From: an uncultured Candidatus Saccharibacteria bacterium
Lineage (GTDB): Bacteria > Patescibacteriota > Saccharimonadia > Saccharimonadales > Saccharimonadaceae
DNA length: 64,000 nt
Direction: 5' to 3'
Assembly (NCBI GenBank): GCA_947304155.1
Contig: CAMZAD010000001.1
Location: 124,001 to 188,000 of the forward strand
Position 1 is the first letter of the stretch. Each line of letters begins with the position of its first letter. Shown piece after piece: positions 1 to 64,000 of the stretch. The translations under genes and the position numbers were made by a program. The notes under the pieces are model-generated. The model was not told the origin of the DNA, did no database searches, and was given only the letters and a program-made list of their open reading frames with translations.

Positions 1-135
1 AAGACCTGGGTTCATAGTGCGGGTGTATTTACCGAGGCGAAGAACGATGCCACGTTCGTATTGATTAACAACGCGAATCCCCGGAAGGATGACAAAGATT
101 AAGACAATTAGAACTATAACAAGAAAAATTTCCAT
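1..135 (-). CDS. SPFH/stomatin (slipin)-like protein, N-terminal part only (runs off window edge)
   Basis: Minus-strand translation MEIFLVIVLIVLIFVILPGIRVVNQYERGIVLRLGKYTRTMNPGL: N-terminal TM followed by the V-x-QYERGIVLRLGKY signature of slipins. Confidence 0.75.
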   Translation of the reverse strand, partial: MEIFLVIVLIVLIFVILPGIRVVNQYERGIVLRLGKYTRTMNPGL

Positions 136-175
136 ATAAACTCCTTATTTTTATTTATTATAACACGGTGGATAC

Positions 176-202
176 AAAAAATCTCCCCGAAGGGAGATTT
201 TT
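176..202 (-). terminator. Rho-independent terminator downstream of L31
   Basis: ATCTCCC-ttcg-GGGAGAT hairpin with flanking A/T runs. Confidence 0.75.
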
Positions 203-206
203 GAGA

Positions 207-554
207 TTATTTATTCTCTTCTTTTTCAGCTTTTTTAGCAGCTTCTTTTTCTGCTTTGCGGGTTTTGCTTCCGAGTTGGCCTTTGAGGGCAGCAGCTTTT
301 GCAGCGCGAGCTTTGAAGCGGTCAACGCGACCTTCAGTATCGATGATCTTCTCTTCACCAGTGAAGAATGGGTGTGATGCAGAAGAGATCTGAATCTTTA
401 CGAGAGGATATTCGTTGCCATCAGTCCATTTGATAGTTTCATCACTTTTTGCAGTTGAGCGAGTGAGGAAAGAGAACTTTGCAGCTTCATCAGAAAAGAC
501 TACGAAACGATAATCTTTTGGTTGTAATTCTTTTTTACTCATAATTGTGCTCAA
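207..554 (-). CDS. rpmE2: 50S ribosomal protein L31 type B, zinc-free form with K/E/A-rich C-terminal tail
   Basis: YPLVKIQISSASHPFFTGEEKIIDTEGRVDRFKAR matches L31; no CxxC motifs. Confidence 0.85.
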   Translation of the reverse strand: MSTIMSKKELQPKDYRFVVFSDEAAKFSFLTRSTAKSDETIKWTDGNEYPLVKIQISSASHPFFTGEEKIIDTEGRVDRFKARAAKAAALKGQLGSKTRKAEKEAAKKAEKEENK

Positions 555-586
555 TTATATCAGATGGTATTGGTTTTGTAAAGAGT

Positions 587-1372
587 TTAATAAGTGAAGG
601 CCAAAATGTAATTTTGCTGTTTTATGAGGTTAAACTCGTGGGCTTTGGTGTAGGCTATAATGTCGTCATGCTGTGAGATGTCGGCCTCTAAAATTAGGTA
701 GCGGGTTTTGTTGTCTGACTTTTTTGTGACGATTTGGTTAATCAACTTTTTAATAAGTGCGAGGCCATTGTCGTCGGCATAGAGTGCGAGGGCTGGCTCA
801 TGCTTGATTTCCTGTCCTAGCCAATCCCAATCTGGATTAACATATGGTAAGTTGGCGGTGATGATGGTTGGCAAAGTTGAAACATTTTCTAGAAGATCGG
901 ACTTAAAGAAATTGACGTTCGCTTCTAGGGTTCTGTTATTCTCTTCTGCGACTCTTAAGGCTTCTTCGGAAATGTCGCAGGCAGAAACTTTTGCGTCTGA
1001 TTCGAGCGCGAGTGTAATTGGAATACAGCCAGAGCCAGTGCCAATATCGAGTATGTCGGCAGCGGGTTCGGTTTTTAGAATGTCGAGAGCGATGGAAATG
1101 ATATCTTCGGTTTCGGTGCGTGGAATTAGAACGTTTGGCGTGACGTGAAAATCGCGGCCATAAAATTCCCTTTTTCCAGTTAAGTATGATAGCGGGGTGC
1201 CGGCGGCGCGTTTTTCTAGAAGTTGGTCAGCTGTTTCTGGGTTAAAATCTAAGTCGTCATGCGACACCAAAAAACTACGGTCCGTTTGATTTAGAACGTG
1301 AAGTAAAATCAATTCGGCGTCGAGCGGTGCGACTTTGGTCTTGGCAGTTTTAAGCCAGTCTGAGACTTTCAC
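587..1372 (-). CDS. prmC: Peptide chain release factor N5-glutamine methyltransferase
   Basis: DIGTGSGCIPITLA SAM motif and NLPYV (NPPY-like) motif; adjacent to prfA. Confidence 0.9.
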   Translation of the reverse strand: MKVSDWLKTAKTKVAPLDAELILLHVLNQTDRSFLVSHDDLDFNPETADQLLEKRAAGTPLSYLTGKREFYGRDFHVTPNVLIPRTETEDIISIALDILKTEPAADILDIGTGSGCIPITLALESDAKVSACDISEEALRVAEENNRTLEANVNFFKSDLLENVSTLPTIITANLPYVNPDWDWLGQEIKHEPALALYADDNGLALIKKLINQIVTKKSDNKTRYLILEADISQHDDIIAYTKAHEFNLIKQQNYILAFTY

Positions 1373-2430
1373 TATTTATTAGCTTCTTCTTTCATGAACT
1401 CACGTTCGTTCTTCTGGAGCTCAAGGATTATATCTTCAATATCACCATCCATTGCGGCGTTGACGTTTGAACGGTTATAGTGGATGCGATGGTCGGTGAT
1501 GCGATCTTGTGGAAAGTTATAAGTGCGGATTTTTTCAGAACGATCGCCAGTACCGATGAGGGATTTTCTAGCTTCAGAAGCATTCTTTTGATCTTCAAGT
1601 TTTTGCTTTTCGGCGAGGCGAGCACGAAGAACGGTCATTGCTTTGATGCGGTTTTGTTGTTGTGAACGTTCATCCTGCATTGCTACAACGATGCCAGTCG
1701 GAAGGTGGGTGATACGGACGGCAGAGTCGGTAGTGTTAACACCTTGGCCGCCATGGCCGCCGGAGCGATAAATATCAATACGTAAATCTTCTGGTTTGAT
1801 TTCAAACTCGGCTTCTTCAGCTTCTGGGAGTACTGCGACAGTTGCAGTTGAGGTATGGATGCGGCCTTGAGACTCGGTAACTGGGACGCGTTGGACGCGG
1901 TGGACGCCGCCTTCAAATTTAAGTTGGCCATATGGTCTTTCACCGGTGATGCGGACGATAACTTCCTTCATACCGCCAGCTTCATTTTCGTTTTGAGAAA
2001 TGAGTTCAGCTTTTAGATTGTGGGTTTCGGCGTAGCGGACATACATACGATAAAGTTCGCCAGCAAAAAGGCTTGCTTCGTCTCCACCAGCACCAGCGCG
2101 GATTTCCATAATAACTGACTTGTCGTCGTTTGGGTCGCGAGGAAGGAGTTTTTCTTCAAGCTCAGCTTCTTTTTCGGCGATTTGCTTCTTTGCTTCTTCG
2201 ATGTCAGATTTGGCGATTTCACCAAGTTCTGGGTCGGAAAGTAATTCTTCAGCTTCTTTGATGTTATTATTTAAGGTTGTAATTGCTTTTCCGAGTTCCA
2301 AGATTTCGTTAAGTTCGGCGAGACGGCGTGATTTTGAGGCAAAATTTGGGTCTGAATATGCATCTGGTTTGCTCAAAAAGTTGTTGATTTCACTAGCTTC
2401 TGTCTGATATTTATTTAAATCGAATTCCAT
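1372..2430 (-). CDS. prfA: Peptide chain release factor 1
   Basis: GGQ motif ([24 protein letters not shown]) and [14 protein letters not shown] (PxT anticodon-like motif of RF1). Confidence 0.95.
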
Positions 2431-2459
2431 ATATGTTATAATTATAACATATTTTTTGA

Positions 2460-2536
2460 GGATCCTTAGCTCAGCTGGCTAGAGCGTACGATTCACATTC
2501 GTAAGGTCACAGGTTCAAGCCCTGTAGGATCCACCA
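2460..2536 (+). tRNA. tRNA-Val (CAC), CCA encoded
   Basis: Cloverleaf: acceptor GGATCCT/AGGATCC, anticodon stem TACGA/TCGTA with loop TTCACAT, T-arm ACAGG-TTCAAGC-CCTGT, ACCA end. Confidence 0.93.
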
Positions 2537-2659
2537 TATAAAAAACGCGGCATTGTTGCTGCGGTTTTTTAGATTTTATATATTGTTTTGTTTGTACTTA
2601 TGCTATAATTAAAACATAAACAATAAGGCTCCCAGTGTTGGAGTAGTGTGGAGGAAAAA

Positions 2660-3241
2660 ATGACAAAACGAAAGATAGCGTTCGTTGTAGCGCTAGCTGT
2701 AATCGGCGTAGCAGCATTGGGCTTGACTGCCGCAGTTTACGCAAAATATATTGCATCACTTCAGGTGACCGGAAACGCTAGTATTGCAGCGTGGAACTTC
2801 GAAGACGATAACGAAAATGCCACCCTTACTTGTGCAATTACAAGTACCGTCGTTTCTGGTACCGTCGCGCCTGGCAAGATTGCTCCGGGCACATCTGGTG
2901 AGTGCACGTTCACCTTATCTAACGCAACGAGCGAAGTAGCGGTAGACTACACCCTAAAAGCAAACGAAACCGGTTCTAGTACGCCGAAGAATCTACAGCT
3001 GAGCTCTGACGGCACAACATGGGGTACGCTAGCGAGCTTTACTAAAAGTGGTACTCTTGCAATTGGTGCCACTAATACTACTGTAACTGTCTACTGGCAG
3101 TGGCCGTACGAAACCGGCACCGTCACTGACGGTATCGCGGCAGGAGATGATGATGATACCGACGATGGTGAAGCCGCAGGCAATATGACTATAATGTTTG
3201 ATATTAGCGGCGTCCAGCACAATCCAAACGTGGCCCTTTAA
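2660..3241 (+). CDS. TasA/camelysin (SipW-dependent, CalY)-like exported protein
   Basis: N-terminal signal/TM followed by AKYIASLQVTGNASIAAWNF; beta-rich body with YWQWPYETG. ATG at 2660 preceded by GGAGG preferred over the GTG at 2648. Confidence 0.65.
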   Translation: MTKRKIAFVVALAVIGVAALGLTAAVYAKYIASLQVTGNASIAAWNFEDDNENATLTCAITSTVVSGTVAPGKIAPGTSGECTFTLSNATSEVAVDYTLKANETGSSTPKNLQLSSDGTTWGTLASFTKSGTLAIGATNTTVTVYWQWPYETGTVTDGIAAGDDDDTDDGEAAGNMTIMFDISGVQHNPNVAL

Positions 3242-3287
3242 GGCAATTTGTGGAGACTTTTAGCCTCCACATGAGTAATGAATCAAT

Positions 3288-4052
3288 TTGATTGCTCGTG
3301 TGGGGGCTAAAAAAGAGTTAATGAAAAGACAAGAAAGAAGAAAAATCAACAGAGTTCTAATAGCGACCGTAGTTCTATTATTAATAGCGGTCGGCATTTT
3401 GTTGTGGCTCCTCTTAAAGCCGAAAAAAATCCCAACCGGAAACGTCGACGTGTTTGATATCCGCATTGGTATTATCTGTAGACACTGGAATGGCTCTAGT
3501 TGTTACGACGACGAAGATGATTTCATCCCGCACGTCACGCCGGGCAGAAGAAAAGCGGACGGCAGCGAGGAGAAAAAGATCAATGGCGACACTGACACCG
3601 ACGTCGAGCGGGATGGTATTGTGTATGTCGATGATAAAGACGGTCGCTACACTTACCAAAAGACGATTAAGATTTTTGAAAACGCAGCTTTCAACTATAC
3701 GAATAAAATCGCCCCTGGGGTATCAAACTCGTATAATTTTAAAGTCCACAACGAAACTGAAAACACGATTCGCTATAACATCGAATTTATCGAAGACTCA
3801 GAATATGCCATCTACATGCGCTATCGTCTCAAGCGTGGCGGAAGCTATGTTGTTGGTAGTGACTCAGAGTGGGTTGGAGCAGACGAACTTGTGTCGGCAT
3901 TCAAAGAACTGCCGATGGATGGTATCGATTCTTATACTCTGGATTGGGAGTGGCCGTACGAAAGTGGCCGGGACGCCCTGGATACCGAGATCGGCGAAAA
4001 CATGACCTCCCTATACAGCTTAGAAATTAAAATAAACTTCGAGGAAGTGTGA
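3288..4052 (+). CDS. Exported/membrane-anchored TasA-like protein, paralogous C-terminus to upstream gene
   Basis: N-terminal TM; C-terminal DWEWPYESG...NMTSLYSLEI parallels YWQWPYETG...NMTIMFDISG of the preceding gene; start may be the internal ATG of MKRQERRKIN. Confidence 0.6.
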   Translation: MIARVGAKKELMKRQERRKINRVLIATVVLLLIAVGILLWLLLKPKKIPTGNVDVFDIRIGIICRHWNGSSCYDDEDDFIPHVTPGRRKADGSEEKKINGDTDTDVERDGIVYVDDKDGRYTYQKTIKIFENAAFNYTNKIAPGVSNSYNFKVHNETENTIRYNIEFIEDSEYAIYMRYRLKRGGSYVVGSDSEWVGADELVSAFKELPMDGIDSYTLDWEWPYESGRDALDTEIGENMTSLYSLEIKINFEEV

Positions 4053-4053
4053 T

Positions 4054-4569
4054 ATGACGGTGTGCAAAAAGACACTAAGGATGCGCCGCAGATATGGTAT
4101 TTTGTTTAGCCTCATCTTCTGCTTATGTTTAGCTGGAATCGCTTCAGCGAAGATGGTAATAAAAACTCCAACTCAAACAGAAGGCACTGTGAGCATAGTT
4201 GGATGGAGCGTCGATGTTACTTCGGCAGACAGCGGCAATATCACACTCGACGCCGGCAGCAGTTCTCAGGCCTATAATCTTACGGTCACGAACAATTCTG
4301 AAGTCGCCAGCTCGTACAGCATCAAAGTATCCAATGTTCCGGCCGGCGTGAAAATTGGTCTAGATATCACCTCTACCAGTGACATGGTAACGCCGACAGG
4401 GGGTGAAGCTACGTTTACAAATACCGGCGGAGATTTAGGTTTTGAAGCGCCAAACAACACCAGGTCACACGTTTTAACCTTAGCGGCTGAAGCAACAGCA
4501 AACGTCACGCAAAGTAGTGTTGATATGGCGATCGAGGTATTGTTTGAGCAGAAGGATCCACGACCATGA
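4054..4569 (+). CDS. Exported protein, TasA-like small subunit (signal peptide + beta-rich domain)
   Basis: Signal peptide ending GIASAK, then TQTEGTVSIVGWSV; ATGA overlap with next gene. Confidence 0.55.
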   Translation: MTVCKKTLRMRRRYGILFSLIFCLCLAGIASAKMVIKTPTQTEGTVSIVGWSVDVTSADSGNITLDAGSSSQAYNLTVTNNSEVASSYSIKVSNVPAGVKIGLDITSTSDMVTPTGGEATFTNTGGDLGFEAPNNTRSHVLTLAAEATANVTQSSVDMAIEVLFEQKDPRP

Positions 4570-6551
4570 TGGGTAAGTGGCGCTATCTCGTAGCTGGAAT
4601 CTTAGTGATAACGCTAGGCTTTTTGTTTATTGATAACGCCGAAGCGAAGTATGTAGATAGCAAGTCGCTAACAATCTCAATCAATATTGAAAAGCATTAC
4701 GAAGTCGAATTTGATGCCAATGGCGGCACTGGCTCAATGGCGAACCAACAATTTACATCAGGTGTCCCACAAGCACTAACAACAAACACATATACCTATA
4801 CGGGGCATTACTTTGGCGGCTGGAATACTAGTGCAAACGGTAGCGGCACATCTTATGCGGACGAAGAATTGATTTCTGCAGATCTCACAAATGTTGGTGG
4901 TAGTGTTGTTACGCTCTACGCTCAATGGACAGAAGATGCCATGCACACTGTATTCAGGATTGACGGCACCTGTGTATTCCATGGCTACGACATTCAGCAG
5001 GGTACTGGCGATGGTTATATCACCGGCACCAATTGTGTAGCGGGCGGTACTGACTGGGCGGATGGCACGCACAAATATATCGATACCGGCTACAAACTTT
5101 ACGACTCTACGAATTATGAAAAGGATTTTGAAGTTGGGTTCACTATTACAGCCTACGACTCAGACCACCAGTATAAAGGAACGGATGCTTCCTCTCAAGT
5201 AACCTTCTTTAGTTCTAAATTAGAAAATGAAAGCAGACACTGGCCTGGTATAGTAGTTCGTAAGAACGGAAATAAAATCGAAATCACAGAAACCATCACT
5301 AAGCCAAATGGTACTAGCGAAAAGAAAGCTGCCAGCGTCGCGAACACGACGCCAGTAAAGGTCATAGTCACGAGAGTAGACGGCATAATCTACTATTCGA
5401 CCGATGGCGGAGCGTTTACTTTGTTGCAGGACATCAATGGTACTTCAGACTATTTCGACGTAAACGCTTGGTTTGGTGCGGCCGCCAAAGACGACAACAC
5501 GCCGATGCGCTATATTGATGCCACTATGACGGATATTTACATCAAAGTCGGCGACACTGGCGCAAATAAACATACCGTCAGCTTTGACGCCAGAGGCGTC
5601 GTTTCGGATCCGTCAAATGTTACAGTTATTAGCTCTAGCAAGCTTGGCAATACAATGCCAAGTATGCCGAACCACGTAGATACGCAAGATGGTCGTTTGT
5701 ACTTCATTGGCTGGTATAGTGGTGTCGATGGCACGGGCGAGAAATATGATGAAAACACCATAATTAACCGCGATATCACACTTTATGCCTATTGGAATGA
5801 TGAACTAATTCTGTGTAGTGTTGGTGATGAGACGCATGGCGACCTGCAGGATTGTATCGATGAAGCTAACACGGGAGACACAATCACTCTACTTGAAAAT
5901 ACTAGTGGACATGACATACTCGTGGATAGCAGCAAAGACATCACGCTTGATTTGAACGGCCATACACTCAGTAACGACGTCACAACAAGTAATCCTGTCA
6001 TAATAAACCGCGGCAAGTTAACAGTGATAAACGGTACAGTTTCATCTGCCGCCAACGCCGGTGTGTTTAACAACGAAGGTGTCGGCGAGCTCACAATCGG
6101 AAATGGTGCACGCATCATAGCGACTGGCGCAAGGCAAGGTATTTACAATGACAATGCCAAACTAGTGATTAATGATGGTGCATATATCAGCGCAACGGCC
6201 AGCGCTCGTGCTACGGTGCAAAACCACGGTAACGGCCAATTGATAATCACGGGCGGCACGATTATCTCAACTCGTCAAGAAGCGGTCAAAGTTGAAGGCG
6301 GTACGGCGATAATCGGCGTCGAGGATGGTGTAGCAGATAGAACTGCCCCAATCCTCCAAGGTGCGACCTACGGCCTCAATACCAGTGTCAATGTCTCGAT
6401 GTTTGATGGTACATTAAGAGGTGGCACGGGCGCAGTCAACAACGCCAGCCTTATCACCGCAACCGAATCCGGCGCCACATCGGTCGGTATCGACTCGGTA
6501 GTCACCGAAGTAATCGACGGCGTAACCTATAAGATAATTTATTATCAATAG
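4566..6551 (+). CDS. Multidomain surface adhesin-like protein: Listeria-Bacteroides (InlB B-type) repeats, lectin-like domain, beta-helix-like C-terminus
   Basis: EVEFDANGGTGSM...GHYFGGWNTSANGSGT...VTLYAQW and HTVSFDARG...YFIGWYSGVDGTGEKYDENTIINRDITLYAYW (Flg_new-type repeats); C-terminal ITLDLNGHTLSN...LTVINGTVSS...LTIGNGARI...LVINDGAYI...LIITGGTI ladder. Confidence 0.75.
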   Translation: MMGKWRYLVAGILVITLGFLFIDNAEAKYVDSKSLTISINIEKHYEVEFDANGGTGSMANQQFTSGVPQALTTNTYTYTGHYFGGWNTSANGSGTSYADEELISADLTNVGGSVVTLYAQWTEDAMHTVFRIDGTCVFHGYDIQQGTGDGYITGTNCVAGGTDWADGTHKYIDTGYKLYDSTNYEKDFEVGFTITAYDSDHQYKGTDASSQVTFFSSKLENESRHWPGIVVRKNGNKIEITETITKPNGTSEKKAASVANTTPVKVIVTRVDGIIYYSTDGGAFTLLQDINGTSDYFDVNAWFGAAAKDDNTPMRYIDATMTDIYIKVGDTGANKHTVSFDARGVVSDPSNVTVISSSKLGNTMPSMPNHVDTQDGRLYFIGWYSGVDGTGEKYDENTIINRDITLYAYWNDELILCSVGDETHGDLQDCIDEANTGDTITLLENTSGHDILVDSSKDITLDLNGHTLSNDVTTSNPVIINRGKLTVINGTVSSAANAGVFNNEGVGELTIGNGARIIATGARQGIYNDNAKLVINDGAYISATASARATVQNHGNGQLIITGGTIISTRQEAVKVEGGTAIIGVEDGVADRTAPILQGATYGLNTSVNVSMFDGTLRGGTGAVNNASLITATESGATSVGIDSVVTEVIDGVTYKIIYYQ

Positions 6552-6611
6552 TTATTGACCAAGTATTTACACTATAAAGCTTTGCTTTCCCGCTTAATTC
6601 CGTTAGTGATC

Positions 6612-6644
6612 AAGGGTCCTGAATTAATTTTCAGGGCCCTTTTT
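6612..6644 (+). terminator. Rho-independent terminator after surface-protein operon
   Basis: AAGGGTCCTGAA-ttaat-TTTCAGGGCCCTT followed by T-run. Confidence 0.85.
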
Positions 6645-6681
6645 CATGCCTAATTTGCATAAGCATAATAGATGTGTTATT

Positions 6682-7743
6682 ATGATGAAAACGATGCAAA
6701 AACAAAAAACAAAACCAAAAAGTCACATGTTTTATCGAATGCTGTTTAATTCTGTATTTTTTGTGGCGCTAATTTTTGGTACCTTTTTCTTTGTTTTTAA
6801 AGACCAAAATGTTGATGAAATTATTTCCCTGGCGCTGAGCACGAACACTGGTTTTGTGGCGCTTGGTCTTCTTTGCATGATGGCTTATTTCTTCTTTGAA
6901 TCATGGAATGTTAGGACTCTACTTAAAAACCTTGGCGAGAAGGTAGGGTTCTTTAAATCTCTTAAATTTACAATGATTGGCTTCTTTTTCTGTTCGATCA
7001 CCCCTGGTGCGAGTGGTGGCCAGCCACTTGAAGTGTATTACATGAATAAAGACGGTGTCTCAACTATGAACGCTACAATTACGATTTTGATTCAGGTGTT
7101 TGGCGTGCAAGTAGCTGTAGTTGGCTTTGGTGTTTTAAGTGGTATTCTCTGCCATGATATCCTAGTTGGGCCAATTCTTTGGCTTTACATCATCGGGCTA
7201 ATCATCAACGCCTTTGCCCTTTTGATGCTTTTCTTCTTCATTATCAGCCCAAACTTTTTCGGTGGCTTGCTAATTAGGTTAACGAGATTCTTACGCCTGT
7301 TTATGCCTGAGAAGAGAGTCGCAAAACTTGAAGCAAAGGCTACTAGGTCAATTAAAAAATACAGCAGTAGCTCGGAATACATTAAGTCGCATCGCAATGT
7401 CTTTTTCTGGGCGGTTTCAAAGTCTGTGGCGCAAATGGCGTGCTATTTTATGGTTCCGTTCTTTATCTACCTTGCCTTTGGCTTATCTGGAACTAATATC
7501 TTAACAATCTTCATGGTTCAAGCAATTCTCTTTGTCTCGACTTCCGGCTTGCCACTTCCTGGCGCAATTGGCGCAAGTGAGTCGGTCTTCCTTGGTCTTT
7601 ACGCAAAGATTTTTGGCGACAATTTGTTAAGTTCCGCAATGTTAATTAATCGCGGAGTTAGCTTCTACGGCTTCGTATTAATTAGTATGCTGTTTGTATT
7701 TGTAAACTTATTCTTAATATCAAGAAGTAAACCAAAAAACTAG
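6682..7743 (+). CDS. Flippase-like / lysylphosphatidylglycerol synthase TM-region (UPF0104) family membrane protein
   Basis: Polytopic; FCSITPGASGGQPLEVYYMNKDGVS and LPLPGAIGASESVFLGLY typical of the family; start moved downstream of the terminator. Confidence 0.8.
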   Translation: MMKTMQKQKTKPKSHMFYRMLFNSVFFVALIFGTFFFVFKDQNVDEIISLALSTNTGFVALGLLCMMAYFFFESWNVRTLLKNLGEKVGFFKSLKFTMIGFFFCSITPGASGGQPLEVYYMNKDGVSTMNATITILIQVFGVQVAVVGFGVLSGILCHDILVGPILWLYIIGLIINAFALLMLFFFIISPNFFGGLLIRLTRFLRLFMPEKRVAKLEAKATRSIKKYSSSSEYIKSHRNVFFWAVSKSVAQMACYFMVPFFIYLAFGLSGTNILTIFMVQAILFVSTSGLPLPGAIGASESVFLGLYAKIFGDNLLSSAMLINRGVSFYGFVLISMLFVFVNLFLISRSKPKN

Positions 7744-7747
7744 CATT

Positions 7748-7776
7748 AAAAAAGAGACCTTAAAGGTCTCCTTTTT
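7748..7776. terminator. Bidirectional terminator between convergent genes
   Basis: GAGACCTTTAAGGTCTC palindrome with A-run and T-run on both sides. Confidence 0.8.
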
Positions 7777-7778
7777 AA

Positions 7779-9077
7779 TTAGTCTTCGTATGCTTGTAAT
7801 ACTGCGTTTACGACCATTGACTTGTCGCCACGGATGACGGTCAGTGAGACGGTTTCACCGACTTTATATTCGCCGATAAGCGTTCCGAGTGAGCCATTAA
7901 CGCCGATCTTGATGCCGTTAACTTCGGTGATAATGTCGTCGTCTTTAAGTCCAGCTTTGTCAGCTGAGCCGCCCTTTGAGATGGCGGTTGAATACTTTGA
8001 ATCGGTGTGGAGGTAAGCGCCGAGTTTAGTACTGAGTCTATATTCTTCAGCGGTTTCAGCGTTGAGTTGGACGTAGCTGACGCCAAGGACTGCACGTTCA
8101 TATTTGCCGTTTTCGAGGACGCTCTTGATGATACCTTTGACTGAGCCAATAGGAATTGCGAAGCCAACGGTTTGTGAACTTGAAGCGTAGGCAGTTGCGA
8201 TGCCGATTACTTCGCCAGCAGCGTTGACAATTGGACCACCAGAGTTGCCACCGTTAATAGCAGCATCGGTTTGAATCATGTCGGTTAGGCGTTCATAATT
8301 TGAACCGTTTGAATCGGAAGCGTAGAGGTCGCGGCCGGTGCCGGAAATGATACCAGCGGTGACAGAGTTGGAATATTCGCCAAGGGCGTTACCAATTACG
8401 ATTACCTGTTCGCCAATGTGAATAGTCTTTGAATCACCGAGTTTGACTGGTTTAAAATCTTTGGCGTTATCAACTTTTAGGATTGCAGAGTCGTTTAGTG
8501 GATCGATACCAACGATTTTAACATCTTTGTAAGTGTCGCCGTTGCTTAGGGTGATATTGACTTTCTTGGCACCTTCAACGACGTGTTTGTTGGTCATGAT
8601 GTAGCCAGATTCTGAAATGATAAAGCCAGTGCCGGCAGCTTTGCTGGTTGATTCTGAACCGGTCCAAGATTGGGTGCGGATTTCAGTGGTAATTGAGACG
8701 ACGCTACTTGATACTTGGTTGGCGACGTCAGCAATTGAACCTTCGGTGAAGTTTAATGAATTGCCGTCGGTGCCGAGGCTGATTCTGGTGGTAGAAATGC
8801 CAGGGTTGCTATAGTTGTAAATTGAAAGCCCGAGGGCAGATAAGCCAATAATGAAAGTGAGCACAGAAAAGAAGTTGATTACACTAGATGTGGTTTTCTT
8901 CTCAGATTTTTTAGCCTTCTTCTCTTCTTTTTCGGCTGGTTTTGTTTCGACTTTTTCTACTGGTTTTTCTTCTGCTTTAACTTCTGGTTTTTCTTCGGCC
9001 TTAATCTCTGGTTCGGCTGGCAAAACTGGCTGCACTTCTGTGGCACTCTCAACTTTAGCTTGTTCTTCTTCTGACAT
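7779..9077 (-). CDS. HtrA/DegP-like trypsin-type serine protease with C-terminal PDZ domain
   Basis: Catalytic triad contexts TNKHVV, NDSAIL, GGNSGGPI; PDZ region; K/E/P-rich N-terminus before a TM. Confidence 0.92.
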   Translation of the reverse strand: MSEEEQAKVESATEVQPVLPAEPEIKAEEKPEVKAEEKPVEKVETKPAEKEEKKAKKSEKKTTSSVINFFSVLTFIIGLSALGLSIYNYSNPGISTTRISLGTDGNSLNFTEGSIADVANQVSSSVVSITTEIRTQSWTGSESTSKAAGTGFIISESGYIMTNKHVVEGAKKVNITLSNGDTYKDVKIVGIDPLNDSAILKVDNAKDFKPVKLGDSKTIHIGEQVIVIGNALGEYSNSVTAGIISGTGRDLYASDSNGSNYERLTDMIQTDAAINGGNSGGPIVNAAGEVIGIATAYASSSQTVGFAIPIGSVKGIIKSVLENGKYERAVLGVSYVQLNAETAEEYRLSTKLGAYLHTDSKYSTAISKGGSADKAGLKDDDIITEVNGIKIGVNGSLGTLIGEYKVGETVSLTVIRGDKSMVVNAVLQAYED

Positions 9078-9094
9078 AAAAATCCACCTCCTTT

Positions 9095-9877
9095 TTAGAT
9101 GTTAAATATTGGCTTACTAAACCATATTACGATAATAGTAATTAACGAAGCTGAAAAAATGATAGGAATTATAATTTCTTGCCAGTTTACTTTATTTTCA
9201 TTTTTGGTAATTGAGCGGTAAATGAATCCGAAAACGTAAGATAAAATTACGAGGATAATTGAGAGCTGTGGAATGACGATGCCGGTTCCGGCAAAAGAGT
9301 AAACAATTAGCCAGGCATGGCAGAGCCAGGCGACTTCAGCGGTAACAAGGCCAGCGAGTAACATGACGAGTTCGTAGTTATGGCTATTGCCTTGAACGAG
9401 AACGTGGCGGGCAGCGCCATATCCGATGATAAATGAGCCGACAAGTAGAACGGCAGAATCGAGTGTCGCAGTGAGAAGAACCAGTGCTGTGGTGCCGAAG
9501 AAGACGGCGCTAAGTGCCTGCAAATTAGTTGCAAGTTCATTTGATTTTGGCTTCAAAACTACTAGCCATAAGGTATAAAGAATCGATAAGATGACGTGCA
9601 TTGGCATAAACTTGGTGCCAGTACAATAAGCGATTAGGACAAATGATGCCCCAACAATAATATCAACGAGGTTGGATTTTAGATTTAAGAACCAATAACG
9701 TGGACGAACGGCAAACATGCGCCATTTCGAAAGAAGCACGAGGAGTAAACCTGGCAATGGATTTCCGGTAATGAAAGTAATGTAGATTGAACCGACCGCA
9801 AGAATGATGTTCAAAATGACATGAAGAAATGAGCTTAGGGTGTTGCGGCTTTTTCTAATAAATACGAAGTCTGCCAT
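9095..9877 (-). CDS. Polytopic membrane protein of unknown function
   Basis: Hydrophobic ORF; start at MADFVF overlaps lepB stop (TAATG), preferred over upstream ORF start at 9940. Confidence 0.6.
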   Translation of the reverse strand: MADFVFIRKSRNTLSSFLHVILNIILAVGSIYITFITGNPLPGLLLVLLSKWRMFAVRPRYWFLNLKSNLVDIIVGASFVLIAYCTGTKFMPMHVILSILYTLWLVVLKPKSNELATNLQALSAVFFGTTALVLLTATLDSAVLLVGSFIIGYGAARHVLVQGNSHNYELVMLLAGLVTAEVAWLCHAWLIVYSFAGTGIVIPQLSIILVILSYVFGFIYRSITKNENKVNWQEIIIPIIFSASLITIIVIWFSKPIFNI

Positions 9878-10521
9878 TAGAATGTCCTCATTTGTGAGAA
9901 TGGGAATAAGCGCAAGATGACTGGGCCGATGATGCGGCAATATGGCACAGTGCCAAGGCCATAGCGGGAGTCAAATGAGTGGGTGCCTTCGCGGTTGTCG
10001 CCAGCAACGAAAATTTCGCCTTCTGGAACAATCATGTCGACTTCACCACTAGTGTTGGCTTTCGGGCCATCAGTGTCGGATTTTCGGGTTTCATCATCAG
10101 GGTGGAATCCATCTGGATACTCGTCGTTATAAACGGTCAAGACGCCATCCTTTACAACTACGCGTTCACCTGGGAAAGCAATGACGCGTTTAATGATGTA
10201 TTGATCGGTCAAAGCAGCGTCAGCATTACAAGTCAAAGGTCCAGTAGCATCGCCGTTAACGAAGACAATAACTTGTCCGCGTTCAGGGACATATTCTTTC
10301 CCTTGAAGGTGAGCGATTGAAACTGGAATACGGTTCACGATTACGCGGTCATTGCCATGTAAAGTATTCTCCATTGAGACACCAATCACGTTATATGAGC
10401 GATAGATGAAGCTATTGATGATAATTGTGCCGAGCACAATAAAAACCACAAAAACTGCTAGGCTGCAAATATCGGCTGCAACTGGGTGGCGCTGGAAAAA
10501 AGTTAGTTTCGCGGTTTCCAT
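9877..10521 (-). CDS. lepB: Signal peptidase I (Ser-Lys type)
   Basis: GVSMENTL (catalytic Ser), YIIKRVIAFPGERV (catalytic Lys), VAGDNREGTHSFDSRYGLGTV. Confidence 0.93.
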   Translation of the reverse strand: METAKLTFFQRHPVAADICSLAVFVVFIVLGTIIINSFIYRSYNVIGVSMENTLHGNDRVIVNRIPVSIAHLQGKEYVPERGQVIVFVNGDATGPLTCNADAALTDQYIIKRVIAFPGERVVVKDGVLTVYNDEYPDGFHPDDETRKSDTDGPKANTSGEVDMIVPEGEIFVAGDNREGTHSFDSRYGLGTVPYCRIIGPVILRLFPFSQMRTF

Positions 10522-10569
10522 ATACTATATTTTAGCATAGTTTGGCCAGTTTTGGCACAGAACTAATGC

Positions 10570-11829
10570 TTATTTATGATAGTATCTCTTTAGAAACTCG
10601 TTTTTGTATTCTTCAAATTTACCATTCAAAATTGCTTCACGAATTTCTTCGGTCAGGCGGATAATAAAGCGGACGTTGTGAAGGCTAGCGAGGTTGTAAT
10701 ATAGTTCCTTGTCCTCGAGACTGGTTGATTTCCAGAGTTCGCGCAATCTTCCGCAGGTGATTTTTTGTTTACAAGTTGGGCAGTCGCAGTGTTTGTCGAT
10801 TAATTCTTCGGAATCAGCGAATTTGCGGAGATTAATATCGCCATCCCTTGTATAGAGTTTGCCGTGGCGTGCTTCCCTGGTTGGCGCAACACAGTCAAAA
10901 GTATCTGCACCCATTTCGGCGCCAATTAAAATGTCATCTGGGCGAGAAAGCCCGAGCAAGTGACGAGGTTTGTTCTCTGGCAATTCTTCATTACACCAGC
11001 GCAAAATGTCGCCGAGGTCTTCTTTTAAGAATGCGCCACCAAGTCCATAACCATCAAAATCCATGGCACCAAGTTTTTTAGCGGTTTTTCTGCGCAAATC
11101 TTCCCAACGTCCACCTTGCAAGACGCCATAAAGTGATTGACGATAGCCTAAGTCGTCGCGATGCTTTAGGTGCTCTTTGAGGCTACGTTTTGCCCAGCGT
11201 TCGGTGCGGCGCAATGATTTTTTGTTGTATTCGTAACTGTCAGCAAGTGAAGTTAATTCATCAAAAGCCATGTGAATATCGGCACCAATGCGGCATTGGA
11301 TGCGCATTGATTGTTCTGGTCCGATGAAGTCGATTTTTTTGACTTTTTGATTTTCTGCAACTGGAAGATGTGACGTGCCGGATTTAATAATGTCTTCTCC
11401 ACCGAATGGATCCTTGAAAATGACGCCAAGTTCAGTGACACGAGCGAGACGCTCTTTGTGTGGAGTGTTAGTAACGCCTTTTTCGCGCTCCATACTAACA
11501 ACTTTGCCAAGTCCAGAGCCAAGCGACATAACTTGAAAACCGCCAGAATCGGTTAAAGTTGGGCCATCCCAACCAGACCATTTGGCGAGTCCGCCGTCTT
11601 TTGCGATGGATTTTGACTTGTTACGAAGATGATAACCGTTTGAAAGCATGGCTTGAGCGCCAATTTCGCGTAAATCGCCAGGTGTTAAATAACGCACGGC
11701 GCCGGTTGTACCAACTACCATGAAAGCAGGCGTTTTAATCTCGCCATGAGGCGTTTTAATTACGCCAGCGCGACCAAGTGTGCCTGGAATGCGTTTTTCA
11801 ATTTTAAAACCGAAACTATTTTTTGACAT
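10570..11829 (-). CDS. tgt: Queuine/preQ1 tRNA-ribosyltransferase, divergent
   Basis: LTDSGGFQVMSL, MAFDELT, ADTFDCVAPTREARHGK, zinc site CDCPTC...LHN. Confidence 0.9.
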   Translation of the reverse strand: MSKNSFGFKIEKRIPGTLGRAGVIKTPHGEIKTPAFMVVGTTGAVRYLTPGDLREIGAQAMLSNGYHLRNKSKSIAKDGGLAKWSGWDGPTLTDSGGFQVMSLGSGLGKVVSMEREKGVTNTPHKERLARVTELGVIFKDPFGGEDIIKSGTSHLPVAENQKVKKIDFIGPEQSMRIQCRIGADIHMAFDELTSLADSYEYNKKSLRRTERWAKRSLKEHLKHRDDLGYRQSLYGVLQGGRWEDLRRKTAKKLGAMDFDGYGLGGAFLKEDLGDILRWCNEELPENKPRHLLGLSRPDDILIGAEMGADTFDCVAPTREARHGKLYTRDGDINLRKFADSEELIDKHCDCPTCKQKITCGRLRELWKSTSLEDKELYYNLASLHNVRFIIRLTEEIREAILNGKFEEYKNEFLKRYYHK

Positions 11830-11830
11830 G

Positions 11831-12475
11831 TTAGTCTTTGACGAATTTCTTGATTTTATTTACAATGACCATTTCAAGTGGCGACAAGATTGTTTCAAAA
11901 GCGAAGCCGAGAATGTAAGCGAAAATAGCTTGTTTGATAAAATCTTCAAATGGAAGCACGCCAAGGAAGGCAATTAATTCAAAGATGACGATATCGAAGA
12001 TTCTTGCAACGGCAGATGAACCAAGTGCACGAAGAAGGTATTTTTTCTCGCCAGTTTTGGCTTTGATTCTTTCGAAAACTTTGACGTTTAGAATTGATGA
12101 AACGACGTAAGCAATCAAGCTACCGAAGATGATGCGTGGTGCAAATCCGAGGACGCTAGCAAATTGGTCTTGCATTTCCCAACCTGGAAATGGCGGCAAT
12201 GCAATTACAATCCAGAATACGATTGCGGCAATTATATTTAAAATGAATGACGTGATAATGGTGGTTTTTGAAATTTTTCCACCATAAAGTTCGACAATTA
12301 AGTCGCCGAGAATGTATGAAAGTGGGAAGATGACAAGGCCACCATCAGCAGCGATACCAAATAAGTCCCAAAGTTTAACAGCAGCAAGATTTGAAATTAA
12401 AATAACGCCAGCGCTAAGTGCAGCAAGCAAGATTAATAGTTTAATTTTCCTCTCCGAGAAGTGCAGATTTTTCAT
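11831..12475 (-). CDS. yhhQ: Queuosine precursor transporter (YhhQ/VUT family)
   Basis: LGDLIVELYGGK and six-TM pattern; next to tgt. Confidence 0.85.
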   Translation of the reverse strand: MKNLHFSERKIKLLILLAALSAGVILISNLAAVKLWDLFGIAADGGLVIFPLSYILGDLIVELYGGKISKTTIITSFILNIIAAIVFWIVIALPPFPGWEMQDQFASVLGFAPRIIFGSLIAYVVSSILNVKVFERIKAKTGEKKYLLRALGSSAVARIFDIVIFELIAFLGVLPFEDFIKQAIFAYILGFAFETILSPLEMVIVNKIKKFVKD

Positions 12476-12842
12476 GATTATATTTAAAGTTAGATTTTTC
12501 TCCTAGTTTGTTAGTATAGGTTCCGGTGATTTTTACTAGGTTCAAAGCCACGGAAGTTTCAGTATAGTTTTTATCCAGCAAATCAAAGATTTCTTTATTC
12601 ATTTCATTATCTTTTACTGGATAGGCTTCGGCGGTAAAACGTACGGTGCCATTTTCCATTGAAAAGATTTCGATTTTTGGATTCTTTAGAATTTGCTGGT
12701 AGACAGCTTTGTCGTTATTGGTACCAATAAAGAGTTGGCCGGCATTAAATACCGCCCCATCGAATGGCCGCACATGCGGCTGATCTCCTTCCGTTGTTGC
12801 AATATAAAATACTCCGCCAAGTGCGTCAGCTAATTCTTCCAT
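12441..12842 (-). CDS. Pyridoxamine 5'-phosphate oxidase-family (split-barrel) protein
   Basis: FYIATTEGDQPHVRPFDGAVFNAGQLFIGTNNDKAVYQQILKNPKIEI. Confidence 0.8.
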   Translation of the reverse strand: MEELADALGGVFYIATTEGDQPHVRPFDGAVFNAGQLFIGTNNDKAVYQQILKNPKIEIFSMENGTVRFTAEAYPVKDNEMNKEIFDLLDKNYTETSVALNLVKITGTYTNKLGEKSNFKYNHEKSALLGEEN

Positions 12843-13931
12843 TTAATTTTCCTCTACGACTTTCTTGATATTTGGATATTCTTCAACTAAGACTTTGATA
12901 CAGCCGGCAATTGGAATTGCGACGACACAGCCGATAAGGCCAAGTGTGTAGATGCCGATTGTGACAGAAATAAGAATTACAAGTGGAGGAAGTGCCATAC
13001 CTTTGCCTTGAATCTTTGGTGAGATAACGTTGTTTTCAATTTGGGCATAGATGACATAGAAAACCAGGAATGTGATAGCTGCCCAAAGTGAGCTTGGAAG
13101 GAGGAGAAGTGTAACGAGGACAGAAGTGATGATTGGGCCAAACATTGGGATTAAGTAGAAGAAGGCTGCGATGAGGCCAAGTGGAATGGCGAGGCTTGTG
13201 GAGAAGCCGAAGCAGAGTGAGAAAATGAGGATGCTAAAGCCGACAACTACACCGTCTAGGATTGCGACGAGAAGTTGACCAGAAGCGTATTTAGCAATAA
13301 CTGAAGCCATGCGATCAATTACACGGCGCCAAACCTTGCTTGCTTCTTTGTCTTTCCCTTCTGTGATAGACCAAAGTTTATTCATTAAATCTGGGCCTTG
13401 GAGCATGAAGAGGATAGTTAGGACGATGACGAGGATGATGCCAGTAAGGGTGCTACCGATAGTGCCGATGCTGTTAATTGTGAGATTTGAAAGGTCTTTT
13501 ACGAAGGCTTGTGAAGATTCCTTAACGCCAGAAATGATTTGTTCACGCAAATTTGGAACGCCAAATTGGTTGCCGAATTTATTAATAGAATCATTATTTA
13601 AGATGCCATTAATCTGTTCTGGAACGTTGCTAATGAATTTTGAGGTTTCATTAAAAATCACTGGGCCAACAAAACCAATCACGGCGGCAAGTGCCAAAAC
13701 TACAATTACAACTGCACCGACTGATGAAAGTGAACGACGCTCCTTCGATTTGTCGATACGGTCAAGCTGTCTTGCGAGCGGACGAAGGGCGACCGCGAAA
13801 AAGACCGCAATTAAAACGATGATAATGCCAGTCATAGCTTTGAAGATAAAAAATCCGGCAGCTACGAAGGCTAAAATGACGAGCCAAAAACGCACAAACG
13901 TTTTGGTCTCAACCTCGATTGATTTACTCAC
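12843..13931 (-). CDS. AI-2E family transporter (UPF0118 / TqsA-PerM-like)
   Basis: Polytopic; YLIPMFGPIITSVL and ENNVISPKIQGKGMALPPLVILISV. Confidence 0.9.
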   Translation of the reverse strand: MSKSIEVETKTFVRFWLVILAFVAAGFFIFKAMTGIIIVLIAVFFAVALRPLARQLDRIDKSKERRSLSSVGAVVIVVLALAAVIGFVGPVIFNETSKFISNVPEQINGILNNDSINKFGNQFGVPNLREQIISGVKESSQAFVKDLSNLTINSIGTIGSTLTGIILVIVLTILFMLQGPDLMNKLWSITEGKDKEASKVWRRVIDRMASVIAKYASGQLLVAILDGVVVGFSILIFSLCFGFSTSLAIPLGLIAAFFYLIPMFGPIITSVLVTLLLLPSSLWAAITFLVFYVIYAQIENNVISPKIQGKGMALPPLVILISVTIGIYTLGLIGCVVAIPIAGCIKVLVEEYPNIKKVVEEN

Positions 13932-13958
13932 ATTCCTCCTTTTTTATTTAGTATAACA

Positions 13959-15308
13959 CTACTTTAAGTATTCCCAAATTGGGCCATTTTCGGTGTCTTT
14001 CACCGAGATATTTTGTTTTGCGAGTTCGTCGCGAATTTGGTCGGCGAGCTCATAATTTTTTTCTGCGCGCGCAGCAGTGCGGTCATTGATAAGTTTTTTG
14101 GTTTCTTCTGATAATTCTTTAATATCGTCTGTGATTTTTAATCCAAATAATTCGTCAATAAATTGCCAGTCTTTGAAACTCAAATTATTGTTGTCGATGA
14201 TACTAAATGCTTCAGCAGAATTTAGGTTATTTGAAACAGCGTCGAGCACTAATTTTTGGACGTCAGATTCTGGGTCAATTTTTCCAAGTTGGAAGGCCTC
14301 AGCAGCGCGATTAATCCACTTAAGTCTACGAGTTTTGGCAGCTTTTAAGTCGTCAAAACTGAAGTTACGATCACCTTGGTAATGGCCTTGGTAAACCCAC
14401 ATTTTATAATCGAGTGGTGAGAAATCTTTTTCAATTAATTGATAAATTGTGTAGGTATTACCGAGTGATTTACTAATTTTTTGATTGTCGATTGTGATGA
14501 AATCACAGTGCATCCAAATGTTGCTCAAAGTCTTTTCAAAAGCAGCTTCGGATTGAGCGATTTCGTTGGTGTGATGAACTGGAATATGGTCAATGCCACC
14601 GGTATGGATGTCGATAGTTTCACCAAGTTCTTCGTGAATAATGGTTGAACATTCAATGTGCCAGCCTGGATAACCTGGGCGACCTAAATAATCCCAGCGC
14701 ATAGCGTGGTCTTCGCCTGGTTTAATGAATTTCCAAACTGCGAAGTCGGCAACGTTGCGTTTTTCGTCGCTAAATTCAACGCGTGCACCGGCTTTTAGCT
14801 GGTCAAGATTTAATCTTGCAAAGTCGGCATAATTTTTGAATTTTGAAGTGTCAAAGTAGATGCCGTCAGCGGTTTCGTAGGTGTAGCCTTTTTTGGTTAA
14901 TTCGTCGATGATAGCAATATCTTGTTTGATGTAGTCGGTTGCGCGGCAGATTTTTGCAGGCTCAAGTAAATTTAGCTTATGAAAACCATCAAGGAAAATA
15001 TTTGAATAAAATTCAGCGATTTCCCAAACGGTTTTATGCTCACGTTTTGCACCTTTTTCGAGTTTGTCATCACCTTCGTCGGCATCAGAAGTTAAATGAC
15101 CAACGTCGGTGAGATTCAAAATACGTTTTGGAGTGTAGCCATTTTTAATGAGAGTGCGAATAAGTAAGTCCCAATAAATATAACTTGCATAGTTGCCAAT
15201 ATGTGGGTAGTCGTAGACGGTTGGGCCACAGGTATAGATTTTGACTTCGTCAGGATTAATTGGTTTAAATTCTTCAATACTTTTTGATTTAGTGTTAAAT
15301 AGTTTCAT
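13959..15308 (-). CDS. cysS: Cysteinyl-tRNA synthetase
   Basis: IYTCGPTVYDYPHIGNY, WHIECS, HHTNEIAQSEA and KISKSLGN motifs. Confidence 0.95.
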   Translation of the reverse strand: MKLFNTKSKSIEEFKPINPDEVKIYTCGPTVYDYPHIGNYASYIYWDLLIRTLIKNGYTPKRILNLTDVGHLTSDADEGDDKLEKGAKREHKTVWEIAEFYSNIFLDGFHKLNLLEPAKICRATDYIKQDIAIIDELTKKGYTYETADGIYFDTSKFKNYADFARLNLDQLKAGARVEFSDEKRNVADFAVWKFIKPGEDHAMRWDYLGRPGYPGWHIECSTIIHEELGETIDIHTGGIDHIPVHHTNEIAQSEAAFEKTLSNIWMHCDFITIDNQKISKSLGNTYTIYQLIEKDFSPLDYKMWVYQGHYQGDRNFSFDDLKAAKTRRLKWINRAAEAFQLGKIDPESDVQKLVLDAVSNNLNSAEAFSIIDNNNLSFKDWQFIDELFGLKITDDIKELSEETKKLINDRTAARAEKNYELADQIRDELAKQNISVKDTENGPIWEYLK

Positions 15309-15309
15309 A

Positions 15310-16326
15310 TTAAAAACTTCCAAATGATGTTGTTTCGTTAGTATTGTCTGATTGATAATCTTTCAAAAGGTCGTTACAACAACGGACCAAATCTTTAATA
15401 CAGTCATCATAGGATAAATCGTAAGTTCTAAATCCAGCGGCATATTGATGTCCGCCGCCACCAAAGAATCCAGCAACTTTGTCTGCGATTGGCTCGGAAG
15501 TGCGGATTTTGCCAGTGATTTTGCCGTCAGGATAAGTTTTAATTGCCACAGCAACTTTGACGCCTTCAACCATGCGCATTTCTTCCAAAATTAAGACGTT
15601 TGGATTATATTCGTCAGAATATTCTTGGATGTCGTCCCATGGAATATGAACAGTTGCGAGTTCGCCGTCGAGCGAGTAGTCGATGCGCTTAATTAAGTCA
15701 GCTTTGTAATCGAGAATTCTTTGAGACTTCTTCATGAATTCTTTGCGATGTTCTTCAAGGTCGCTAACGTTAGCGCCGAGTTCAGTGAGTTCAGCGGCGA
15801 TTCTAAAATCTTCAGCAGTGACGCTAGCCGTAGTGAGGCCTAAGGTATCAGAAAGGATGCCGTTGAAAATGTTTTCGGCAGCGTCTTTTGAAATTTCAAT
15901 TCCCTGGTCTTTAGCGATTTTGTAAATCAAGGTGCAGCAAGCTGGCAAAACTTCAATGATTGATTCGTGTGGGAATTCTAAGTCATCTTCGGTTTCGTGG
16001 TGATCAAGCACAAAAACTGGTTTAGTATAAAGAATGTTTTTAACTACTTGGTCGTCTAATAGTTTTGAAAGCAAAACGGTTGCGGCGGTATCTACGATAA
16101 TGTAGCCGTCGGCATTAAACGTGAAGTCTTTCGAAACGCGAGACCAGCCTTCAAAATAGTGTAAATATTTTGGAATGTCAACCGGGCAATAAAGTGAAAC
16201 TTCTTTGTCTTTTAATAAATATTCAAGTGCGATTGCGGAACCCAAAGAATCGCCGTCCGGGTTTTCGGCCTGGATGACGCAGATTTTGTTTTTATCTTTT
16301 AGAAATTCTGAAAAATTATTATACAT
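15310..16326 (-). CDS. DHH/DHHA1 phosphoesterase (NrnA-like nanoRNase/pAp phosphatase)
   Basis: NPDGDSLGSAIAL, VDTAAT, LDHHETED, GGGGHQYAAGFR. Confidence 0.9.
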   Translation of the reverse strand: MYNNFSEFLKDKNKICVIQAENPDGDSLGSAIALEYLLKDKEVSLYCPVDIPKYLHYFEGWSRVSKDFTFNADGYIIVDTAATVLLSKLLDDQVVKNILYTKPVFVLDHHETEDDLEFPHESIIEVLPACCTLIYKIAKDQGIEISKDAAENIFNGILSDTLGLTTASVTAEDFRIAAELTELGANVSDLEEHRKEFMKKSQRILDYKADLIKRIDYSLDGELATVHIPWDDIQEYSDEYNPNVLILEEMRMVEGVKVAVAIKTYPDGKITGKIRTSEPIADKVAGFFGGGGHQYAAGFRTYDLSYDDCIKDLVRCCNDLLKDYQSDNTNETTSFGSF

Positions 16327-16354
16327 CTCTTATATTATAGCATAAAAGAGTGTT

Positions 16355-16576
16355 TTATTTCTTGGAGTTTTTTATGTTATCCAAGGTCTTTAGTTTACGT
16401 TTGGTTTTGATGATTTCAATTAATAAAATGATTAAGAAAATTAGAAGTCCGACAATGCAAGTGATGTTAAAAACAATTACGCCAGTCCAGCCAAAAATTA
16501 GAGCGATTAAAACAAAAAGCAGTAAATAATCGCCAAGGATTTTTAGGATGGATTTTTTGTCGAGTTTATGTGGCAT
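16355..16576 (-). CDS. Small two-TM membrane protein
   Basis: 73-aa hydrophobic ORF abutting recR in an operon-like arrangement. Confidence 0.5.
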   Translation of the reverse strand: MPHKLDKKSILKILGDYLLLFVLIALIFGWTGVIVFNITCIVGLLIFLIILLIEIIKTKRKLKTLDNIKNSKK

Positions 16577-17181
16577 TACAAGTTTGTCCTATTATTTAGG
16601 GCAGCAGAAAGAGTTATTTGATCGGCATATGAAAGATCGACGCCGAGTGGTAAGCCGCGAGCAAGACGGGTGATTTTTAGTTCTGGAAAGTTTTCGGATA
16701 ACATTTTTTGAAGAAGTAACGCTGTGCTTTCGCCTTCAACTGAAGGGTTAGTCGCGATGATAACTTCGGTTGCTTCGTCGTCTTTAACACGCGTAATTAG
16801 TTCTTTAATATGGAGCCGTTCCGGCGTGATACCGTCGATTGGAGAAATTGCGCCGCCAAGCACGTGATAAGTGCCAGAAAAGGCTTTAGTTTGTTCAATG
16901 GCATAAATATCAAGCGGCTCTTCAACAACAAGAATAGTTTTCTTGTCGCGTTTTTCGTCAGAATAAAGTGGCGAAACTTCTTCGTTGCTATCAATCAAGG
17001 CGAAAGTCTTTGGGCAGCTTTTGACGCCAGAATGCAAGGAGTCTAAAGTACTTGAAATGTTTTTGCTGATATTTTCATCGGCGCGAAAAAGGTAGTAGGC
17101 ATAGCGTTCAGCTGTGCGTGGACCAACTCCTGGCAAGTGACCAAGAGCTTCTATGACATTTTCTAATGCCTGAGGGAGCAT
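16576..17181 (-). CDS. recR: Recombination protein RecR, lacking the C4 zinc finger
   Basis: LPGVGPRTAERYAYYL, VVEEPLDIYAIEQT, IIATNPSVEGESTALLL, LARGLPLGVDLSYADQITLSAAL. Confidence 0.93.
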   Translation of the reverse strand: MLPQALENVIEALGHLPGVGPRTAERYAYYLFRADENISKNISSTLDSLHSGVKSCPKTFALIDSNEEVSPLYSDEKRDKKTILVVEEPLDIYAIEQTKAFSGTYHVLGGAISPIDGITPERLHIKELITRVKDDEATEVIIATNPSVEGESTALLLQKMLSENFPELKITRLARGLPLGVDLSYADQITLSAALNNRTNL

Positions 17182-17184
17182 TAA

Positions 17185-17493
17185 TTACATTCCCATGTTG
17201 CCAAGAGCACCGCCAAGTCCAGCCATGAGTGGTTTCATCTTGTCGGTTGCAATTTCTTGTGCTTTGGCATAGCCATCGCGGAAACAGTTTTCAATCCAGC
17301 GCTCGAGTTCTGAAATATCTTCAAAATCAATTTTTTCTGGATCAAGTGTAACTTTTTTGACTTTAAGTTCGCCAGTGATTTGGACTACGACTGCGCCGTC
17401 GCCAGCTTCAACTTCAACAATTTCATTTTTCAATTCTTTTTGTGCTTTGCGAAGAGCATTAAGCATCTTCATTTGGTCCATAGTCTGTCCCAT
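17185..17493 (-). CDS. YbaB/EbfC nucleoid-associated protein
   Basis: ~100 aa, VEVEAGDGAVVVQITGELKVKKVTLDPE, upstream of recR. Confidence 0.9.
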   Translation of the reverse strand: MGQTMDQMKMLNALRKAQKELKNEIVEVEAGDGAVVVQITGELKVKKVTLDPEKIDFEDISELERWIENCFRDGYAKAQEIATDKMKPLMAGLGGALGNMGM

Positions 17494-17538
17494 AAAAATA
17501 ACTCCTTATATCTGTATTAATAGTTATTATATCATAGA

Positions 17539-19032
17539 TTATTCAATTGGAGGCTCTTCGCTTACGAAAGTGTAAACGTAGAGACGATCGGAGTTCTGTG
17601 ACTTTGAGTTGGTGATAATTCTATCAAGTTTATAATTCTTTAATACGCCATTCTCATCGTTTGCGAGGCCAAGAGTGGTGACTTTTGGAGTGCTGGTCGG
17701 GATAGTTCTTGAAACGCGGAAGTTTCGGGATTTAAAAATGGATTTTTTCTCAATGATTTTATAGAAGTTGTATTCAGTTTCATCTTCAACAACTAAAGTA
17801 GTGCTGTCTTCAACGTTGGCATAAATAAGGCTTAGGTCGTTACTGAAGTTGTTGGCGACGGCTGGGTTGTAGCGGTAGCCAAAGATGAAGTGTGAGATAT
17901 CAGAAATGATAATAATTGAAAGGAAGATGGCGATTGGGAGGATACCAAAAACGCGAGCGTATGGGTTTTCTGGAAAGAGGCCATACCACTTATTAAGAAT
18001 GTAGCGGAAGCCGTGAGCGATTAAAATTGCGAGTGGAAGGATTAAGAGGATGGCATGGTTTTGATTGAAACCAGAAATAATAACTGTGAAGGCGATTAAG
18101 TAAGTCGCGAGAGAGTTTCTTGAAGCGAAGAAACCGTGGTAAGTAGAGATAAGACCAGTAATAGCGAGAGCCAAGGTGGCAAGGCCAACGAGCGGTGAAA
18201 GGAAGGTGCTTTCAATCATGCCATTCCATTGGAAGAATGGAATGAAGGCGTGCCTAATATTTGAGAGATAAGCGTGAAGCGAGAATGATTCCATGAATAG
18301 AAGGCGCGGCATAGTCGAAGGATTCTTTACGGCATTCATGATAACGAGTGTGACAAATCCAATTACAACCGCAGACATAATGCAGAATGGGATTTTTGGC
18401 AAATGTTTAATTGTAAAGCGAAGATGTGGGTGAATCAAAACGTAGAAAACGATGAAAATTGCAAGATAAATCATGTATGGCGTAAAGATGGAAAGAAGCA
18501 GGAAGATTGCAAAGATAAAACTATAAAATGGTTTTGGACGGTTGACGCCTTGGATTTTTGAACCGAGCCAGAGCAAAAGTGTTGGCCAGAAAACAATCAT
18601 AATGAGTGGTGTGCCGGAGCCGGAAATATAAAGGAAACTTGAAGAAAGCACAGCAAGAACGCTCGCCATGATTGCAACGTTATTTTTAAACCAGCGGTTT
18701 AAAAGAAGGATGAAGAGTAGGCCGAGGACGCCGCCAATTAAGATACTCGGGAGTTTAATGCCGAAGCCGTTGAGACCGAAAATCGCAATCGAGTATTTTT
18801 GTAAGATGTGATACGGAAGATCAATGATGTTGCCAGAAAGAATCGTATCGTGGTTTAAGTTGAAAGAAGTTGTGACGGATTCCATTTCATCTTTTGAAAG
18901 ACCGTTTGGCGTAATAGTTGGCAAGAAAAATAGCATTGCTAGAAAAAGCAAACCAAGAATCGTATAGCCAATTACGAAACGATGTTTATATAAAAATAGT
19001 TTTGAAATGGTGTGTTTTTTCACTAGAACCAT
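17539..19032 (-). CDS. Polytopic GT39/ArnT-like membrane glycosyltransferase candidate
   Basis: Large multi-TM protein with a PMT-like N-terminus (NGLSKDEMESVTTSFNL...). Confidence 0.55.
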   Translation of the reverse strand: MVLVKKHTISKLFLYKHRFVIGYTILGLLFLAMLFFLPTITPNGLSKDEMESVTTSFNLNHDTILSGNIIDLPYHILQKYSIAIFGLNGFGIKLPSILIGGVLGLLFILLLNRWFKNNVAIMASVLAVLSSSFLYISGSGTPLIMIVFWPTLLLWLGSKIQGVNRPKPFYSFIFAIFLLLSIFTPYMIYLAIFIVFYVLIHPHLRFTIKHLPKIPFCIMSAVVIGFVTLVIMNAVKNPSTMPRLLFMESFSLHAYLSNIRHAFIPFFQWNGMIESTFLSPLVGLATLALAITGLISTYHGFFASRNSLATYLIAFTVIISGFNQNHAILLILPLAILIAHGFRYILNKWYGLFPENPYARVFGILPIAIFLSIIIISDISHFIFGYRYNPAVANNFSNDLSLIYANVEDSTTLVVEDETEYNFYKIIEKKSIFKSRNFRVSRTIPTSTPKVTTLGLANDENGVLKNYKLDRIITNSKSQNSDRLYVYTFVSEEPPIE

Positions 19033-19056
19033 TATAACATATGCGCAATCAAAAGA

Positions 19057-20430
19057 CTATTCATCTTCTGATTTATGGTCTTCATCAAGCGACATAAAGC
19101 GCAAGAGTTCTGGATGGAAGTAGAGCTTAACTTTGCCGATTGGCCCATGACGGTGTTTTGCAATCAAAAGCTCAGTAATATTAGTTGGCTCATAGCCTTC
19201 CTCTTGGTGGTAGTAGTCTACACGGTGCAAGAACATTACAAGGTCAGCATCCTGCTCAATAGAACCAGATTCACGAAGGTCGGACAAAACTGGGCGAGGG
19301 TCATCACGGCCAGTAACGCCACGAGAAAGCTGAGCAAGAGCAATGACCGGAATTTCTAGTTCACGCGCGAGAGTCTTTAAGCCACGGGAAATTTCAGTAA
19401 CCTCTTGAACACGGTTACCAGCATAGCGGTCTGAACCTTGGATGAGCTGCAAGTAGTCTACGATAATTAGGCCGATGTCATGGTCGTGAGCGGCGCGACG
19501 AGCTTTGTTTCGAAGTTCTAGAATCGTCATACTACTAGTATCATCAATGTAAATTGGAATTTGACTCATGTCGCCAAGTGCGTCACCGATTTTACTGAAG
19601 TCTTCGTCTGAAATATTACCAGTGCGGATGTTCCAGTTACTAACGCCGGATGCATCAGAAATCATACGGTCAACGATTTCGTTTTTGGCCATCTCCATTG
19701 AGAAGAATAAGACGCCACGCTTGTTAATATCGGCAATATTATAAGCAAGGTTTTGAGCAAAAGTAGTTTTACCCATTGCTGGACGTGCGCCAACGATGAT
19801 GAGATCGCCAGGCTGGAAGCCAGCGGTTTTCTTGTCAAGATCAACGAAACCAGTTTTTAGGCCACGCAAGGCGCCACGATTTTTATGGAGATTTTCCATA
19901 CGGTCAAAAGCGTCAACAAGTAAGTCACCAAGTGCAGTGTATTCGGTTTTGATAGTTTTGTCTGATACTTCAAAGAGCTCTTTTTCGGCTTCACCAAGCA
20001 AGTCGCCAACAATTTTTCCGCCATCATAAGCGCCCTCAACGATTTTTGCGCCAGCCTTAATTAAGCGACGCCGAACAGAAGCTTGTTCGACAAGGTCTGC
20101 ATAAGATTTTACGTGGGCAGCGGTTGGAACTACGTTGGTGAGTTCAGCGAGATATGATGAGCCACCAATTTCTTTTAACAAATTCTGGTTTCTAAGTTCG
20201 GAAGTTAAAGTTAAAAGGTCGACTGGTTGTGAGCGTTCATAAAGCGTGACGATTGCACGGAAAATAGAAGCATGGCGCTTGTCGTAAAAGTCGGCTGGTT
20301 TGATTCGTTCAAGAATATCAGGAAGTGCGCCGTCATCCAAAAGCAGAGCTCCGATTAGTGAGCGTTCAGCATCAACATCTTGTGGAGTCACTTTTCCAAC
20401 AGTCTCTCGCGCAGTCTTCTCTGTAACCAT
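19057..20430 (-). CDS. dnaB: Replicative DNA helicase DnaB
   Basis: PQDVDAERSLIGALLLD, GARPAMGKTTFAQNLA, LSRGVTGRDDPRPVLSDLRESGSIEQDADLVMFLHR. Confidence 0.97.
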   Translation of the reverse strand: MVTEKTARETVGKVTPQDVDAERSLIGALLLDDGALPDILERIKPADFYDKRHASIFRAIVTLYERSQPVDLLTLTSELRNQNLLKEIGGSSYLAELTNVVPTAAHVKSYADLVEQASVRRRLIKAGAKIVEGAYDGGKIVGDLLGEAEKELFEVSDKTIKTEYTALGDLLVDAFDRMENLHKNRGALRGLKTGFVDLDKKTAGFQPGDLIIVGARPAMGKTTFAQNLAYNIADINKRGVLFFSMEMAKNEIVDRMISDASGVSNWNIRTGNISDEDFSKIGDALGDMSQIPIYIDDTSSMTILELRNKARRAAHDHDIGLIIVDYLQLIQGSDRYAGNRVQEVTEISRGLKTLARELEIPVIALAQLSRGVTGRDDPRPVLSDLRESGSIEQDADLVMFLHRVDYYHQEEGYEPTNITELLIAKHRHGPIGKVKLYFHPELLRFMSLDEDHKSEDE

Positions 20431-21983
20431 TACCTCTCCTTAAACGGGTCATCATCCGCTGTTTGTATACCTTCTCCCATTATATCAGAAAGTGCGGCGA
20501 TTTTTTGCTTCATTTCGCTGCTGATTTTTGGTCTTGGGGTCTTTGAAATAGAGATTGCGTCATCTGGAACGTCTTCATCATTAATGTTGACGATTTCAAC
20601 GCGATAGCCCGGAGCGGACTCTTTGATTACTTCCATATTTTTCTGACTGCGCAAAATATCGTAGTCGGTTTTTCTGGCTGGATAAATTTTAAGTAAGTCT
20701 TCTTCGATTTTGAATGAGGCGTTTTCAATAAATGAGCCTAGGCCGTAGTTGATGGATTTAATGCTGCCAACAAAAGCAGTGAGGTTTAGTTCGCCGGATT
20801 GGATAACGGAGTCAGTGAGTGAAGCAGCTTCAATGTTTACTTCAGGTTTAGTTTCTTCTGGTTTTTTATTTCTAATTTTGGCGAGCTCGGCAGATTTTTT
20901 GAGTCTTTCGCGAATGGCGTCAAATTTATCATTTGACGTTGCTTGAGGCTTTGCGGCAGCTTGGGATGGGTCAGGTTGGGATGAGACCGGGCGAGCAGCG
21001 GGACGGGCGGATGCAAGTTGGACTTGTGGTTGAGGGGCAACCTGGGCTTGTCTTGTATCTAAAAATGCGACGAGCAGTTTTGCCTCAGCAAAAGGATAAG
21101 AAACATCAAATAGTCTCGAAATGAGGTTCAAGGTCTTTGGGGTTGGATTTTCGATAATGCGTTCAATAATGTCGGCTGCGATTGTTTCGGTTGCAGTGCC
21201 GAGATTTAAAAGTTCCTTTAAAATACTAGTCGTCTCGTCAGTGTTTCCCCCTTCGTAGTTTGAAAGGAGGCTTTTGATTTTTTCGTCGGTTGGGAGACCG
21301 AGCGCCTTATCTACGTCATCATTAGTAATGGTCTCGCCTTTTGGCTTAAGACTTGAGATTTGGTCAAGCAAAGAAATTGTGTCGCGGAAAGAACCGCCAC
21401 CACGACGAACAATAATATCAATTGCGGCATCTTCAATGATAATTCCCTCAGATTTGGCAATCTTTGAGATATGTTTTTTCATAGTTTCGGCATCAGCGAG
21501 ACAGAAAGTGAAGACCTGGGCACGTGAAGTAATTGTGACCGGGACTTTTTCGAGGTTAGTCGTAGCGAGGATAAAGACGACATGCTCTGGCGGTTCTTCC
21601 ATAATTTTAAGAAGAGCGTTAAAAGCCGACTTACTAAGCATATGAAATTCGTCGATAATGTAAATCTTATACTTGCCTTCGTTTGGCGCAATCATGGCCT
21701 TTTCGCGAAGGTCACGAATGTTGTCGATGCCGGTATTTGAAGCACCATCGATTTCGATGATATCGACGTAAGAATCTTCTAGTTCATATTTAAAGTGGTT
21801 GATTTCGTGGGCGAAGATGCGGGCGACGGAAGTTTTGCCACAGCCGCGTGGGCCAGTAAAAATGTAGGCATGCGAAATATTGTCAGAGTTAATTTCCTCC
21901 TTCAAAGACTTGATAATCGTATCCTGTCCAATCACGCTGTCGAGCGAAATAGGTCGATACTTACGATATAATGCCTTTCCCAT
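20430..21983 (-). CDS. dnaX: DNA polymerase III subunit gamma/tau, lacking the zinc module
   Basis: YRKYRPISLDSVIGQ, GPRGCGKTSVARIFA, DIIEIDGASNTGIDNIRDL, LLKIMEEPPEHVVFILATT. Confidence 0.95.
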   Translation of the reverse strand: MGKALYRKYRPISLDSVIGQDTIIKSLKEEINSDNISHAYIFTGPRGCGKTSVARIFAHEINHFKYELEDSYVDIIEIDGASNTGIDNIRDLREKAMIAPNEGKYKIYIIDEFHMLSKSAFNALLKIMEEPPEHVVFILATTNLEKVPVTITSRAQVFTFCLADAETMKKHISKIAKSEGIIIEDAAIDIIVRRGGGSFRDTISLLDQISSLKPKGETITNDDVDKALGLPTDEKIKSLLSNYEGGNTDETTSILKELLNLGTATETIAADIIERIIENPTPKTLNLISRLFDVSYPFAEAKLLVAFLDTRQAQVAPQPQVQLASARPAARPVSSQPDPSQAAAKPQATSNDKFDAIRERLKKSAELAKIRNKKPEETKPEVNIEAASLTDSVIQSGELNLTAFVGSIKSINYGLGSFIENASFKIEEDLLKIYPARKTDYDILRSQKNMEVIKESAPGYRVEIVNINDEDVPDDAISISKTPRPKISSEMKQKIAALSDIMGEGIQTADDDPFKER

Positions 21984-22041
21984 TAGATTAATTATAGCAC
22001 AACAAAAAGTTCCCCTTTCGGAGAACTTCTTAGAATCTAGA

Positions 22042-22560
22042 TTAGAGCGCTGCTTCGACGGCTGCCCAGTTTGCGTCGTCGTTGTTTGCAGGAATGACGA
22101 CTGAAACTTGTGAACCTTCTTTCAAGTGGAAGTAAGTTACTGAAGCGTATAAGACTTCGTATTCGCGGCCGTTAACTTCTACGAAATATTTATCATCGTG
22201 GTGAGTAAGGGTGCCAATAACGGTTTTTCTTTCAACTGGACCAATTTGCTTATAGAGGAATTTGCCATCAGGAGTAATTGTAAGCTTCATGATGTCGCCT
22301 TCAACGAGCTTGGACTTAGAAGCGTAGTTTGCAGGAACAGGATAGTTCTTGCCTTCTTGGTCGATCATGATTTGGCCATCGAAGACACCTTCAATAATTT
22401 TACCTTCTGGACCTGAGATTGTAACTTCACGTGGAGCAGTAATAGTATCGCCGTCGCCTAAGATGGAAATCAACAACTCCTTAGCTGCTGCTAAGTTGAT
22501 TTCTGCGTCTTGAATAAGTGCGCGTAATCGTTTTATTTGTTTTTCTGGTAATTCAGACAT
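22042..22560 (-). CDS. Conserved hypothetical protein, beta-rich
   Basis: Long ORF with start MSELPEKQIKRL; TTGACA/TATAAT-like promoter upstream on the minus strand. Confidence 0.6.
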   Translation of the reverse strand: MSELPEKQIKRLRALIQDAEINLAAAKELLISILGDGDTITAPREVTISGPEGKIIEGVFDGQIMIDQEGKNYPVPANYASKSKLVEGDIMKLTITPDGKFLYKQIGPVERKTVIGTLTHHDDKYFVEVNGREYEVLYASVTYFHLKEGSQVSVVIPANNDDANWAAVEAAL

Positions 22561-22714
22561 ACCTCGCATCCTGTCTGTTTAATATATAGTATTAATATTA
22601 TATTATATCGCTGGCCTGCAATTGTCAACAATTTTTCACGAAATTTTTTCCACACGTATAACAGGTTGTAGGTCTTAAATGTTGTAAAAAATACTTATAT
22701 GTTATACTTGAATC

Positions 22715-23146
22715 ATGATAAAGATTATTGCTGGTGGGAAGAAAAGTTCGGGCTGGGTGCTTGAAGCCTGTGCCGAATATGAAAAACGTTTGAAAAAGCC
22801 ATTTGATATCAAATGGGAGATTTTTGAAGAAGAAAAACTCAATAAGATATTGGCAGATTGGAATTTTAAATCAAACGAGGTGGTGATTCTGGCGGATGAA
22901 CGCGGTAAGAATATCTCTTCACCGGAGCTTTCGGATAAACTTTGTAAGATTTTCAATTCAAGTTGCGAGGCAGTAATTATTATTGGTGGGGCTTTTGGTG
23001 TGACCGACGAGGTCCGTCAGAAGGCGGATTTTGTTTGGAGTTTCTCAAGGTTGGTCTTCCCTCACATGCTGATGCGAATTATGATGACGGAGCAAATTTA
23101 CCGTGCACAAGAGATTGCAAATGGCGGTAAATATCATCACGAATAA
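22715..23146 (+). CDS. rlmH: 23S rRNA (pseudouridine1915-N3)-methyltransferase RlmH
   Basis: LADERGKNISSPELSD, IIGGAFGVTDEVR, FSRLVFPHMLMRIMMTEQIYRAQEIANGGKYHHE. Confidence 0.95.
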   Translation: MIKIIAGGKKSSGWVLEACAEYEKRLKKPFDIKWEIFEEEKLNKILADWNFKSNEVVILADERGKNISSPELSDKLCKIFNSSCEAVIIIGGAFGVTDEVRQKADFVWSFSRLVFPHMLMRIMMTEQIYRAQEIANGGKYHHE

Positions 23147-23167
23147 GGTTGGCTGCAAGTATCCGCA

Positions 23168-23195
23168 TTGACTTTCTTATAAAATATGCTATAGT
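23168..23195 (+). promoter_or_regulatory. Sigma70-type promoter of the 23263 ORF
   Basis: TTGACT - 16 bp - TATAGT, extended -10 TGC. Confidence 0.6.
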
Positions 23196-23262
23196 TATAT
23201 TGTAACTATTAAAGGTGTCTTTTTAGATGCTAGTTTGATCCTTAGAATAGGGGGTATTCGAT

Positions 23263-23625
23263 ATGGTGCTTGCAAACAATGATCTTGTAAAAGAGGATAC
23301 GTTCAACGCTCGTTCCGTTAATTGGGCGGAGTTAGTGAACATGGACGTAAATCTCCGTCCCACAGAGTATCGTACGATTAGACTTACGGAGCGCATGGCC
23401 GAGATTGAAATTCTGATTCAGGCCGTGTATGACAAGGGTAACAATTATGAAGCATCCGGCAAGTTTTACGACGATGAGAGGTGGTATCACATCCAAATTT
23501 TTATCTACAAGCCTCAAGAGAGCGCAAGAATTAGATTTATACCAAGACCTATCAGTGTTGTGACGATGTTTGATCAGCCCTATATCGAGCATTGCCGCAA
23601 AAACAGGAAGAAGCCCTCAGATTGA
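23263..23625 (+). CDS. Orphan hypothetical protein (120 aa)
   Basis: ORF with its own promoter and downstream AAGCCCTCAG-att-GAGGGCTTTTTT-type terminator. Confidence 0.55.
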   Translation: MVLANNDLVKEDTFNARSVNWAELVNMDVNLRPTEYRTIRLTERMAEIEILIQAVYDKGNNYEASGKFYDDERWYHIQIFIYKPQESARIRFIPRPISVVTMFDQPYIEHCRKNRKKPSD

Positions 23626-23707
23626 GGGCTCTTTTTTATGCAACAAAAAATCGCCCGAAGGCGACTTTTTGTTATATTACAATTCACTAGTTAGAAGATT
23701 GTTTGAA

Positions 23708-24085
23708 TTAAGCGAGTTCAACAGTAGCACCAGCTTCTTCAAGAGTTTTCTTGAGAGCTTCAGCTTCGTCTTTAGCAACTTTTTCTTTAACGTTTGCAGG
23801 AGCACCGTCAACGATTGCCTTAGCTTCGCCAAGACCGAGACCGGTAGCTTCTTTAACAGCTTTGATAACTGCAATTTTTTGTGCACCAGCGTCTTTGAGG
23901 ACGACAGTGTATTCTGATTTTTCATCAGCAGCAGCTGCACCAGCTTCAGCAGGAGCAGCAGCGACAGCGACAGCAGCAGCAGCTGGTTCGATGCCGTATT
24001 CTTCTTTAAGAGTGTTTTTGAGTTCGTTGACTTCGAGAACGGTAAGGTTTACGAGTTCTTCAGCCAATTTTTTGATATCAGCCAT
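23708..24085 (-). CDS. rplL: 50S ribosomal protein L7/L12
   Basis: [47 protein letters not shown]... Confidence 0.97.
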
Positions 24086-24128
24086 GATTAAATTCCTTTA
24101 CTATAAATTATTTAGATTGATTGCCAAA

Positions 24129-24650
24129 TTAAGCGGCTTTGTTTTCCAAACCAGAAACGATTTCTGAGATGCCATTTGCGACACCAGAGATAGAATCGTT
24201 GAGTGGTGAAAGAAGTTGTGCAACAACTTGAGCGATGAGTTCGTTCTTTGATGGAAGTGAAGCAAGAGCTTTAACTTCTGCGTCAGAGAGAGCTGCACCA
24301 GAATCGTTGAAGCCACCTGCGATTTGAAGGATGTCGTGGGTTTTTGCAAACTCAGCGAGAACCTTTGCAGGAGCAACTTCGTCGGTGTCTGAGATAGCGT
24401 AAAGCAATTGGCCAACGAGACCAGTTGTATCGGTATCTTTGTAGACGGCGACTGAGTTCATAGCAACACGGACCAAGCGGTTCTTAACGACCTTGATCTT
24501 TACGCCGTTTTCGCGAGCTTTTTTGCGGAGCTCTTGGAGTTCTGCAACTGTCAAGCCTTGATAACGAGCATAAACGGTCATTTTGCTATTGTTCATGAGC
24601 TCGGTTAAATCAGCAACCAATGTGTTCTTTTTATCCTTTGAGATTGCCAT
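24129..24650 (-). CDS. rplJ: 50S ribosomal protein L10
   Basis: YARYQGLTVAELQELRKKARENGVKIKVVKNRLVRVA; upstream of rplL. Confidence 0.95.
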   Translation of the reverse strand: MAISKDKKNTLVADLTELMNNSKMTVYARYQGLTVAELQELRKKARENGVKIKVVKNRLVRVAMNSVAVYKDTDTTGLVGQLLYAISDTDEVAPAKVLAEFAKTHDILQIAGGFNDSGAALSDAEVKALASLPSKNELIAQVVAQLLSPLNDSISGVANGISEIVSGLENKAA

Positions 24651-24703
24651 AAAAAGTTCCTTTTGGTTGTTAATATTTAAAAACTAGTGAATTGTTAAAA
24701 TTC

Positions 24704-24783
24704 GTTACCAACCCAAATAACTCTAATAAGAATTGTCCTCGGTGGCATTATTAAATCCGAAGATCGCCACTGTCTTTGGTAAC
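24704..24783 (-). promoter_or_regulatory. L10 ribosomal-protein leader (rplJL autoregulatory mRNA element)
   Basis: Minus strand GTTACCAAAGACAGTGGC...GCCACCGAGG...TTGGTAAC: closing stem GTTACCAA/TTGGTAAC, inner stem GTGGC/GCCAC, upstream of rplJ. Confidence 0.8.
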
Positions 24784-24810
24784 TGGGAACATTTTAGCAT
24801 AAAACCAACA

Positions 24811-24840
24811 AAAAAGCAACCCCGAAGGGCTGCTTTTTTT
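24811..24840 (-). terminator. Terminator downstream of rplA
   Basis: AAGCAGCCC-ttcg-GGGTTGCTT hairpin with T-run on minus strand. Confidence 0.75.
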
Positions 24841-24844
24841 AAGA

Positions 24845-25765
24845 TTAGTTGTAAAGGTTTTCAACTGCAATTGATGGACCCATAGTAGTGGTGATGTAAA
24901 CACTCTTTACGAATGAGCCTTTGATTGATGCAGGTTTTTGTGCCTTCAAGCTATCGAAGAAAACGGTTGCATTTTCAAGAAGAGCTTTTTTATCGAAGTT
25001 GGTTTTGCCAAGGCCGATGTGGACGATAGATTGTTTGTCGACACGGTATTCAACTTTACCAGCTTTAGCTTCTTTAACGGCTTTCTCGATATCCATAGTA
25101 ACAGTACCGGCTTTTGGATTTGGCATGAGGCCTTTTGGACCAAGCACGCGAGCGAATTTACCAAGCTTTGGCATGTATGCAGGAGTTGAGATAAGAACGT
25201 CGAAGTTGATTTCACCTTTTTCAAGAGATTTCAAGAATTCTTCATCTTCAGCAATATCTGCGCCAGCTGCTTTTGCTTTCTTTGCTTCATCAAGTGGAGC
25301 GAAGACTGCTACGCGGACAGTTTTACCGTTACCGTTTGGAAGAACGACAGTGGTACGAATGTTTTGGTCTGCTTGACGTGGGTCAACACCGAGGCGAACG
25401 TGTGCTTCGACAGTTGCGTCAAATTTTGCAGGGTTGGTTTTAACAGCGAGTTCAAGAGCTTCTTCAAGAGAGTAAGTCTTGGTGCGATCAATTTGTTTGT
25501 AAGCAGCTTGATATTTCTTGCCGCGGCGTTCCAAGATAGAACGTACTTTTGGAGCAGCACCTTTTGGTTTTTCTGCAGGTGTGTTCTTAGCTTCAGCTTT
25601 GCGAGCTTGGCGCTCTTCTTCAGCTTTCACTTCTTCAACGTGTTTTTTAGATTTTTTACCAGCTTTTGCGAATTTTTCCTCTGCAGGAGCTTCGGTTGCT
25701 GGTTCTGCTGCGACAACTTCCTCAACAGGAGCTTTCTCAGCTTCAAGTTCGGCTTTTTTAGCCAT
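24845..25765 (-). CDS. rplA: 50S ribosomal protein L1 with a long K/E/A-rich N-terminal extension
   Basis: VRLGVDPRQADQNIRTTVVLPNGNGKTVRVAVFA, GLMPNPKAGTVT; start MAKKAELEAEK preceded by AAGGAAT. Confidence 0.93.
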   Translation of the reverse strand: MAKKAELEAEKAPVEEVVAAEPATEAPAEEKFAKAGKKSKKHVEEVKAEEERQARKAEAKNTPAEKPKGAAPKVRSILERRGKKYQAAYKQIDRTKTYSLEEALELAVKTNPAKFDATVEAHVRLGVDPRQADQNIRTTVVLPNGNGKTVRVAVFAPLDEAKKAKAAGADIAEDEEFLKSLEKGEINFDVLISTPAYMPKLGKFARVLGPKGLMPNPKAGTVTMDIEKAVKEAKAGKVEYRVDKQSIVHIGLGKTNFDKKALLENATVFFDSLKAQKPASIKGSFVKSVYITTTMGPSIAVENLYN

Positions 25766-25879
25766 TTGAATTCCTTTCTGTGGTAATAACGAGGCTTCCC
25801 TCTCCCAACAAATTAATTTTAATGTTTGAATTATAGCAGATTTTGATAAAAATTTCAAGGGGTAGCAGGCTTAAGCATG

Positions 25880-25909
25880 AAAAAGCCACGTGAAAACCAC
25901 GTGGCTTTT
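25880..25909 (-). terminator. Terminator downstream of cdsA
   Basis: AAAAGCCACGTG-gttt-CACGTGGCTTTT hairpin. Confidence 0.8.
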
Positions 25910-25925
25910 AAAAAGAAGGGGGTTA

Positions 25926-26663
25926 TTATGGAATATACCTCGTTAAAAAAACGAGGCAGGTAACGGCTGCGATAGAATCAAGACGGTCTAGGAAGCCGCC
26001 ATGTCCGGCCATCAGCTTGTTGGTGAAGCTAAGAAACCTGAAGCCTGGATTTTGGAATGCATCGCCAGAATCTTTAATCTTTAAAGCTCGTTTTACGAAG
26101 CTTTCAAGCCAGTCGCCAAAAATAGCGGCAAAGGGTGCGGCAATTAAGATGACGATGTAGCGATTCGTGGTTTGGAGATGCAGTACGCCGTAAGTAATTA
26201 ACAAAGCGAACTCACAGCTAAATACTCCGCCAACGATACCCTCGTAGGACTTCTTGGGAGAAGTCTTTGGGAATGGTCTGGAACTAAAGAACTGGTCATG
26301 CAAGGCATTTCCAAACAGATAAGCACAGACGTCGGTTGAAATTGCTGCTACGATCGTAATAACGATTTCTTCGTAGCTAAAGAGCAGGCAAATACAGATA
26401 ACCGACAGAATGAGTCCGCCATATAACATTGGCACTGCGACGTCGCCACCACGAATGATTTCGGCTTCACGGATAATCAATGTGATTTCTGCGGCGTAGA
26501 GCTCCATGATTGCGACGAACCATGCAAAGGCAAATAATACACGGAAGATAACTCCGTCTAAAACTGCCAAAGATAGAATCAAAATTACTGTCAATGCCAG
26601 CGCGGTGATGGTGCGCTGTTTGAAATTTTCGGAATGCAAAAAACTATCTTCGTTTCTTCTCAT
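25926..26663 (-). CDS. cdsA: Phosphatidate cytidylyltransferase family protein
   Basis: DVCAYLFGN, PFPKTSPKKSYEGIVGG, SFVKRALKIKDSGD...AGHGGFLDRLDS. Confidence 0.88.
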   Translation of the reverse strand: MRRNEDSFLHSENFKQRTITALALTVILILSLAVLDGVIFRVLFAFAWFVAIMELYAAEITLIIREAEIIRGGDVAVPMLYGGLILSVICICLLFSYEEIVITIVAAISTDVCAYLFGNALHDQFFSSRPFPKTSPKKSYEGIVGGVFSCEFALLITYGVLHLQTTNRYIVILIAAPFAAIFGDWLESFVKRALKIKDSGDAFQNPGFRFLSFTNKLMAGHGGFLDRLDSIAAVTCLVFLTRYIP

Positions 26664-26716
26664 TCTCTTCCCTCCTTTTTAATGTACGCCCCCTTAGATT
26701 TTTATAATTTTATCAC

Positions 26717-26750
26717 AAAAATAACCCCTTGTCAAAAGGGGTTATTTCTT
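26717..26750 (-). terminator. Terminator downstream of rplK
   Basis: AATAACCCCTT-ttgac-AAGGGGTTATT hairpin. Confidence 0.8.
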
Positions 26751-26758
26751 GGTCTAGA

Positions 26759-27184
26759 TTATTCTTCGACGGTTACGCCCATTGAGCGTGCAGTACCGGC
26801 GACAATTTTAACTGCGCCTTCAAGGTCAACTGCGTTGAGTTGGTCTTTTTTGATTTCTGCAATTTTCTCAAGTTGTGCGCGAGTAATTTTACCAACCTTT
26901 TCGGTATTTGGTTTGCCTGAACCTTTTTCGAGTTTAATCTCTTCACGGATTAAATCGTCGACAGGTTGACCGAGGCAGACCCAATCGAAAGTACGATCTT
27001 CGTAGACTTTAATGTGAACGATAACGTTCTTGCCATTAAACTCTTTGGTTTTCTCGTTAAATGGGTTGATAAAGTCCATCATGTTGAGACCCCATTGACC
27101 AAGGGTTGAACCAACTGGAGGACCTGCGGTGGCCTTACCACCAGGGATTCTTAACTTAAGATTCCCAATTACTTGTTTTGCCAT
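26759..27184 (-). CDS. rplK: 50S ribosomal protein L11
   Basis: LRIPGGKATAGPPVGSTLGQWGLNMMDFINPFNEKT. Confidence 0.97.
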   Translation of the reverse strand: MAKQVIGNLKLRIPGGKATAGPPVGSTLGQWGLNMMDFINPFNEKTKEFNGKNVIVHIKVYEDRTFDWVCLGQPVDDLIREEIKLEKGSGKPNTEKVGKITRAQLEKIAEIKKDQLNAVDLEGAVKIVAGTARSMGVTVEE

Positions 27185-27296
27185 AATTTTCCTTTATGGG
27201 AGTTAGAAGCTCTCCCTAACGATTAATTAATCGTGCGTAACGTGTCTTATTATACACTATTTAGTGCTAAAAGTAAAGATAAAAGGCTGCGCTTAA

Positions 27297-27325
27297 TTGA
27301 CTTTTATGACATTTTATGGTATAAA
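27297..27325 (+). promoter_or_regulatory. Sigma70-type promoter of the 27399 ORF
   Basis: TTGACT - 17 bp - TATAAA. Confidence 0.65.
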
Positions 27326-27398
27326 ATATGTAACTGGCAAATATCGCTGCAAAATACTGCGGCAGAGTGCCGTGGTTCATTAAAAGGGAGGAGAAGAA

Positions 27399-27809
27399 AT
27401 GAATACGCCAAGAATAGCTTTTATCAGTCTGTGTCGACGATTTCTTGATGGAGAAGATATCGTCGGACTTTTTAGGGGAGATGCTGGCGAGTTCAAGAGA
27501 GAACTCGAAAATCCCTTGGATTATGTTACATACTTCTCTAGGTATCAGCCTAAGGAGTATGAACTCATCAAAGGAATTTTTCAAGATTTTGGCATAAATC
27601 TTGAGGAAGAGCTCAAGTTATTTCACGGATGGGATTTTTATCTGGTGGGATTTCTTGTTAAAAAACATGATTATATTGACGATTTTGATGATTTACCGCG
27701 CCAAGATAGGACTTTCTGGCTTCAATACTATCTGAAGGATAAGAGAAATGGAGCGAGATGGGAATTACCTGTTTCACTGTATGAAGAAATTCCCGATTTC
27801 TTACCATAA
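27399..27809 (+). CDS. Orphan hypothetical protein (136 aa)
   Basis: ORF with strong SD (GGGAGGAG), own promoter, and AACTCCCTG-gaaaat-CAGGGAGTTTTTTT terminator downstream. Confidence 0.65.
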   Translation: MNTPRIAFISLCRRFLDGEDIVGLFRGDAGEFKRELENPLDYVTYFSRYQPKEYELIKGIFQDFGINLEEELKLFHGWDFYLVGFLVKKHDYIDDFDDLPRQDRTFWLQYYLKDKRNGARWELPVSLYEEIPDFLP

Positions 27810-27911
27810 TCCCCCCTACGAAAAACTCCCTGGAAAATCAGGGAGTTTTTTTATTAACATAATTATATTCAAAAAATCCCCGAGGGCTTCGGGGACTTTT
27901 CGTTTCTAGAA

Positions 27912-28460
27912 TTAATCTATCTTCTTAACTTGAAGAGCGTCGAGCTCGACAGGTGTTTCACGACCGAACATAGAGACGAGAACGCGAAGTTTGCCTTTTG
28001 CTGAGTCGATTTCAGAGATGGTGCCTTCAAAGCCTTTGAATGGACCATCGGTAATTGAGATAACTTCATTGATTTGGTAATTGATAGTATATTTAGGATC
28101 TTCAACACCCATGCGGCGTTTGATTTTAGCAATTTCCTTCTCTGAAACTGGAGTTGGTTGGGTGCCGGTGCCGATGAAGCCGGTGACGCCTGGAGTGTTT
28201 CTGATAATATACCAGGTTTCATCTGAGAGACACATCTCGACAAGGACGTAGCCTTGGAAGATTTTGCGGTCTACGACTTTGCGTTTGCCGTTTTTAATCT
28301 CAATTTGCTTTTCCTTTGGAACAATTGCGCCAAAGATTTTGTTTTGGAATTCTGGTTTTTCAAGACGTTGGTTGATTGAATCTGCAACCTTGTCTTCGTA
28401 GCCACTGTAGGTGCTGATTGCGTACCATGCACGTGAGCCATCGTAACGGTTTACTGCCAT
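27912..28460 (-). CDS. nusG: Transcription termination/antitermination protein NusG
   Basis: RAWYAISTYSGYEDKVADSINQRL, FQGYVLVEM, NTPGVTGFIGTG, GPFKGFEGTI. Confidence 0.96.
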   Translation of the reverse strand: MAVNRYDGSRAWYAISTYSGYEDKVADSINQRLEKPEFQNKIFGAIVPKEKQIEIKNGKRKVVDRKIFQGYVLVEMCLSDETWYIIRNTPGVTGFIGTGTQPTPVSEKEIAKIKRRMGVEDPKYTINYQINEVISITDGPFKGFEGTISEIDSAKGKLRVLVSMFGRETPVELDALQVKKID

Positions 28461-28471
28461 TTTGATCCTTT

Positions 28472-28876
28472 CTATCCTATGATTTTACTAAATATAAAGT
28501 TGAACAAGCCATCTAAAATTGCGACAAGAACGATGAAGAATGCGGCGTAAAGGAAAATTGCGCCAACAAGTTTCCAAGTTGCTTTGCGATTTGGCCAGCG
28601 GACTTGACGAATTTCGAGCCATGAATTGTAAATGTAATTTCCAAATGCGATGAAAGGTTTTGCAATAAAACGGAATGGTGCGGTGATAATGCGAAGAGCC
28701 TTTGGCATTGGCTTTTTGTTTGATTTTTCAGCTTTTGTTTTGACTTTCGAAGTCTCTTTTTGCTCTTTTACGATAGTTTTTGCTATCTTAACAGCTTTTT
28801 TAATATTCTTCGAAGTTGACTGTGGCTTTTCTTCCGACTTTTTGTCGTCAGCCTTAATTCTTGTGACGTGAGCCAT
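28472..28876 (-). CDS. secE: Protein translocase subunit SecE with Lys-rich N-terminal extension
   Basis: SWLEIRQVRWPNRKATWKL + single TM, upstream of nusG. Confidence 0.9.
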   Translation of the reverse strand: MAHVTRIKADDKKSEEKPQSTSKNIKKAVKIAKTIVKEQKETSKVKTKAEKSNKKPMPKALRIITAPFRFIAKPFIAFGNYIYNSWLEIRQVRWPNRKATWKLVGAIFLYAAFFIVLVAILDGLFNFIFSKIIG

Positions 28877-28950
28877 ATTCTCCTTCCATAAAAAATTGTC
28901 CTTACGGACTTGTCAATAGTATAGATTAAAGCGTGGCGGATGTCAAGGGG

Positions 28951-29394
28951 TTAGCGTTTATTTTTGCGGCCAAAAAGTAGGAAGTAGATGGTTACGCCAA
29001 TGGCGGCGCCGAGTGCGTCAATTAAAACATCGCCAGCTTCGCAGCTGCGGCCTGGGATGAACGATTGGTGAATTTCGTCTGAGGTGGCATAAAGAATACA
29101 GGCGGGTAAGGCGAACCAGAGGTTGAATTTGGACTTTTTCATGGCGCGGGCGGTGAGGAAGCCGAAGATGAGGTATTCGGTGAAGTGGGCAGCTTTTCGG
29201 ACAATAGTAACGAGCGCATGAGTGCTTTCGATTCCTGGGAAGATTGATTGAAGGACGTTAATGATGAGACCGCTTTGATTGTCTGAATCGGCGGCAGCAA
29301 AGTTGCTCAACATGAAAATGAAACCGGCGACAAGAATGACCGGGAGCCAAGTCTTAAGGAAGAAAACAAAACGTTTCATGTGATTATGATACAA
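28951..29394 (-). CDS. VanZ-like family protein
   Basis: RKAAHFTEYLIFGFL, SDEIHQSFIPGRSCEAGDVLIDALGAAIG. Confidence 0.85.
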   Translation of the reverse strand: MYHNHMKRFVFFLKTWLPVILVAGFIFMLSNFAAADSDNQSGLIINVLQSIFPGIESTHALVTIVRKAAHFTEYLIFGFLTARAMKKSKFNLWFALPACILYATSDEIHQSFIPGRSCEAGDVLIDALGAAIGVTIYFLLFGRKNKR

Positions 29395-29396
29395 GA

Positions 29397-31139
29397 TTAA
29401 AACAGATAATCAAGGTAGTCGCGGAGCATTCTTGAACCAGAGATGACCGGGACATAGTTTTTAAGTTCAGTTTTGACGATAGTTTCGAGGTCAAAATCGT
29501 TACTCCAGGCGTAGGCAGCCTGTTCCATTCTCTGATAGAGGGATTCGGCTTCTTCGTCGTTGTCTTTGCCACTAACACAGAGATATGAGTCGCTTGAACA
29601 GTCGGCGACGCCACCGTCATGAGTTGAGATAAGGATACCAAGATTAATCACGTCTTTCATCCAGCTGGTGCCACATGCTTCAAGGCCGACAATTGGCGTG
29701 TTGATTGAGGCATTTGAACCAACGGAAAGGGCGCGGCCAAGCTCTTCGTCATAATCTGGAAGATAGTGGACGCGTTGCTTTAAGACTGGGTTTCTATCGA
29801 CAATTTCGAGCAAGTGTCTTAGCTTGTTGCCCATTACGTGGTCGCCTTCATGAACACGGCCAGCTAAGAAATAATGAATATTGTAACGCTCGAGAATGTC
29901 GGCAAGGCGAGCAGGGTCTTTAAACGGCAAATCTGGACGTTTGTAGTTGACGAAGCGGCGCTTAAAGTCAAAGACGAGAGCATCTCCATCCACAACTGGA
30001 TGGTTGCCATATTGGTCGATACGGTGGCTAAGGACGCGATTTAGCTCGATGCGGCCGGCAGCCTTTAGTCTTCTAATCTCGTCTGCTTCTAATTTATCGA
30101 TATTTGTTTCAAAATCTTCGGTCGGGAGGTCGAACTTATCTATAATTCCCTTTTCTTTGAGCGTGTCAACGATTTCTGGTAGGGTCCAAGTTGGAATATC
30201 GATGCCGTTAGTGATAGCTTTAAATTTCACTTTATTTCCTGCGAGGTCGTGATAATTTGCTACACGGGCATGCAACTTTGAAACACCAGAACGGAGCTCG
30301 GCAATCTCAATCGTGACAGTTGAAAGGCGGATGCGACCGTTGTCAAACTTGTCTGAAAGCCATTTTTTGACGGCTTTAGATTTGAGATTCGGGAAGACGT
30401 AGTGTTCGAATTGTTCGTAGCTGAATTCAGCTTCGGCGGCTTGGACTAAGGTGTGGTTAGTGTAGAGGGTGTGCTTTCTGGTATAAACGACGGCTTCGTA
30501 AAAATCCATGCCATTTGATGCGAGTTCATCGAGACGGGCGAGGGCCGCGAAGAAGGTTGCAACTTCATTGAGTTGCATGATAGCAGGCTTTAGGCCGACG
30601 AGTTTTAGAGCTTGGTATCCACCAAAGCCGAGTGAAACTTCTTGATACAAACGATGGTCGCCGCCAGATGCGCCAGAATAGAGTTCGCCGAAATTTGGCT
30701 CGGTAATGCAGAGGATGCGGGTACTGCCGAGGACTTTTTCAATCACGTCGAGGGTGCAGATTTGGTTGTTGGCTTTAATGTTGACTGTGTCAACAAAGTT
30801 AAAACCATATTGGGCGTAAGAAACTTTTTCATGATAGGCGCCGTTTTCGAAGTTGGAATAAGTTTGGTGCGGCTCGGACGGGTAGAACGGGGTGATGAGA
30901 GTGAATGGGACTTTTTGACGCTCAGCGACGCGGCGGGTGTCAGCTGCGAGAACGCCAAGGCCACCGCCACCGCGGATGCCGTTAGATTTGTCATAGAGTT
31001 CGATTGTCCAATAAGTGTATGGGCGTTCTGGCGAGAGAGATTGGCTTAAGTGCTTGCGATCAATGGCTTCATAAAAACTGTCGACATCTTCGATACTGTC
31101 GAGGCGATGAAATAGTCTATCAGAAAGATTGCCCATCAT
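29397..31139 (-). CDS. Alpha-glucan (glycogen) phosphorylase-like GT35 enzyme
   Basis: IRGGGGLGVLAADTRR; LEACGTSWMKDVINLGILISTHDGG resembles the PLP-lysine region EASGTSNMK of phosphorylases. Confidence 0.8.
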   Translation of the reverse strand: MMGNLSDRLFHRLDSIEDVDSFYEAIDRKHLSQSLSPERPYTYWTIELYDKSNGIRGGGGLGVLAADTRRVAERQKVPFTLITPFYPSEPHQTYSNFENGAYHEKVSYAQYGFNFVDTVNIKANNQICTLDVIEKVLGSTRILCITEPNFGELYSGASGGDHRLYQEVSLGFGGYQALKLVGLKPAIMQLNEVATFFAALARLDELASNGMDFYEAVVYTRKHTLYTNHTLVQAAEAEFSYEQFEHYVFPNLKSKAVKKWLSDKFDNGRIRLSTVTIEIAELRSGVSKLHARVANYHDLAGNKVKFKAITNGIDIPTWTLPEIVDTLKEKGIIDKFDLPTEDFETNIDKLEADEIRRLKAAGRIELNRVLSHRIDQYGNHPVVDGDALVFDFKRRFVNYKRPDLPFKDPARLADILERYNIHYFLAGRVHEGDHVMGNKLRHLLEIVDRNPVLKQRVHYLPDYDEELGRALSVGSNASINTPIVGLEACGTSWMKDVINLGILISTHDGGVADCSSDSYLCVSGKDNDEEAESLYQRMEQAAYAWSNDFDLETIVKTELKNYVPVISGSRMLRDYLDYLF

Positions 31140-31220
31140 ATTAGCATAAGTATAATATAAAAACCGTTTAAGATAAAGCCTTTATTTTTCTGGCCTTTTA
31201 TGGTATTATTAAAGAACCGT

Positions 31221-31295
31221 TGGGGATTCGCCAAGTGGTAAGGCATCGGGTTCTGGTCCCGACATTCGGGGGTTCGAGTCCCTCATCCCCAGCCA
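31221..31295 (+). tRNA. tRNA-Gln (CTG), CCA encoded
   Basis: Acceptor TGGGGAT/ATCCCCA, anticodon stem TCGGG/CCCGA loop TTCTGGT, GCCA end. Confidence 0.93.
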
Positions 31296-31377
31296 TATTT
31301 TAAAGATAGAAAATAAGAGACCGCATGGTCTTTTTTGTTTGCCAGAGTCATAATATTATATTATAATATAGTTTAAT

Positions 31378-31665
31378 ATGAATAACGAAAAAGTCATTTC
31401 AGATGTCAAGAAAATCTATGAAAAATACATCTTGAAAGACGTAAGTTCTTTTTGTGTAGATGATTATAATGACTTTGAAAAAGAGATTTGGGCATTAAAA
31501 GAAAGGTATCAGCTTGAAGATAGCCCGTTTTTGTTATTGCCGGATCCAGCTAAGGATGCTGATTTTGAAATGATGAATGCTTCAAGTGATGGCCTTGTTG
31601 AACCAAGTGAGAAGGATAAGTCAAGGTATCTAGAAAAAATGAGAATTTCTTATAACAAGTTGTAA
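31378..31665 (+). CDS. Hypothetical protein (95 aa)
   Basis: ORF with biased codon usage, next to a second small ORF. Confidence 0.5.
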   Translation: MNNEKVISDVKKIYEKYILKDVSSFCVDDYNDFEKEIWALKERYQLEDSPFLLLPDPAKDADFEMMNASSDGLVEPSEKDKSRYLEKMRISYNKL

Positions 31666-31685
31666 TATGAGGATTAATTATAGAT

Positions 31686-32063
31686 ATGTTAAACCCAATT
31701 CCGCAAGATGAATTATTTGAAATTCTTGAATCGTATGGCATTGATGGAGTTTCTTTTGATAGTTCATGGGATGTAGGTCCAGATTCTATGGTTTATGTCT
31801 TTTCTGACAAATATGGTGCAAAATATGTCCTTCTTGTTGCAGATTATCTAGGTGGTTATGAAGAGATTGAAGTACCATGTAACTTTGAGTTTGATTATGG
31901 ATTTCCTTATAGTAAAGTATCTTTCCGTGCTGTGAAAGTATTTGCATATAAAGATAACGCTAAAAAGAAAGCTGAGGGGTATATTGACGATAACCACTAT
32001 TGGACTATAGCTAGTACTGGTGATGTTTGTATGCTCTTTGGTGTAGATGAGTTAAAGATTTAA
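31686..32063 (+). CDS. Hypothetical protein (125 aa)
   Basis: ORF in the same orientation as the preceding small gene. Confidence 0.5.
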   Translation: MLNPIPQDELFEILESYGIDGVSFDSSWDVGPDSMVYVFSDKYGAKYVLLVADYLGGYEEIEVPCNFEFDYGFPYSKVSFRAVKVFAYKDNAKKKAEGYIDDNHYWTIASTGDVCMLFGVDELKI

Positions 32064-32205
32064 TTACTTTAGCAATCCTTCTACCGTTGCGGTAATAATT
32101 TCTGCTAATTTTTCCTTATTATCAACGTCTTCTATAAAATGCATCGGCTTGGTGCTTCTGATAATTGTTCTAGGATAAAATCGCAGTATTCTTTAGTGCT
32201 GGATA
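32064..32205 (-). pseudogene. TfoX N-terminal-domain pseudogene (internally deleted, frameshifted)
   Basis: Minus strand: SSTKEYCDFILEQLSEAP in one frame, then STKPMHFIEDVDNKEKLAEIITATVEGLLK-stop in another; these resemble the N- and C-terminal ends of TfoX_N proteins. Confidence 0.6.
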
Positions 32206-32207
32206 TC

Positions 32208-32459
32208 TTATTTCCATCTCTTTAGTGTTGGGAAAATCTTTGTGCAGTATTCCTTCATTTGTTCGTTTGTCATGCCGGCCTGTTCGCCAAATTTTGAACA
32301 CATTTCTATATACTCTTCCATGGAAACTTTATCAACAAAATCACCATCTTTATAGCAGTATTTACAGTAATCTTCGTTTTTGCTGCCATCTTTTTCGGTA
32401 GCATATAAATCTTCTGAGGTTAGTGGCATTGCACAGCTTTGACAAATTTTTTGTTCCAT
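32208..32459 (-). CDS. Putative zinc-ribbon domain protein
   Basis: KICQSCAMPLTSEDLYATEKDGSKNEDYCKYCYKDGDF ... FPTLKRWK. Confidence 0.85.
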   Translation of the reverse strand: MEQKICQSCAMPLTSEDLYATEKDGSKNEDYCKYCYKDGDFVDKVSMEEYIEMCSKFGEQAGMTNEQMKEYCTKIFPTLKRWK

Positions 32460-32530
32460 ATTAAGTCCTTGTTTATGGTTTAATTATAACATCTTTAGGT
32501 CAATCTATTTTAAAGCTTTAGTGTTTTACA

Positions 32531-32559
32531 TTGACAAAAATGGTATTCTGTGATATAAT
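32531..32559 (+). promoter_or_regulatory. Perfect-consensus sigma70 promoter
   Basis: TTGACA - 17 bp - TATAAT, upstream of the 32597 ORF. Confidence 0.8.
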
Positions 32560-32596
32560 ATAAGTATATATCAGGAAAATCATTAAGGAATAAAAC

Positions 32597-33226
32597 ATGA
32601 AAGCTAAAATTTTTGCTATTTTTGCAACAATTTTTCTCGCTAGCAGCGCTGTAAACACAGCTTATCAAAACTGGGAGTGGGGCCATAAATGTGACGGCAT
32701 TGAAATTACTACCCATTGTACTGGCGATGATGGTGAAAGATATAATAAATATATCTTTCATGAAGCACTAGCGGAAGATAGGACTATTGTTGTTCATCAT
32801 GATGCGGTGGCTGAGAAAAGTCATATCGTGCATCATCCAGCAACGCCAGCAAAAACTCATACCGTGTATCATCCAGATGAAATTGGAGTTCGTGTAATCC
32901 GTCGATGCATTCGCACTACAATTAGCTATAAAAATGGTACTTGTGCAAGATCACAATGTCGTGATGGTGAATATTCTGGCTCATCTGGTCGCGGAACTTG
33001 TAGTTATCATGGCGGTGTTTTGCGTAGCGGAGGACCATGGTATGAATACATTACCGAAACATACGTTAAGAAAAAGGCTTGGATCGAAACAGTAGTTGAC
33101 GTTCCAGCAAAAAAGGCTTGGGATGAAAAAGTAATAGACATCCAAGCAAAGGCTGCATGGGATGAGACGGTTATTCTAGAAAAAGCTCACGCGGCTTACT
33201 ATGAAAAAGAGTTGCTAAAACCTTAA
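32597..33226 (+). CDS. Secreted repeat protein with DUF3761-like Cys/His core
   Basis: Signal peptide; HHxA-type repeats; CRDGEYSGSSGRGTCSYHGGV; four AW(D/I)E-type C-terminal repeats. Confidence 0.7.
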   Translation: MKAKIFAIFATIFLASSAVNTAYQNWEWGHKCDGIEITTHCTGDDGERYNKYIFHEALAEDRTIVVHHDAVAEKSHIVHHPATPAKTHTVYHPDEIGVRVIRRCIRTTISYKNGTCARSQCRDGEYSGSSGRGTCSYHGGVLRSGGPWYEYITETYVKKKAWIETVVDVPAKKAWDEKVIDIQAKAAWDETVILEKAHAAYYEKELLKP

Positions 33227-33267
33227 CAAAAGGCGCCAAGATATGGCGCTTTTTGTTGAAAAGCTCA

Positions 33268-33307
33268 ATTAAAAAAGCTCCGATTTTGACTAATGTCTAA
33301 TCGGAGC
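33268..33307 (-). terminator. Terminator downstream of the 33348 ORF
   Basis: AGCTCCGATT/AATCGGAGCT 10-bp stem followed by T-run on minus strand. Confidence 0.75.
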
Positions 33308-33347
33308 TTGGGTCACCTAGAGTGTTCAATAGTAAAATCGGCGAATA

Positions 33348-33740
33348 TTAAATATTATCCAGCCATTCTGCTAGATTGGCATCATCTACAGAGAATAGAT
33401 ATCTGTAACCACCAAAATTGTGCGGCAGTCCGGCTTTATAATAAGTGCTTACAGTAGTAAAAACGGCAATAGTCGGCGGCATAGCTGCCTCAATCTTTTG
33501 TCTAACCTCACTCGTGAGGCGGCCGCAGTGCTCCTTACACTGCTCAATAATGTTGACATGTTTCTCCCGACCATTCATAAGAAAATATAGCAAATACGAA
33601 CTTCCCTTCCACTCAAGGCGAGTGGTCTCGTGCACATTAAAACCTTCATTTTCATCGCAAGCGCGATTGAACTGGCGAACCTTCTGGTTGTACTGGGCTT
33701 GGCGACAACGCTGCTCAGCAAGGCTATATTTTATACTCAT
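33348..33740 (-). CDS. Orphan hypothetical protein (130 aa)
   Basis: ORF with strong SD (AAAGGAGGG) and TTGACT-18-TAATAT upstream. Confidence 0.6.
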   Translation of the reverse strand: MSIKYSLAEQRCRQAQYNQKVRQFNRACDENEGFNVHETTRLEWKGSSYLLYFLMNGREKHVNIIEQCKEHCGRLTSEVRQKIEAAMPPTIAVFTTVSTYYKAGLPHNFGGYRYLFSVDDANLAEWLDNI

Positions 33741-33881
33741 ATTGCAACCCTCCTTTAATAATTTTGTGAGAAATGAGTATAACTTTTGATTAGGTGACCC
33801 GAAAAATAAAGGTGCGTGAGCGAATTTGGCTCACGCTATTATATTACAATATCTTAAGATAGAAAGTCAACAATAAGCGTT

Positions 33882-34439
33882 TTAGAAGGTATGCACCACC
33901 CAACCGATAATTAGCAGAATTACAGGGACGAGCGAGATGATCGAAGTGATTGTGATGTGAGATGAATATTTTTTGATGTCGGCGTTTGGCGCCTTCTTGG
34001 AACGATTTGCGTTAAAGAGGTTAATAAGCGCAAAAACAACTACATAGGCATAGATTAGGCTTAAAAACCAGCCGGCGCTAAAATATCCGGTGATAAAGAT
34101 AATGGCATAAGCGACGGCATAAATTGCATTGATAATGCCAAAGAAGTTGTTAATCTTTAGTATGCTAAGTGAAGCTGGGCGTTTACTAAACGGAACCTTA
34201 GTGGCGGTAGCGCCAGTGCTGAAGAAGCCGTTGATATTGGTATCTGGACGGATCGGTGAGTTTGATAAATCTGGCGTTTCTTCGGTTTCTTTTTCTTCGG
34301 CTTTAGTCTGGGCCTTGCGAGCCTTTAAGACTGACTCCTGGATTAAGGGATCAACATAATAATCCTGATTCTTTTTAGCTTCAGGTTTTGCTTCATTTTC
34401 AGGCGTTTTGACCTGAGTTTTCCCTTCCCATGTATCCAT
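33882..34439 (-). CDS. Hypothetical membrane protein
   Basis: K/E-rich N-terminus followed by three or four TM segments. Confidence 0.6.
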   Translation of the reverse strand: MDTWEGKTQVKTPENEAKPEAKKNQDYYVDPLIQESVLKARKAQTKAEEKETEETPDLSNSPIRPDTNINGFFSTGATATKVPFSKRPASLSILKINNFFGIINAIYAVAYAIIFITGYFSAGWFLSLIYAYVVVFALINLFNANRSKKAPNADIKKYSSHITITSIISLVPVILLIIGWVVHTF

Positions 34440-34464
34440 AAGCTTATTGTATCATAAGTCTGAT

Positions 34465-35652
34465 TTAATTGCTATTTTTGAGCTCGTTGAACTTTTCTTG
34501 CATGGTTTTGTTGCCACGAGTGAGGCGTTTAATAGTCAAATCCTCGGCCTTGTTATTAGCGAGCCTGAGGTTATCTTCAGATGAAAGTAGGGCCTCTTTA
34601 GTTTTTTGGAGGTGTTGAATAGTTTTATCAATTTCTTCAATAGCGGCTTGAAATTTTTTAGATGCAAGCTGATAATTGCGAGCAAAACCAGTCTTGAATG
34701 CCTCAATATTGGCTTCAAAATTCGTGATGTCGATATTCTGGTTGCGGACGATTTCGAGCTCTTTTTTATACTTCATTGAATTCAATGCGGCGTTTCTAAG
34801 AAGAGTAATGATTGGGATAAAGAATTGTGGGCGAATGACATACATTTTTGGGAAGCGGTGCGAGACGTCGACGATGCCAGTGTTATAGAATTCAGAATCA
34901 GCCTCGAGTAGCGAGACTAAAACGGCATATTCGCAGTTTTTCTCTTTGCGGTCTTTGTCGAGCTCCTTGAAAAAGTCCTCGTTTTTATGCTTCGAAGCGG
35001 TGGTGTCCATTTCGTTCTTCATCTCAAACATGATGGAGATTATTTCGGTGCCGTTTTCGTCAGTTTCTCTAAAGATGAAGTCGCCCTTAGAGCCGGTTCT
35101 GGCGTCGTTATCTTTTTCGAAATAAGCGGTTGGGAAGGCGGTGGCGCGGATTTTATTAAACTCATCTTCACAGTGGCGCTCAAGGCTTTCACCAATCATC
35201 TTGGTGCTAAGTTTGGATTTCAAATCCTTTAAACGTTCAATTTCTTCATCCTTAAGCTGGATGGCGCCTTGATACTTATCTCTTATAGATTGCTCGCGAA
35301 TCTTCGCCTCGGCAGTTTGGCTACTCAAGTCGCTTTTGAGCTGATCGCGCTCCTTTTCGAGTGGTGCGATGGCTTCAGAAATAGCCAATTTTTGTTTAAT
35401 ATCTGATTTTTCAAGTTCAGACTTCAACTTTGCGATTTCGGCATCTTTTTCGGCAAGGCTTTCTTTAGCTTGGCCTTTGACTTTTTCCTCGGTTAGTTGA
35501 AGTTCGGTTTTGTGTTGATGATTGATTTCGGCAAGTTTGGATTCAACTTCTTTTTCAAATTCTTGGCCGCGGACCTGAGATAGAATCTGGGCATAACTAG
35601 TCTCGTCTACTTTAAAGGTTTTGCCACAATTTGGACAGATAATTTCGCTCAT
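34465..35652 (-). CDS. DUF2130 domain-containing protein
   Basis: N-terminal [13 protein letters not shown], coiled coil, [10 protein letters not shown]...IMFEMKNE...[15 protein letters not shown]...[11 protein letters not shown]. Confidence 0.85.
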
Positions 35653-36858
35653 TTAATTCCTTTCTTTTGGTGGTATGTAAAATTTATGATTTTTCAGCTC
35701 TTTCGGTAAGTAGGATGTTGGCTGATGGTATCCGGCTTCCCATTTATAACCTTTGCCAAAACCTAAATCTTTCATAAGTTTGGTTGGGGCGTTTCGGATT
35801 TCAATTGGTACAGGGAGGTTCATTGAGTTATGAGCGGCCTCTTTTGCACGGAGGAAGGCGTCATAGCTACTACGGTCTTTCTTGGACTTCGCAAGGGCGC
35901 AGACTACGTGTGCTAGGACGATTTGGCATTCAGGCATACCAACGCGTTCTACGGCCTGAAATGCGGCCACAGCGAGATTTAAACCTCCATTTCCGGCTAG
36001 GCCAATGTCTTCGGAAGCAAAAATTACCATGCGACGGGCGATGAATTTTGGATCTTCGCCGGCTTCAAGCATGCGCGCGAGGTAGTAAAGTGAGGCATCA
36101 ACGTCGGAGCCGCGCATTGATTTGATGAAAGCGGAAATATTGTCGTAATGTTTGTCGCCTTGCTTGTCGTAGCCTGGAACTTTGCGGCCGGCAGCTTCTT
36201 TGACGATGTCTTCGTCGACTTTATCAGCTAAACTGAGTGCTAATTCAAGGTCTCCAAGGGCGCTTCGGGCGTCGCCACCAGAGAGCTCGGCGAGATAATC
36301 GATTGCTTTTTTAGTGACGCGTTTGGTGGCTTTTTCGGCTTTTATGGCGCGTTTTAAGACTTCAATAATGGCATCTTTTGATAAATGATTAACGATTACG
36401 ACGCGGGAGCGCGAGAGAAGTGGCGAAATTACTTCAAAACTTGGGTTTTCGGTGGTTGCGCCAATCAAGATGATTAATCCAGATTCAACATGTGGAAGGA
36501 AGGCATCTTGCTGCGCCTTGTTAAAGCGGTGAATTTCATCCACGAAAAGTACAGTGCGGATTTTTAGATTCCAGTTTTGCTTTGCGCGTTCAACAACTTG
36601 CTCAATATCTTTTTTCCCAGAGGTAACAGCGGATAGTTCAATAAAGTCGGCATTATATTCTTTGGCGAGGATGCGCGCGAGAGTAGTCTTACCGGTGCCA
36701 GGAGGGCCCCAGAAAATTAAGTTAACGGGTTCGCCTTTTTTGACGATTTCGGTTAGGATTTTACCTTCGCCGATAATCTCATCTTGACCAACAACGTCCG
36801 CCAAAGTTTGCGGGCGCATGCGCTCAGCGAGTGGTCTGCGATTTCCCATTTCTTCCAT
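35653..36858 (-). CDS. rarA: Replication-associated recombination protein RarA/MgsA
   Basis: [61 protein letters not shown]. Confidence 0.95.
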
Positions 36859-36895
36859 GTTTTTATTATATCACAGGTATAGGGGTGGCGTTTTC

Positions 36896-36924
36896 TTGAC
36901 ATAAAACATAAGTAGTGATATAAT
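36896..36924 (+). promoter_or_regulatory. Perfect-consensus sigma70 promoter
   Basis: TTGACA - 17 bp - TATAAT upstream of the 37028 ORF. Confidence 0.8.
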
Positions 36925-37027
36925 AAGAGATAGAGAGGGGGTATTTTTGTTTTTTACCCTCAAATACCTGCGACCGATTCTTATGGGGTGGTCGTAAAAC
37001 AAAAGCAAAGTTCTTTATAGAAAAGGG

Positions 37028-37267
37028 GTGATAAAAATGGGCGACGAAAGAAATACGCCATGCACTTTTGCGGCAGCATCCAAGGAAGTAGAGAGGTTCT
37101 ACGACTCTGCCCAGAAAAATGGCGGTAACTTAGAATTCATGGATGAAGGACAAGGTACTGTAAAGGTTATTCTGGTTAAAAACGGGGCTCCGTGTGCAGC
37201 AAGGGGAGGAATTAGAAAATCCTTCCTCGGAACTATTTTAGATGGGTTAGGTCTTAACCACCAGTAA
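37028..37267 (+). CDS. Small orphan protein (79 aa)
   Basis: Strong promoter, ~100-nt leader, SD AAGGGGTG, downstream hairpins. Confidence 0.55.
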   Translation: MIKMGDERNTPCTFAAASKEVERFYDSAQKNGGNLEFMDEGQGTVKVILVKNGAPCAARGGIRKSFLGTILDGLGLNHQ

Positions 37268-37426
37268 GACCTTTTCCATATCGTTCTACTGTCTCCCGTC
37301 TTCGCCATAAGGCGTGAGATAGTTTTTCTCCTTTGTCAGAAGGGGCCGCTTCTATAGGGCCCCTTTTTCATGTCTGTGGTATAATAGAGGGTATTATAAG
37401 TAGAAATTTAGTCTAGAAAGGAAAAA

Positions 37427-37957
37427 ATGGCAGATTTCAATAAAATTTTGACCCCTGGTGATTATGTGAATGGCGAAATCAATGTCGTAATTGAGATTCC
37501 TACCGGTTCAAATCACAAGATTGAATGGGATCGTAAAAATGCATGCTTCATGCTTGACCGTGTTGAGCCAATGGCATTCGCAAAACCTTGTAACTATGGT
37601 TTCATCCCACAAACCCTCGATGAGGATGGTGATGAGCTCGATGTCTTGATGATTACCGATCAACCACTTACAACTGGTATTTACACTAAAGCTCGCGTGC
37701 TTGGCGTAATGAAATTTGTTGATTCTGATGAAGTTGATGATAAAATTATTGCTGTTCCTGCAGATGACCGCAACAATGGCGATGCTTATCAAACGCTTGA
37801 AGATCTTCCAAAGCAATTGATTAAGCAAATTGAATTCCACTTCAACCACTACAAAGATTTGAAGAAACCTGGCTCAACTGTAGTTAAGGCCTTCGAAGGT
37901 GTTGACGTTGCAAAAGAAGTCATTGCTGATGCAATCAAGCGCTGGAACGACCAATAA
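37427..37957 (+). CDS. ppa: Inorganic pyrophosphatase
   Basis: VIEIPTGSNHKIEWD, NYGFIPQTLDEDGDELDVLM. Confidence 0.97.
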   Translation: MADFNKILTPGDYVNGEINVVIEIPTGSNHKIEWDRKNACFMLDRVEPMAFAKPCNYGFIPQTLDEDGDELDVLMITDQPLTTGIYTKARVLGVMKFVDSDEVDDKIIAVPADDRNNGDAYQTLEDLPKQLIKQIEFHFNHYKDLKKPGSTVVKAFEGVDVAKEVIADAIKRWNDQ

Positions 37958-38010
37958 TTTGTTTTAAATATAAATAAGCCTGGATTCAGGCTTATTTTTT
38001 ATGTTTTATT

Positions 38011-38982
38011 CTAGTAGTTATCGTGTTTTTTGACGGCGTTTTCGATGTTTTTACCGAGTTCACCAATCTGTTTTGGAGTAGTATTACTGGTAGTTAAGAC
38101 TGCAATTGCAAGATGGCGTTCTGGGACTTTGTTCCCCTCTTTGTCGGTAGTTTCTGGGAAGTATAGAAGAGCGACATCGTCGAAGTAAATCCAGTGACCG
38201 TTACCGTCGCCAAGCCAGCCTACCTTGTTATAGACTTTTGCAGTTGAGAAGCCTGAAGGGAGACCCTTGCGCCAGTCGCTATTATAGCGAGTGTCTTTGG
38301 TGTTGGCTTTTTGGTTGAGCATTGAATCAAAGAGTTGGGCGCGGAGTTTCTCGTCGATGGTATCATCAGTATGGATGAGCTCAAGGAGCTTTACGAGGTC
38401 TGAAGCGGAAGCCATGAGGTTGCCAATGCTGGTATTTTTAAAGCCAAGGTTCTCGTAGGTCTTTTGAAGATTGTTATGTCCGATTTTACTCCAGACATAT
38501 TCGCCACATGGTGAATATGAATAACGAATCATGTGGTCGAGGCAGAGTGAAATTGTGTATTTGTTGCCTTTGAAATCGTTTGCGATAGCAACTTTTTCAT
38601 CTGCTTTCATCTTGCCGGCAGTGATTTGCTTATAGCCTTCATAAGCGACGAAGAGTTTGTAGATACTTTCGATGCGATATTTGGTATCCTTCTTATATTC
38701 GGCGACGGGTGCTTCGTTATCAAGATCGTAAATATAAACACCGGTTTTTGGATGAGCTTTAGTCCAGCTATCAACGACAGATTGAAGATTAATTTCAGTT
38801 GGAGTTGGGTCTGGTTCCGGTTCTGGCTCTGGTTCAGGTTCGGCGGTTGGGGTTGGTTCTGGCTCTGGGTCTTTGTGAGCGATAAACTTAAAATAATAGA
38901 TGGTTCCGCCAATTGCTGCGGCAAAAATTACTAAAAAGAGGAGGAAGATTAGGATTTTTGATTTACCTTTTTTCTTGGACAT
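38011..38982 (-). CDS. Exported beta-lactamase/D-Ala-peptidase-like serine hydrolase
   Basis: N-terminal TM, PEPEP/PTPT linker, SIYKLF (SxxK), KVG near C-terminus. Confidence 0.75.
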   Translation of the reverse strand: MSKKKGKSKILIFLLFLVIFAAAIGGTIYYFKFIAHKDPEPEPTPTAEPEPEPEPEPDPTPTEINLQSVVDSWTKAHPKTGVYIYDLDNEAPVAEYKKDTKYRIESIYKLFVAYEGYKQITAGKMKADEKVAIANDFKGNKYTISLCLDHMIRYSYSPCGEYVWSKIGHNNLQKTYENLGFKNTSIGNLMASASDLVKLLELIHTDDTIDEKLRAQLFDSMLNQKANTKDTRYNSDWRKGLPSGFSTAKVYNKVGWLGDGNGHWIYFDDVALLYFPETTDKEGNKVPERHLAIAVLTTSNTTPKQIGELGKNIENAVKKHDNY

Positions 38983-40496
38983 TATTTTCCTTTCGGGCTA
39001 GCGCTAACGAGGCGGTTAATAAAGCTTTCAGAGGTTTTTTCATTGGTGAGGTAGACTTGGTGGGCTTTTTCATACCATGTTGGGCTGATGCGGGTGTTTA
39101 AGATTTTGCCATTATAGAAGTAGTGAGTTAAGATGTAGCCTCTTTGGGTGCCTGGCCAGTAGGTCTGGTCAAAGAAGAGGTTACCAAGGCCGTAGTAGAT
39201 TGGTTTGCCTTTGTAGATTTCAAAAGTTTGTGGATGGTGAGCCTGGGTGCCAATCACCATATCTGCGCCGAAATCAATCATGCGGCGGAAGAGTGCCTGT
39301 TGGCCATTGATTGGCTTATCACAAGCTGGCATTTCAACATAACCATCTGGATAGCTCCAACATTCTGCATATTGGATATCAACAATTACGATGTCGCCAC
39401 GTGCTTTGGCGTCGGCAATTTGCTTTTTGGCGGTTGCTTCGTCGTAGCCGTTAGCTCCTGGTTTGTCACCGTTTGCGAGTTCGCCATTACCCTTGGTACT
39501 GGTTGATTTGTTGTAGCCAAGAAGAGTAATATTGTTTCCCTTTTCAGAGAGTTCGAGTGGCTTTTTTGCTTCAGTTTCGTTAAGGCCGCCACCAAAAGTT
39601 TTCATGCCGAGTGAATGATATTTGTTGATAGTATTCGTATTAGCTTTGTAACCGTAGTTGTTGTTGTGGTTACCGGTTAGTTCAACGATGTTGGTGCCGA
39701 TGGCGGTGATTGAATCGAGTGAGCGCCAATCCGCGCAGAGACTCATAGTATTGGAGCCGCCTTTACAACCGTCGTAGAAGCTAACTTCGTTTGAGATGTG
39801 AACAAGGTCGTTCTTGTTTAAAAAGTCTTTAATTTTGTCGGCAAAGTAGCTACCGCGACCTTTAGCTGCTCCATTTAAGGTGTTAGTCATAGCGCGAGTT
39901 AGAGCGGTCACGCCGGTTTGAGCGAAGGAAAGGAAATCCTCTTTTTTGGTTGGGATTTTGACGTCAGAAAAGCTTTCATCAAGCACCTTTTTCATATCTG
40001 GAATGGTGCCACTTTCGGCTGCGGTGATTTTGATGATGCGGAATTTAGCAGTTTTGGTTGGATCATCAAAATAATACTTATTATCAATTGAAACAACGCG
40101 CTTTTCCTGGGTAAGTTTATCGAGTTCAGTCCAAGTAGCCTTAGTTTCTGCTTCGGCAGCGGTGAGATTTATTTCTTGGCTATAAAAATCGACCGTTGGA
40201 ACATAAACCGTAGTGATGATTGAATCGTCGCTAGCTTTATACTCATCAATGACTTCAACGGAGAAAGTGACGTCGCCATGGAGTTTGTATTTCTCGCCAA
40301 GCACGGAAGTGTATTTTTCGTTGAGTAAATTACGCTCGTCCTCTGTGAGTGAGCTGCCGTATGTCAGCGTACCAGGCTTAAAGAATGGGTCGGTATCGAG
40401 CCAAAGTTTTAATAATATCCCACCGGAAACAAGAATTGCAATCACTAAAAAGATGCAAAGATAAACAAGCTTGTGCGATTTTTTCCTTCTAACCAT
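38982..40496 (-). CDS. CapA/PGA_cap family metallophosphatase-like protein
   Basis: VELTGNHNNNYG, MVIGTQAHHPQTFEIYKGKPIYYGLGNLFFDQ. Confidence 0.88.
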   Translation of the reverse strand: MVRRKKSHKLVYLCIFLVIAILVSGGILLKLWLDTDPFFKPGTLTYGSSLTEDERNLLNEKYTSVLGEKYKLHGDVTFSVEVIDEYKASDDSIITTVYVPTVDFYSQEINLTAAEAETKATWTELDKLTQEKRVVSIDNKYYFDDPTKTAKFRIIKITAAESGTIPDMKKVLDESFSDVKIPTKKEDFLSFAQTGVTALTRAMTNTLNGAAKGRGSYFADKIKDFLNKNDLVHISNEVSFYDGCKGGSNTMSLCADWRSLDSITAIGTNIVELTGNHNNNYGYKANTNTINKYHSLGMKTFGGGLNETEAKKPLELSEKGNNITLLGYNKSTSTKGNGELANGDKPGANGYDEATAKKQIADAKARGDIVIVDIQYAECWSYPDGYVEMPACDKPINGQQALFRRMIDFGADMVIGTQAHHPQTFEIYKGKPIYYGLGNLFFDQTYWPGTQRGYILTHYFYNGKILNTRISPTWYEKAHQVYLTNEKTSESFINRLVSASPKGK

Positions 40497-40519
40497 AAAA
40501 CCTCTTTTTTTAGATTATA

Positions 40520-42493
40520 CTATATTTTGGTTAATCTGACTGCAAAACCGCCACCTGGGGCCATCCAGATGTCGAGGTAATCGTTACTGCTGATTTTTCG
40601 GGTTTCAATTGTGATGCCTAGTTGGTTGTCGCGATAGTGGGCAGTATCGGAGTCGCGATAAATTTCGGCTGTGTAAGTGGCGCCATCATCCAGGAAATCA
40701 AGATTTAGGCGGACGCGGTGTGCTTCTTCATTAGTGACGCCGCCGATATACCAATCTTCTGAGTCACGGTCGCGGCGAGCAACAACATAGTATTCGCCGA
40801 TTTTACCAAGCAGTGGGATGGTTCGTTCCCAGTTAACTGGGACTTTGCGAATGAATTCAAAGGCGGAAGGTTGGACTTCCTCGTAGAATCTTGGGCGGTC
40901 GGCTGCCATCTGCATGCCGGAGTGAATCGTGACATAATATGCGAGTTGGCGGGCGAGCGTGCTAGCGAGACGTTTGGTGACGTTGGTGACGTCAAAGATG
41001 CCACTGGTATAGTCCATGCCACCAGCGAGTAGGCGAGTGAATGGCAAGATTGTGGCGTGAGATGGGCTAAGTGCGCCACCTTCATATTCTTGGCCACGAG
41101 CGCCTTCACGAGTTAGGAAGTTTGGCCAGGTGCGCTCAATGCCGGTGCCTTTGATTGGTTCGTGGACATCAAGACAGATATGATATTTAGCGGCAAGTTC
41201 AATCGCCTTTTGATAGTGGCGGACGCCAGCTTGAGAGTGATGGAATTCTTTGCGACCTTGAATTGTCATCATGGAGCCAGCATAGCCTGGTTTGATGTAG
41301 GTTATTCCGCGGTCAGCGTAGTATTTATATGCTTCTTCCATCTGTTTTTCGTAGTTATCGATAAAACCGACAGTTTCGTGATGGCCAACGATTTTGATAC
41401 CGTTTTTGGCGGCGTATTTTGCAACCTCGTCGAGGTTCAAGTCAGAAACTGGAGTGGTATAGTTAGTGGTGGCGCCGTTTTGAAGCCAATCACCTTCCCA
41501 GCCGTTGTTCCAGCCTTCAATTAGTAAGCCTTCAATGCCAAGTCGTTTTGCGGCATCAATATATTCTTTGGCGTGTTCTGTAGTTGCGCCGTGACGATTC
41601 CCCGGCGCCCAGGTCCATTCGCCAACGAACATTGCCCACCAAATACCGATGAATTTTAGCGGTTTAACCCATGAGAAATCTTGTTTTGGCGGTTCGTTGA
41701 GATTTAAAACGATGTGGTTTACGACGAGTTCAATTGGTGAATCGCCAATCATAACAACGCGCCAAGGAGTGTTAAATGGCAATTCGACATAGGCTTTCAT
41801 GCCATCAGAAAGTGGCGTAATATCGGATTGTAGACGATTTAAAGAGTTTAGCTTTATAGTCATTGAACCGTAGTCGTAGAGCGCGGCCTCATGGATTGAG
41901 ATGAAATGGCCGAGCGGCGTCTCAATGGTTAGCGGGGTGTGGACCGATGAAGAGAGTGCGTAAACTGGGCGTTTTTCATAGTCATATTCATAACGATCTG
42001 GCTGGTAGGCTGGGATACGCCAAGCGTTTGAGTTCGAGTCGACGTTAAATTCAGTTAACTCGTCGGAGATGATTAGACGTTGGAAACGTGGTTGAGGTGG
42101 GATTTCATAACGGAAAGCGACGCCATCGTCAAACACGCGAAAACGAACGGTAATAAGGCGACCGTTCTCGGTGGTTTCAGAGAGATAAAATGCGGTTTCG
42201 TTGTAGTGATTGTGAATTACGCGTTGCTCTCCAACGATAGTTGCCCAAGTATCGTCGTTGGTGCGGCTCTGGATACGTACAATCATTAGACCCTGTTTTA
42301 GAGGCTGTTCGCCTTGTATATTGATGCCAAGTCCAGATTCGCGTAAAATAACCTTTTCGTCTTTTTTGACCGAATAAACAAGTTGGCCAAGTTTTAACTT
42401 GACCTCGCAAGAAATGCGACCATTTGGCGATTTAATGGTTTGTTCGTGTTCTAACTTTGGTTTTGACTTAAAAAGATTTCCGAAGAAGCCCAC
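40520..42493 (-). CDS. Glycoside hydrolase family 97 (alpha-glucosidase-like)
   Basis: SPNGRISCEVKL, GIWWAMFVGEWTWAPGNRHGATTEHAKEYIDAAKRLGIEGLLIEGWNNGWEG, DVHEPIKGTGIERTWPNFLTREGARGQEY. Confidence 0.92.
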   Translation of the reverse strand: MGFFGNLFKSKPKLEHEQTIKSPNGRISCEVKLKLGQLVYSVKKDEKVILRESGLGINIQGEQPLKQGLMIVRIQSRTNDDTWATIVGEQRVIHNHYNETAFYLSETTENGRLITVRFRVFDDGVAFRYEIPPQPRFQRLIISDELTEFNVDSNSNAWRIPAYQPDRYEYDYEKRPVYALSSSVHTPLTIETPLGHFISIHEAALYDYGSMTIKLNSLNRLQSDITPLSDGMKAYVELPFNTPWRVVMIGDSPIELVVNHIVLNLNEPPKQDFSWVKPLKFIGIWWAMFVGEWTWAPGNRHGATTEHAKEYIDAAKRLGIEGLLIEGWNNGWEGDWLQNGATTNYTTPVSDLNLDEVAKYAAKNGIKIVGHHETVGFIDNYEKQMEEAYKYYADRGITYIKPGYAGSMMTIQGRKEFHHSQAGVRHYQKAIELAAKYHICLDVHEPIKGTGIERTWPNFLTREGARGQEYEGGALSPSHATILPFTRLLAGGMDYTSGIFDVTNVTKRLASTLARQLAYYVTIHSGMQMAADRPRFYEEVQPSAFEFIRKVPVNWERTIPLLGKIGEYYVVARRDRDSEDWYIGGVTNEEAHRVRLNLDFLDDGATYTAEIYRDSDTAHYRDNQLGITIETRKISSNDYLDIWMAPGGGFAVRLTKI

Positions 42494-43006
42494 CTAATCA
42501 TCCTCCTCTGCGGTAACAATGAAACGATGTGTGTAATCTTGTTCACCGAGAGGTTCTCCATAGCAAGTCATCAAAACGATTGTATTTTTCTCGGTTTCGC
42601 TGACTACTTCTTCCATGTTGACGGCGGTTTTTTCGACGATTTCAATTCTGGTAATTGTGTAATCTTTGCTATCAAATGTGATGCGATCATCCATCTCAAC
42701 ATCTTTTAAGGTATTAAAGATTGAGGTGCTGTGACCAAGTAAAACGGTTTTATGGACAGCTGGGTAATATGCACCAGCTTCGAGATCCGGTGGAACCAAT
42801 TTGCTTCCTTCACGCTCAATATTCTTGACGCGTGCAATCATGCCGATACTTGGAATGAAGAGGCGTTCTTCACTCATAGCGTCAGCTTCTTTTGGCTTGA
42901 AGAAATAAAATACTGTGCCAAAAATTACAAAAAAATACATGATGCCGAAAATCCAACTAAATTTTGGACGTGGCAATTTAAACTTATTAACTCCATCCCT
43001 ACGCAT
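42494..43006 (-). CDS. Sortase family protein
   Basis: LLGHSTSIFNTLKDVEMDDRI (His), IVLMTCYGEPLG (Cys), THRFIVTAE (Arg). Confidence 0.85.
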   Translation of the reverse strand: MRRDGVNKFKLPRPKFSWIFGIMYFFVIFGTVFYFFKPKEADAMSEERLFIPSIGMIARVKNIEREGSKLVPPDLEAGAYYPAVHKTVLLGHSTSIFNTLKDVEMDDRITFDSKDYTITRIEIVEKTAVNMEEVVSETEKNTIVLMTCYGEPLGEQDYTHRFIVTAEEDD

Positions 43007-43064
43007 TGTGTTAATTATAGCACAAGCAAAATCAAAAAGTTAGTGTTTTTTTGTTGAATTTTTA

Positions 43065-43760
43065 TTAAATTTTTACGGCTTGGATGTAGCGACGGAGAGT
43101 GTCGTTTTTGCCAGCACAAGTTTGAAGAGTAATGTCGTAGATGCCACCGTAAGTAGACTTATAGAGGCTAGCTCTTAGGCTTGAGGCAGCGGTGGTATTG
43201 GCATTCAAAACAGAGACATTAAAGGTGAAGTTATTAACTACACGATATTGTACAACTTTGCCATCAACTTTGACCTTGATAATGTCACCACGTTTAACAT
43301 CAGCAAGACTCTTGAACAGGCCTGCTTTGTTGTGGGCGTAAAGGAATGGTTTACAGCCGCTACAGAAACGATATTGAGCAACGCCGTAATTTGGGGTTTT
43401 AAGCGTAACATTGCCGACGCCGACGTTAGTGTAACTGAGTTTTGAGTAATCAAAAACTCTAGCTTTACTTGAGCTAGTAGTAGTCTTCTTGGCGGCGTTA
43501 ACGGTTTTTTGAGCTGAGATGCGTTTTGAAACGGCGTCAACAGTGGTGTTTAAGATGTTTTTTGAAGACTCTAATTTAGTGGTGTTTGCTGGACTAATAG
43601 TAGTCTTTTGCTCATAGAGCTCAACCTCAGAATAGGTTGCCTCGTCGTTTTTAAAGAGGCGGTTTGGCAAAGCAATGATATTACATAAGAAAAAAATCAC
43701 AGCTGATGTGAAAAAAATAGAGTATAAAAATCCTGAGAGTTTTTTCATAATTCCTCGCAA
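43065..43760 (-). CDS. Second sortase-like protein
   Basis: LYAHNKAGLFKSLADVKRGDIIKVKVDGKVVQYRV (His), ITLQTCAGKNDTLRRYIQAV (TLxTC Cys and Arg). Confidence 0.75.
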   Translation of the reverse strand: MRGIMKKLSGFLYSIFFTSAVIFFLCNIIALPNRLFKNDEATYSEVELYEQKTTISPANTTKLESSKNILNTTVDAVSKRISAQKTVNAAKKTTTSSSKARVFDYSKLSYTNVGVGNVTLKTPNYGVAQYRFCSGCKPFLYAHNKAGLFKSLADVKRGDIIKVKVDGKVVQYRVVNNFTFNVSVLNANTTAASSLRASLYKSTYGGIYDITLQTCAGKNDTLRRYIQAVKI

Positions 43761-43844
43761 TATGACTCTTATATGATTATATTATATCATAAAATCACTA
43801 AAAAAGCAATAGCAACATCACAAAAACAGGGGTGTGCATAAAAA

Positions 43845-43873
43845 ATGACCTCTTTTTGAGGTCGTTTTTTATA
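43845..43873 (-). terminator. Terminator downstream of the 43874 ORF
   Basis: GACCTC-aaaaa-GAGGTC hairpin with T-run on minus strand. Confidence 0.7.
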
Positions 43874-44335
43874 TTAGATACGGTCGTATGGCTCGACGAT
43901 TGGTATCTGTAGGATGGTACCGAAACCGAGTCTAGAACGGATTTTTGCGCCCATAATGGCGAATTGTTCGCGCTGTTCAAGATTCATAATAACAGAGGTA
44001 TCTTTAATGGTTAGGAAATACTCTACAGGGGACAAATCCGTAAGATTATTCTTTTGGGCGGTCATAGTGATTAGAATATTTCCCTTTTCGTTACTCTTGC
44101 AAGCAAACTCAAAATAAGCAGTCAAGATTTTAGCGATATTAGAGTAGTTTTCAATCTGGTGGCGGCGGCGAAGAACGTCAAGGTCAAGGGTATGGCCGGC
44201 GCGCTCAAGGCGAATGGCGTATTCATGATAAAAAGGGTCAACAATATCAGAGAGATACATAAAAGTGCGGTCAAAAACACTGTGATGCACCTTAGATGGA
44301 TCCAATAATCTCAGATAATCTTGATTCTTTGGCAT
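43874..44335 (-). CDS. Hypothetical protein, possible degenerate GHKL/HATPase fold
   Basis: NYSNIAKILTAYFEFACKSNEKGNILITMTAQ ... RLGFGTILQIPI resembles parts of HATPase_c; weak. Confidence 0.45.
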   Translation of the reverse strand: MPKNQDYLRLLDPSKVHHSVFDRTFMYLSDIVDPFYHEYAIRLERAGHTLDLDVLRRRHQIENYSNIAKILTAYFEFACKSNEKGNILITMTAQKNNLTDLSPVEYFLTIKDTSVIMNLEQREQFAIMGAKIRSRLGFGTILQIPIVEPYDRI

Positions 44336-44385
44336 ACTACCTCTATTCTTGCCTTATTGTATCATAACAAATCTTAATCGCCAAA

Positions 44386-44946
44386 TTATATGCTTGGGCT
44401 AAACTGTTGGAGGCGTCTTCGGTGAATCTTGTATCTTGGGTCGTGGCTGCCGACTTCTGCCCAGAATGCAGGTGAGTGATCCATGTGGTTTAAGTGAGCG
44501 AGTTCGTGAATAATGACATAGTCGCGGAGGATTTCCGGGACTTGCATCAAGCCGATATTGAGCGAGATAGTGGTGCTGCCGTTTTTACTGTGGCGCGTAC
44601 AGGAGCCCCATCGTGTGCTGGCGTGGGAGACGCGGAAGTTGTCGTAAGAATAGCCATAGAGTTTGGCGAGATATTCGAGGCGATATGGAAGATATTCTTT
44701 AGCCTTCTTCATTAAGATTTTCTTCTTGGCGTCGCGGGCACGTTGAGTCCTTGGGTCTTTAATATCAAGTTTTGTGCGGATTTGCTCACGCGAGGAATTC
44801 AAAAAGCGCTTCACGAGAAAGTCGGAAGTGTATTTTGGAACGGAAATTTGTAAGCGCCCGGAGGTTGAGATTGAGAATTTAACGTTCGTTGATAATGCGT
44901 TTTTGCGAACGATAACCTCTCCAAATTCTGGGTCTTGAAGAATCAT
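44386..44946 (-). CDS. YgjP-like (DUF45) zinc metallopeptidase
   Basis: IIHELAHLNHMDHSPAFW; RWGSCT. Confidence 0.9.
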   Translation of the reverse strand: MILQDPEFGEVIVRKNALSTNVKFSISTSGRLQISVPKYTSDFLVKRFLNSSREQIRTKLDIKDPRTQRARDAKKKILMKKAKEYLPYRLEYLAKLYGYSYDNFRVSHASTRWGSCTRHSKNGSTTISLNIGLMQVPEILRDYVIIHELAHLNHMDHSPAFWAEVGSHDPRYKIHRRRLQQFSPSI

Positions 44947-44965
44947 AGAAAGTAATAAGAATTAA

Positions 44966-45490
44966 TTATTGAAGTTGAGACAAAACGTGTGCGAGCTGAG
45001 TATCGAAGGTGTGTTTGCCGGAAAGAATAATTGGTTTTTCGATTTCAGCTGGAGCTTCCATGAGACGAATCTTAGAATCGTATTCTTCTTTTGCCTTAGC
45101 GATAGATTTTGTCTTCATCTTAAGGCGAGCTTTGATAGTATTAATGTCGGTCTGAATCCAGACGAGAGTTGGGTTGTATCCACAAAGTTTCAAAAGTTTT
45201 CGGACGCCATCGCGTTCTGCTTCGGTATTAAGTCCACCTTCAATCACGATGTTCTGGCCAGTTTTTGAGATAGCTTCAAGCACAACGTGAATTTGTTTTT
45301 CTGTAAAATCCGCCTCTTCGCGCAACTTTTGAAGATCGTAATATGGAGCTTTGAAACGACGCGAGAACTTTTCACAAAAAGTAGTTTTGCCGCTGCAAGG
45401 AGCACCGAATACGAGAATAGCGCGTGGTTTTGTTCTCTTATTACCTTCCATAGTGATTTTATTGTAGCACAGATTGATTATCTTATGCAA
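44966..45490 (-). CDS. P-loop kinase-like ATPase (AAA_33-type)
   Basis: LVFGAPCSGKTTFCEKFSRR Walker A. Confidence 0.75.
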   Translation of the reverse strand: MHKIINLCYNKITMEGNKRTKPRAILVFGAPCSGKTTFCEKFSRRFKAPYYDLQKLREEADFTEKQIHVVLEAISKTGQNIVIEGGLNTEAERDGVRKLLKLCGYNPTLVWIQTDINTIKARLKMKTKSIAKAKEEYDSKIRLMEAPAEIEKPIILSGKHTFDTQLAHVLSQLQ

Positions 45491-45493
45491 ATT

Positions 45494-46420
45494 TTATGAT
45501 TTTTTAGGGGTGCGCTCAATTAAAACGGACGAGTTTGAAATCAAAACTTGTGACGGATAGTAGAAGAACCAGGCAAAGAAGTTAGCGAAGACGGCAACCT
45601 TGATTGGTAGGACGCCAGTTACGGCTAAATAAGAAAGTGCCACGTTAAAGTCGCAGCAGAAGAAGAGAATAAAACCGAGCACGGCACTCGAGCTAGCAAC
45701 TGTTTCAAGACGGCGTGATTCTGGTGGAAGGTTGATGTAGTGTTGTTTGAATTTTGTGATGAATTCAGATTCTTTTTTAGTGGAAGCCTTACTGGTTGAG
45801 ACTTGGGCTTTTTTGTTAATTGGCACTGAAACAATGCCCTGTCTAGTGCGTAGCCACCAGCGTGCTGTAAGAGCGATATTGCAAAGCAAAGTTACGCCAT
45901 AAATACAGGCGAGGACATAGATATCTTGGATGCCGTTGATTTGGCCAAAAAGGAGTAAAAGTGTCATGAACAGCGTCCAACCGAAGAAGAAATTTGGGCT
46001 AGTGCCAGCGAAGCGTGAGAGATGGAAATATTGAGCGAAACAGAACGTTAAAACGCCTAATTCGGAGGTAGAGTTAATAACTAAAATGGTGTCGGCAAGA
46101 AGTGTCAAAAAGAGGGCGATTTGAAGCAGGTGGTCGCTTGGGAATTTTTTGTGTGCGTAAATCACATTTAGAATAATGCCAAGATATTTTAAAGCGGTGA
46201 CGCCAATGAAGGTGCCGTTTGAAATCACGCGGATGTGTAGCATGTGACCAAAGGCGTTTACATCCCAAATTACGTTATGGCCATGGAAGCGGGCTTGGAA
46301 ATATGAGTCAAGGACAATGAAGCCGACGAAAATTGCACCCCAAGTATAGAGCCAAACGCGGTCAACTGACGCGATGTAGTTTACGAGTTGTTTAAAACGA
46401 TGTTTACTTTTTTGTATCAC
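45494..46420 (-). CDS. Polytopic membrane protein
   Basis: Hydrophobic ORF overlapping the flippase gene. Confidence 0.6.
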   Translation of the reverse strand: MIQKSKHRFKQLVNYIASVDRVWLYTWGAIFVGFIVLDSYFQARFHGHNVIWDVNAFGHMLHIRVISNGTFIGVTALKYLGIILNVIYAHKKFPSDHLLQIALFLTLLADTILVINSTSELGVLTFCFAQYFHLSRFAGTSPNFFFGWTLFMTLLLLFGQINGIQDIYVLACIYGVTLLCNIALTARWWLRTRQGIVSVPINKKAQVSTSKASTKKESEFITKFKQHYINLPPESRRLETVASSSAVLGFILFFCCDFNVALSYLAVTGVLPIKVAVFANFFAWFFYYPSQVLISNSSVLIERTPKKS

Positions 46421-47852
46421 GGTGCAGCCTCTTGAAGATTGAATCGATTCCCTCCATTACAAAACTGTCTCTCGTGATAACACTCATAATGAAGTAGACT
46501 AGGCCGCCGATACAAACTTGGATGAAGGTGCCGAGCACGGTTTTTGGCAACATAAAGCCAGCAAAGTAAACTGCAAGGAACATAACGATGCCGCATGGCA
46601 AGATTTTTAGAGCAGGCTTAAAGATATCTTTTAGTGGGATGTCGCGTCTTATGAAGTAAAGTTGGACGGCAGTGACGACACATTCAGAAGTGACGGACGC
46701 GATGATGGCGCCGATTGCGCCGAGCCATGGAATTAAGGCGAGGTTTAAAGTAAAGTTTGAAATTGCGCCAGCGACGACACTTGAAGTGAAGATTTTTTGT
46801 TTGCGCATTGGAATAAGATATTGGTGTCCAGTGACGTTACTGAGAGCGATGGCAAAGATGAGGATTGCGCCAATTTGCATAATTGGCACGGCTTTCATGA
46901 AGGCGTCGCCCAAGAACCATGGTACGAGATTGGTGCTGATTGCGATAATGCCGAGTGCGATTGGTGTGGCAAGAAGCCAAATGAAATGGAAAGCTTTTTT
47001 AAGTGTTGCAATTGCTTCTTCCTTTTTGTTGTCGGCAAGCAAACTTGAAACACGAGCGGCCATGACTGGGCCGAGTGCGCTAATGACGTTTAAGGAAATC
47101 TTTTCAACTTTTTGGGACTGTTCGTAGATACCAACTTCGCCCATGTCTTGTACGATAAGGCCAATCATAGTTTTATCAAGCACGGTATAAACTTCAATTG
47201 TAATTTGTGGAAGGAACATCATTAAAATTGGAGGGAGATGTTTCTTGGTTCCAGCAAGAGTGAGCTTAGTTTTTTGGATTGTACGTGGCAAAAGAATCCA
47301 AAGCACAACGTTACTTAGGAAATTCGAAACACAGAAGATTACAATGTAAAGCCAGAGATCAGTTGGTTGTTTAACAAATAAGAAAATCGCCGCGACGGAA
47401 GTTAATTTAATGATGATGTTTCGTATCGCGATAGTTTTGAATTGTTCAAGGCCTTGGAAATACCAAGTGATGTCAATCATGCTTGAGAAAAGTTCAATTG
47501 CGAAAATCTTATAGTAAAGACTTAGCTCGCCGGTGTGTGCGAAGACAAAATAGAAAACCAGAATTGAAATTGACATGGCAATCCATTTAATGAGGTTAAT
47601 TTGCCAGAAAGTTTCGGAGCGCTTTTTGCGGTCATTTTGGAGATAGGCGATTTCGCGGCGGCCATAAGCTGCGACGCCAAGGGTGCCAAAAAGCACGAAA
47701 TATAGAACGATACTATATGTAAAACTATAAGTGCCGACGCCATCTTTGCCGAGTACGCGTGAAATGTAAGGCGTGGTAATTATCGGAAGTAGTACCAACA
47801 AAATTTGGTACACAGAATTATAGATAAAATTTTTCTTGACCTTACTAACCAT
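46404..47852 (-). CDS. Oligosaccharide flippase (Wzx/MATE-MVF-type)
   Basis: NSVYQILLVLLPIITTPYISRVLGKDGVGTYSFTYS. Confidence 0.92.
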   Translation of the reverse strand: MVSKVKKNFIYNSVYQILLVLLPIITTPYISRVLGKDGVGTYSFTYSIVLYFVLFGTLGVAAYGRREIAYLQNDRKKRSETFWQINLIKWIAMSISILVFYFVFAHTGELSLYYKIFAIELFSSMIDITWYFQGLEQFKTIAIRNIIIKLTSVAAIFLFVKQPTDLWLYIVIFCVSNFLSNVVLWILLPRTIQKTKLTLAGTKKHLPPILMMFLPQITIEVYTVLDKTMIGLIVQDMGEVGIYEQSQKVEKISLNVISALGPVMAARVSSLLADNKKEEAIATLKKAFHFIWLLATPIALGIIAISTNLVPWFLGDAFMKAVPIMQIGAILIFAIALSNVTGHQYLIPMRKQKIFTSSVVAGAISNFTLNLALIPWLGAIGAIIASVTSECVVTAVQLYFIRRDIPLKDIFKPALKILPCGIVMFLAVYFAGFMLPKTVLGTFIQVCIGGLVYFIMSVITRDSFVMEGIDSIFKRLHRDTKK

Positions 47853-47889
47853 TTAGTCAATTATAGCATGTTTAGTGTATAATTAACTT

Positions 47890-48306
47890 ATGTTTAATGC
47901 AATTTGGTCCGTTTATCAAAAACACAAAGAGTTAATTAACTACTTAATTGTTGGTGGGATTGGGACTTTTGTTTCAATTCTCACATTCGCGATTTTAATA
48001 AATCTTGGTCTTTCTACGGTTGTAGCAAATACGATTTCGTGGTTTATTGTGGTGGTCTTGATGTATATTTTGAACCGCTATTTTGTGTTTTCTGAACATG
48101 CTACGGGATTTGTTGGAATTACGCGCGAAATCCTGTCATTTTTCGCGGCGCGCGTGGCTACACTTTTTATTGAAGATTTTATCGTTTGGCTTGGTATTGA
48201 TGTGATGAACTTTAATGCAATTATTATTAAAGTGATTGGCCAAATCACAGTAATAGTTTTGAATTATGTTGCATCAAAACTATTTATCTTTAAGAAAAGC
48301 AAATAA
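47890..48306 (+). CDS. GtrA family membrane protein
   Basis: LINYLIVGGIGTFVSILTFAIL, NRYFVF, NYVASKLFIFK. Confidence 0.9.
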   Translation: MFNAIWSVYQKHKELINYLIVGGIGTFVSILTFAILINLGLSTVVANTISWFIVVVLMYILNRYFVFSEHATGFVGITREILSFFAARVATLFIEDFIVWLGIDVMNFNAIIIKVIGQITVIVLNYVASKLFIFKKSK

Positions 48307-48876
48307 TTACTTTTTTCGTTTTGAGTTTTTGCGTCTTTTGATGTCACGCGTGGTGCCAAGGATGCTGGCTGTGATACCAAGAATATCAGTACAGATACCG
48401 AAGATTGAGAAGTTTGCGATATTGTAGATTAGCCAAAGGATGGTTGTGGTACCGCCAGCAATTTTAGTTTGGACTTTATTGCCAAACCACTCAAAGACAA
48501 AGTAGATTAGGCCAGAAAATAGCGGGAGCATGTTTAGCGGTGTGCCGCGTTCAAAGAAGATGCAGGTGCTATAAACTACTACAAAAAAGATGAAAACTAG
48601 AAAGTTGTTATAAAGAAAACGATGGCGATATTTTTTGTGGTGTTTTTCGCGGGCGTAAATGTATGAATCGCGGCCAAGGGCAATAAAACGAGAGTAGCTA
48701 CCAGCGAAGGCGCCAATCATGATGTAGTGAATCATGAAAATGAGGTAGGCAAAAACGGCGATTTTCATGATGTTTTCTTTTTTTCTTTGGAAATATTCTG
48801 TAAGCGTCAAAAAGAACGCAATGATGCCGATTGCCTGACCAATAACATAGATGATATTTATGTTGTCGCCCACCAC
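48307..48876 (-). CDS. YgjV-family membrane protein
   Basis: IGIIAFFLTLTEYFQRKKENIMKIAVFAYLIFMIHYIMIGAFAGS; two hydrophobic halves. Confidence 0.65.
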   Translation of the reverse strand: MVGDNINIIYVIGQAIGIIAFFLTLTEYFQRKKENIMKIAVFAYLIFMIHYIMIGAFAGSYSRFIALGRDSYIYAREKHHKKYRHRFLYNNFLVFIFFVVVYSTCIFFERGTPLNMLPLFSGLIYFVFEWFGNKVQTKIAGGTTTILWLIYNIANFSIFGICTDILGITASILGTTRDIKRRKNSKRKK

Positions 48877-48882
48877 TCTTTC

Positions 48883-49884
48883 CTATTGAATTTTTAAGTT
48901 GTCAATTAAATCGGTAATTAACTTGATTTGGTCTTTAATCTTTTGAGTCTCGGCCTTATCGTCAATTGGGTTTTTGGCTGAAGGTGGTTCAAATAAATCG
49001 CGGTTGTCGTGGATTGCGATGTGCATTTGGTTGTTATAGAAACAGACCATTACGCTGCCGGCATATTGTTCCCAAAGGGTGTCGAGGCGTTCCATGAAAG
49101 CAGGGTCAAGAAGATAGAAGGTTTCAAAGCCATCTTGTGCGTAAACTTTGAAATGTTTATTGAAAATAATTGACTCAAGTTCCATTTTCTTGAAGCCCGC
49201 TTTTTTATCGGCACGAGCACAGGCGAAGCGTGTGCCTGCGGCAAGCATTCGGTGGTCAAACTTTTTAGATAAATCAAATACAGCGTAGCGACCCTTAAAA
49301 ACTGTGACATAAGTTCTATCGCCATCACTATCGCGGTCTTCGCGCTGAATTGTGACGTCGGCTTGCTGGAATGGATGACCTTTATAAGTTGCTTTAACAA
49401 AGTCGTTTGAAGAATAGCGGTCGCCCATATACATCATGCCGGTTGCATTGATGGTATCGTATGGCATGCCCATGTTGTGGCTGTAAGAAATGTCAGTAAA
49501 GATTTCTTTCAAGGCTTTTGCAACAAAGTGAGCCTTGTAAGCATTTCGGTAAGCGATGTGCTCTTTTGAGGACATAAGGGACTTTGCGATAAGTGCAAAA
49601 ACACAGCCAAATAAAATGAAAAACCCAAATTGAATAATGGTCATAGGTATCAGAGCACCAAATTCAGCGGCGTATGGCGTTCTTGCAATAGTGCCAATTC
49701 GAGTGAGTGCAAAAAGACCTGCGACAAAGGCGGAAATGATGATAATGACTTTAAAATTAATTTTACTTTTGTCCCGATAAGCAAGGCGCGCATTTTCAAG
49801 CACCTGGCGACTATCAAGTGGCGTGCCAGCTGGTTGCGGCATGGCTGCAGGGTTATTTACGGGAGATTTCTGAGTGTCATTCAT
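48883..49884 (-). CDS. DUF3137 domain-containing protein
   Basis: Two N-terminal TMs; VFKGRYAVFDLSKKFDHRM...LESIIFNKHFKVYAQDGFETFYLLDPAFMERL. Confidence 0.75.
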   Translation of the reverse strand: MNDTQKSPVNNPAAMPQPAGTPLDSRQVLENARLAYRDKSKINFKVIIIISAFVAGLFALTRIGTIARTPYAAEFGALIPMTIIQFGFFILFGCVFALIAKSLMSSKEHIAYRNAYKAHFVAKALKEIFTDISYSHNMGMPYDTINATGMMYMGDRYSSNDFVKATYKGHPFQQADVTIQREDRDSDGDRTYVTVFKGRYAVFDLSKKFDHRMLAAGTRFACARADKKAGFKKMELESIIFNKHFKVYAQDGFETFYLLDPAFMERLDTLWEQYAGSVMVCFYNNQMHIAIHDNRDLFEPPSAKNPIDDKAETQKIKDQIKLITDLIDNLKIQ

Positions 49885-49916
49885 ATTGCTTATATTTTAT
49901 CACAAATTTTTGACAT

Positions 49917-49951
49917 AAAAAATGGCAGGGGCGGCAAGACTTGAACTCGCG
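49917..49951. repeat. 35-bp direct repeat, copy 1: partial duplicate of the tRNA-Trp 3' end plus flanking T-run
   Basis: AAAAAATGGCAGGGGCGGCAAGACTTGAACTCGCG identical to 49991-50025. Confidence 0.95.
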
Positions 49952-49990
49952 TTTGCCCCTTGGGACGCTCCGCGAGTTCATCGCGACAAC

Positions 49991-50025
49991 AAAAAATGGC
50001 AGGGGCGGCAAGACTTGAACTCGCG
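49991..50025. repeat. 35-bp direct repeat, copy 2 (within tRNA-Trp and its 3' flank)
   Basis: Identical to 49917-49951. Confidence 0.95.
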
Positions 50026-50072
50026 ACACCTGGTTTTGGAGACCAGTGCTCTACCAACTGAGCTACACCCCT
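49997..50072 (-). tRNA. tRNA-Trp (CCA anticodon), 3' CCA encoded
   Basis: Minus strand AGGGGTGTAGCTCAGTTGGTAGAGCACTGGTCTCCAAAACCAGGTGTCGCGAGTTCAAGTCTTGCCGCCCCTGCCA; anticodon loop CTCCAAA. Confidence 0.95.
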
Positions 50073-50152
50073 ACGGTACTCTTATTTTAACATAAAAATC
50101 AGATTAAATCTATATTGAATTTTTTACCATAAACGTGATAAAATTAATGCAA

Positions 50153-51382
50153 ATGAATATTTTGATGCTGGGTTGGGAGCTACCGCCTCATAACAGTGGA
50201 GGTTTAGGCGTAGCTTGTTTGAACTTATCCCGTGCGCTTGTTAATGAAGGAGCGAACATTAATTTTGTCGTCCCTTACGAAGCTGACCATTCCGACATCG
50301 ATTTCATGAATGTTGTTTCTGCTTTAAAACTCGATCCACTTTATCGTTACGGGACGGGTGCCTATGATTCAGATAAGATTGAAGAAGTAATTATTCCAGA
50401 TTCATCAACTCAAAAATTAATATCAATTCGCGACGTCCAGCATCGTTACTGCGAATTTATTAACGAATATCTGATGGATTATAAGCCAGATGTGGTCCAC
50501 GCACATGATTGGCTGACTTTTGAGGCTGGTGTACTCGCGAAGAAAAATTACGGACTTCCGCTTGTGGCGCATGTTCACGCGACCGAGTTTGATCGCTCTG
50601 GTATGAATGGTGGTAATCCAGTTGTACACGCGGTTGAATACGAAGGACTAGTGATGGCTGATAAAATTATTGCTGTTTCTAAAGCAACTAAGAAGATTAT
50701 TCACGACCGATATGGAATTCCACTTAGCAAAATTGATGTGGCTTATAATTCCCTCGATGAAGATTTTGTGACTTCGGATTATTCGTTCAATCACGATCAA
50801 TACAAGTATATTGAGGCAATGAAGGAGCAAGGTTATACGATTGTTTCAACAGTTGGTCGCTTTACGATTCAAAAAGGCCTTTCTCATATGATGAAGGCTG
50901 CGGCTCGTGCAATTTCTAAGGAGCCAAAATTACTCTTTGTCTTTGCTGGTGATGGCGAGGAACGTGAAGAGTTGATGAAGCTCGCGGCAGATCTTCGTAT
51001 TTCAAATAACGTAATCTTCACGGGATTTGTACGTGGCCAGAGGTTGCGTGATATTTATCAAATTTCAGATATCTTTGTGATGAGCTCAGTGTCTGAGCCA
51101 TTTGGTCTTACGGCGCTTGAAGCGGCACACCATGGCAACGTTTTGATTTTGACTAAACAATCTGGCGTAGCAGAAGTGCTTCGTTCAGTGATGGAATATG
51201 ATTTCTGGGATGAAGAAAAATTGGCCGATGAAATCGTCGCAGTGGCAAAATCTGATGCTCTTAAGGGTGTTCTTAAAAACGGAATTTCACACGAGTATTT
51301 GAAGATTTCTTGGGATGATATTGCGAAAAAATGCCTCCAGGTCTATAATGAAGTGAGGAAACATAAGAGGAATAACTTTTAA
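50153..51382 (+). CDS. GT4 family glycosyltransferase (glycogen synthase-like)
   Basis: WELPPHNSGGLGVACLNLSRAL, DVVHAHDWLT, VGRFTIQKGL, SSVSEPFGLTALEA. Confidence 0.9.
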   Translation: MNILMLGWELPPHNSGGLGVACLNLSRALVNEGANINFVVPYEADHSDIDFMNVVSALKLDPLYRYGTGAYDSDKIEEVIIPDSSTQKLISIRDVQHRYCEFINEYLMDYKPDVVHAHDWLTFEAGVLAKKNYGLPLVAHVHATEFDRSGMNGGNPVVHAVEYEGLVMADKIIAVSKATKKIIHDRYGIPLSKIDVAYNSLDEDFVTSDYSFNHDQYKYIEAMKEQGYTIVSTVGRFTIQKGLSHMMKAAARAISKEPKLLFVFAGDGEEREELMKLAADLRISNNVIFTGFVRGQRLRDIYQISDIFVMSSVSEPFGLTALEAAHHGNVLILTKQSGVAEVLRSVMEYDFWDEEKLADEIVAVAKSDALKGVLKNGISHEYLKISWDDIAKKCLQVYNEVRKHKRNNF

Positions 51383-52611
51383 TGCGCGCGATTTGCTTAT
51401 ATCTGCATGTGCACCAGCCATACCGTGTAAGAGCATACTCGATTTTTAATGTGGCGCGCGACCATAACTATTGGACGACCGATTATTACTCAAAACAGAG
51501 CAATGAGCGTATTTTTAAGAAGGTGGCCGAGAAATCGTATCACCCAATGTTTGATTTGATTGAGAAAAACATTAAGAAATATCCTGATTTTAAGGTTTCG
51601 ATGTCAATTACCGGCACTTGGATTGAACAAGCTGATGATTGGGACCCGAGCTTGATTGAACAAGTTCGCCGCATGGTAAAAACTGGACAAGTTGAGATTG
51701 TTGGTGAGACTTATTATCACTCGCTTGCTTTCTTCCATGATAGGGCCGAATTCGAATCACAGGTTGCTAAGCACCAATCTAGAGTCGAAGAATTGTTTGG
51801 CTTTAAGACTAAGGTCTTTAGAAATACCGAGTTTGCTTATAATGATGAACTTGGCCACTGGCTAGATACTGAAGGATTCTCGCGCTTTGGATTTAAGGGC
51901 ATGCTAACTGAAGGTTGGGATAAAGTGCTTGGTTGGCGTAGCCCAAACCACGTTTATCGTGCACCAGGTGCTTTAAATACGAGACTTCTTCTTAAGAACT
52001 ATCGTCTTTCTGATGACATTGCCTTTAGATTCTCAGATAGGAATTGGAAGGAATGGCCACTTACGGTTGATAAATATCAGAATTGGCTTGATATGGATTG
52101 TTTGCGCGGTAATTTGATCAATCTCTTCATGGACTTTGAGACCTTTGGTGAAAACCAATGGGCTGATACAGGTATTTTTGAGTTTATGAATCATTTGATT
52201 GAGAAATGGTTATCGGTTTACGATAATAAATTCGTGACTACTTCAGAAGCACTAGAGCTTGAGGAGCCAACCGACGAGGTTTCAATGCCACAAACTGTGA
52301 CTTGGGCTGATACCGAGCGTGATCTTTCAGCTTGGGCTGGAAACTCGATGCAGGAAGAAGCTGAAGATATTCTCTACGGGCTTCGAAGCGAAGTACTTGA
52401 GACTGGCGACCAGAAATTGATTGAAGATTGGCGTAGGCTTACTACTTCAGACCACCCATATTACATGTGTACAAAGTATTGGAATGATGGTGACGTACAT
52501 GCTTACTTCTCGCCATACGATTCGCCTTACGATGCCTTTATGTACTTCATGAATGCTTTAAGAGACTTACAATATAGGCTAATGAACGATAAAAAGAAAC
52601 GTGAACACTAA
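51382..52611 (+). CDS. Glycoside hydrolase family 57 (alpha-amylase-like)
   Basis: LYLHVHQPYRVR, VGETYYHSLAFF, FRNTEFAYNDELG, FMDFETFGENQW; TAATG overlap with GT4 gene. Confidence 0.92.
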   Translation: MRAICLYLHVHQPYRVRAYSIFNVARDHNYWTTDYYSKQSNERIFKKVAEKSYHPMFDLIEKNIKKYPDFKVSMSITGTWIEQADDWDPSLIEQVRRMVKTGQVEIVGETYYHSLAFFHDRAEFESQVAKHQSRVEELFGFKTKVFRNTEFAYNDELGHWLDTEGFSRFGFKGMLTEGWDKVLGWRSPNHVYRAPGALNTRLLLKNYRLSDDIAFRFSDRNWKEWPLTVDKYQNWLDMDCLRGNLINLFMDFETFGENQWADTGIFEFMNHLIEKWLSVYDNKFVTTSEALELEEPTDEVSMPQTVTWADTERDLSAWAGNSMQEEAEDILYGLRSEVLETGDQKLIEDWRRLTTSDHPYYMCTKYWNDGDVHAYFSPYDSPYDAFMYFMNALRDLQYRLMNDKKKREH

Positions 52612-52638
52612 AATAACCCCTTTCGGGGTTATTTTTTT
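52611..52638. terminator. Bidirectional terminator between convergent genes
   Basis: AAATAACCCCtttcGGGGTTATTT. Confidence 0.85.
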
Positions 52639-52654
52639 ATTTGCGGTATATTAT

Positions 52655-53977
52655 TTAGTTTCTTTTTTTCTTCTTTTTTAAAACGTTATCGGCGATTCGG
52701 GTGGCAAGTGTACGTTCAGAGATACTATTTTTATTAGTGTAGTACATTATTGCAATAAATAGCCAGAGAGCGTAGAAGCCGAGTGATTCGAATTGGATGT
52801 AGAGATAGAGGATAATTGCAAGATAGAGCCAGTTTTGCGGTAAGCGACTACTTCTTGTAATTCTAATCAAGAACGCGATACCAACGATGGTAAAAATGAG
52901 TCCAAATTCGGAAATCATACGCGTATAAAGGCTATAGGAAACACTGTCATCATGGAATGAAACTTTGTTGCCAAGGTCTTCTACTTCGCGCATATAGGTG
53001 CTGGTATATTGCTCGTAAGCTTCATCGTAGCCGAGATGAATTGGATAGAGTGAGTTGCCGACACCGTAGCCAACGAGAGCTTGAAGTGGAGTTTTTGTGT
53101 AGCCAATAACGCTACTTTGGACACGGAAGTAACGAGATGCGAATGAACCGTCGGCATAGACGCCTTGGTTGAAGATTTTTTGGAAGCGTTCGTTACTGTT
53201 ATAGACCGAGAAGAAGGCGATACCGATGACAAGTAGGAAGAATGGGATGAAGCCAGCTTTGCCTTTTTTGAAGATTAGATAAGTTAGGTATAGAGCGACT
53301 ACGACTGCGATGTCGATAATGACGCGGATACCGGTTTGGAAAGCGACTGCTTCGACAATAAAGAGGCCGATGATAAAGAGTAAGTCTTTGCGGTTTGAGA
53401 GCCAGAAAAGTGGAAGTAGAATACCAAAGAGATGCATGCCAATGAAGCTAGGCTCGGTAAAGAAGAATTGGACACGGTCGTTTACGAGGTAATTTCGTTT
53501 AAAGATTCCACCAAGGAAGTTTAAGAATGAGACGTTGTTAGTGGCAAGCGCAAGATATTCGAAGATACCAATCACGGCGCAGATACCATAGCTTATCACG
53601 GCGATATTAATTACGGTGCTTAAGTCCTTTTTCTTATCATAGAAGATACAGAATGAGAAAAGCGAGATGGCGCCAAGAATGATTGGGATAAAGGCGTTAA
53701 TATAGTCCGAAGTATTGACGTTAAGACAGAAAGCCGTGATTGAGCCAAGAGTGATGGCGGCAATGAAAAATAAAACAATGTTTTTGAGCTTTAAAAGTAT
53801 ATTTAAAGCAGATTTGAAGTTAAAAAGGATATAGATCGCAAGGATAACTGGCGTGATAGCAGCCCAGCCGGCGCTTGGTGCAAAAAAGAAATTTTCAAAA
53901 GGCAAAAAAGCGATTGCAGTATAAAAGATATACTCAGAATTAAGCTTTTTTAAAATCGCAGTTATCTTTTTCTTCAT
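52655..53977 (-). CDS. O-antigen ligase/polymerase-like polytopic membrane protein
   Basis: ~10 TM segments, large loop between TMs (YNSNERFQKIFNQGVYADGSFASRYFRVQSS), located among glycosyltransferases. Confidence 0.7.
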   Translation of the reverse strand: MKKKITAILKKLNSEYIFYTAIAFLPFENFFFAPSAGWAAITPVILAIYILFNFKSALNILLKLKNIVLFFIAAITLGSITAFCLNVNTSDYINAFIPIILGAISLFSFCIFYDKKKDLSTVINIAVISYGICAVIGIFEYLALATNNVSFLNFLGGIFKRNYLVNDRVQFFFTEPSFIGMHLFGILLPLFWLSNRKDLLFIIGLFIVEAVAFQTGIRVIIDIAVVVALYLTYLIFKKGKAGFIPFFLLVIGIAFFSVYNSNERFQKIFNQGVYADGSFASRYFRVQSSVIGYTKTPLQALVGYGVGNSLYPIHLGYDEAYEQYTSTYMREVEDLGNKVSFHDDSVSYSLYTRMISEFGLIFTIVGIAFLIRITRSSRLPQNWLYLAIILYLYIQFESLGFYALWLFIAIMYYTNKNSISERTLATRIADNVLKKKKKRN

Positions 53978-54006
53978 TGTTTTATTATATCAGAAAAACA
54001 TGAAGA

Positions 54007-55017
54007 TTATGTTAATAAGTGGCGCATTTTTTCATACCATTTGAGCTCAAAGCGGAAGAATTTGTAGCCGAGTTTAGTGGCATTAAGAGCATGGCGATCG
54101 CGAGCTGGAATATTAGTGTCACGGAGGATGGCACTACGGTGAGATTTGATGTATTGCCAGATAATTGGGAGGCATTCCTCAGAGTCGGCACTAACTGGAG
54201 AGAGGGCGATTTGTCTAAGGGTACTAAGATAAGCATACATTAAGCGACGTTCGGCGGCGGCTTTCATTCGTGGATACTTTTCGCAGATATAATCGTGCAT
54301 CTCGGTAGTTGAAGTAATAAGATCCATCTTCATCTTAGTGAAGTTGGCATTTGAGATGGATTTTTTACGAATATAATAATTATATTTTGGAACTGAGTTT
54401 AAGCCGACCTTATCGACGGAATCAACATAAAGATAGGTCGTGGCAGCATCCTCGAAGTTGCGACCTTCTGGGAATGGGTGTGGAATTAGGATTTCGCGAG
54501 CAAACATCTTTGCCCAGCTTGAAATATCAATGCCATCAGCATAAAGTAGACGCTTTAAGACGAGTTTACTTTCGAGTGCGCCAGATTCGCCAGTGCTCAT
54601 GTCAATTGGAGTGCGGTTTTCGTAAATCACGCGGTGTGAACAGATAGCGAGTTTGACCTTGTACTTAACGATAATATTATAGAGGGTTTCGACGTAGTCT
54701 TCATCAACTGAGTCGTCTGAATCGATGAAAGTGACGTATTTGCCGTTTGACGAACGGACGCCGTAGTTGCGGGCAGAAGAAAGGCCGCCATTTGGCTTAT
54801 GAAAGACCACTACGCGTTTATCTTTTTTGAAATAATCATCACAAATCTTAGCGCTACCATCGGTGGAACCATCATCAACGAGAATAATCTCGAGATTTTT
54901 GTAGGTTTGGGCTAAGACACCGTCAAGACAACGTTTCATGTATTTTTTGACGTTGTAGACTGGAATCACAACGGAGATTAAGGGTTGGTTCTCCGTGCCA
55001 GCTGGTTGGTCTTTCAT
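54007..55017 (-). CDS. GT2 family glycosyltransferase
   Basis: ISVVIPVYNVKKYMKRCLDGVLAQTYKNLEIILVDDGSTDGS, FIDSDDSVDEDY. Confidence 0.95.
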   Translation of the reverse strand: MKDQPAGTENQPLISVVIPVYNVKKYMKRCLDGVLAQTYKNLEIILVDDGSTDGSAKICDDYFKKDKRVVVFHKPNGGLSSARNYGVRSSNGKYVTFIDSDDSVDEDYVETLYNIIVKYKVKLAICSHRVIYENRTPIDMSTGESGALESKLVLKRLLYADGIDISSWAKMFAREILIPHPFPEGRNFEDAATTYLYVDSVDKVGLNSVPKYNYYIRKKSISNANFTKMKMDLITSTTEMHDYICEKYPRMKAAAERRLMYAYLSTLRQIALSPVSADSEECLPIIWQYIKSHRSAILRDTNIPARDRHALNATKLGYKFFRFELKWYEKMRHLLT

Positions 55018-55029
55018 AGTTCCTCCTTT

Positions 55030-56046
55030 CTAGTAGAACTTCTTTTCGACCGCTTTTTCAAGAAGCGGTAAGGCTTTGAAACGAGTTAATTTTAAGATTT
55101 TGGCTTTACGTCCGGACAAGAAACTCTTATAAATATCGGAATCTTTTTCTTTAAGCCAATCATAAAAGTCCATTACTTCACGTTTCTTCTCTTCTTTTTT
55201 GAGTTCGCGAAGTAGAATTACACGAAGTTCAGTGTTGGCCATGCGGCCGATGCCATCAATTAAATACTTGCGGGTTTCTGGCATGGTTTTCTTGATGTTT
55301 GCATGGTATTCGTTAATTAAGCGAGTAAGGACGAGACGGTGTTGCTTGTAGTTTTTGCGCATGCTGGCTTTGCTCATGCTTTGACCGGCGCGAGCGACCC
55401 GATAGACGTAAAATGGTGCGTCAAAGTAAGCAATTTTCTTTACGAATGGAAGTGGAAGAAGGACGTATTCGATATCGGTGTAGAAACCGTCGTCGAGTTT
55501 GATTTTGTTTTCTTTTAGAAGCTCAGTTTTATACATTGTATTATGCATTTGGATGTCGAGCTTACTTGCGACGTCTTTGAATTTTAAGACTTTCTTTGGT
55601 TCGAGATCATAGCCACTTCGGTCGGTGACCTTCTTCTCGGTTTCGTTGTAGGTGAGCATGTCGGTTAGGACGAGGTCGGCATCGATTTGCTCGAGTTCTG
55701 GAATGAGAAGATTTAGGGTATTGGTTTCTACCCAGTCATCGCCATCAATCATCTTGAAATATTTACCAGTAGCGTTTCTGATGCCTGAATTAACAGTAGA
55801 GCCAGCGCCTTGGTTGACTTGGTTGATAAGTTTAATAATTCCCTTGTATTTGCGCTCGTATCCGCGAACGATGTCGGCAGTGTTGTCGGTTGAGCCGTCG
55901 TTGGTGACGAGGATTTCAACCTTATCAAGGACGTCTTTGTTAGCTTTAATAAAGCTGTCGAGATTATCTTTAATCATATCGCCAAGATTATAGGCGGCTA
56001 CGCTGATGCTGAGGATTTTCTGTGATTTCTTAGAAACTTTTTTCAT
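55030..56046 (-). CDS. GT2 family glycosyltransferase
   Basis: LSISVAAYNLGDMIKDNLDSF, ILVTNDGSTDNTADI, KMIDGDDWVE. Confidence 0.93.
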   Translation of the reverse strand: MKKVSKKSQKILSISVAAYNLGDMIKDNLDSFIKANKDVLDKVEILVTNDGSTDNTADIVRGYERKYKGIIKLINQVNQGAGSTVNSGIRNATGKYFKMIDGDDWVETNTLNLLIPELEQIDADLVLTDMLTYNETEKKVTDRSGYDLEPKKVLKFKDVASKLDIQMHNTMYKTELLKENKIKLDDGFYTDIEYVLLPLPFVKKIAYFDAPFYVYRVARAGQSMSKASMRKNYKQHRLVLTRLINEYHANIKKTMPETRKYLIDGIGRMANTELRVILLRELKKEEKKREVMDFYDWLKEKDSDIYKSFLSGRKAKILKLTRFKALPLLEKAVEKKFY

Positions 56047-56869
56047 ATTTTTTACCTGTAAACTTTGCTAATAAGAAGCTGCTACCTTTTTTAAACCAAT
56101 TAACTTTTTCAATATCGATAACATTTAGCTCTTTGACTTTGATTTTGTCGCCGCCTTTTTGTCCTAACCCTGGATATTTAGTATAGAGCCAGACGTCGAA
56201 GAGTAGTTCTGAGATGCGGCCGTAGAATCTGGAGTGGAATTTACTGTACTTTTTAGAGTCTTTAACTAACTTTTTTTCTAATTTAAAGAGGATATCAAAT
56301 AACCATTTGCAGTATTCGTCGTAGATTTCTTTTCTTGCGATTAGCATATTGAACATGTGAGCAGATTTTCTAGTTTTCAGCTTATCGAATTCAGCGAGGT
56401 ATTCTGGATAATCTTTCTTGATGATTTTACGCGTTTCTTCGAGTGGTTCGATATGTAAAGTGTGTTCGTAATGCGACCAGAGGCTTTCGATATAATAATT
56501 GCGCTTTTTTGGAAGAATTAGGTCAACTTTTTCGGTTTTAATGAGCGATTTTAGTTCTTTTTCGGATAAAACGGACTTTATGTGTTCGGAAATGGATTTT
56601 CCTTTAGGTTTCTTTAAGCCGAGGTGACGGCGGTAGTGAACGAGGCCTACGAAATCTGATTTAAGATTTTTCCAGCCCCAATAAAGACCGGTAAGTTCGC
56701 AGAAATAAGGGTTTTTGTCGGAGATATTGTCGCCGGTGTCATCAGTTTTATAGCCGATTTTGTCGTTTAATTTGGCACCAACTTGCAGTGGTAAATAGAT
56801 TTTACCACTAGGCATCTCATATTTCTTATGAGTCGCAACGATTATCTCCACACTCTCCATCTTTTTCAT
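56030..56869 (-). CDS. DUF4422 capsular polysaccharide glycosyltransferase-like protein
   Basis: VATHKKYEMP...CELTGLYWGWKNLKSDFVGLVHYRRHL. Confidence 0.85.
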   Translation of the reverse strand: MKKMESVEIIVATHKKYEMPSGKIYLPLQVGAKLNDKIGYKTDDTGDNISDKNPYFCELTGLYWGWKNLKSDFVGLVHYRRHLGLKKPKGKSISEHIKSVLSEKELKSLIKTEKVDLILPKKRNYYIESLWSHYEHTLHIEPLEETRKIIKKDYPEYLAEFDKLKTRKSAHMFNMLIARKEIYDEYCKWLFDILFKLEKKLVKDSKKYSKFHSRFYGRISELLFDVWLYTKYPGLGQKGGDKIKVKELNVIDIEKVNWFKKGSSFLLAKFTGKKYEKSF

Positions 56870-56900
56870 TATATCATAGCTCTTATAATTTTTTAGGGTA

Positions 56901-56926
56901 AAAAATAACCCCTTGCGGGGTTATTT
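56901..56926. terminator. Terminator downstream of L33
   Basis: AAAAATAACCCCttgcGGGGTTATTT. Confidence 0.8.
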
Positions 56927-56932
56927 GAAACA

Positions 56933-57142
56933 TTAACGTTTCTTCTCTTTTACTTCGTTACGGCCAAGATTTTTCTTAGTCTCGGTAAAGACGACGTGTT
57001 TGCGAAGAATTGGGTCGTATTTCTTAAGACTTAATTTGTCTGGAGTGTTCATGGTGTTCTTCTTTGTGTAATAGCAACGAAGACCAGATTCCTCTGAGAC
57101 GAGACCGACGAGTTTGCGCTTAGTATTATTCTTCTTTGACAT
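56933..57142 (-). CDS. rpmG: 50S ribosomal protein L33, zinc-free form
   Basis: [47 protein letters not shown]. Confidence 0.92.
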
Positions 57143-57242
57143 GATTGTGCCTATTTTAGCATATTTTTCAAAAAATCACAAGAGAGAAAATGGGTTTTGT
57201 TTAAAATATTGCGATTTTCTATAAAAATGTTATAATATATGT

Positions 57243-58703
57243 ATGTTTGGACGTCACTCAATTATTAGATTTATCGCAAAAATTATTGCACTTATTTCTA
57301 CTGCAGCATTTGCACTATTCTTACATCGTTTGATGACTTCATCGGTTTTGCCGGCGAAGTATTTTTATATCGTGCTCGCAGCACTTGCTGTTGCTGATCT
57401 TGTTTACTTTGTAATGGCATTTAGCAGACACAGCAGCCGTATCCTTTTGATTTTATTTGGTGGCGTAATGTTGATTGTGTCCGGCGCGCTATTTGTCGCT
57501 ACAATTAAGATTAATGAGCTATTCGACTTCTTAAATAAGAACTTCGACGGAAATAATAAACAAGTTGCAGTTTATAACTTGATCGTGAGTGATACGTCTA
57601 GCTTTAATAATATTGATGACCTTAAAGATCGCAGAATTACGGCACTTAGAGAGACCGAGCCAGAAGTGGCTGAATCTAGACTTGTCAGCATGGTTGATAA
57701 TAAGATTCCTGGCGCAACCCTTCGTTTCCGTGAAGATTTAAAAGAAGTGATGGAGACTGCGCTTAAAGATACGACTTCTGCAATTCTCGTGAACCACGGT
57801 GTTTATGGCTCATATCTTGAGAGCGACAGTGAATATGAAGGTAAGGTTAAGATTTTGGCAAGCTTTGAGTTTGAACTTGATGGCCAGGCAGTTGAGCCAA
57901 CCAAACAAGATTTAACTAATAGTCCATTCGTGCTTTATATCTCTGGTATTGATACCCGTACTGGTAAGATGCCTTCACGCTCTCTTTCAGACGTGAATAT
58001 TATTGCAGCAGTTAATCCAGAAACTCGCCACATCTTGCTCGTCACGACTCCACGCGATGCTTACGTCCAACTTCACGGCACAACTGGTCTTAAAGATAAG
58101 TTGACTCACGCCGGTTCTCGTGGTGGCGTAAAGCTCTCACAAGCTACACTTGAAGATTTATATGGTATTGAAATTGACCGTTATATTCGTGTAAACTTCG
58201 TGTTTGTTCAAAAACTAGTTGATGCGATTGGTGGTATTACGGTTAACTCAGACGTTGATTACGTTGTGACAACTCGCTCGGGTAAATGTGAAATTTATCC
58301 TGGTAATAACGATGTTGATGGTAAATGTGCGCTTGGTTTTGCACGTGAACGCAAGTCATATAAAGATGGCGACAACCACCGTGGTCGCAACCAGATGCAA
58401 GTGATTGAGAAAGTGATTGATAAAGTTACTTCTGGTAGAAACATTTTGGATAATTATGAAGAGATTTTGAAGGCACTTGAAGGCACATTTGATACAAACA
58501 TTTCAACCAATGATATTACCTCAATGGTACGCGCACAACTTGATAAAATGAAATCTTGGAAGGTTGAGAGCTATAGCATCACAGGTCGTGGTGAACTCAC
58601 TAAGACCTATAGCTATCCAAACCAGAATCTCTATGTGTTGCATATTAATGTAAATACACTTAATACTGCAAAAGAAAAAATTAAAGCTGTGCTTGATGAA
58701 TAA
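57243..58703 (+). CDS. LytR-CpsA-Psr (LCP) family phosphotransferase
   Basis: SDVNIIAAVNPETRHILLVTTPRDAYVQL, LTHAGSRGG, YIRVNFVFVQKLVDAIGGITVNSD, GFARERKSYKDGDNHRGRNQMQVI. Confidence 0.95.
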   Translation: MFGRHSIIRFIAKIIALISTAAFALFLHRLMTSSVLPAKYFYIVLAALAVADLVYFVMAFSRHSSRILLILFGGVMLIVSGALFVATIKINELFDFLNKNFDGNNKQVAVYNLIVSDTSSFNNIDDLKDRRITALRETEPEVAESRLVSMVDNKIPGATLRFREDLKEVMETALKDTTSAILVNHGVYGSYLESDSEYEGKVKILASFEFELDGQAVEPTKQDLTNSPFVLYISGIDTRTGKMPSRSLSDVNIIAAVNPETRHILLVTTPRDAYVQLHGTTGLKDKLTHAGSRGGVKLSQATLEDLYGIEIDRYIRVNFVFVQKLVDAIGGITVNSDVDYVVTTRSGKCEIYPGNNDVDGKCALGFARERKSYKDGDNHRGRNQMQVIEKVIDKVTSGRNILDNYEEILKALEGTFDTNISTNDITSMVRAQLDKMKSWKVESYSITGRGELTKTYSYPNQNLYVLHINVNTLNTAKEKIKAVLDE

Positions 58704-58732
58704 AAAATAACCCCGGATTTCGGGGTTATTTA
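58701..58732. terminator. Terminator downstream of LCP gene
   Basis: AATAACCCCggatttcGGGGTTATT. Confidence 0.85.
58715..58731. repeat. 17-bp direct repeat, copy 1 (right half of the terminator)
   Basis: GGATTTCGGGGTTATTT identical to 60129-60145. Confidence 0.9.
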
Positions 58733-58778
58733 AAGTGATTAGAATTATTAAGTTTATTGTGTCTATATCGACAAGATG

Positions 58779-59600
58779 CTACTTGTTAATGATTCTAATA
58801 CCGTGATTTGGACGTTTGTCCATAGGAGGACGTTTCATATAATTGCCGAAATATGCCGTTAAATATTCGTCGTAAGCTTTGAAGACTGGAATCTTGGTGT
58901 CTTCGAATTTAAACATAATAGGCTTTAGGTCCTTTTTTGAGATTTTAATGTCTTTTTCTGTAACACTACTCCAAGTTAGGCATTCTACGTAGTCGCATTC
59001 GTCGTAGTTGTACTTCTTGCATAAATCTAAATAGCTATTTAGTACTTTTTCTTTGCCGCGAATTGTCGTAACAATTTTTAGCATAAGTTTTGGTAGGAAT
59101 AGTATCTTGTTTTTTGTTACATCGTATAAACCCTTAACGGTATGCCTTGAAGCTGCTATAGGCTTTCTTTCCTTAACTACCTTTTTGACGAATTCTTTTC
59201 TTTCATTATCATCGGTAGGGACGCCATCGAGAATAAATAAATCGATAAAAAGGTAGTCTTCATCTCCGATTAGTCCTTTGGCATTGAGTTTATATCTCTT
59301 ATCGAAAATTTTTCCGAATGTTAACATTGAATTGCCTAATTCGGCTGTTGCAACTTCGAAGCTGTCGATTTTGTTGTTATTTTTTCTTGCTACTTCCAAA
59401 AGTTTATTGTAGTTTGGTCGCGTCAAATATAAGTCGATATCATCGTCCCAAGGAATAAAGCCTTTTTCGCGGACAGCGCCAATCATTGTGCCATCGCAAG
59501 CATAAAATTCAATGCCGTTATCATTAAAAAGTTTTGCAACTTCTTTGTAGAGTTCAAGGAGTTTTTTCTGTAAAAATATAAGATCTGTTTTACCTGTCAT
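58779..59600 (-). CDS. LicD family phosphotransferase-like protein
   Basis: YACDGTMIGAVREKGFIPWDDDIDLYLTRPNYNKLLE. Confidence 0.95.
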   Translation of the reverse strand: MTGKTDLIFLQKKLLELYKEVAKLFNDNGIEFYACDGTMIGAVREKGFIPWDDDIDLYLTRPNYNKLLEVARKNNNKIDSFEVATAELGNSMLTFGKIFDKRYKLNAKGLIGDEDYLFIDLFILDGVPTDDNERKEFVKKVVKERKPIAASRHTVKGLYDVTKNKILFLPKLMLKIVTTIRGKEKVLNSYLDLCKKYNYDECDYVECLTWSSVTEKDIKISKKDLKPIMFKFEDTKIPVFKAYDEYLTAYFGNYMKRPPMDKRPNHGIRIINK

Positions 59601-60007
59601 TATTTTTCTTTCAATAAACGATTTTTAATGTCGCTTGAACAAATGCCTGGTGTGCGTGGTAAACGAACAACTTCTTTGCCGTTTTCTTCGCACCATTTTA
59701 CTGCTCTTTGGAAGCCTTCATGGTTTTGATCTCCGCCTATTGCGAATACATCAAAATCGATTGTTGGAAGAAATGTATCTACATCCTTATAGATAACTAC
59801 TTCATCGACGATTTTGAGCGCACTAACAAGCTCAATCCTCTGTTCCGTAGTGTATAAAACATTAGCATTTGGTTTTGTTTTTAGAATCATATCTCCGTCT
59901 TGAACTGCTACGATTAAATAATCGCCAAGTTTTTTTGCATTTTCAAAGAGTCTGAGATGGCCAAGATGAAAGTAGTCAAATACGCCAACTGTAACAACCT
60001 TTTTCAT
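59600..60007 (-). CDS. TagD/GCT-type cytidylyltransferase family protein
   Basis: VGVFDYFHLGHLRLFENAKKLGDYLIVAV, RTPGICSSDIKNRL. Confidence 0.92.
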   Translation of the reverse strand: MKKVVTVGVFDYFHLGHLRLFENAKKLGDYLIVAVQDGDMILKTKPNANVLYTTEQRIELVSALKIVDEVVIYKDVDTFLPTIDFDVFAIGGDQNHEGFQRAVKWCEENGKEVVRLPRTPGICSSDIKNRLLKEK

Positions 60008-60045
60008 AATCTACCTTTCATTTAATATTACTCTTAGTATACCAT

Positions 60046-60075
60046 AAAAATGCTGACCAAAGGGTCAGTATTTTT
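60046..60075 (-). terminator. Hairpin downstream of the CpsB-like gene
   Basis: TGACCctttGGTCA hairpin flanked by A/T runs. Confidence 0.65.
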
Positions 60076-60128
60076 ATTGTCCTGAAAGAATAGTTTTATT
60101 ATCTATGGATTTCTAATATTCAATCCGT

Positions 60129-60145
60129 GGATTTCGGGGTTATTT
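60129..60145. repeat. 17-bp direct repeat, copy 2 (orphan terminator half overlapping the 3' end of the CpsB-like gene)
   Basis: GGATTTCGGGGTTATTT identical to 58715-58731. Confidence 0.9.
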
Positions 60146-60862
60146 TATATCTAGATTTTTGATGATTCTTTCTGGGTTTTCAATCATCAGGTTTTGAATT
60201 TTATCGTCTGATTTTAGAATCTTCATCAGCTTCTTTTCAACTTCTGGAATGTGGTAATCCGAAGATGAATGATGAATGTCTGAAGCGAGCATTTGAATTT
60301 TGTTGGCCTTTAGGAGCTTTGTGAGGCTCTTCTTGGCTGCCTTACCGTATTTACCAAGGATTGACATGTAGTCGCCTTGCATAAGGCAGCCAAGTTCGAG
60401 GTAGCGGTCAATTTTCTTTAGATCACGGGTGAAATAATCATATCTTTCAGGGTGTGCGATGATAGGGGTAATGCCTTGGCTTTTGAGGCGGAAGATAAGG
60501 TCTGGAGCAGATAAATCTTCGGTAGCTACTGGGAGTTCAAGCAAAAGATATCTTGAGCCGGCCAAAGTAGCGATTTCGCCGTTTTCGAGCATTTCTGGGA
60601 TGTTTTGGTCGATATATACTTCGTTTCCGAAGTGAACATTAATTTCTAGGTCGGTACGCTTCATAGCTTCAACGAGAATCTCGGTGAGTTGCTTTTTAGC
60701 GCGGTTATCATAGCAATACTTAGTACCTTTAATATAGTGAGGCGTGAAAATGATATCAGTCACACCTGAAGTGGCTGCATTCTCTAGAATCAACATTGAT
60801 TCTTCCAAATTTTTGGAGCCATCATCGATTCCTGGGAGGATGTGGCAGTGCATGTCAATCAT
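60140..60862 (-). CDS. CpsB/YwqE-type PHP tyrosine-protein phosphatase
   Basis: MIDMHCHILPGIDDGSKNLEESM, IIFTPHYI, IIAHPERYDYF, LASDIHHSSSDYH. Confidence 0.93.
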   Translation of the reverse strand: MIDMHCHILPGIDDGSKNLEESMLILENAATSGVTDIIFTPHYIKGTKYCYDNRAKKQLTEILVEAMKRTDLEINVHFGNEVYIDQNIPEMLENGEIATLAGSRYLLLELPVATEDLSAPDLIFRLKSQGITPIIAHPERYDYFTRDLKKIDRYLELGCLMQGDYMSILGKYGKAAKKSLTKLLKANKIQMLASDIHHSSSDYHIPEVEKKLMKILKSDDKIQNLMIENPERIIKNLDIK

Positions 60863-60864
60863 GG

Positions 60865-61605
60865 TTACTTTTCGAGGTTATTATCTGTGTAATATTTATT
60901 ATTAGTGTAATAACTGCTATAAGCATTGCGTTTTACTTTTACTTTGTTGATAATGACGCCGGAAATTTTGGCGTGGACACGTTCGAAGTTCTTTTTGACG
61001 TCGCGGAGTTGATCGGTAGTGGTGCGTGAGTTGCTAATTACGACAAGGTTCACGTCAGAATACTTGGTCATGATAAGGGTATCAGAAAGGCCAAGAGCTG
61101 GTGGACAGTCGATAATGATAATATCGAAGCATTCACGGAGATTCTTCAAAATTGCGCTGTTAACGTCAGATTGGAGAAGCTCAAGTGGGTTTGGAGGAGT
61201 TGCGCCTGCAGGAAGGAGGCTAACACCTTTAACGTTGGTTTTGTGGATTTGTGCAAGTAATTTGCGTTTGAACTTGTATTTGGTATTGTAGTCTGCTTGG
61301 TTTTGAGCGGCATCAAGAATGAGGCCAGAGTAACCAGCGGATTTCTTCTTCTCGAGACCGAAGATAGTGTGTTGGCGACCACGACGGAGGTCGGCGTCAA
61401 CAACGAGCACGTTCTTCCCTTCCTGAGCGAAGGCTGAAGCGAGGTTTGCAGAAACGAATGACTTACCATCGCCAGAGACTGGTGAGGTTAAGAGAATAGT
61501 CTTTAGTTCCTTATCGACAGCTGAGAAAGAAATGTTGGTCTTGATGAGTTTGATTGACTCAGCGAAAGACGACTTTGGATTAGTTGCAACGATTAAATCT
61601 TTCAT
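60865..61605 (-). CDS. CpsD/CapB-type bacterial tyrosine kinase
   Basis: LLTSPVSGDGKSFVSANLASAFAQEGKNVLVVDADLRRG, IIIDCPPALGLSDTLI, Tyr-rich C-terminus YSSYYTNNKYYTDNNLEK. Confidence 0.95.
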   Translation of the reverse strand: MKDLIVATNPKSSFAESIKLIKTNISFSAVDKELKTILLTSPVSGDGKSFVSANLASAFAQEGKNVLVVDADLRRGRQHTIFGLEKKKSAGYSGLILDAAQNQADYNTKYKFKRKLLAQIHKTNVKGVSLLPAGATPPNPLELLQSDVNSAILKNLRECFDIIIIDCPPALGLSDTLIMTKYSDVNLVVISNSRTTTDQLRDVKKNFERVHAKISGVIINKVKVKRNAYSSYYTNNKYYTDNNLEK

Positions 61606-62270
61606 TATTTTTGCTCCACCTGTGGTACAACACCTACAACGGTGAGACCGAGTTTATTTTCAACGGTTTCTGAATCCTTGATAGTTTTATCAAGCATGAA
61701 GACGAGGAAGGTTACGCCAACGCCAAGAGCGATGCCAGCAAGAGCGTAAATGATGCTTTCTTTGACGATGTTCTTATTGAAGGCTTTGGTTGCTTCGACG
61801 GCTTCATCTACGATTTGGACGTTATCAATGCCATAGATTGAGATGATTTCAGCTTTGAAGATTTTTGCGATTTCGTTTGCGATTTTTTCAGCGCGTTTTG
61901 AGTCTTTATCTGTTACTTTGATGGTAATAAGTTGGGTTTGGGTTGCGGAAGAAACGGAAACTTTAGATGCGAGTTGTTCGTAGCTTTCTTCAAGGCCAAG
62001 GCTTTTGACGGTCTTATTGATGACGTTGCGGCTCTTGATGATTTCAGAGTAAGTTTTTACGAGGTTATTAGAGAGAGCGACGTCGTTATTAGTAAGTTGT
62101 TTTGAGTTGTCTGAGATAAGGACGATGTTAGTGCTTGAATTATAAAGTGGAGTCTTGAAAAAGATTGAATATGCTTCGCCAGCACTTAAGACGACAACAA
62201 GAACAGCTAGGATAATCCATAGCTTTTGTAATGCATAAAGCAAAAACTCCTTGATATCTATTTCTTCCAT
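61605..62270 (-). CDS. CpsC/Wzz-type chain-length determinant protein
   Basis: MEEIDIKEFLLYALQKLWIILAVLVV... two TMs, adjacent to CpsD. Confidence 0.9.
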   Translation of the reverse strand: MEEIDIKEFLLYALQKLWIILAVLVVVLSAGEAYSIFFKTPLYNSSTNIVLISDNSKQLTNNDVALSNNLVKTYSEIIKSRNVINKTVKSLGLEESYEQLASKVSVSSATQTQLITIKVTDKDSKRAEKIANEIAKIFKAEIISIYGIDNVQIVDEAVEATKAFNKNIVKESIIYALAGIALGVGVTFLVFMLDKTIKDSETVENKLGLTVVGVVPQVEQK

Positions 62271-62401
62271 AATATTCCCAATAAATATTTTATATATTAT
62301 ATCAAAAAATTGCTTTTCTGTCAAATATGTTATAGATATGGAAAAGGGGCCGACATGTTGTCGACCCCTTGAAATTGGGTTTTGGGCTTTTTACTCGAGT
62401 T

Positions 62402-63127
62402 TTACCTGATTTCCGGTATGCTGCGCCAGAGGTCCATAATTTGGATATCTAGGATGCGATCTTGATTAAAGTTTGGTATTTCAAACTTTTCTTGTCGCCG
62501 ATATCCGGCCTCTTCAAGCTTCTTGACGCTGCCTTTTCCCTTACAAAGATATGTATTTCCGTCTTTATAGACGAAGGCGACTGTATCGCCATTTTGGTTA
62601 AAACGGCCGATTTTCTCCTCAAAATTTATATCGTGATAGAAATAGAGAGGATATAGTCGGTCAAAACCATTTTCTCCTTCGTAAGGTATGCCATCTATTG
62701 GGATGACGATGGCGCGTCCAGTGAGTACATTTAAGTCTGCAGTTAGCCTTAATCCCTCGTACATTTGTCTCGTCTCTTCTGAAAACTTGAGATAATACAT
62801 CATGTACGATTGTTTCAGGTACTCACTCCAGCTATCCTGATAGCTAGACGGAAAGCCTTTTTCCGCGAAAGGTACGTCGTAATTCCGTTGCTTGAACTTT
62901 TCGTGAAATAGAATATCACGAATTTCTTCAGTATACGGGATTACGTAAGGTGTGTTCTCGTAAATGAAACAAATTTTGGCACAGTTGAAGCTATAGGTGT
63001 GGTCGTAACGACCGCGAACCTGGTTAAGCCTCATCTGCTCCTCGTAACTGAGGTCTGTCTCCTTTACGGGAATTGCGAGCTTTATAAGCTCATAAAAAAA
63101 TTTAATGTCTCTGATGTCCTTAACCAT
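62402..63127 (-). CDS. Orphan hypothetical protein (241 aa)
   Basis: ORF with strong SD (GAAGGAGGTG) and upstream TTGACT-17-CATAAT. Confidence 0.7.
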   Translation of the reverse strand: MVKDIRDIKFFYELIKLAIPVKETDLSYEEQMRLNQVRGRYDHTYSFNCAKICFIYENTPYVIPYTEEIRDILFHEKFKQRNYDVPFAEKGFPSSYQDSWSEYLKQSYMMYYLKFSEETRQMYEGLRLTADLNVLTGRAIVIPIDGIPYEGENGFDRLYPLYFYHDINFEEKIGRFNQNGDTVAFVYKDGNTYLCKGKGSVKKLEEAGYRRQEKFEIPNFNQDRILDIQIMDLWRSIPEIR

Positions 63128-63174
63128 GTTTTTATCACCTCCTTCTAGAACAAGGCCAAAGTTGCATCACTGTT

Positions 63175-63203
63175 ATTATGCAACATGATTGCGAAAAAGT
63201 CAA
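63175..63203 (-). promoter_or_regulatory. Sigma70-type promoter of the 62402-63127 ORF
   Basis: Minus strand TTGACT - 17 bp - CATAAT. Confidence 0.65.
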
Positions 63204-63274
63204 TAGCGTAACAGATAAGCGCTTATGGTTTTGGCATGAAAAAGACAGGACTTATGCCACATGGGCTGCCTGCC

Positions 63275-63400
63275 TTAAAGGTGCTGGACATCGGGATCCT
63301 CGCTGCCAGTGATAGGCTCATAGTCGGCCGGATAGCTAGTAATTTTGCGAATAAACTCCGCAACTTCCTCATCTTCCTGTCTCCGGATTTCTGCCGACAT
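63275..63400 (-). pseudogene. Possible short acidic ORF or 5'-truncated gene remnant
   Basis: Open minus-strand frame LIKFEVDFKELGDILVDVMSAEIRRQEDEEVAEFIRKITSYPADYEPITGSEDPDVQHL-stop, without a good start upstream of the internal ATG. Confidence 0.3.
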
Positions 63401-63497
63401 TACGTCAACCAGGATGTCGCCGAGTTCTTTAAAATCTACCTCAAACTTGATTAAATTAAAAAAAGAAAGTCAAACTTTCTTTTTTGCCTTAATCTCA

Positions 63498-63573
63498 TGG
63501 AGCCGCGAGTCGGACTTGAACCGACGACCTGCCGCTTACAAGGCGGCTGCTCTACCAACTGAGCTATCACGGC
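63498..63573 (-). tRNA. tRNA-Thr (TGT), CCA encoded
   Basis: Minus strand GCCGTGATAGCTCAGTTGGTAGAGCAGCCGCCTTGTAAGCGGCAGGTCGTCGGTTCAAGTCCGACTCGCGGCTCCA. Confidence 0.95.
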
Positions 63574-63673
63574 ATGTTTCACATTATAACAAAGGAGTGG
63601 CATTTTAGCAAGAATAATCGCTTTTGGTCAAAAAATACCCCTGCACTTAAGTGCAGGGGCTTTGTGGCGCCTT

Positions 63674-63979
63674 TTAATTGATGGCAAAGCTCTCTTTAAA
63701 AGGCCAGGGCCATAATGGCCTGTCTTCTTCGTCCATATATACCTCGTCCTCTTCGGTTTCTTTAACCTCCTTTAAGAACTTGCATATTTCTGGATTATTG
63801 AAGAGTATTTCATTTACGCAGTAGTCAAGGTTGCATTCAAGAGTTCGTCTTCTGATTTTCATTTCTCGTTTTTCAGAATATCTCACCCTCTCTACGGATA
63901 GTTTAGCTGGGTTTGGGTCTTCAGTAAGAACGATTTCCAATTCTTCCCCCCAACAAAAAAAGATAGGTTCGACAATCAT
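63674..63979 (-). CDS. Hypothetical protein (101 aa), possibly truncated by window edge
   Basis: ORF with acidic C-terminus; upstream region mostly outside window. Confidence 0.45.
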   Translation of the reverse strand: MIVEPIFFCWGEELEIVLTEDPNPAKLSVERVRYSEKREMKIRRRTLECNLDYCVNEILFNNPEICKFLKEVKETEEDEVYMDEEDRPLWPWPFKESFAIN

Positions 63980-64000
63980 AAATGATTGCCATAGTGCATT

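Follow-up and report, generated by a model that had tools for sequence, protein, structure and literature searches.

Saccharibacteria are tiny parasitic or symbiotic bacteria, and the explanation of their attachment to other bacteria has so far rested on type IV pili. Four consecutive genes located in a 64,000-nucleotide stretch of an uncultured Saccharibacteria genome (hereafter, the window) raise the question of whether some of these bacteria may also build a second type of surface fiber. The initial annotation of the locus proposed that the operon encodes a multi-subunit fiber resembling those assembled from TasA and camelysin, with three small subunits and a large tip protein or associated adhesin.

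The four genes are co-directional on the plus strand, within the interval initially assigned to them: gene 1 (2660–3241, 193 residues), gene 2 (3321–4052, 243 residues), gene 3 (4054–4569, 171 residues), and gene 4 (4566–6551, 661 residues). An upstream TTG codon at 3288 is a possible alternative start for gene 2. Genes 3 and 4 are joined by an ATGA overlap. Signal segments followed by AK(Y/M) had been reported for three of the proteins and were read in the products of genes 1, 3, and 4, in which VYA-KY, ASA-KM, and AEA-KY, respectively, adjoin the hydrophobic segment. The gene 2 product has an N-terminal transmembrane segment devoid of an Ala-x-Ala site, followed by a body containing IAPG and W-x-WPYE motifs. 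Direct reading located the extended −10 promoter element TGCTATAAT on the plus strand at 2601–2609, and a similar element is kept in position upstream from gene 1 in most relatives. The intrinsic terminator (6612–6644, plus strand), which is not listed by a simple terminator scan, was borne out by folding (hairpin of −24.4 kcal/mol, z −6.1, with TTTTT downstream). A palindrome surrounding the −10 element does not occur only with the operon and was rejected as an operon-specific element. A hairpin in the 5' leader of the window copy was also rejected, since its folding was no better than that of shuffled sequences. The locus additionally contains a tRNA-Val gene (2460–2536), which was missing from the initial annotation.

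The four-gene order, which the initial annotation had suggested looking for in other Saccharibacteria, is kept in 15 genomes from a different Saccharibacteria genus, some of them sampled from the rumen or omasum. The order and the ATGA overlap recur in relatives displaying 30–78% protein identity, indicating that the set is more than a chance arrangement. Divergent copies of the operon are present in the genus of the window itself and in rumen Bacillota. The homologous family, with genes 1 to 4 in order and matching by profile, therefore comprises members of both Saccharibacteria and Bacillota. The operon is patchy across Saccharibacteria and, being no less frequent in one Bacillota order, is not Saccharibacteria-specific. 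A tree rejected a single Saccharibacteria clade, gene 2 is about 45–47% identical to its counterpart in the rumen Bacillota locus L073, and an exchange of the gene set between the two phyla seems to have taken place. A search for relatives with the gene 1 protein alone as the query found nothing. A match in genome G632 was dropped as a LytR-type protein, and the weak third match in the genome bearing the window was dropped as a DUF11-type wall protein.

Profile–profile comparisons indicated that genes 1, 2, and 3 form one paralogous family (E-values of 1.2e-10 and 1.1e-11), and the gene 1 profile picked up all three small-subunit genes in one Bacillota genome. The paralogy supports the proposal that the small proteins are fiber subunits, although gene 2, with its membrane anchor, lacks the AK(Y/M) layout of the others. 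Scans of genes 1 to 3 against Pfam and NCBIfam returned chance-level matches, no model naming the small proteins; a match to the Ig-like domain FixG_C (E-values of 0.004–0.015) may at most hint at a β-sandwich. In the AlphaFold model of gene 1 (moderate pLDDT of 67.6), the β-rich body is preceded in the monomer by unstructured residues 21–50, which is consistent with a free donor strand. Gene 1 is the fastest-diverging gene of the operon (49–58%, versus 83–96% for genes 3 and 4), as expected for an exposed main subunit, and gene 2 encodes the most conserved of the four proteins. Where measurable, dN was well under dS.

The 661-residue protein, initially proposed to be a tip protein or associated adhesin, is modular and adhesin-like according to AlphaFold (pLDDT of 84), Foldseek, and hmmsearch. 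Following the AEA-KY junction, the gene 4 product contains, with coordinates on the plus strand, a first InlB-type B-repeat (residues 45–124, 4698–4937; PF09479, 8e-16), a ConA/LamG-like jelly-roll with approximate boundaries identified by AlphaFold and Foldseek (residues about 126–330, 4941–5555), a second InlB-type B-repeat (residues 335–411, 5568–5798; internalin B structure 2y5p, E-value of 6.3e-5 by hmmsearch against the PDB), and a parallel β-helix (residues about 415–660, 5808–6545) modeled with short regular strands and pLDDT values mostly of 85–95. Matches to neurotoxin receptor-binding domains raised the possibility of a toxin, which was rejected because only the ConA-like jelly-roll is matched, at about 10% identity, and there is no catalytic part.

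SipW is the enzyme that defines TasA/camelysin-type export. A gene encoding this ER-type signal peptidase (NF046067, 1e-30; TIGR02228, over cut-off) is located within the divergent operons of two same-genus Saccharibacteria (L044 and L045) and of L073, and in 11 of the 13 Bacillota operon regions. In these relatives, the gene lies between genes 2 and 3, and its presence inside divergent copies is the strongest independent argument in favor of a TasA/SipW-like fiber system. In contrast, SipW is absent from positions 2400–6900 and from the whole genome bearing the window (assembly completeness of 97.5%). The SipW dependence implied by the initial annotation is thus not supported for the window copy. 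A link between the occurrence of SipW and that of the operon was rejected, since in the related genus 38 of 45 genomes encode a SipW-type peptidase (over cut-off), whether or not they have the operon. The only S26 peptidase found by searching the whole genome is LepB, a P-type signal peptidase I (9877–10521, minus strand; TIGR02227, 2.5e-29; PF10502), which is therefore the likely processing enzyme of the operon products.

Cleavage of TasA follows a rule requiring an aromatic residue at P2' (PMC10269814). The junctions of the SipW-linked copies agree with this rule, as [AS]-[KRI]-[YF] was found in 36 of 44 cases by script and in 43 by eye. In the window operon, P2' is occupied by Tyr in genes 1 and 4 and by Met in gene 3, the latter residue being found in gene 3 of all 15 SipW-less loci. 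Tyr at P2' is processed poorly by the LepB of E. coli (PMC10269814).

Our best reading of these observations is that the locus is a SipW-less variant of a TasA-like fiber operon exchanged between Bacillota and Saccharibacteria. We favor, with moderate confidence, a structure secreted to the surface and composed of several subunits, most likely a thin TasA/SipW-type filament. Its major subunit would come from gene 1, a minor subunit or adaptor from gene 3, and a membrane-anchored paralogue acting as the base or nucleator of assembly from gene 2. The large lectin-like product of gene 4 would be located at the tip of the filament or along it. Together, the four genes probably encode a filament on the cell surface, the tip of which is sugar-binding-like. 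The proteins would be exported by Sec, and cleavage at A-K(Y/M) would free an N-terminal segment (KYIASLQVTGNASIAAW in gene 1) to serve, in the manner of TasA, as the donor strand for the subunit that follows. The SipW gene was probably lost from the window copy, processing being probably ensured by the housekeeping LepB. Counting against this filament model, the junctions of genes 1 and 4 keep Tyr at P2' even though the genome lacks SipW, and Saccharibacteria already hold their hosts with type IV pili (PMC12206443).

An element absent from the initial annotation may contribute to subunit dosage. A stem-loop of about 23 bp (3259–3311, plus strand) located between genes 1 and 2 folds at −37 kcal/mol (z −7.9) and was found, with covariation, in 15 of 15 loci; it had no match in Rfam. 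We propose that it stabilizes the 3' end of the gene 1 transcript or serves in its processing. It would probably make the gene 1 message more stable, so that the main subunit would be produced in excess.

Could the operon encode true members of the TasA/camelysin family, homologous and built on the same jelly-roll, that diverged beyond the reach of sequence searches? The SipW linkage and the TasA-type junction argue for this possibility, as does the single stretch aligned by hhalign (KIAPGTSGECTFTLSN versus NLKPGDKLTKDFQFENNG), which sits at the equivalent place. The NCBI cognate_SipW model TIGR04088 did not match the window protein, but matched 2 of 24 relatives weakly, one of them approaching the cut-off (14.6 versus 19 bits). 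However, the resemblance of the small proteins to TasA initially suggested could not be confirmed for gene 1 by sequence or fold searches. The hhalign probability against TasA (8AUR) was 0.6%, a PDB profile search gave no significant TasA match, and PF12389 had no match anywhere in the genome. Foldseek with the gene 1 model, of moderate quality, listed 50 hits, none reaching E ≤ 0.001 and none of them TasA. Homology to TasA is accordingly possible but doubtful.

We consider it unlikely that the four products are separate, non-polymerizing surface proteins held by uncleaved N-terminal anchors, with the Ig-like bodies and gene 4 coating the cell. The transmembrane segment of gene 2, devoid of a cleavage site, and Tyr at P2' in genes 1 and 4 of a SipW-free genome are as this explanation predicts. 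It is opposed by the good Ala-x-Ala sites kept in genes 3 and 4 (ASA and AEA/AQA), by Val-x-Ala in gene 1, by the signal peptidase that the operons of relatives bring with them, which points to cleavage, and by the presence of three paralogous subunits per operon, which suggests assembly.

A surface complex for carbohydrate capture or nutrient scavenging, in which gene 4 would bind polysaccharide and the small proteins would act as spacers, might account for the similarity of the ConA-like domain to CBM40, YwfG, and alginate lyase folds detected by Foldseek, and for the rumen or omasum origin of several relatives. This function is distinctly improbable since the operon contains no enzymes or transporters and the tip proteins of related operons have widely different domains (FISUMP, OmpL47-like, and ALK/LTK glycine-rich). 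Finally, the products might form a variant of the type IV pilus or a pilus assembled by sortase, as the type IV pili of Saccharibacteria (PMC12206443) and a sortase-like gene at 42494–43006 of the window could suggest. This possibility is disfavored by the sequence and very improbable: the four proteins lack both an LPxTG-type sorting signal at their C-termini and, ahead of the hydrophobic segment, a prepilin peptidase motif (cleavage-like sites follow that segment, and the body is β-rich), and the relatives are SipW-linked.

If the filament model is correct, some Saccharibacteria would have a filament system in addition to their pili, one that is exchanged laterally and whose lectin-like tip varies, making it a direct candidate for the recognition of hosts. 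SipW/TasA-like fiber systems would then reach beyond Bacillus into uncultured gut Bacillota and the Candidate Phyla Radiation, and the window operon would provide a natural test case of a SipW-type substrate living without SipW. A bolder form of the model, which as a whole we regard as rather improbable, is an undescribed fiber family traded between rumen Bacillota and Saccharibacteria, which in one Saccharibacteria lineage became SipW-free and retuned to LepB, and by which these bacteria hold their hosts alongside type IV pili.

Among known systems, type IV pili, by which Saccharibacteria bind their hosts, are also thin filaments of the cell surface with a proposed role in episymbiosis, but their subunits and export are unrelated and they are near-universal in the phylum, whereas the window operon is patchy (PMC12206443). 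The tapA-sipW-tasA operon of Bacillus subtilis, which produces the TasA fiber by donor-strand exchange (PMC9674648), likewise encodes small exported β proteins and resembles the window operon in the SipW of related copies, the aromatic P2' residue past the cleavage site, and the mature N-terminus, unstructured in the monomer model. The window copy, which belongs to another phylum, differs in lacking SipW, TapA, and a detectable TasA sequence match, and in encoding three paralogous subunits and a large modular protein. The sipW-tasA-calY cluster of Bacillus cereus, with CapP, also combines at least two paralogous fiber subunits with SipW, independently of sortase (PMC4292775, PMC13082335); the window operon, devoid of a PF12389 match, adds a lectin-like tip candidate. 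The clear homologues are the SipW-linked operons of rumen Bacillota (L073 and L110–L122), of which we found no description in the literature searched. These operons share the same families in the order of genes 1 to 4 and differ from the window copy by one or two SipW genes, extra subunits in some cases, and other domains in gene 4.

The four plus-strand ORFs proposed in the initial annotation to form a surface-fibre operon were all recovered, together with their junction motifs and flanking signals. Gene 1 (2660–3241), gene 3 (4054–4569), and gene 4 (4566–6551) encode proteins whose hydrophobic N-terminus leads into VYA-KY, ASA-KM, and AEA-KY, respectively, and gene 2 (3321–4052) encodes a protein with a membrane segment devoid of a cleavage site of this type. 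Genes 3 and 4 are joined by an ATGA overlap. The operon is preceded by tRNA-Val (2460–2536) and an extended -10 element (2601–2609), ends with a hairpin and T-run (-24.4 kcal/mol, z -6.1), is followed by a lysylphosphatidylglycerol-synthase-TM-type gene, and has an unremarkable GC content. Palindromic extended -10 promoters (TTATGnTATAAT...CATAA) occur in the window at 2431–2452 and 2598–2623 and at minus-strand sites 32473, 43006, and 43769. Their number exceeds that in shuffled sequences, one is present upstream of tRNA-Val, and they may represent a promoter type used generally in this genome.

The gene order is conserved in other Saccharibacteria. A gene 2 profile detected matches in 15 of the 45 genomes of one related genus, in which the four-gene order and the ATGA overlap are kept, and in 3 of 381 genomes sampled from the phylum. 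In the genus of the window (100 genomes), matches were limited to the window's genome and two strongly diverged copies, a fourth match (G632) being false. A single-protein search across 151 genomes of the family recovered gene 1 in 5. Several carriers of the related genus originate, per database records, from the rumen or omasum of sheep or goats. One locus (L071) starts within the operon. Gene 1 seems truncated or frame-shifted in a single genome (L054/L066; L066 5308–5802), whose genes 2 to 4 are intact. The dN/dS ratio was ~0.1–0.23 where dS was computable; the operon genes are therefore under purifying selection.

Genes 1, 2, and 3 are, by profile comparison, paralogues, since gene 1 aligned with gene 2 (hhalign E 1.2e-10) and gene 3 (E 1.1e-11), thereby connecting the latter two. 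None was recognized by a model in Pfam or NCBIfam. In two locus pairs, gene 1 was 49–58% identical, versus 83–96% for genes 3 and 4, as would be expected of an exposed main subunit. A long stem-loop (3259–3311; -37 kcal/mol for 3239–3323, z -7.9) separates genes 1 and 2. It is present in all 15 loci examined that lack SipW in the operon, with 95.4% of cells paired (38.6–49.3% when slid) and 24 double-change cells versus 9.7 in shuffles. The absence of a T-run rules out a terminator. In the simplest reading, the stem-loop would be a 3' stabilizer or processing site that sustains a high level of gene 1 mRNA, in line with a major subunit.

Gene 4 (AlphaFold model pLDDT 84.5) contains two InlB-type B-repeats (PF09479, 8e-16; internalin B, 6.3e-5), a ConA-like jelly-roll domain, and a C-terminal parallel beta-helix. 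Among the structural neighbours of the jelly-roll are CBM40, mannose-binding YwfG, alginate lyase, and clostridial neurotoxin binding domains (their ConA-like half). A toxin was ruled out, the latter likeness being restricted to the fold (~10% identity). The proposed role of gene 4 as a tip is plausible, as is host attachment by the putative fibre system.

SipW-type genes are present in related operons. The diverged operons of the window's genus have the orders SipW-gene 1-gene 2-SipW-gene 3-gene 4 (G601, L044) and gene 1-gene 2-SipW-gene 3-gene 4 (G561, L045), their peptidases matching NF046067 (best 1e-30) and TIGR02228 above cut-off. The latter order is also that of L073, a contig assigned to a rumen Erysipelotrichaceae bin. 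This contig carries in addition a gene for a SpoIIGA-like protein, and its gene 2 is ~45–47% identical. In the taxonomic order of L073, the gene 2 profile matched in 35 of 241 genomes (E <1e-30 in 12), and a local model detected a SipW-type gene beside gene 1/2 homologues in 11 of 13 fetched regions. This linkage is the main support for a putative TasA-like way of working, independently of the AK(Y/M) motif. A second type of SipW-linked pair was observed in the related genus (L011, L013), namely a 382–383-aa multi-TM protein with a SipW-type domain adjoining a 187-aa exported protein with a FAAYSQ junction.

In the gene 2 tree, Saccharibacteria occupy three places among Bacillota, and a single Saccharibacteria group was rejected (p-AU 0.001), although the long G601/G561 branches advise caution. 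The window's gene 2 is nested in the clade of the related genus (99/95), whose sister is a Bacillota pair (L073/L121). The operon most likely crossed between phyla first and between genera of Saccharibacteria afterwards. Integrase or resolvase genes suggest a mobile setting for the Bacillota copies, since four operons (L110, L111, L114, L120) adjoin a phage integrase or serine resolvase gene. The chromosomal site differs between the window, L007, and L008–L010. In the latter three, rplU and an RseP-type protease gene flank the operon, which lies downstream from the gene of a DUF11 protein bearing an LPNTG or LPKTG anchor. At another site in the window's genome (L135), a DUF11-type wall protein with a PHTG end is encoded. 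The window also contains a sortase-like gene (42494–43006) with no obvious adjoining substrate, and a gene (32597–33226) for a 209-aa secreted protein in which AxxAxHTVxHPA and mirrored KKAWxExV units form an unusual repeat.

No TIGR02228 match was found at E<=1 in the window's genome, the sole S26 peptidase detected being a P-type LepB (9877–10521). A related-genus genome rated 100% complete (G011) had no match above cut-off (best E 0.05). In published work, an aromatic P2' residue was reported to be absent from all 143 verified LepB substrates, and TasA to be poorly cleaved by LepB (PMC10269814). SipW-linked copies have the junction [AS]-[KRI]-[YF] (36 of 44 by script, 43 of 44 by eye). In the 15 loci lacking SipW, Y is retained in the gene 1 and gene 4 junctions, M occupies the gene 3 junction in all cases, and the gene 4 junction is mostly Ala-x-Ala. 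These junctions fit a partial re-tuning to LepB. The re-tuning is an inference: an unlinked SipW-type peptidase is encoded in 14 of the 15 carrier genomes from the related genus.

The system is real and conserved, and is unnamed in the libraries used here (Pfam, NCBIfam). In the open-access literature, to which our search was confined, no description was found that links Saccharibacteria or Patescibacteria to TasA or SipW. The likeness to TasA/camelysin put forward initially stood in part: SipW was present in related operons, and neither membership of TasA by sequence nor SipW in the window's genome was found. The AlphaFold model of gene 1 (pLDDT 67.6) has a helix, a disordered stretch at 21–50, and a beta body, for which Foldseek listed only weak beta-sandwich resemblances. 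On the basis of gene linkage, the operon most likely works like a TasA/SipW fibre.
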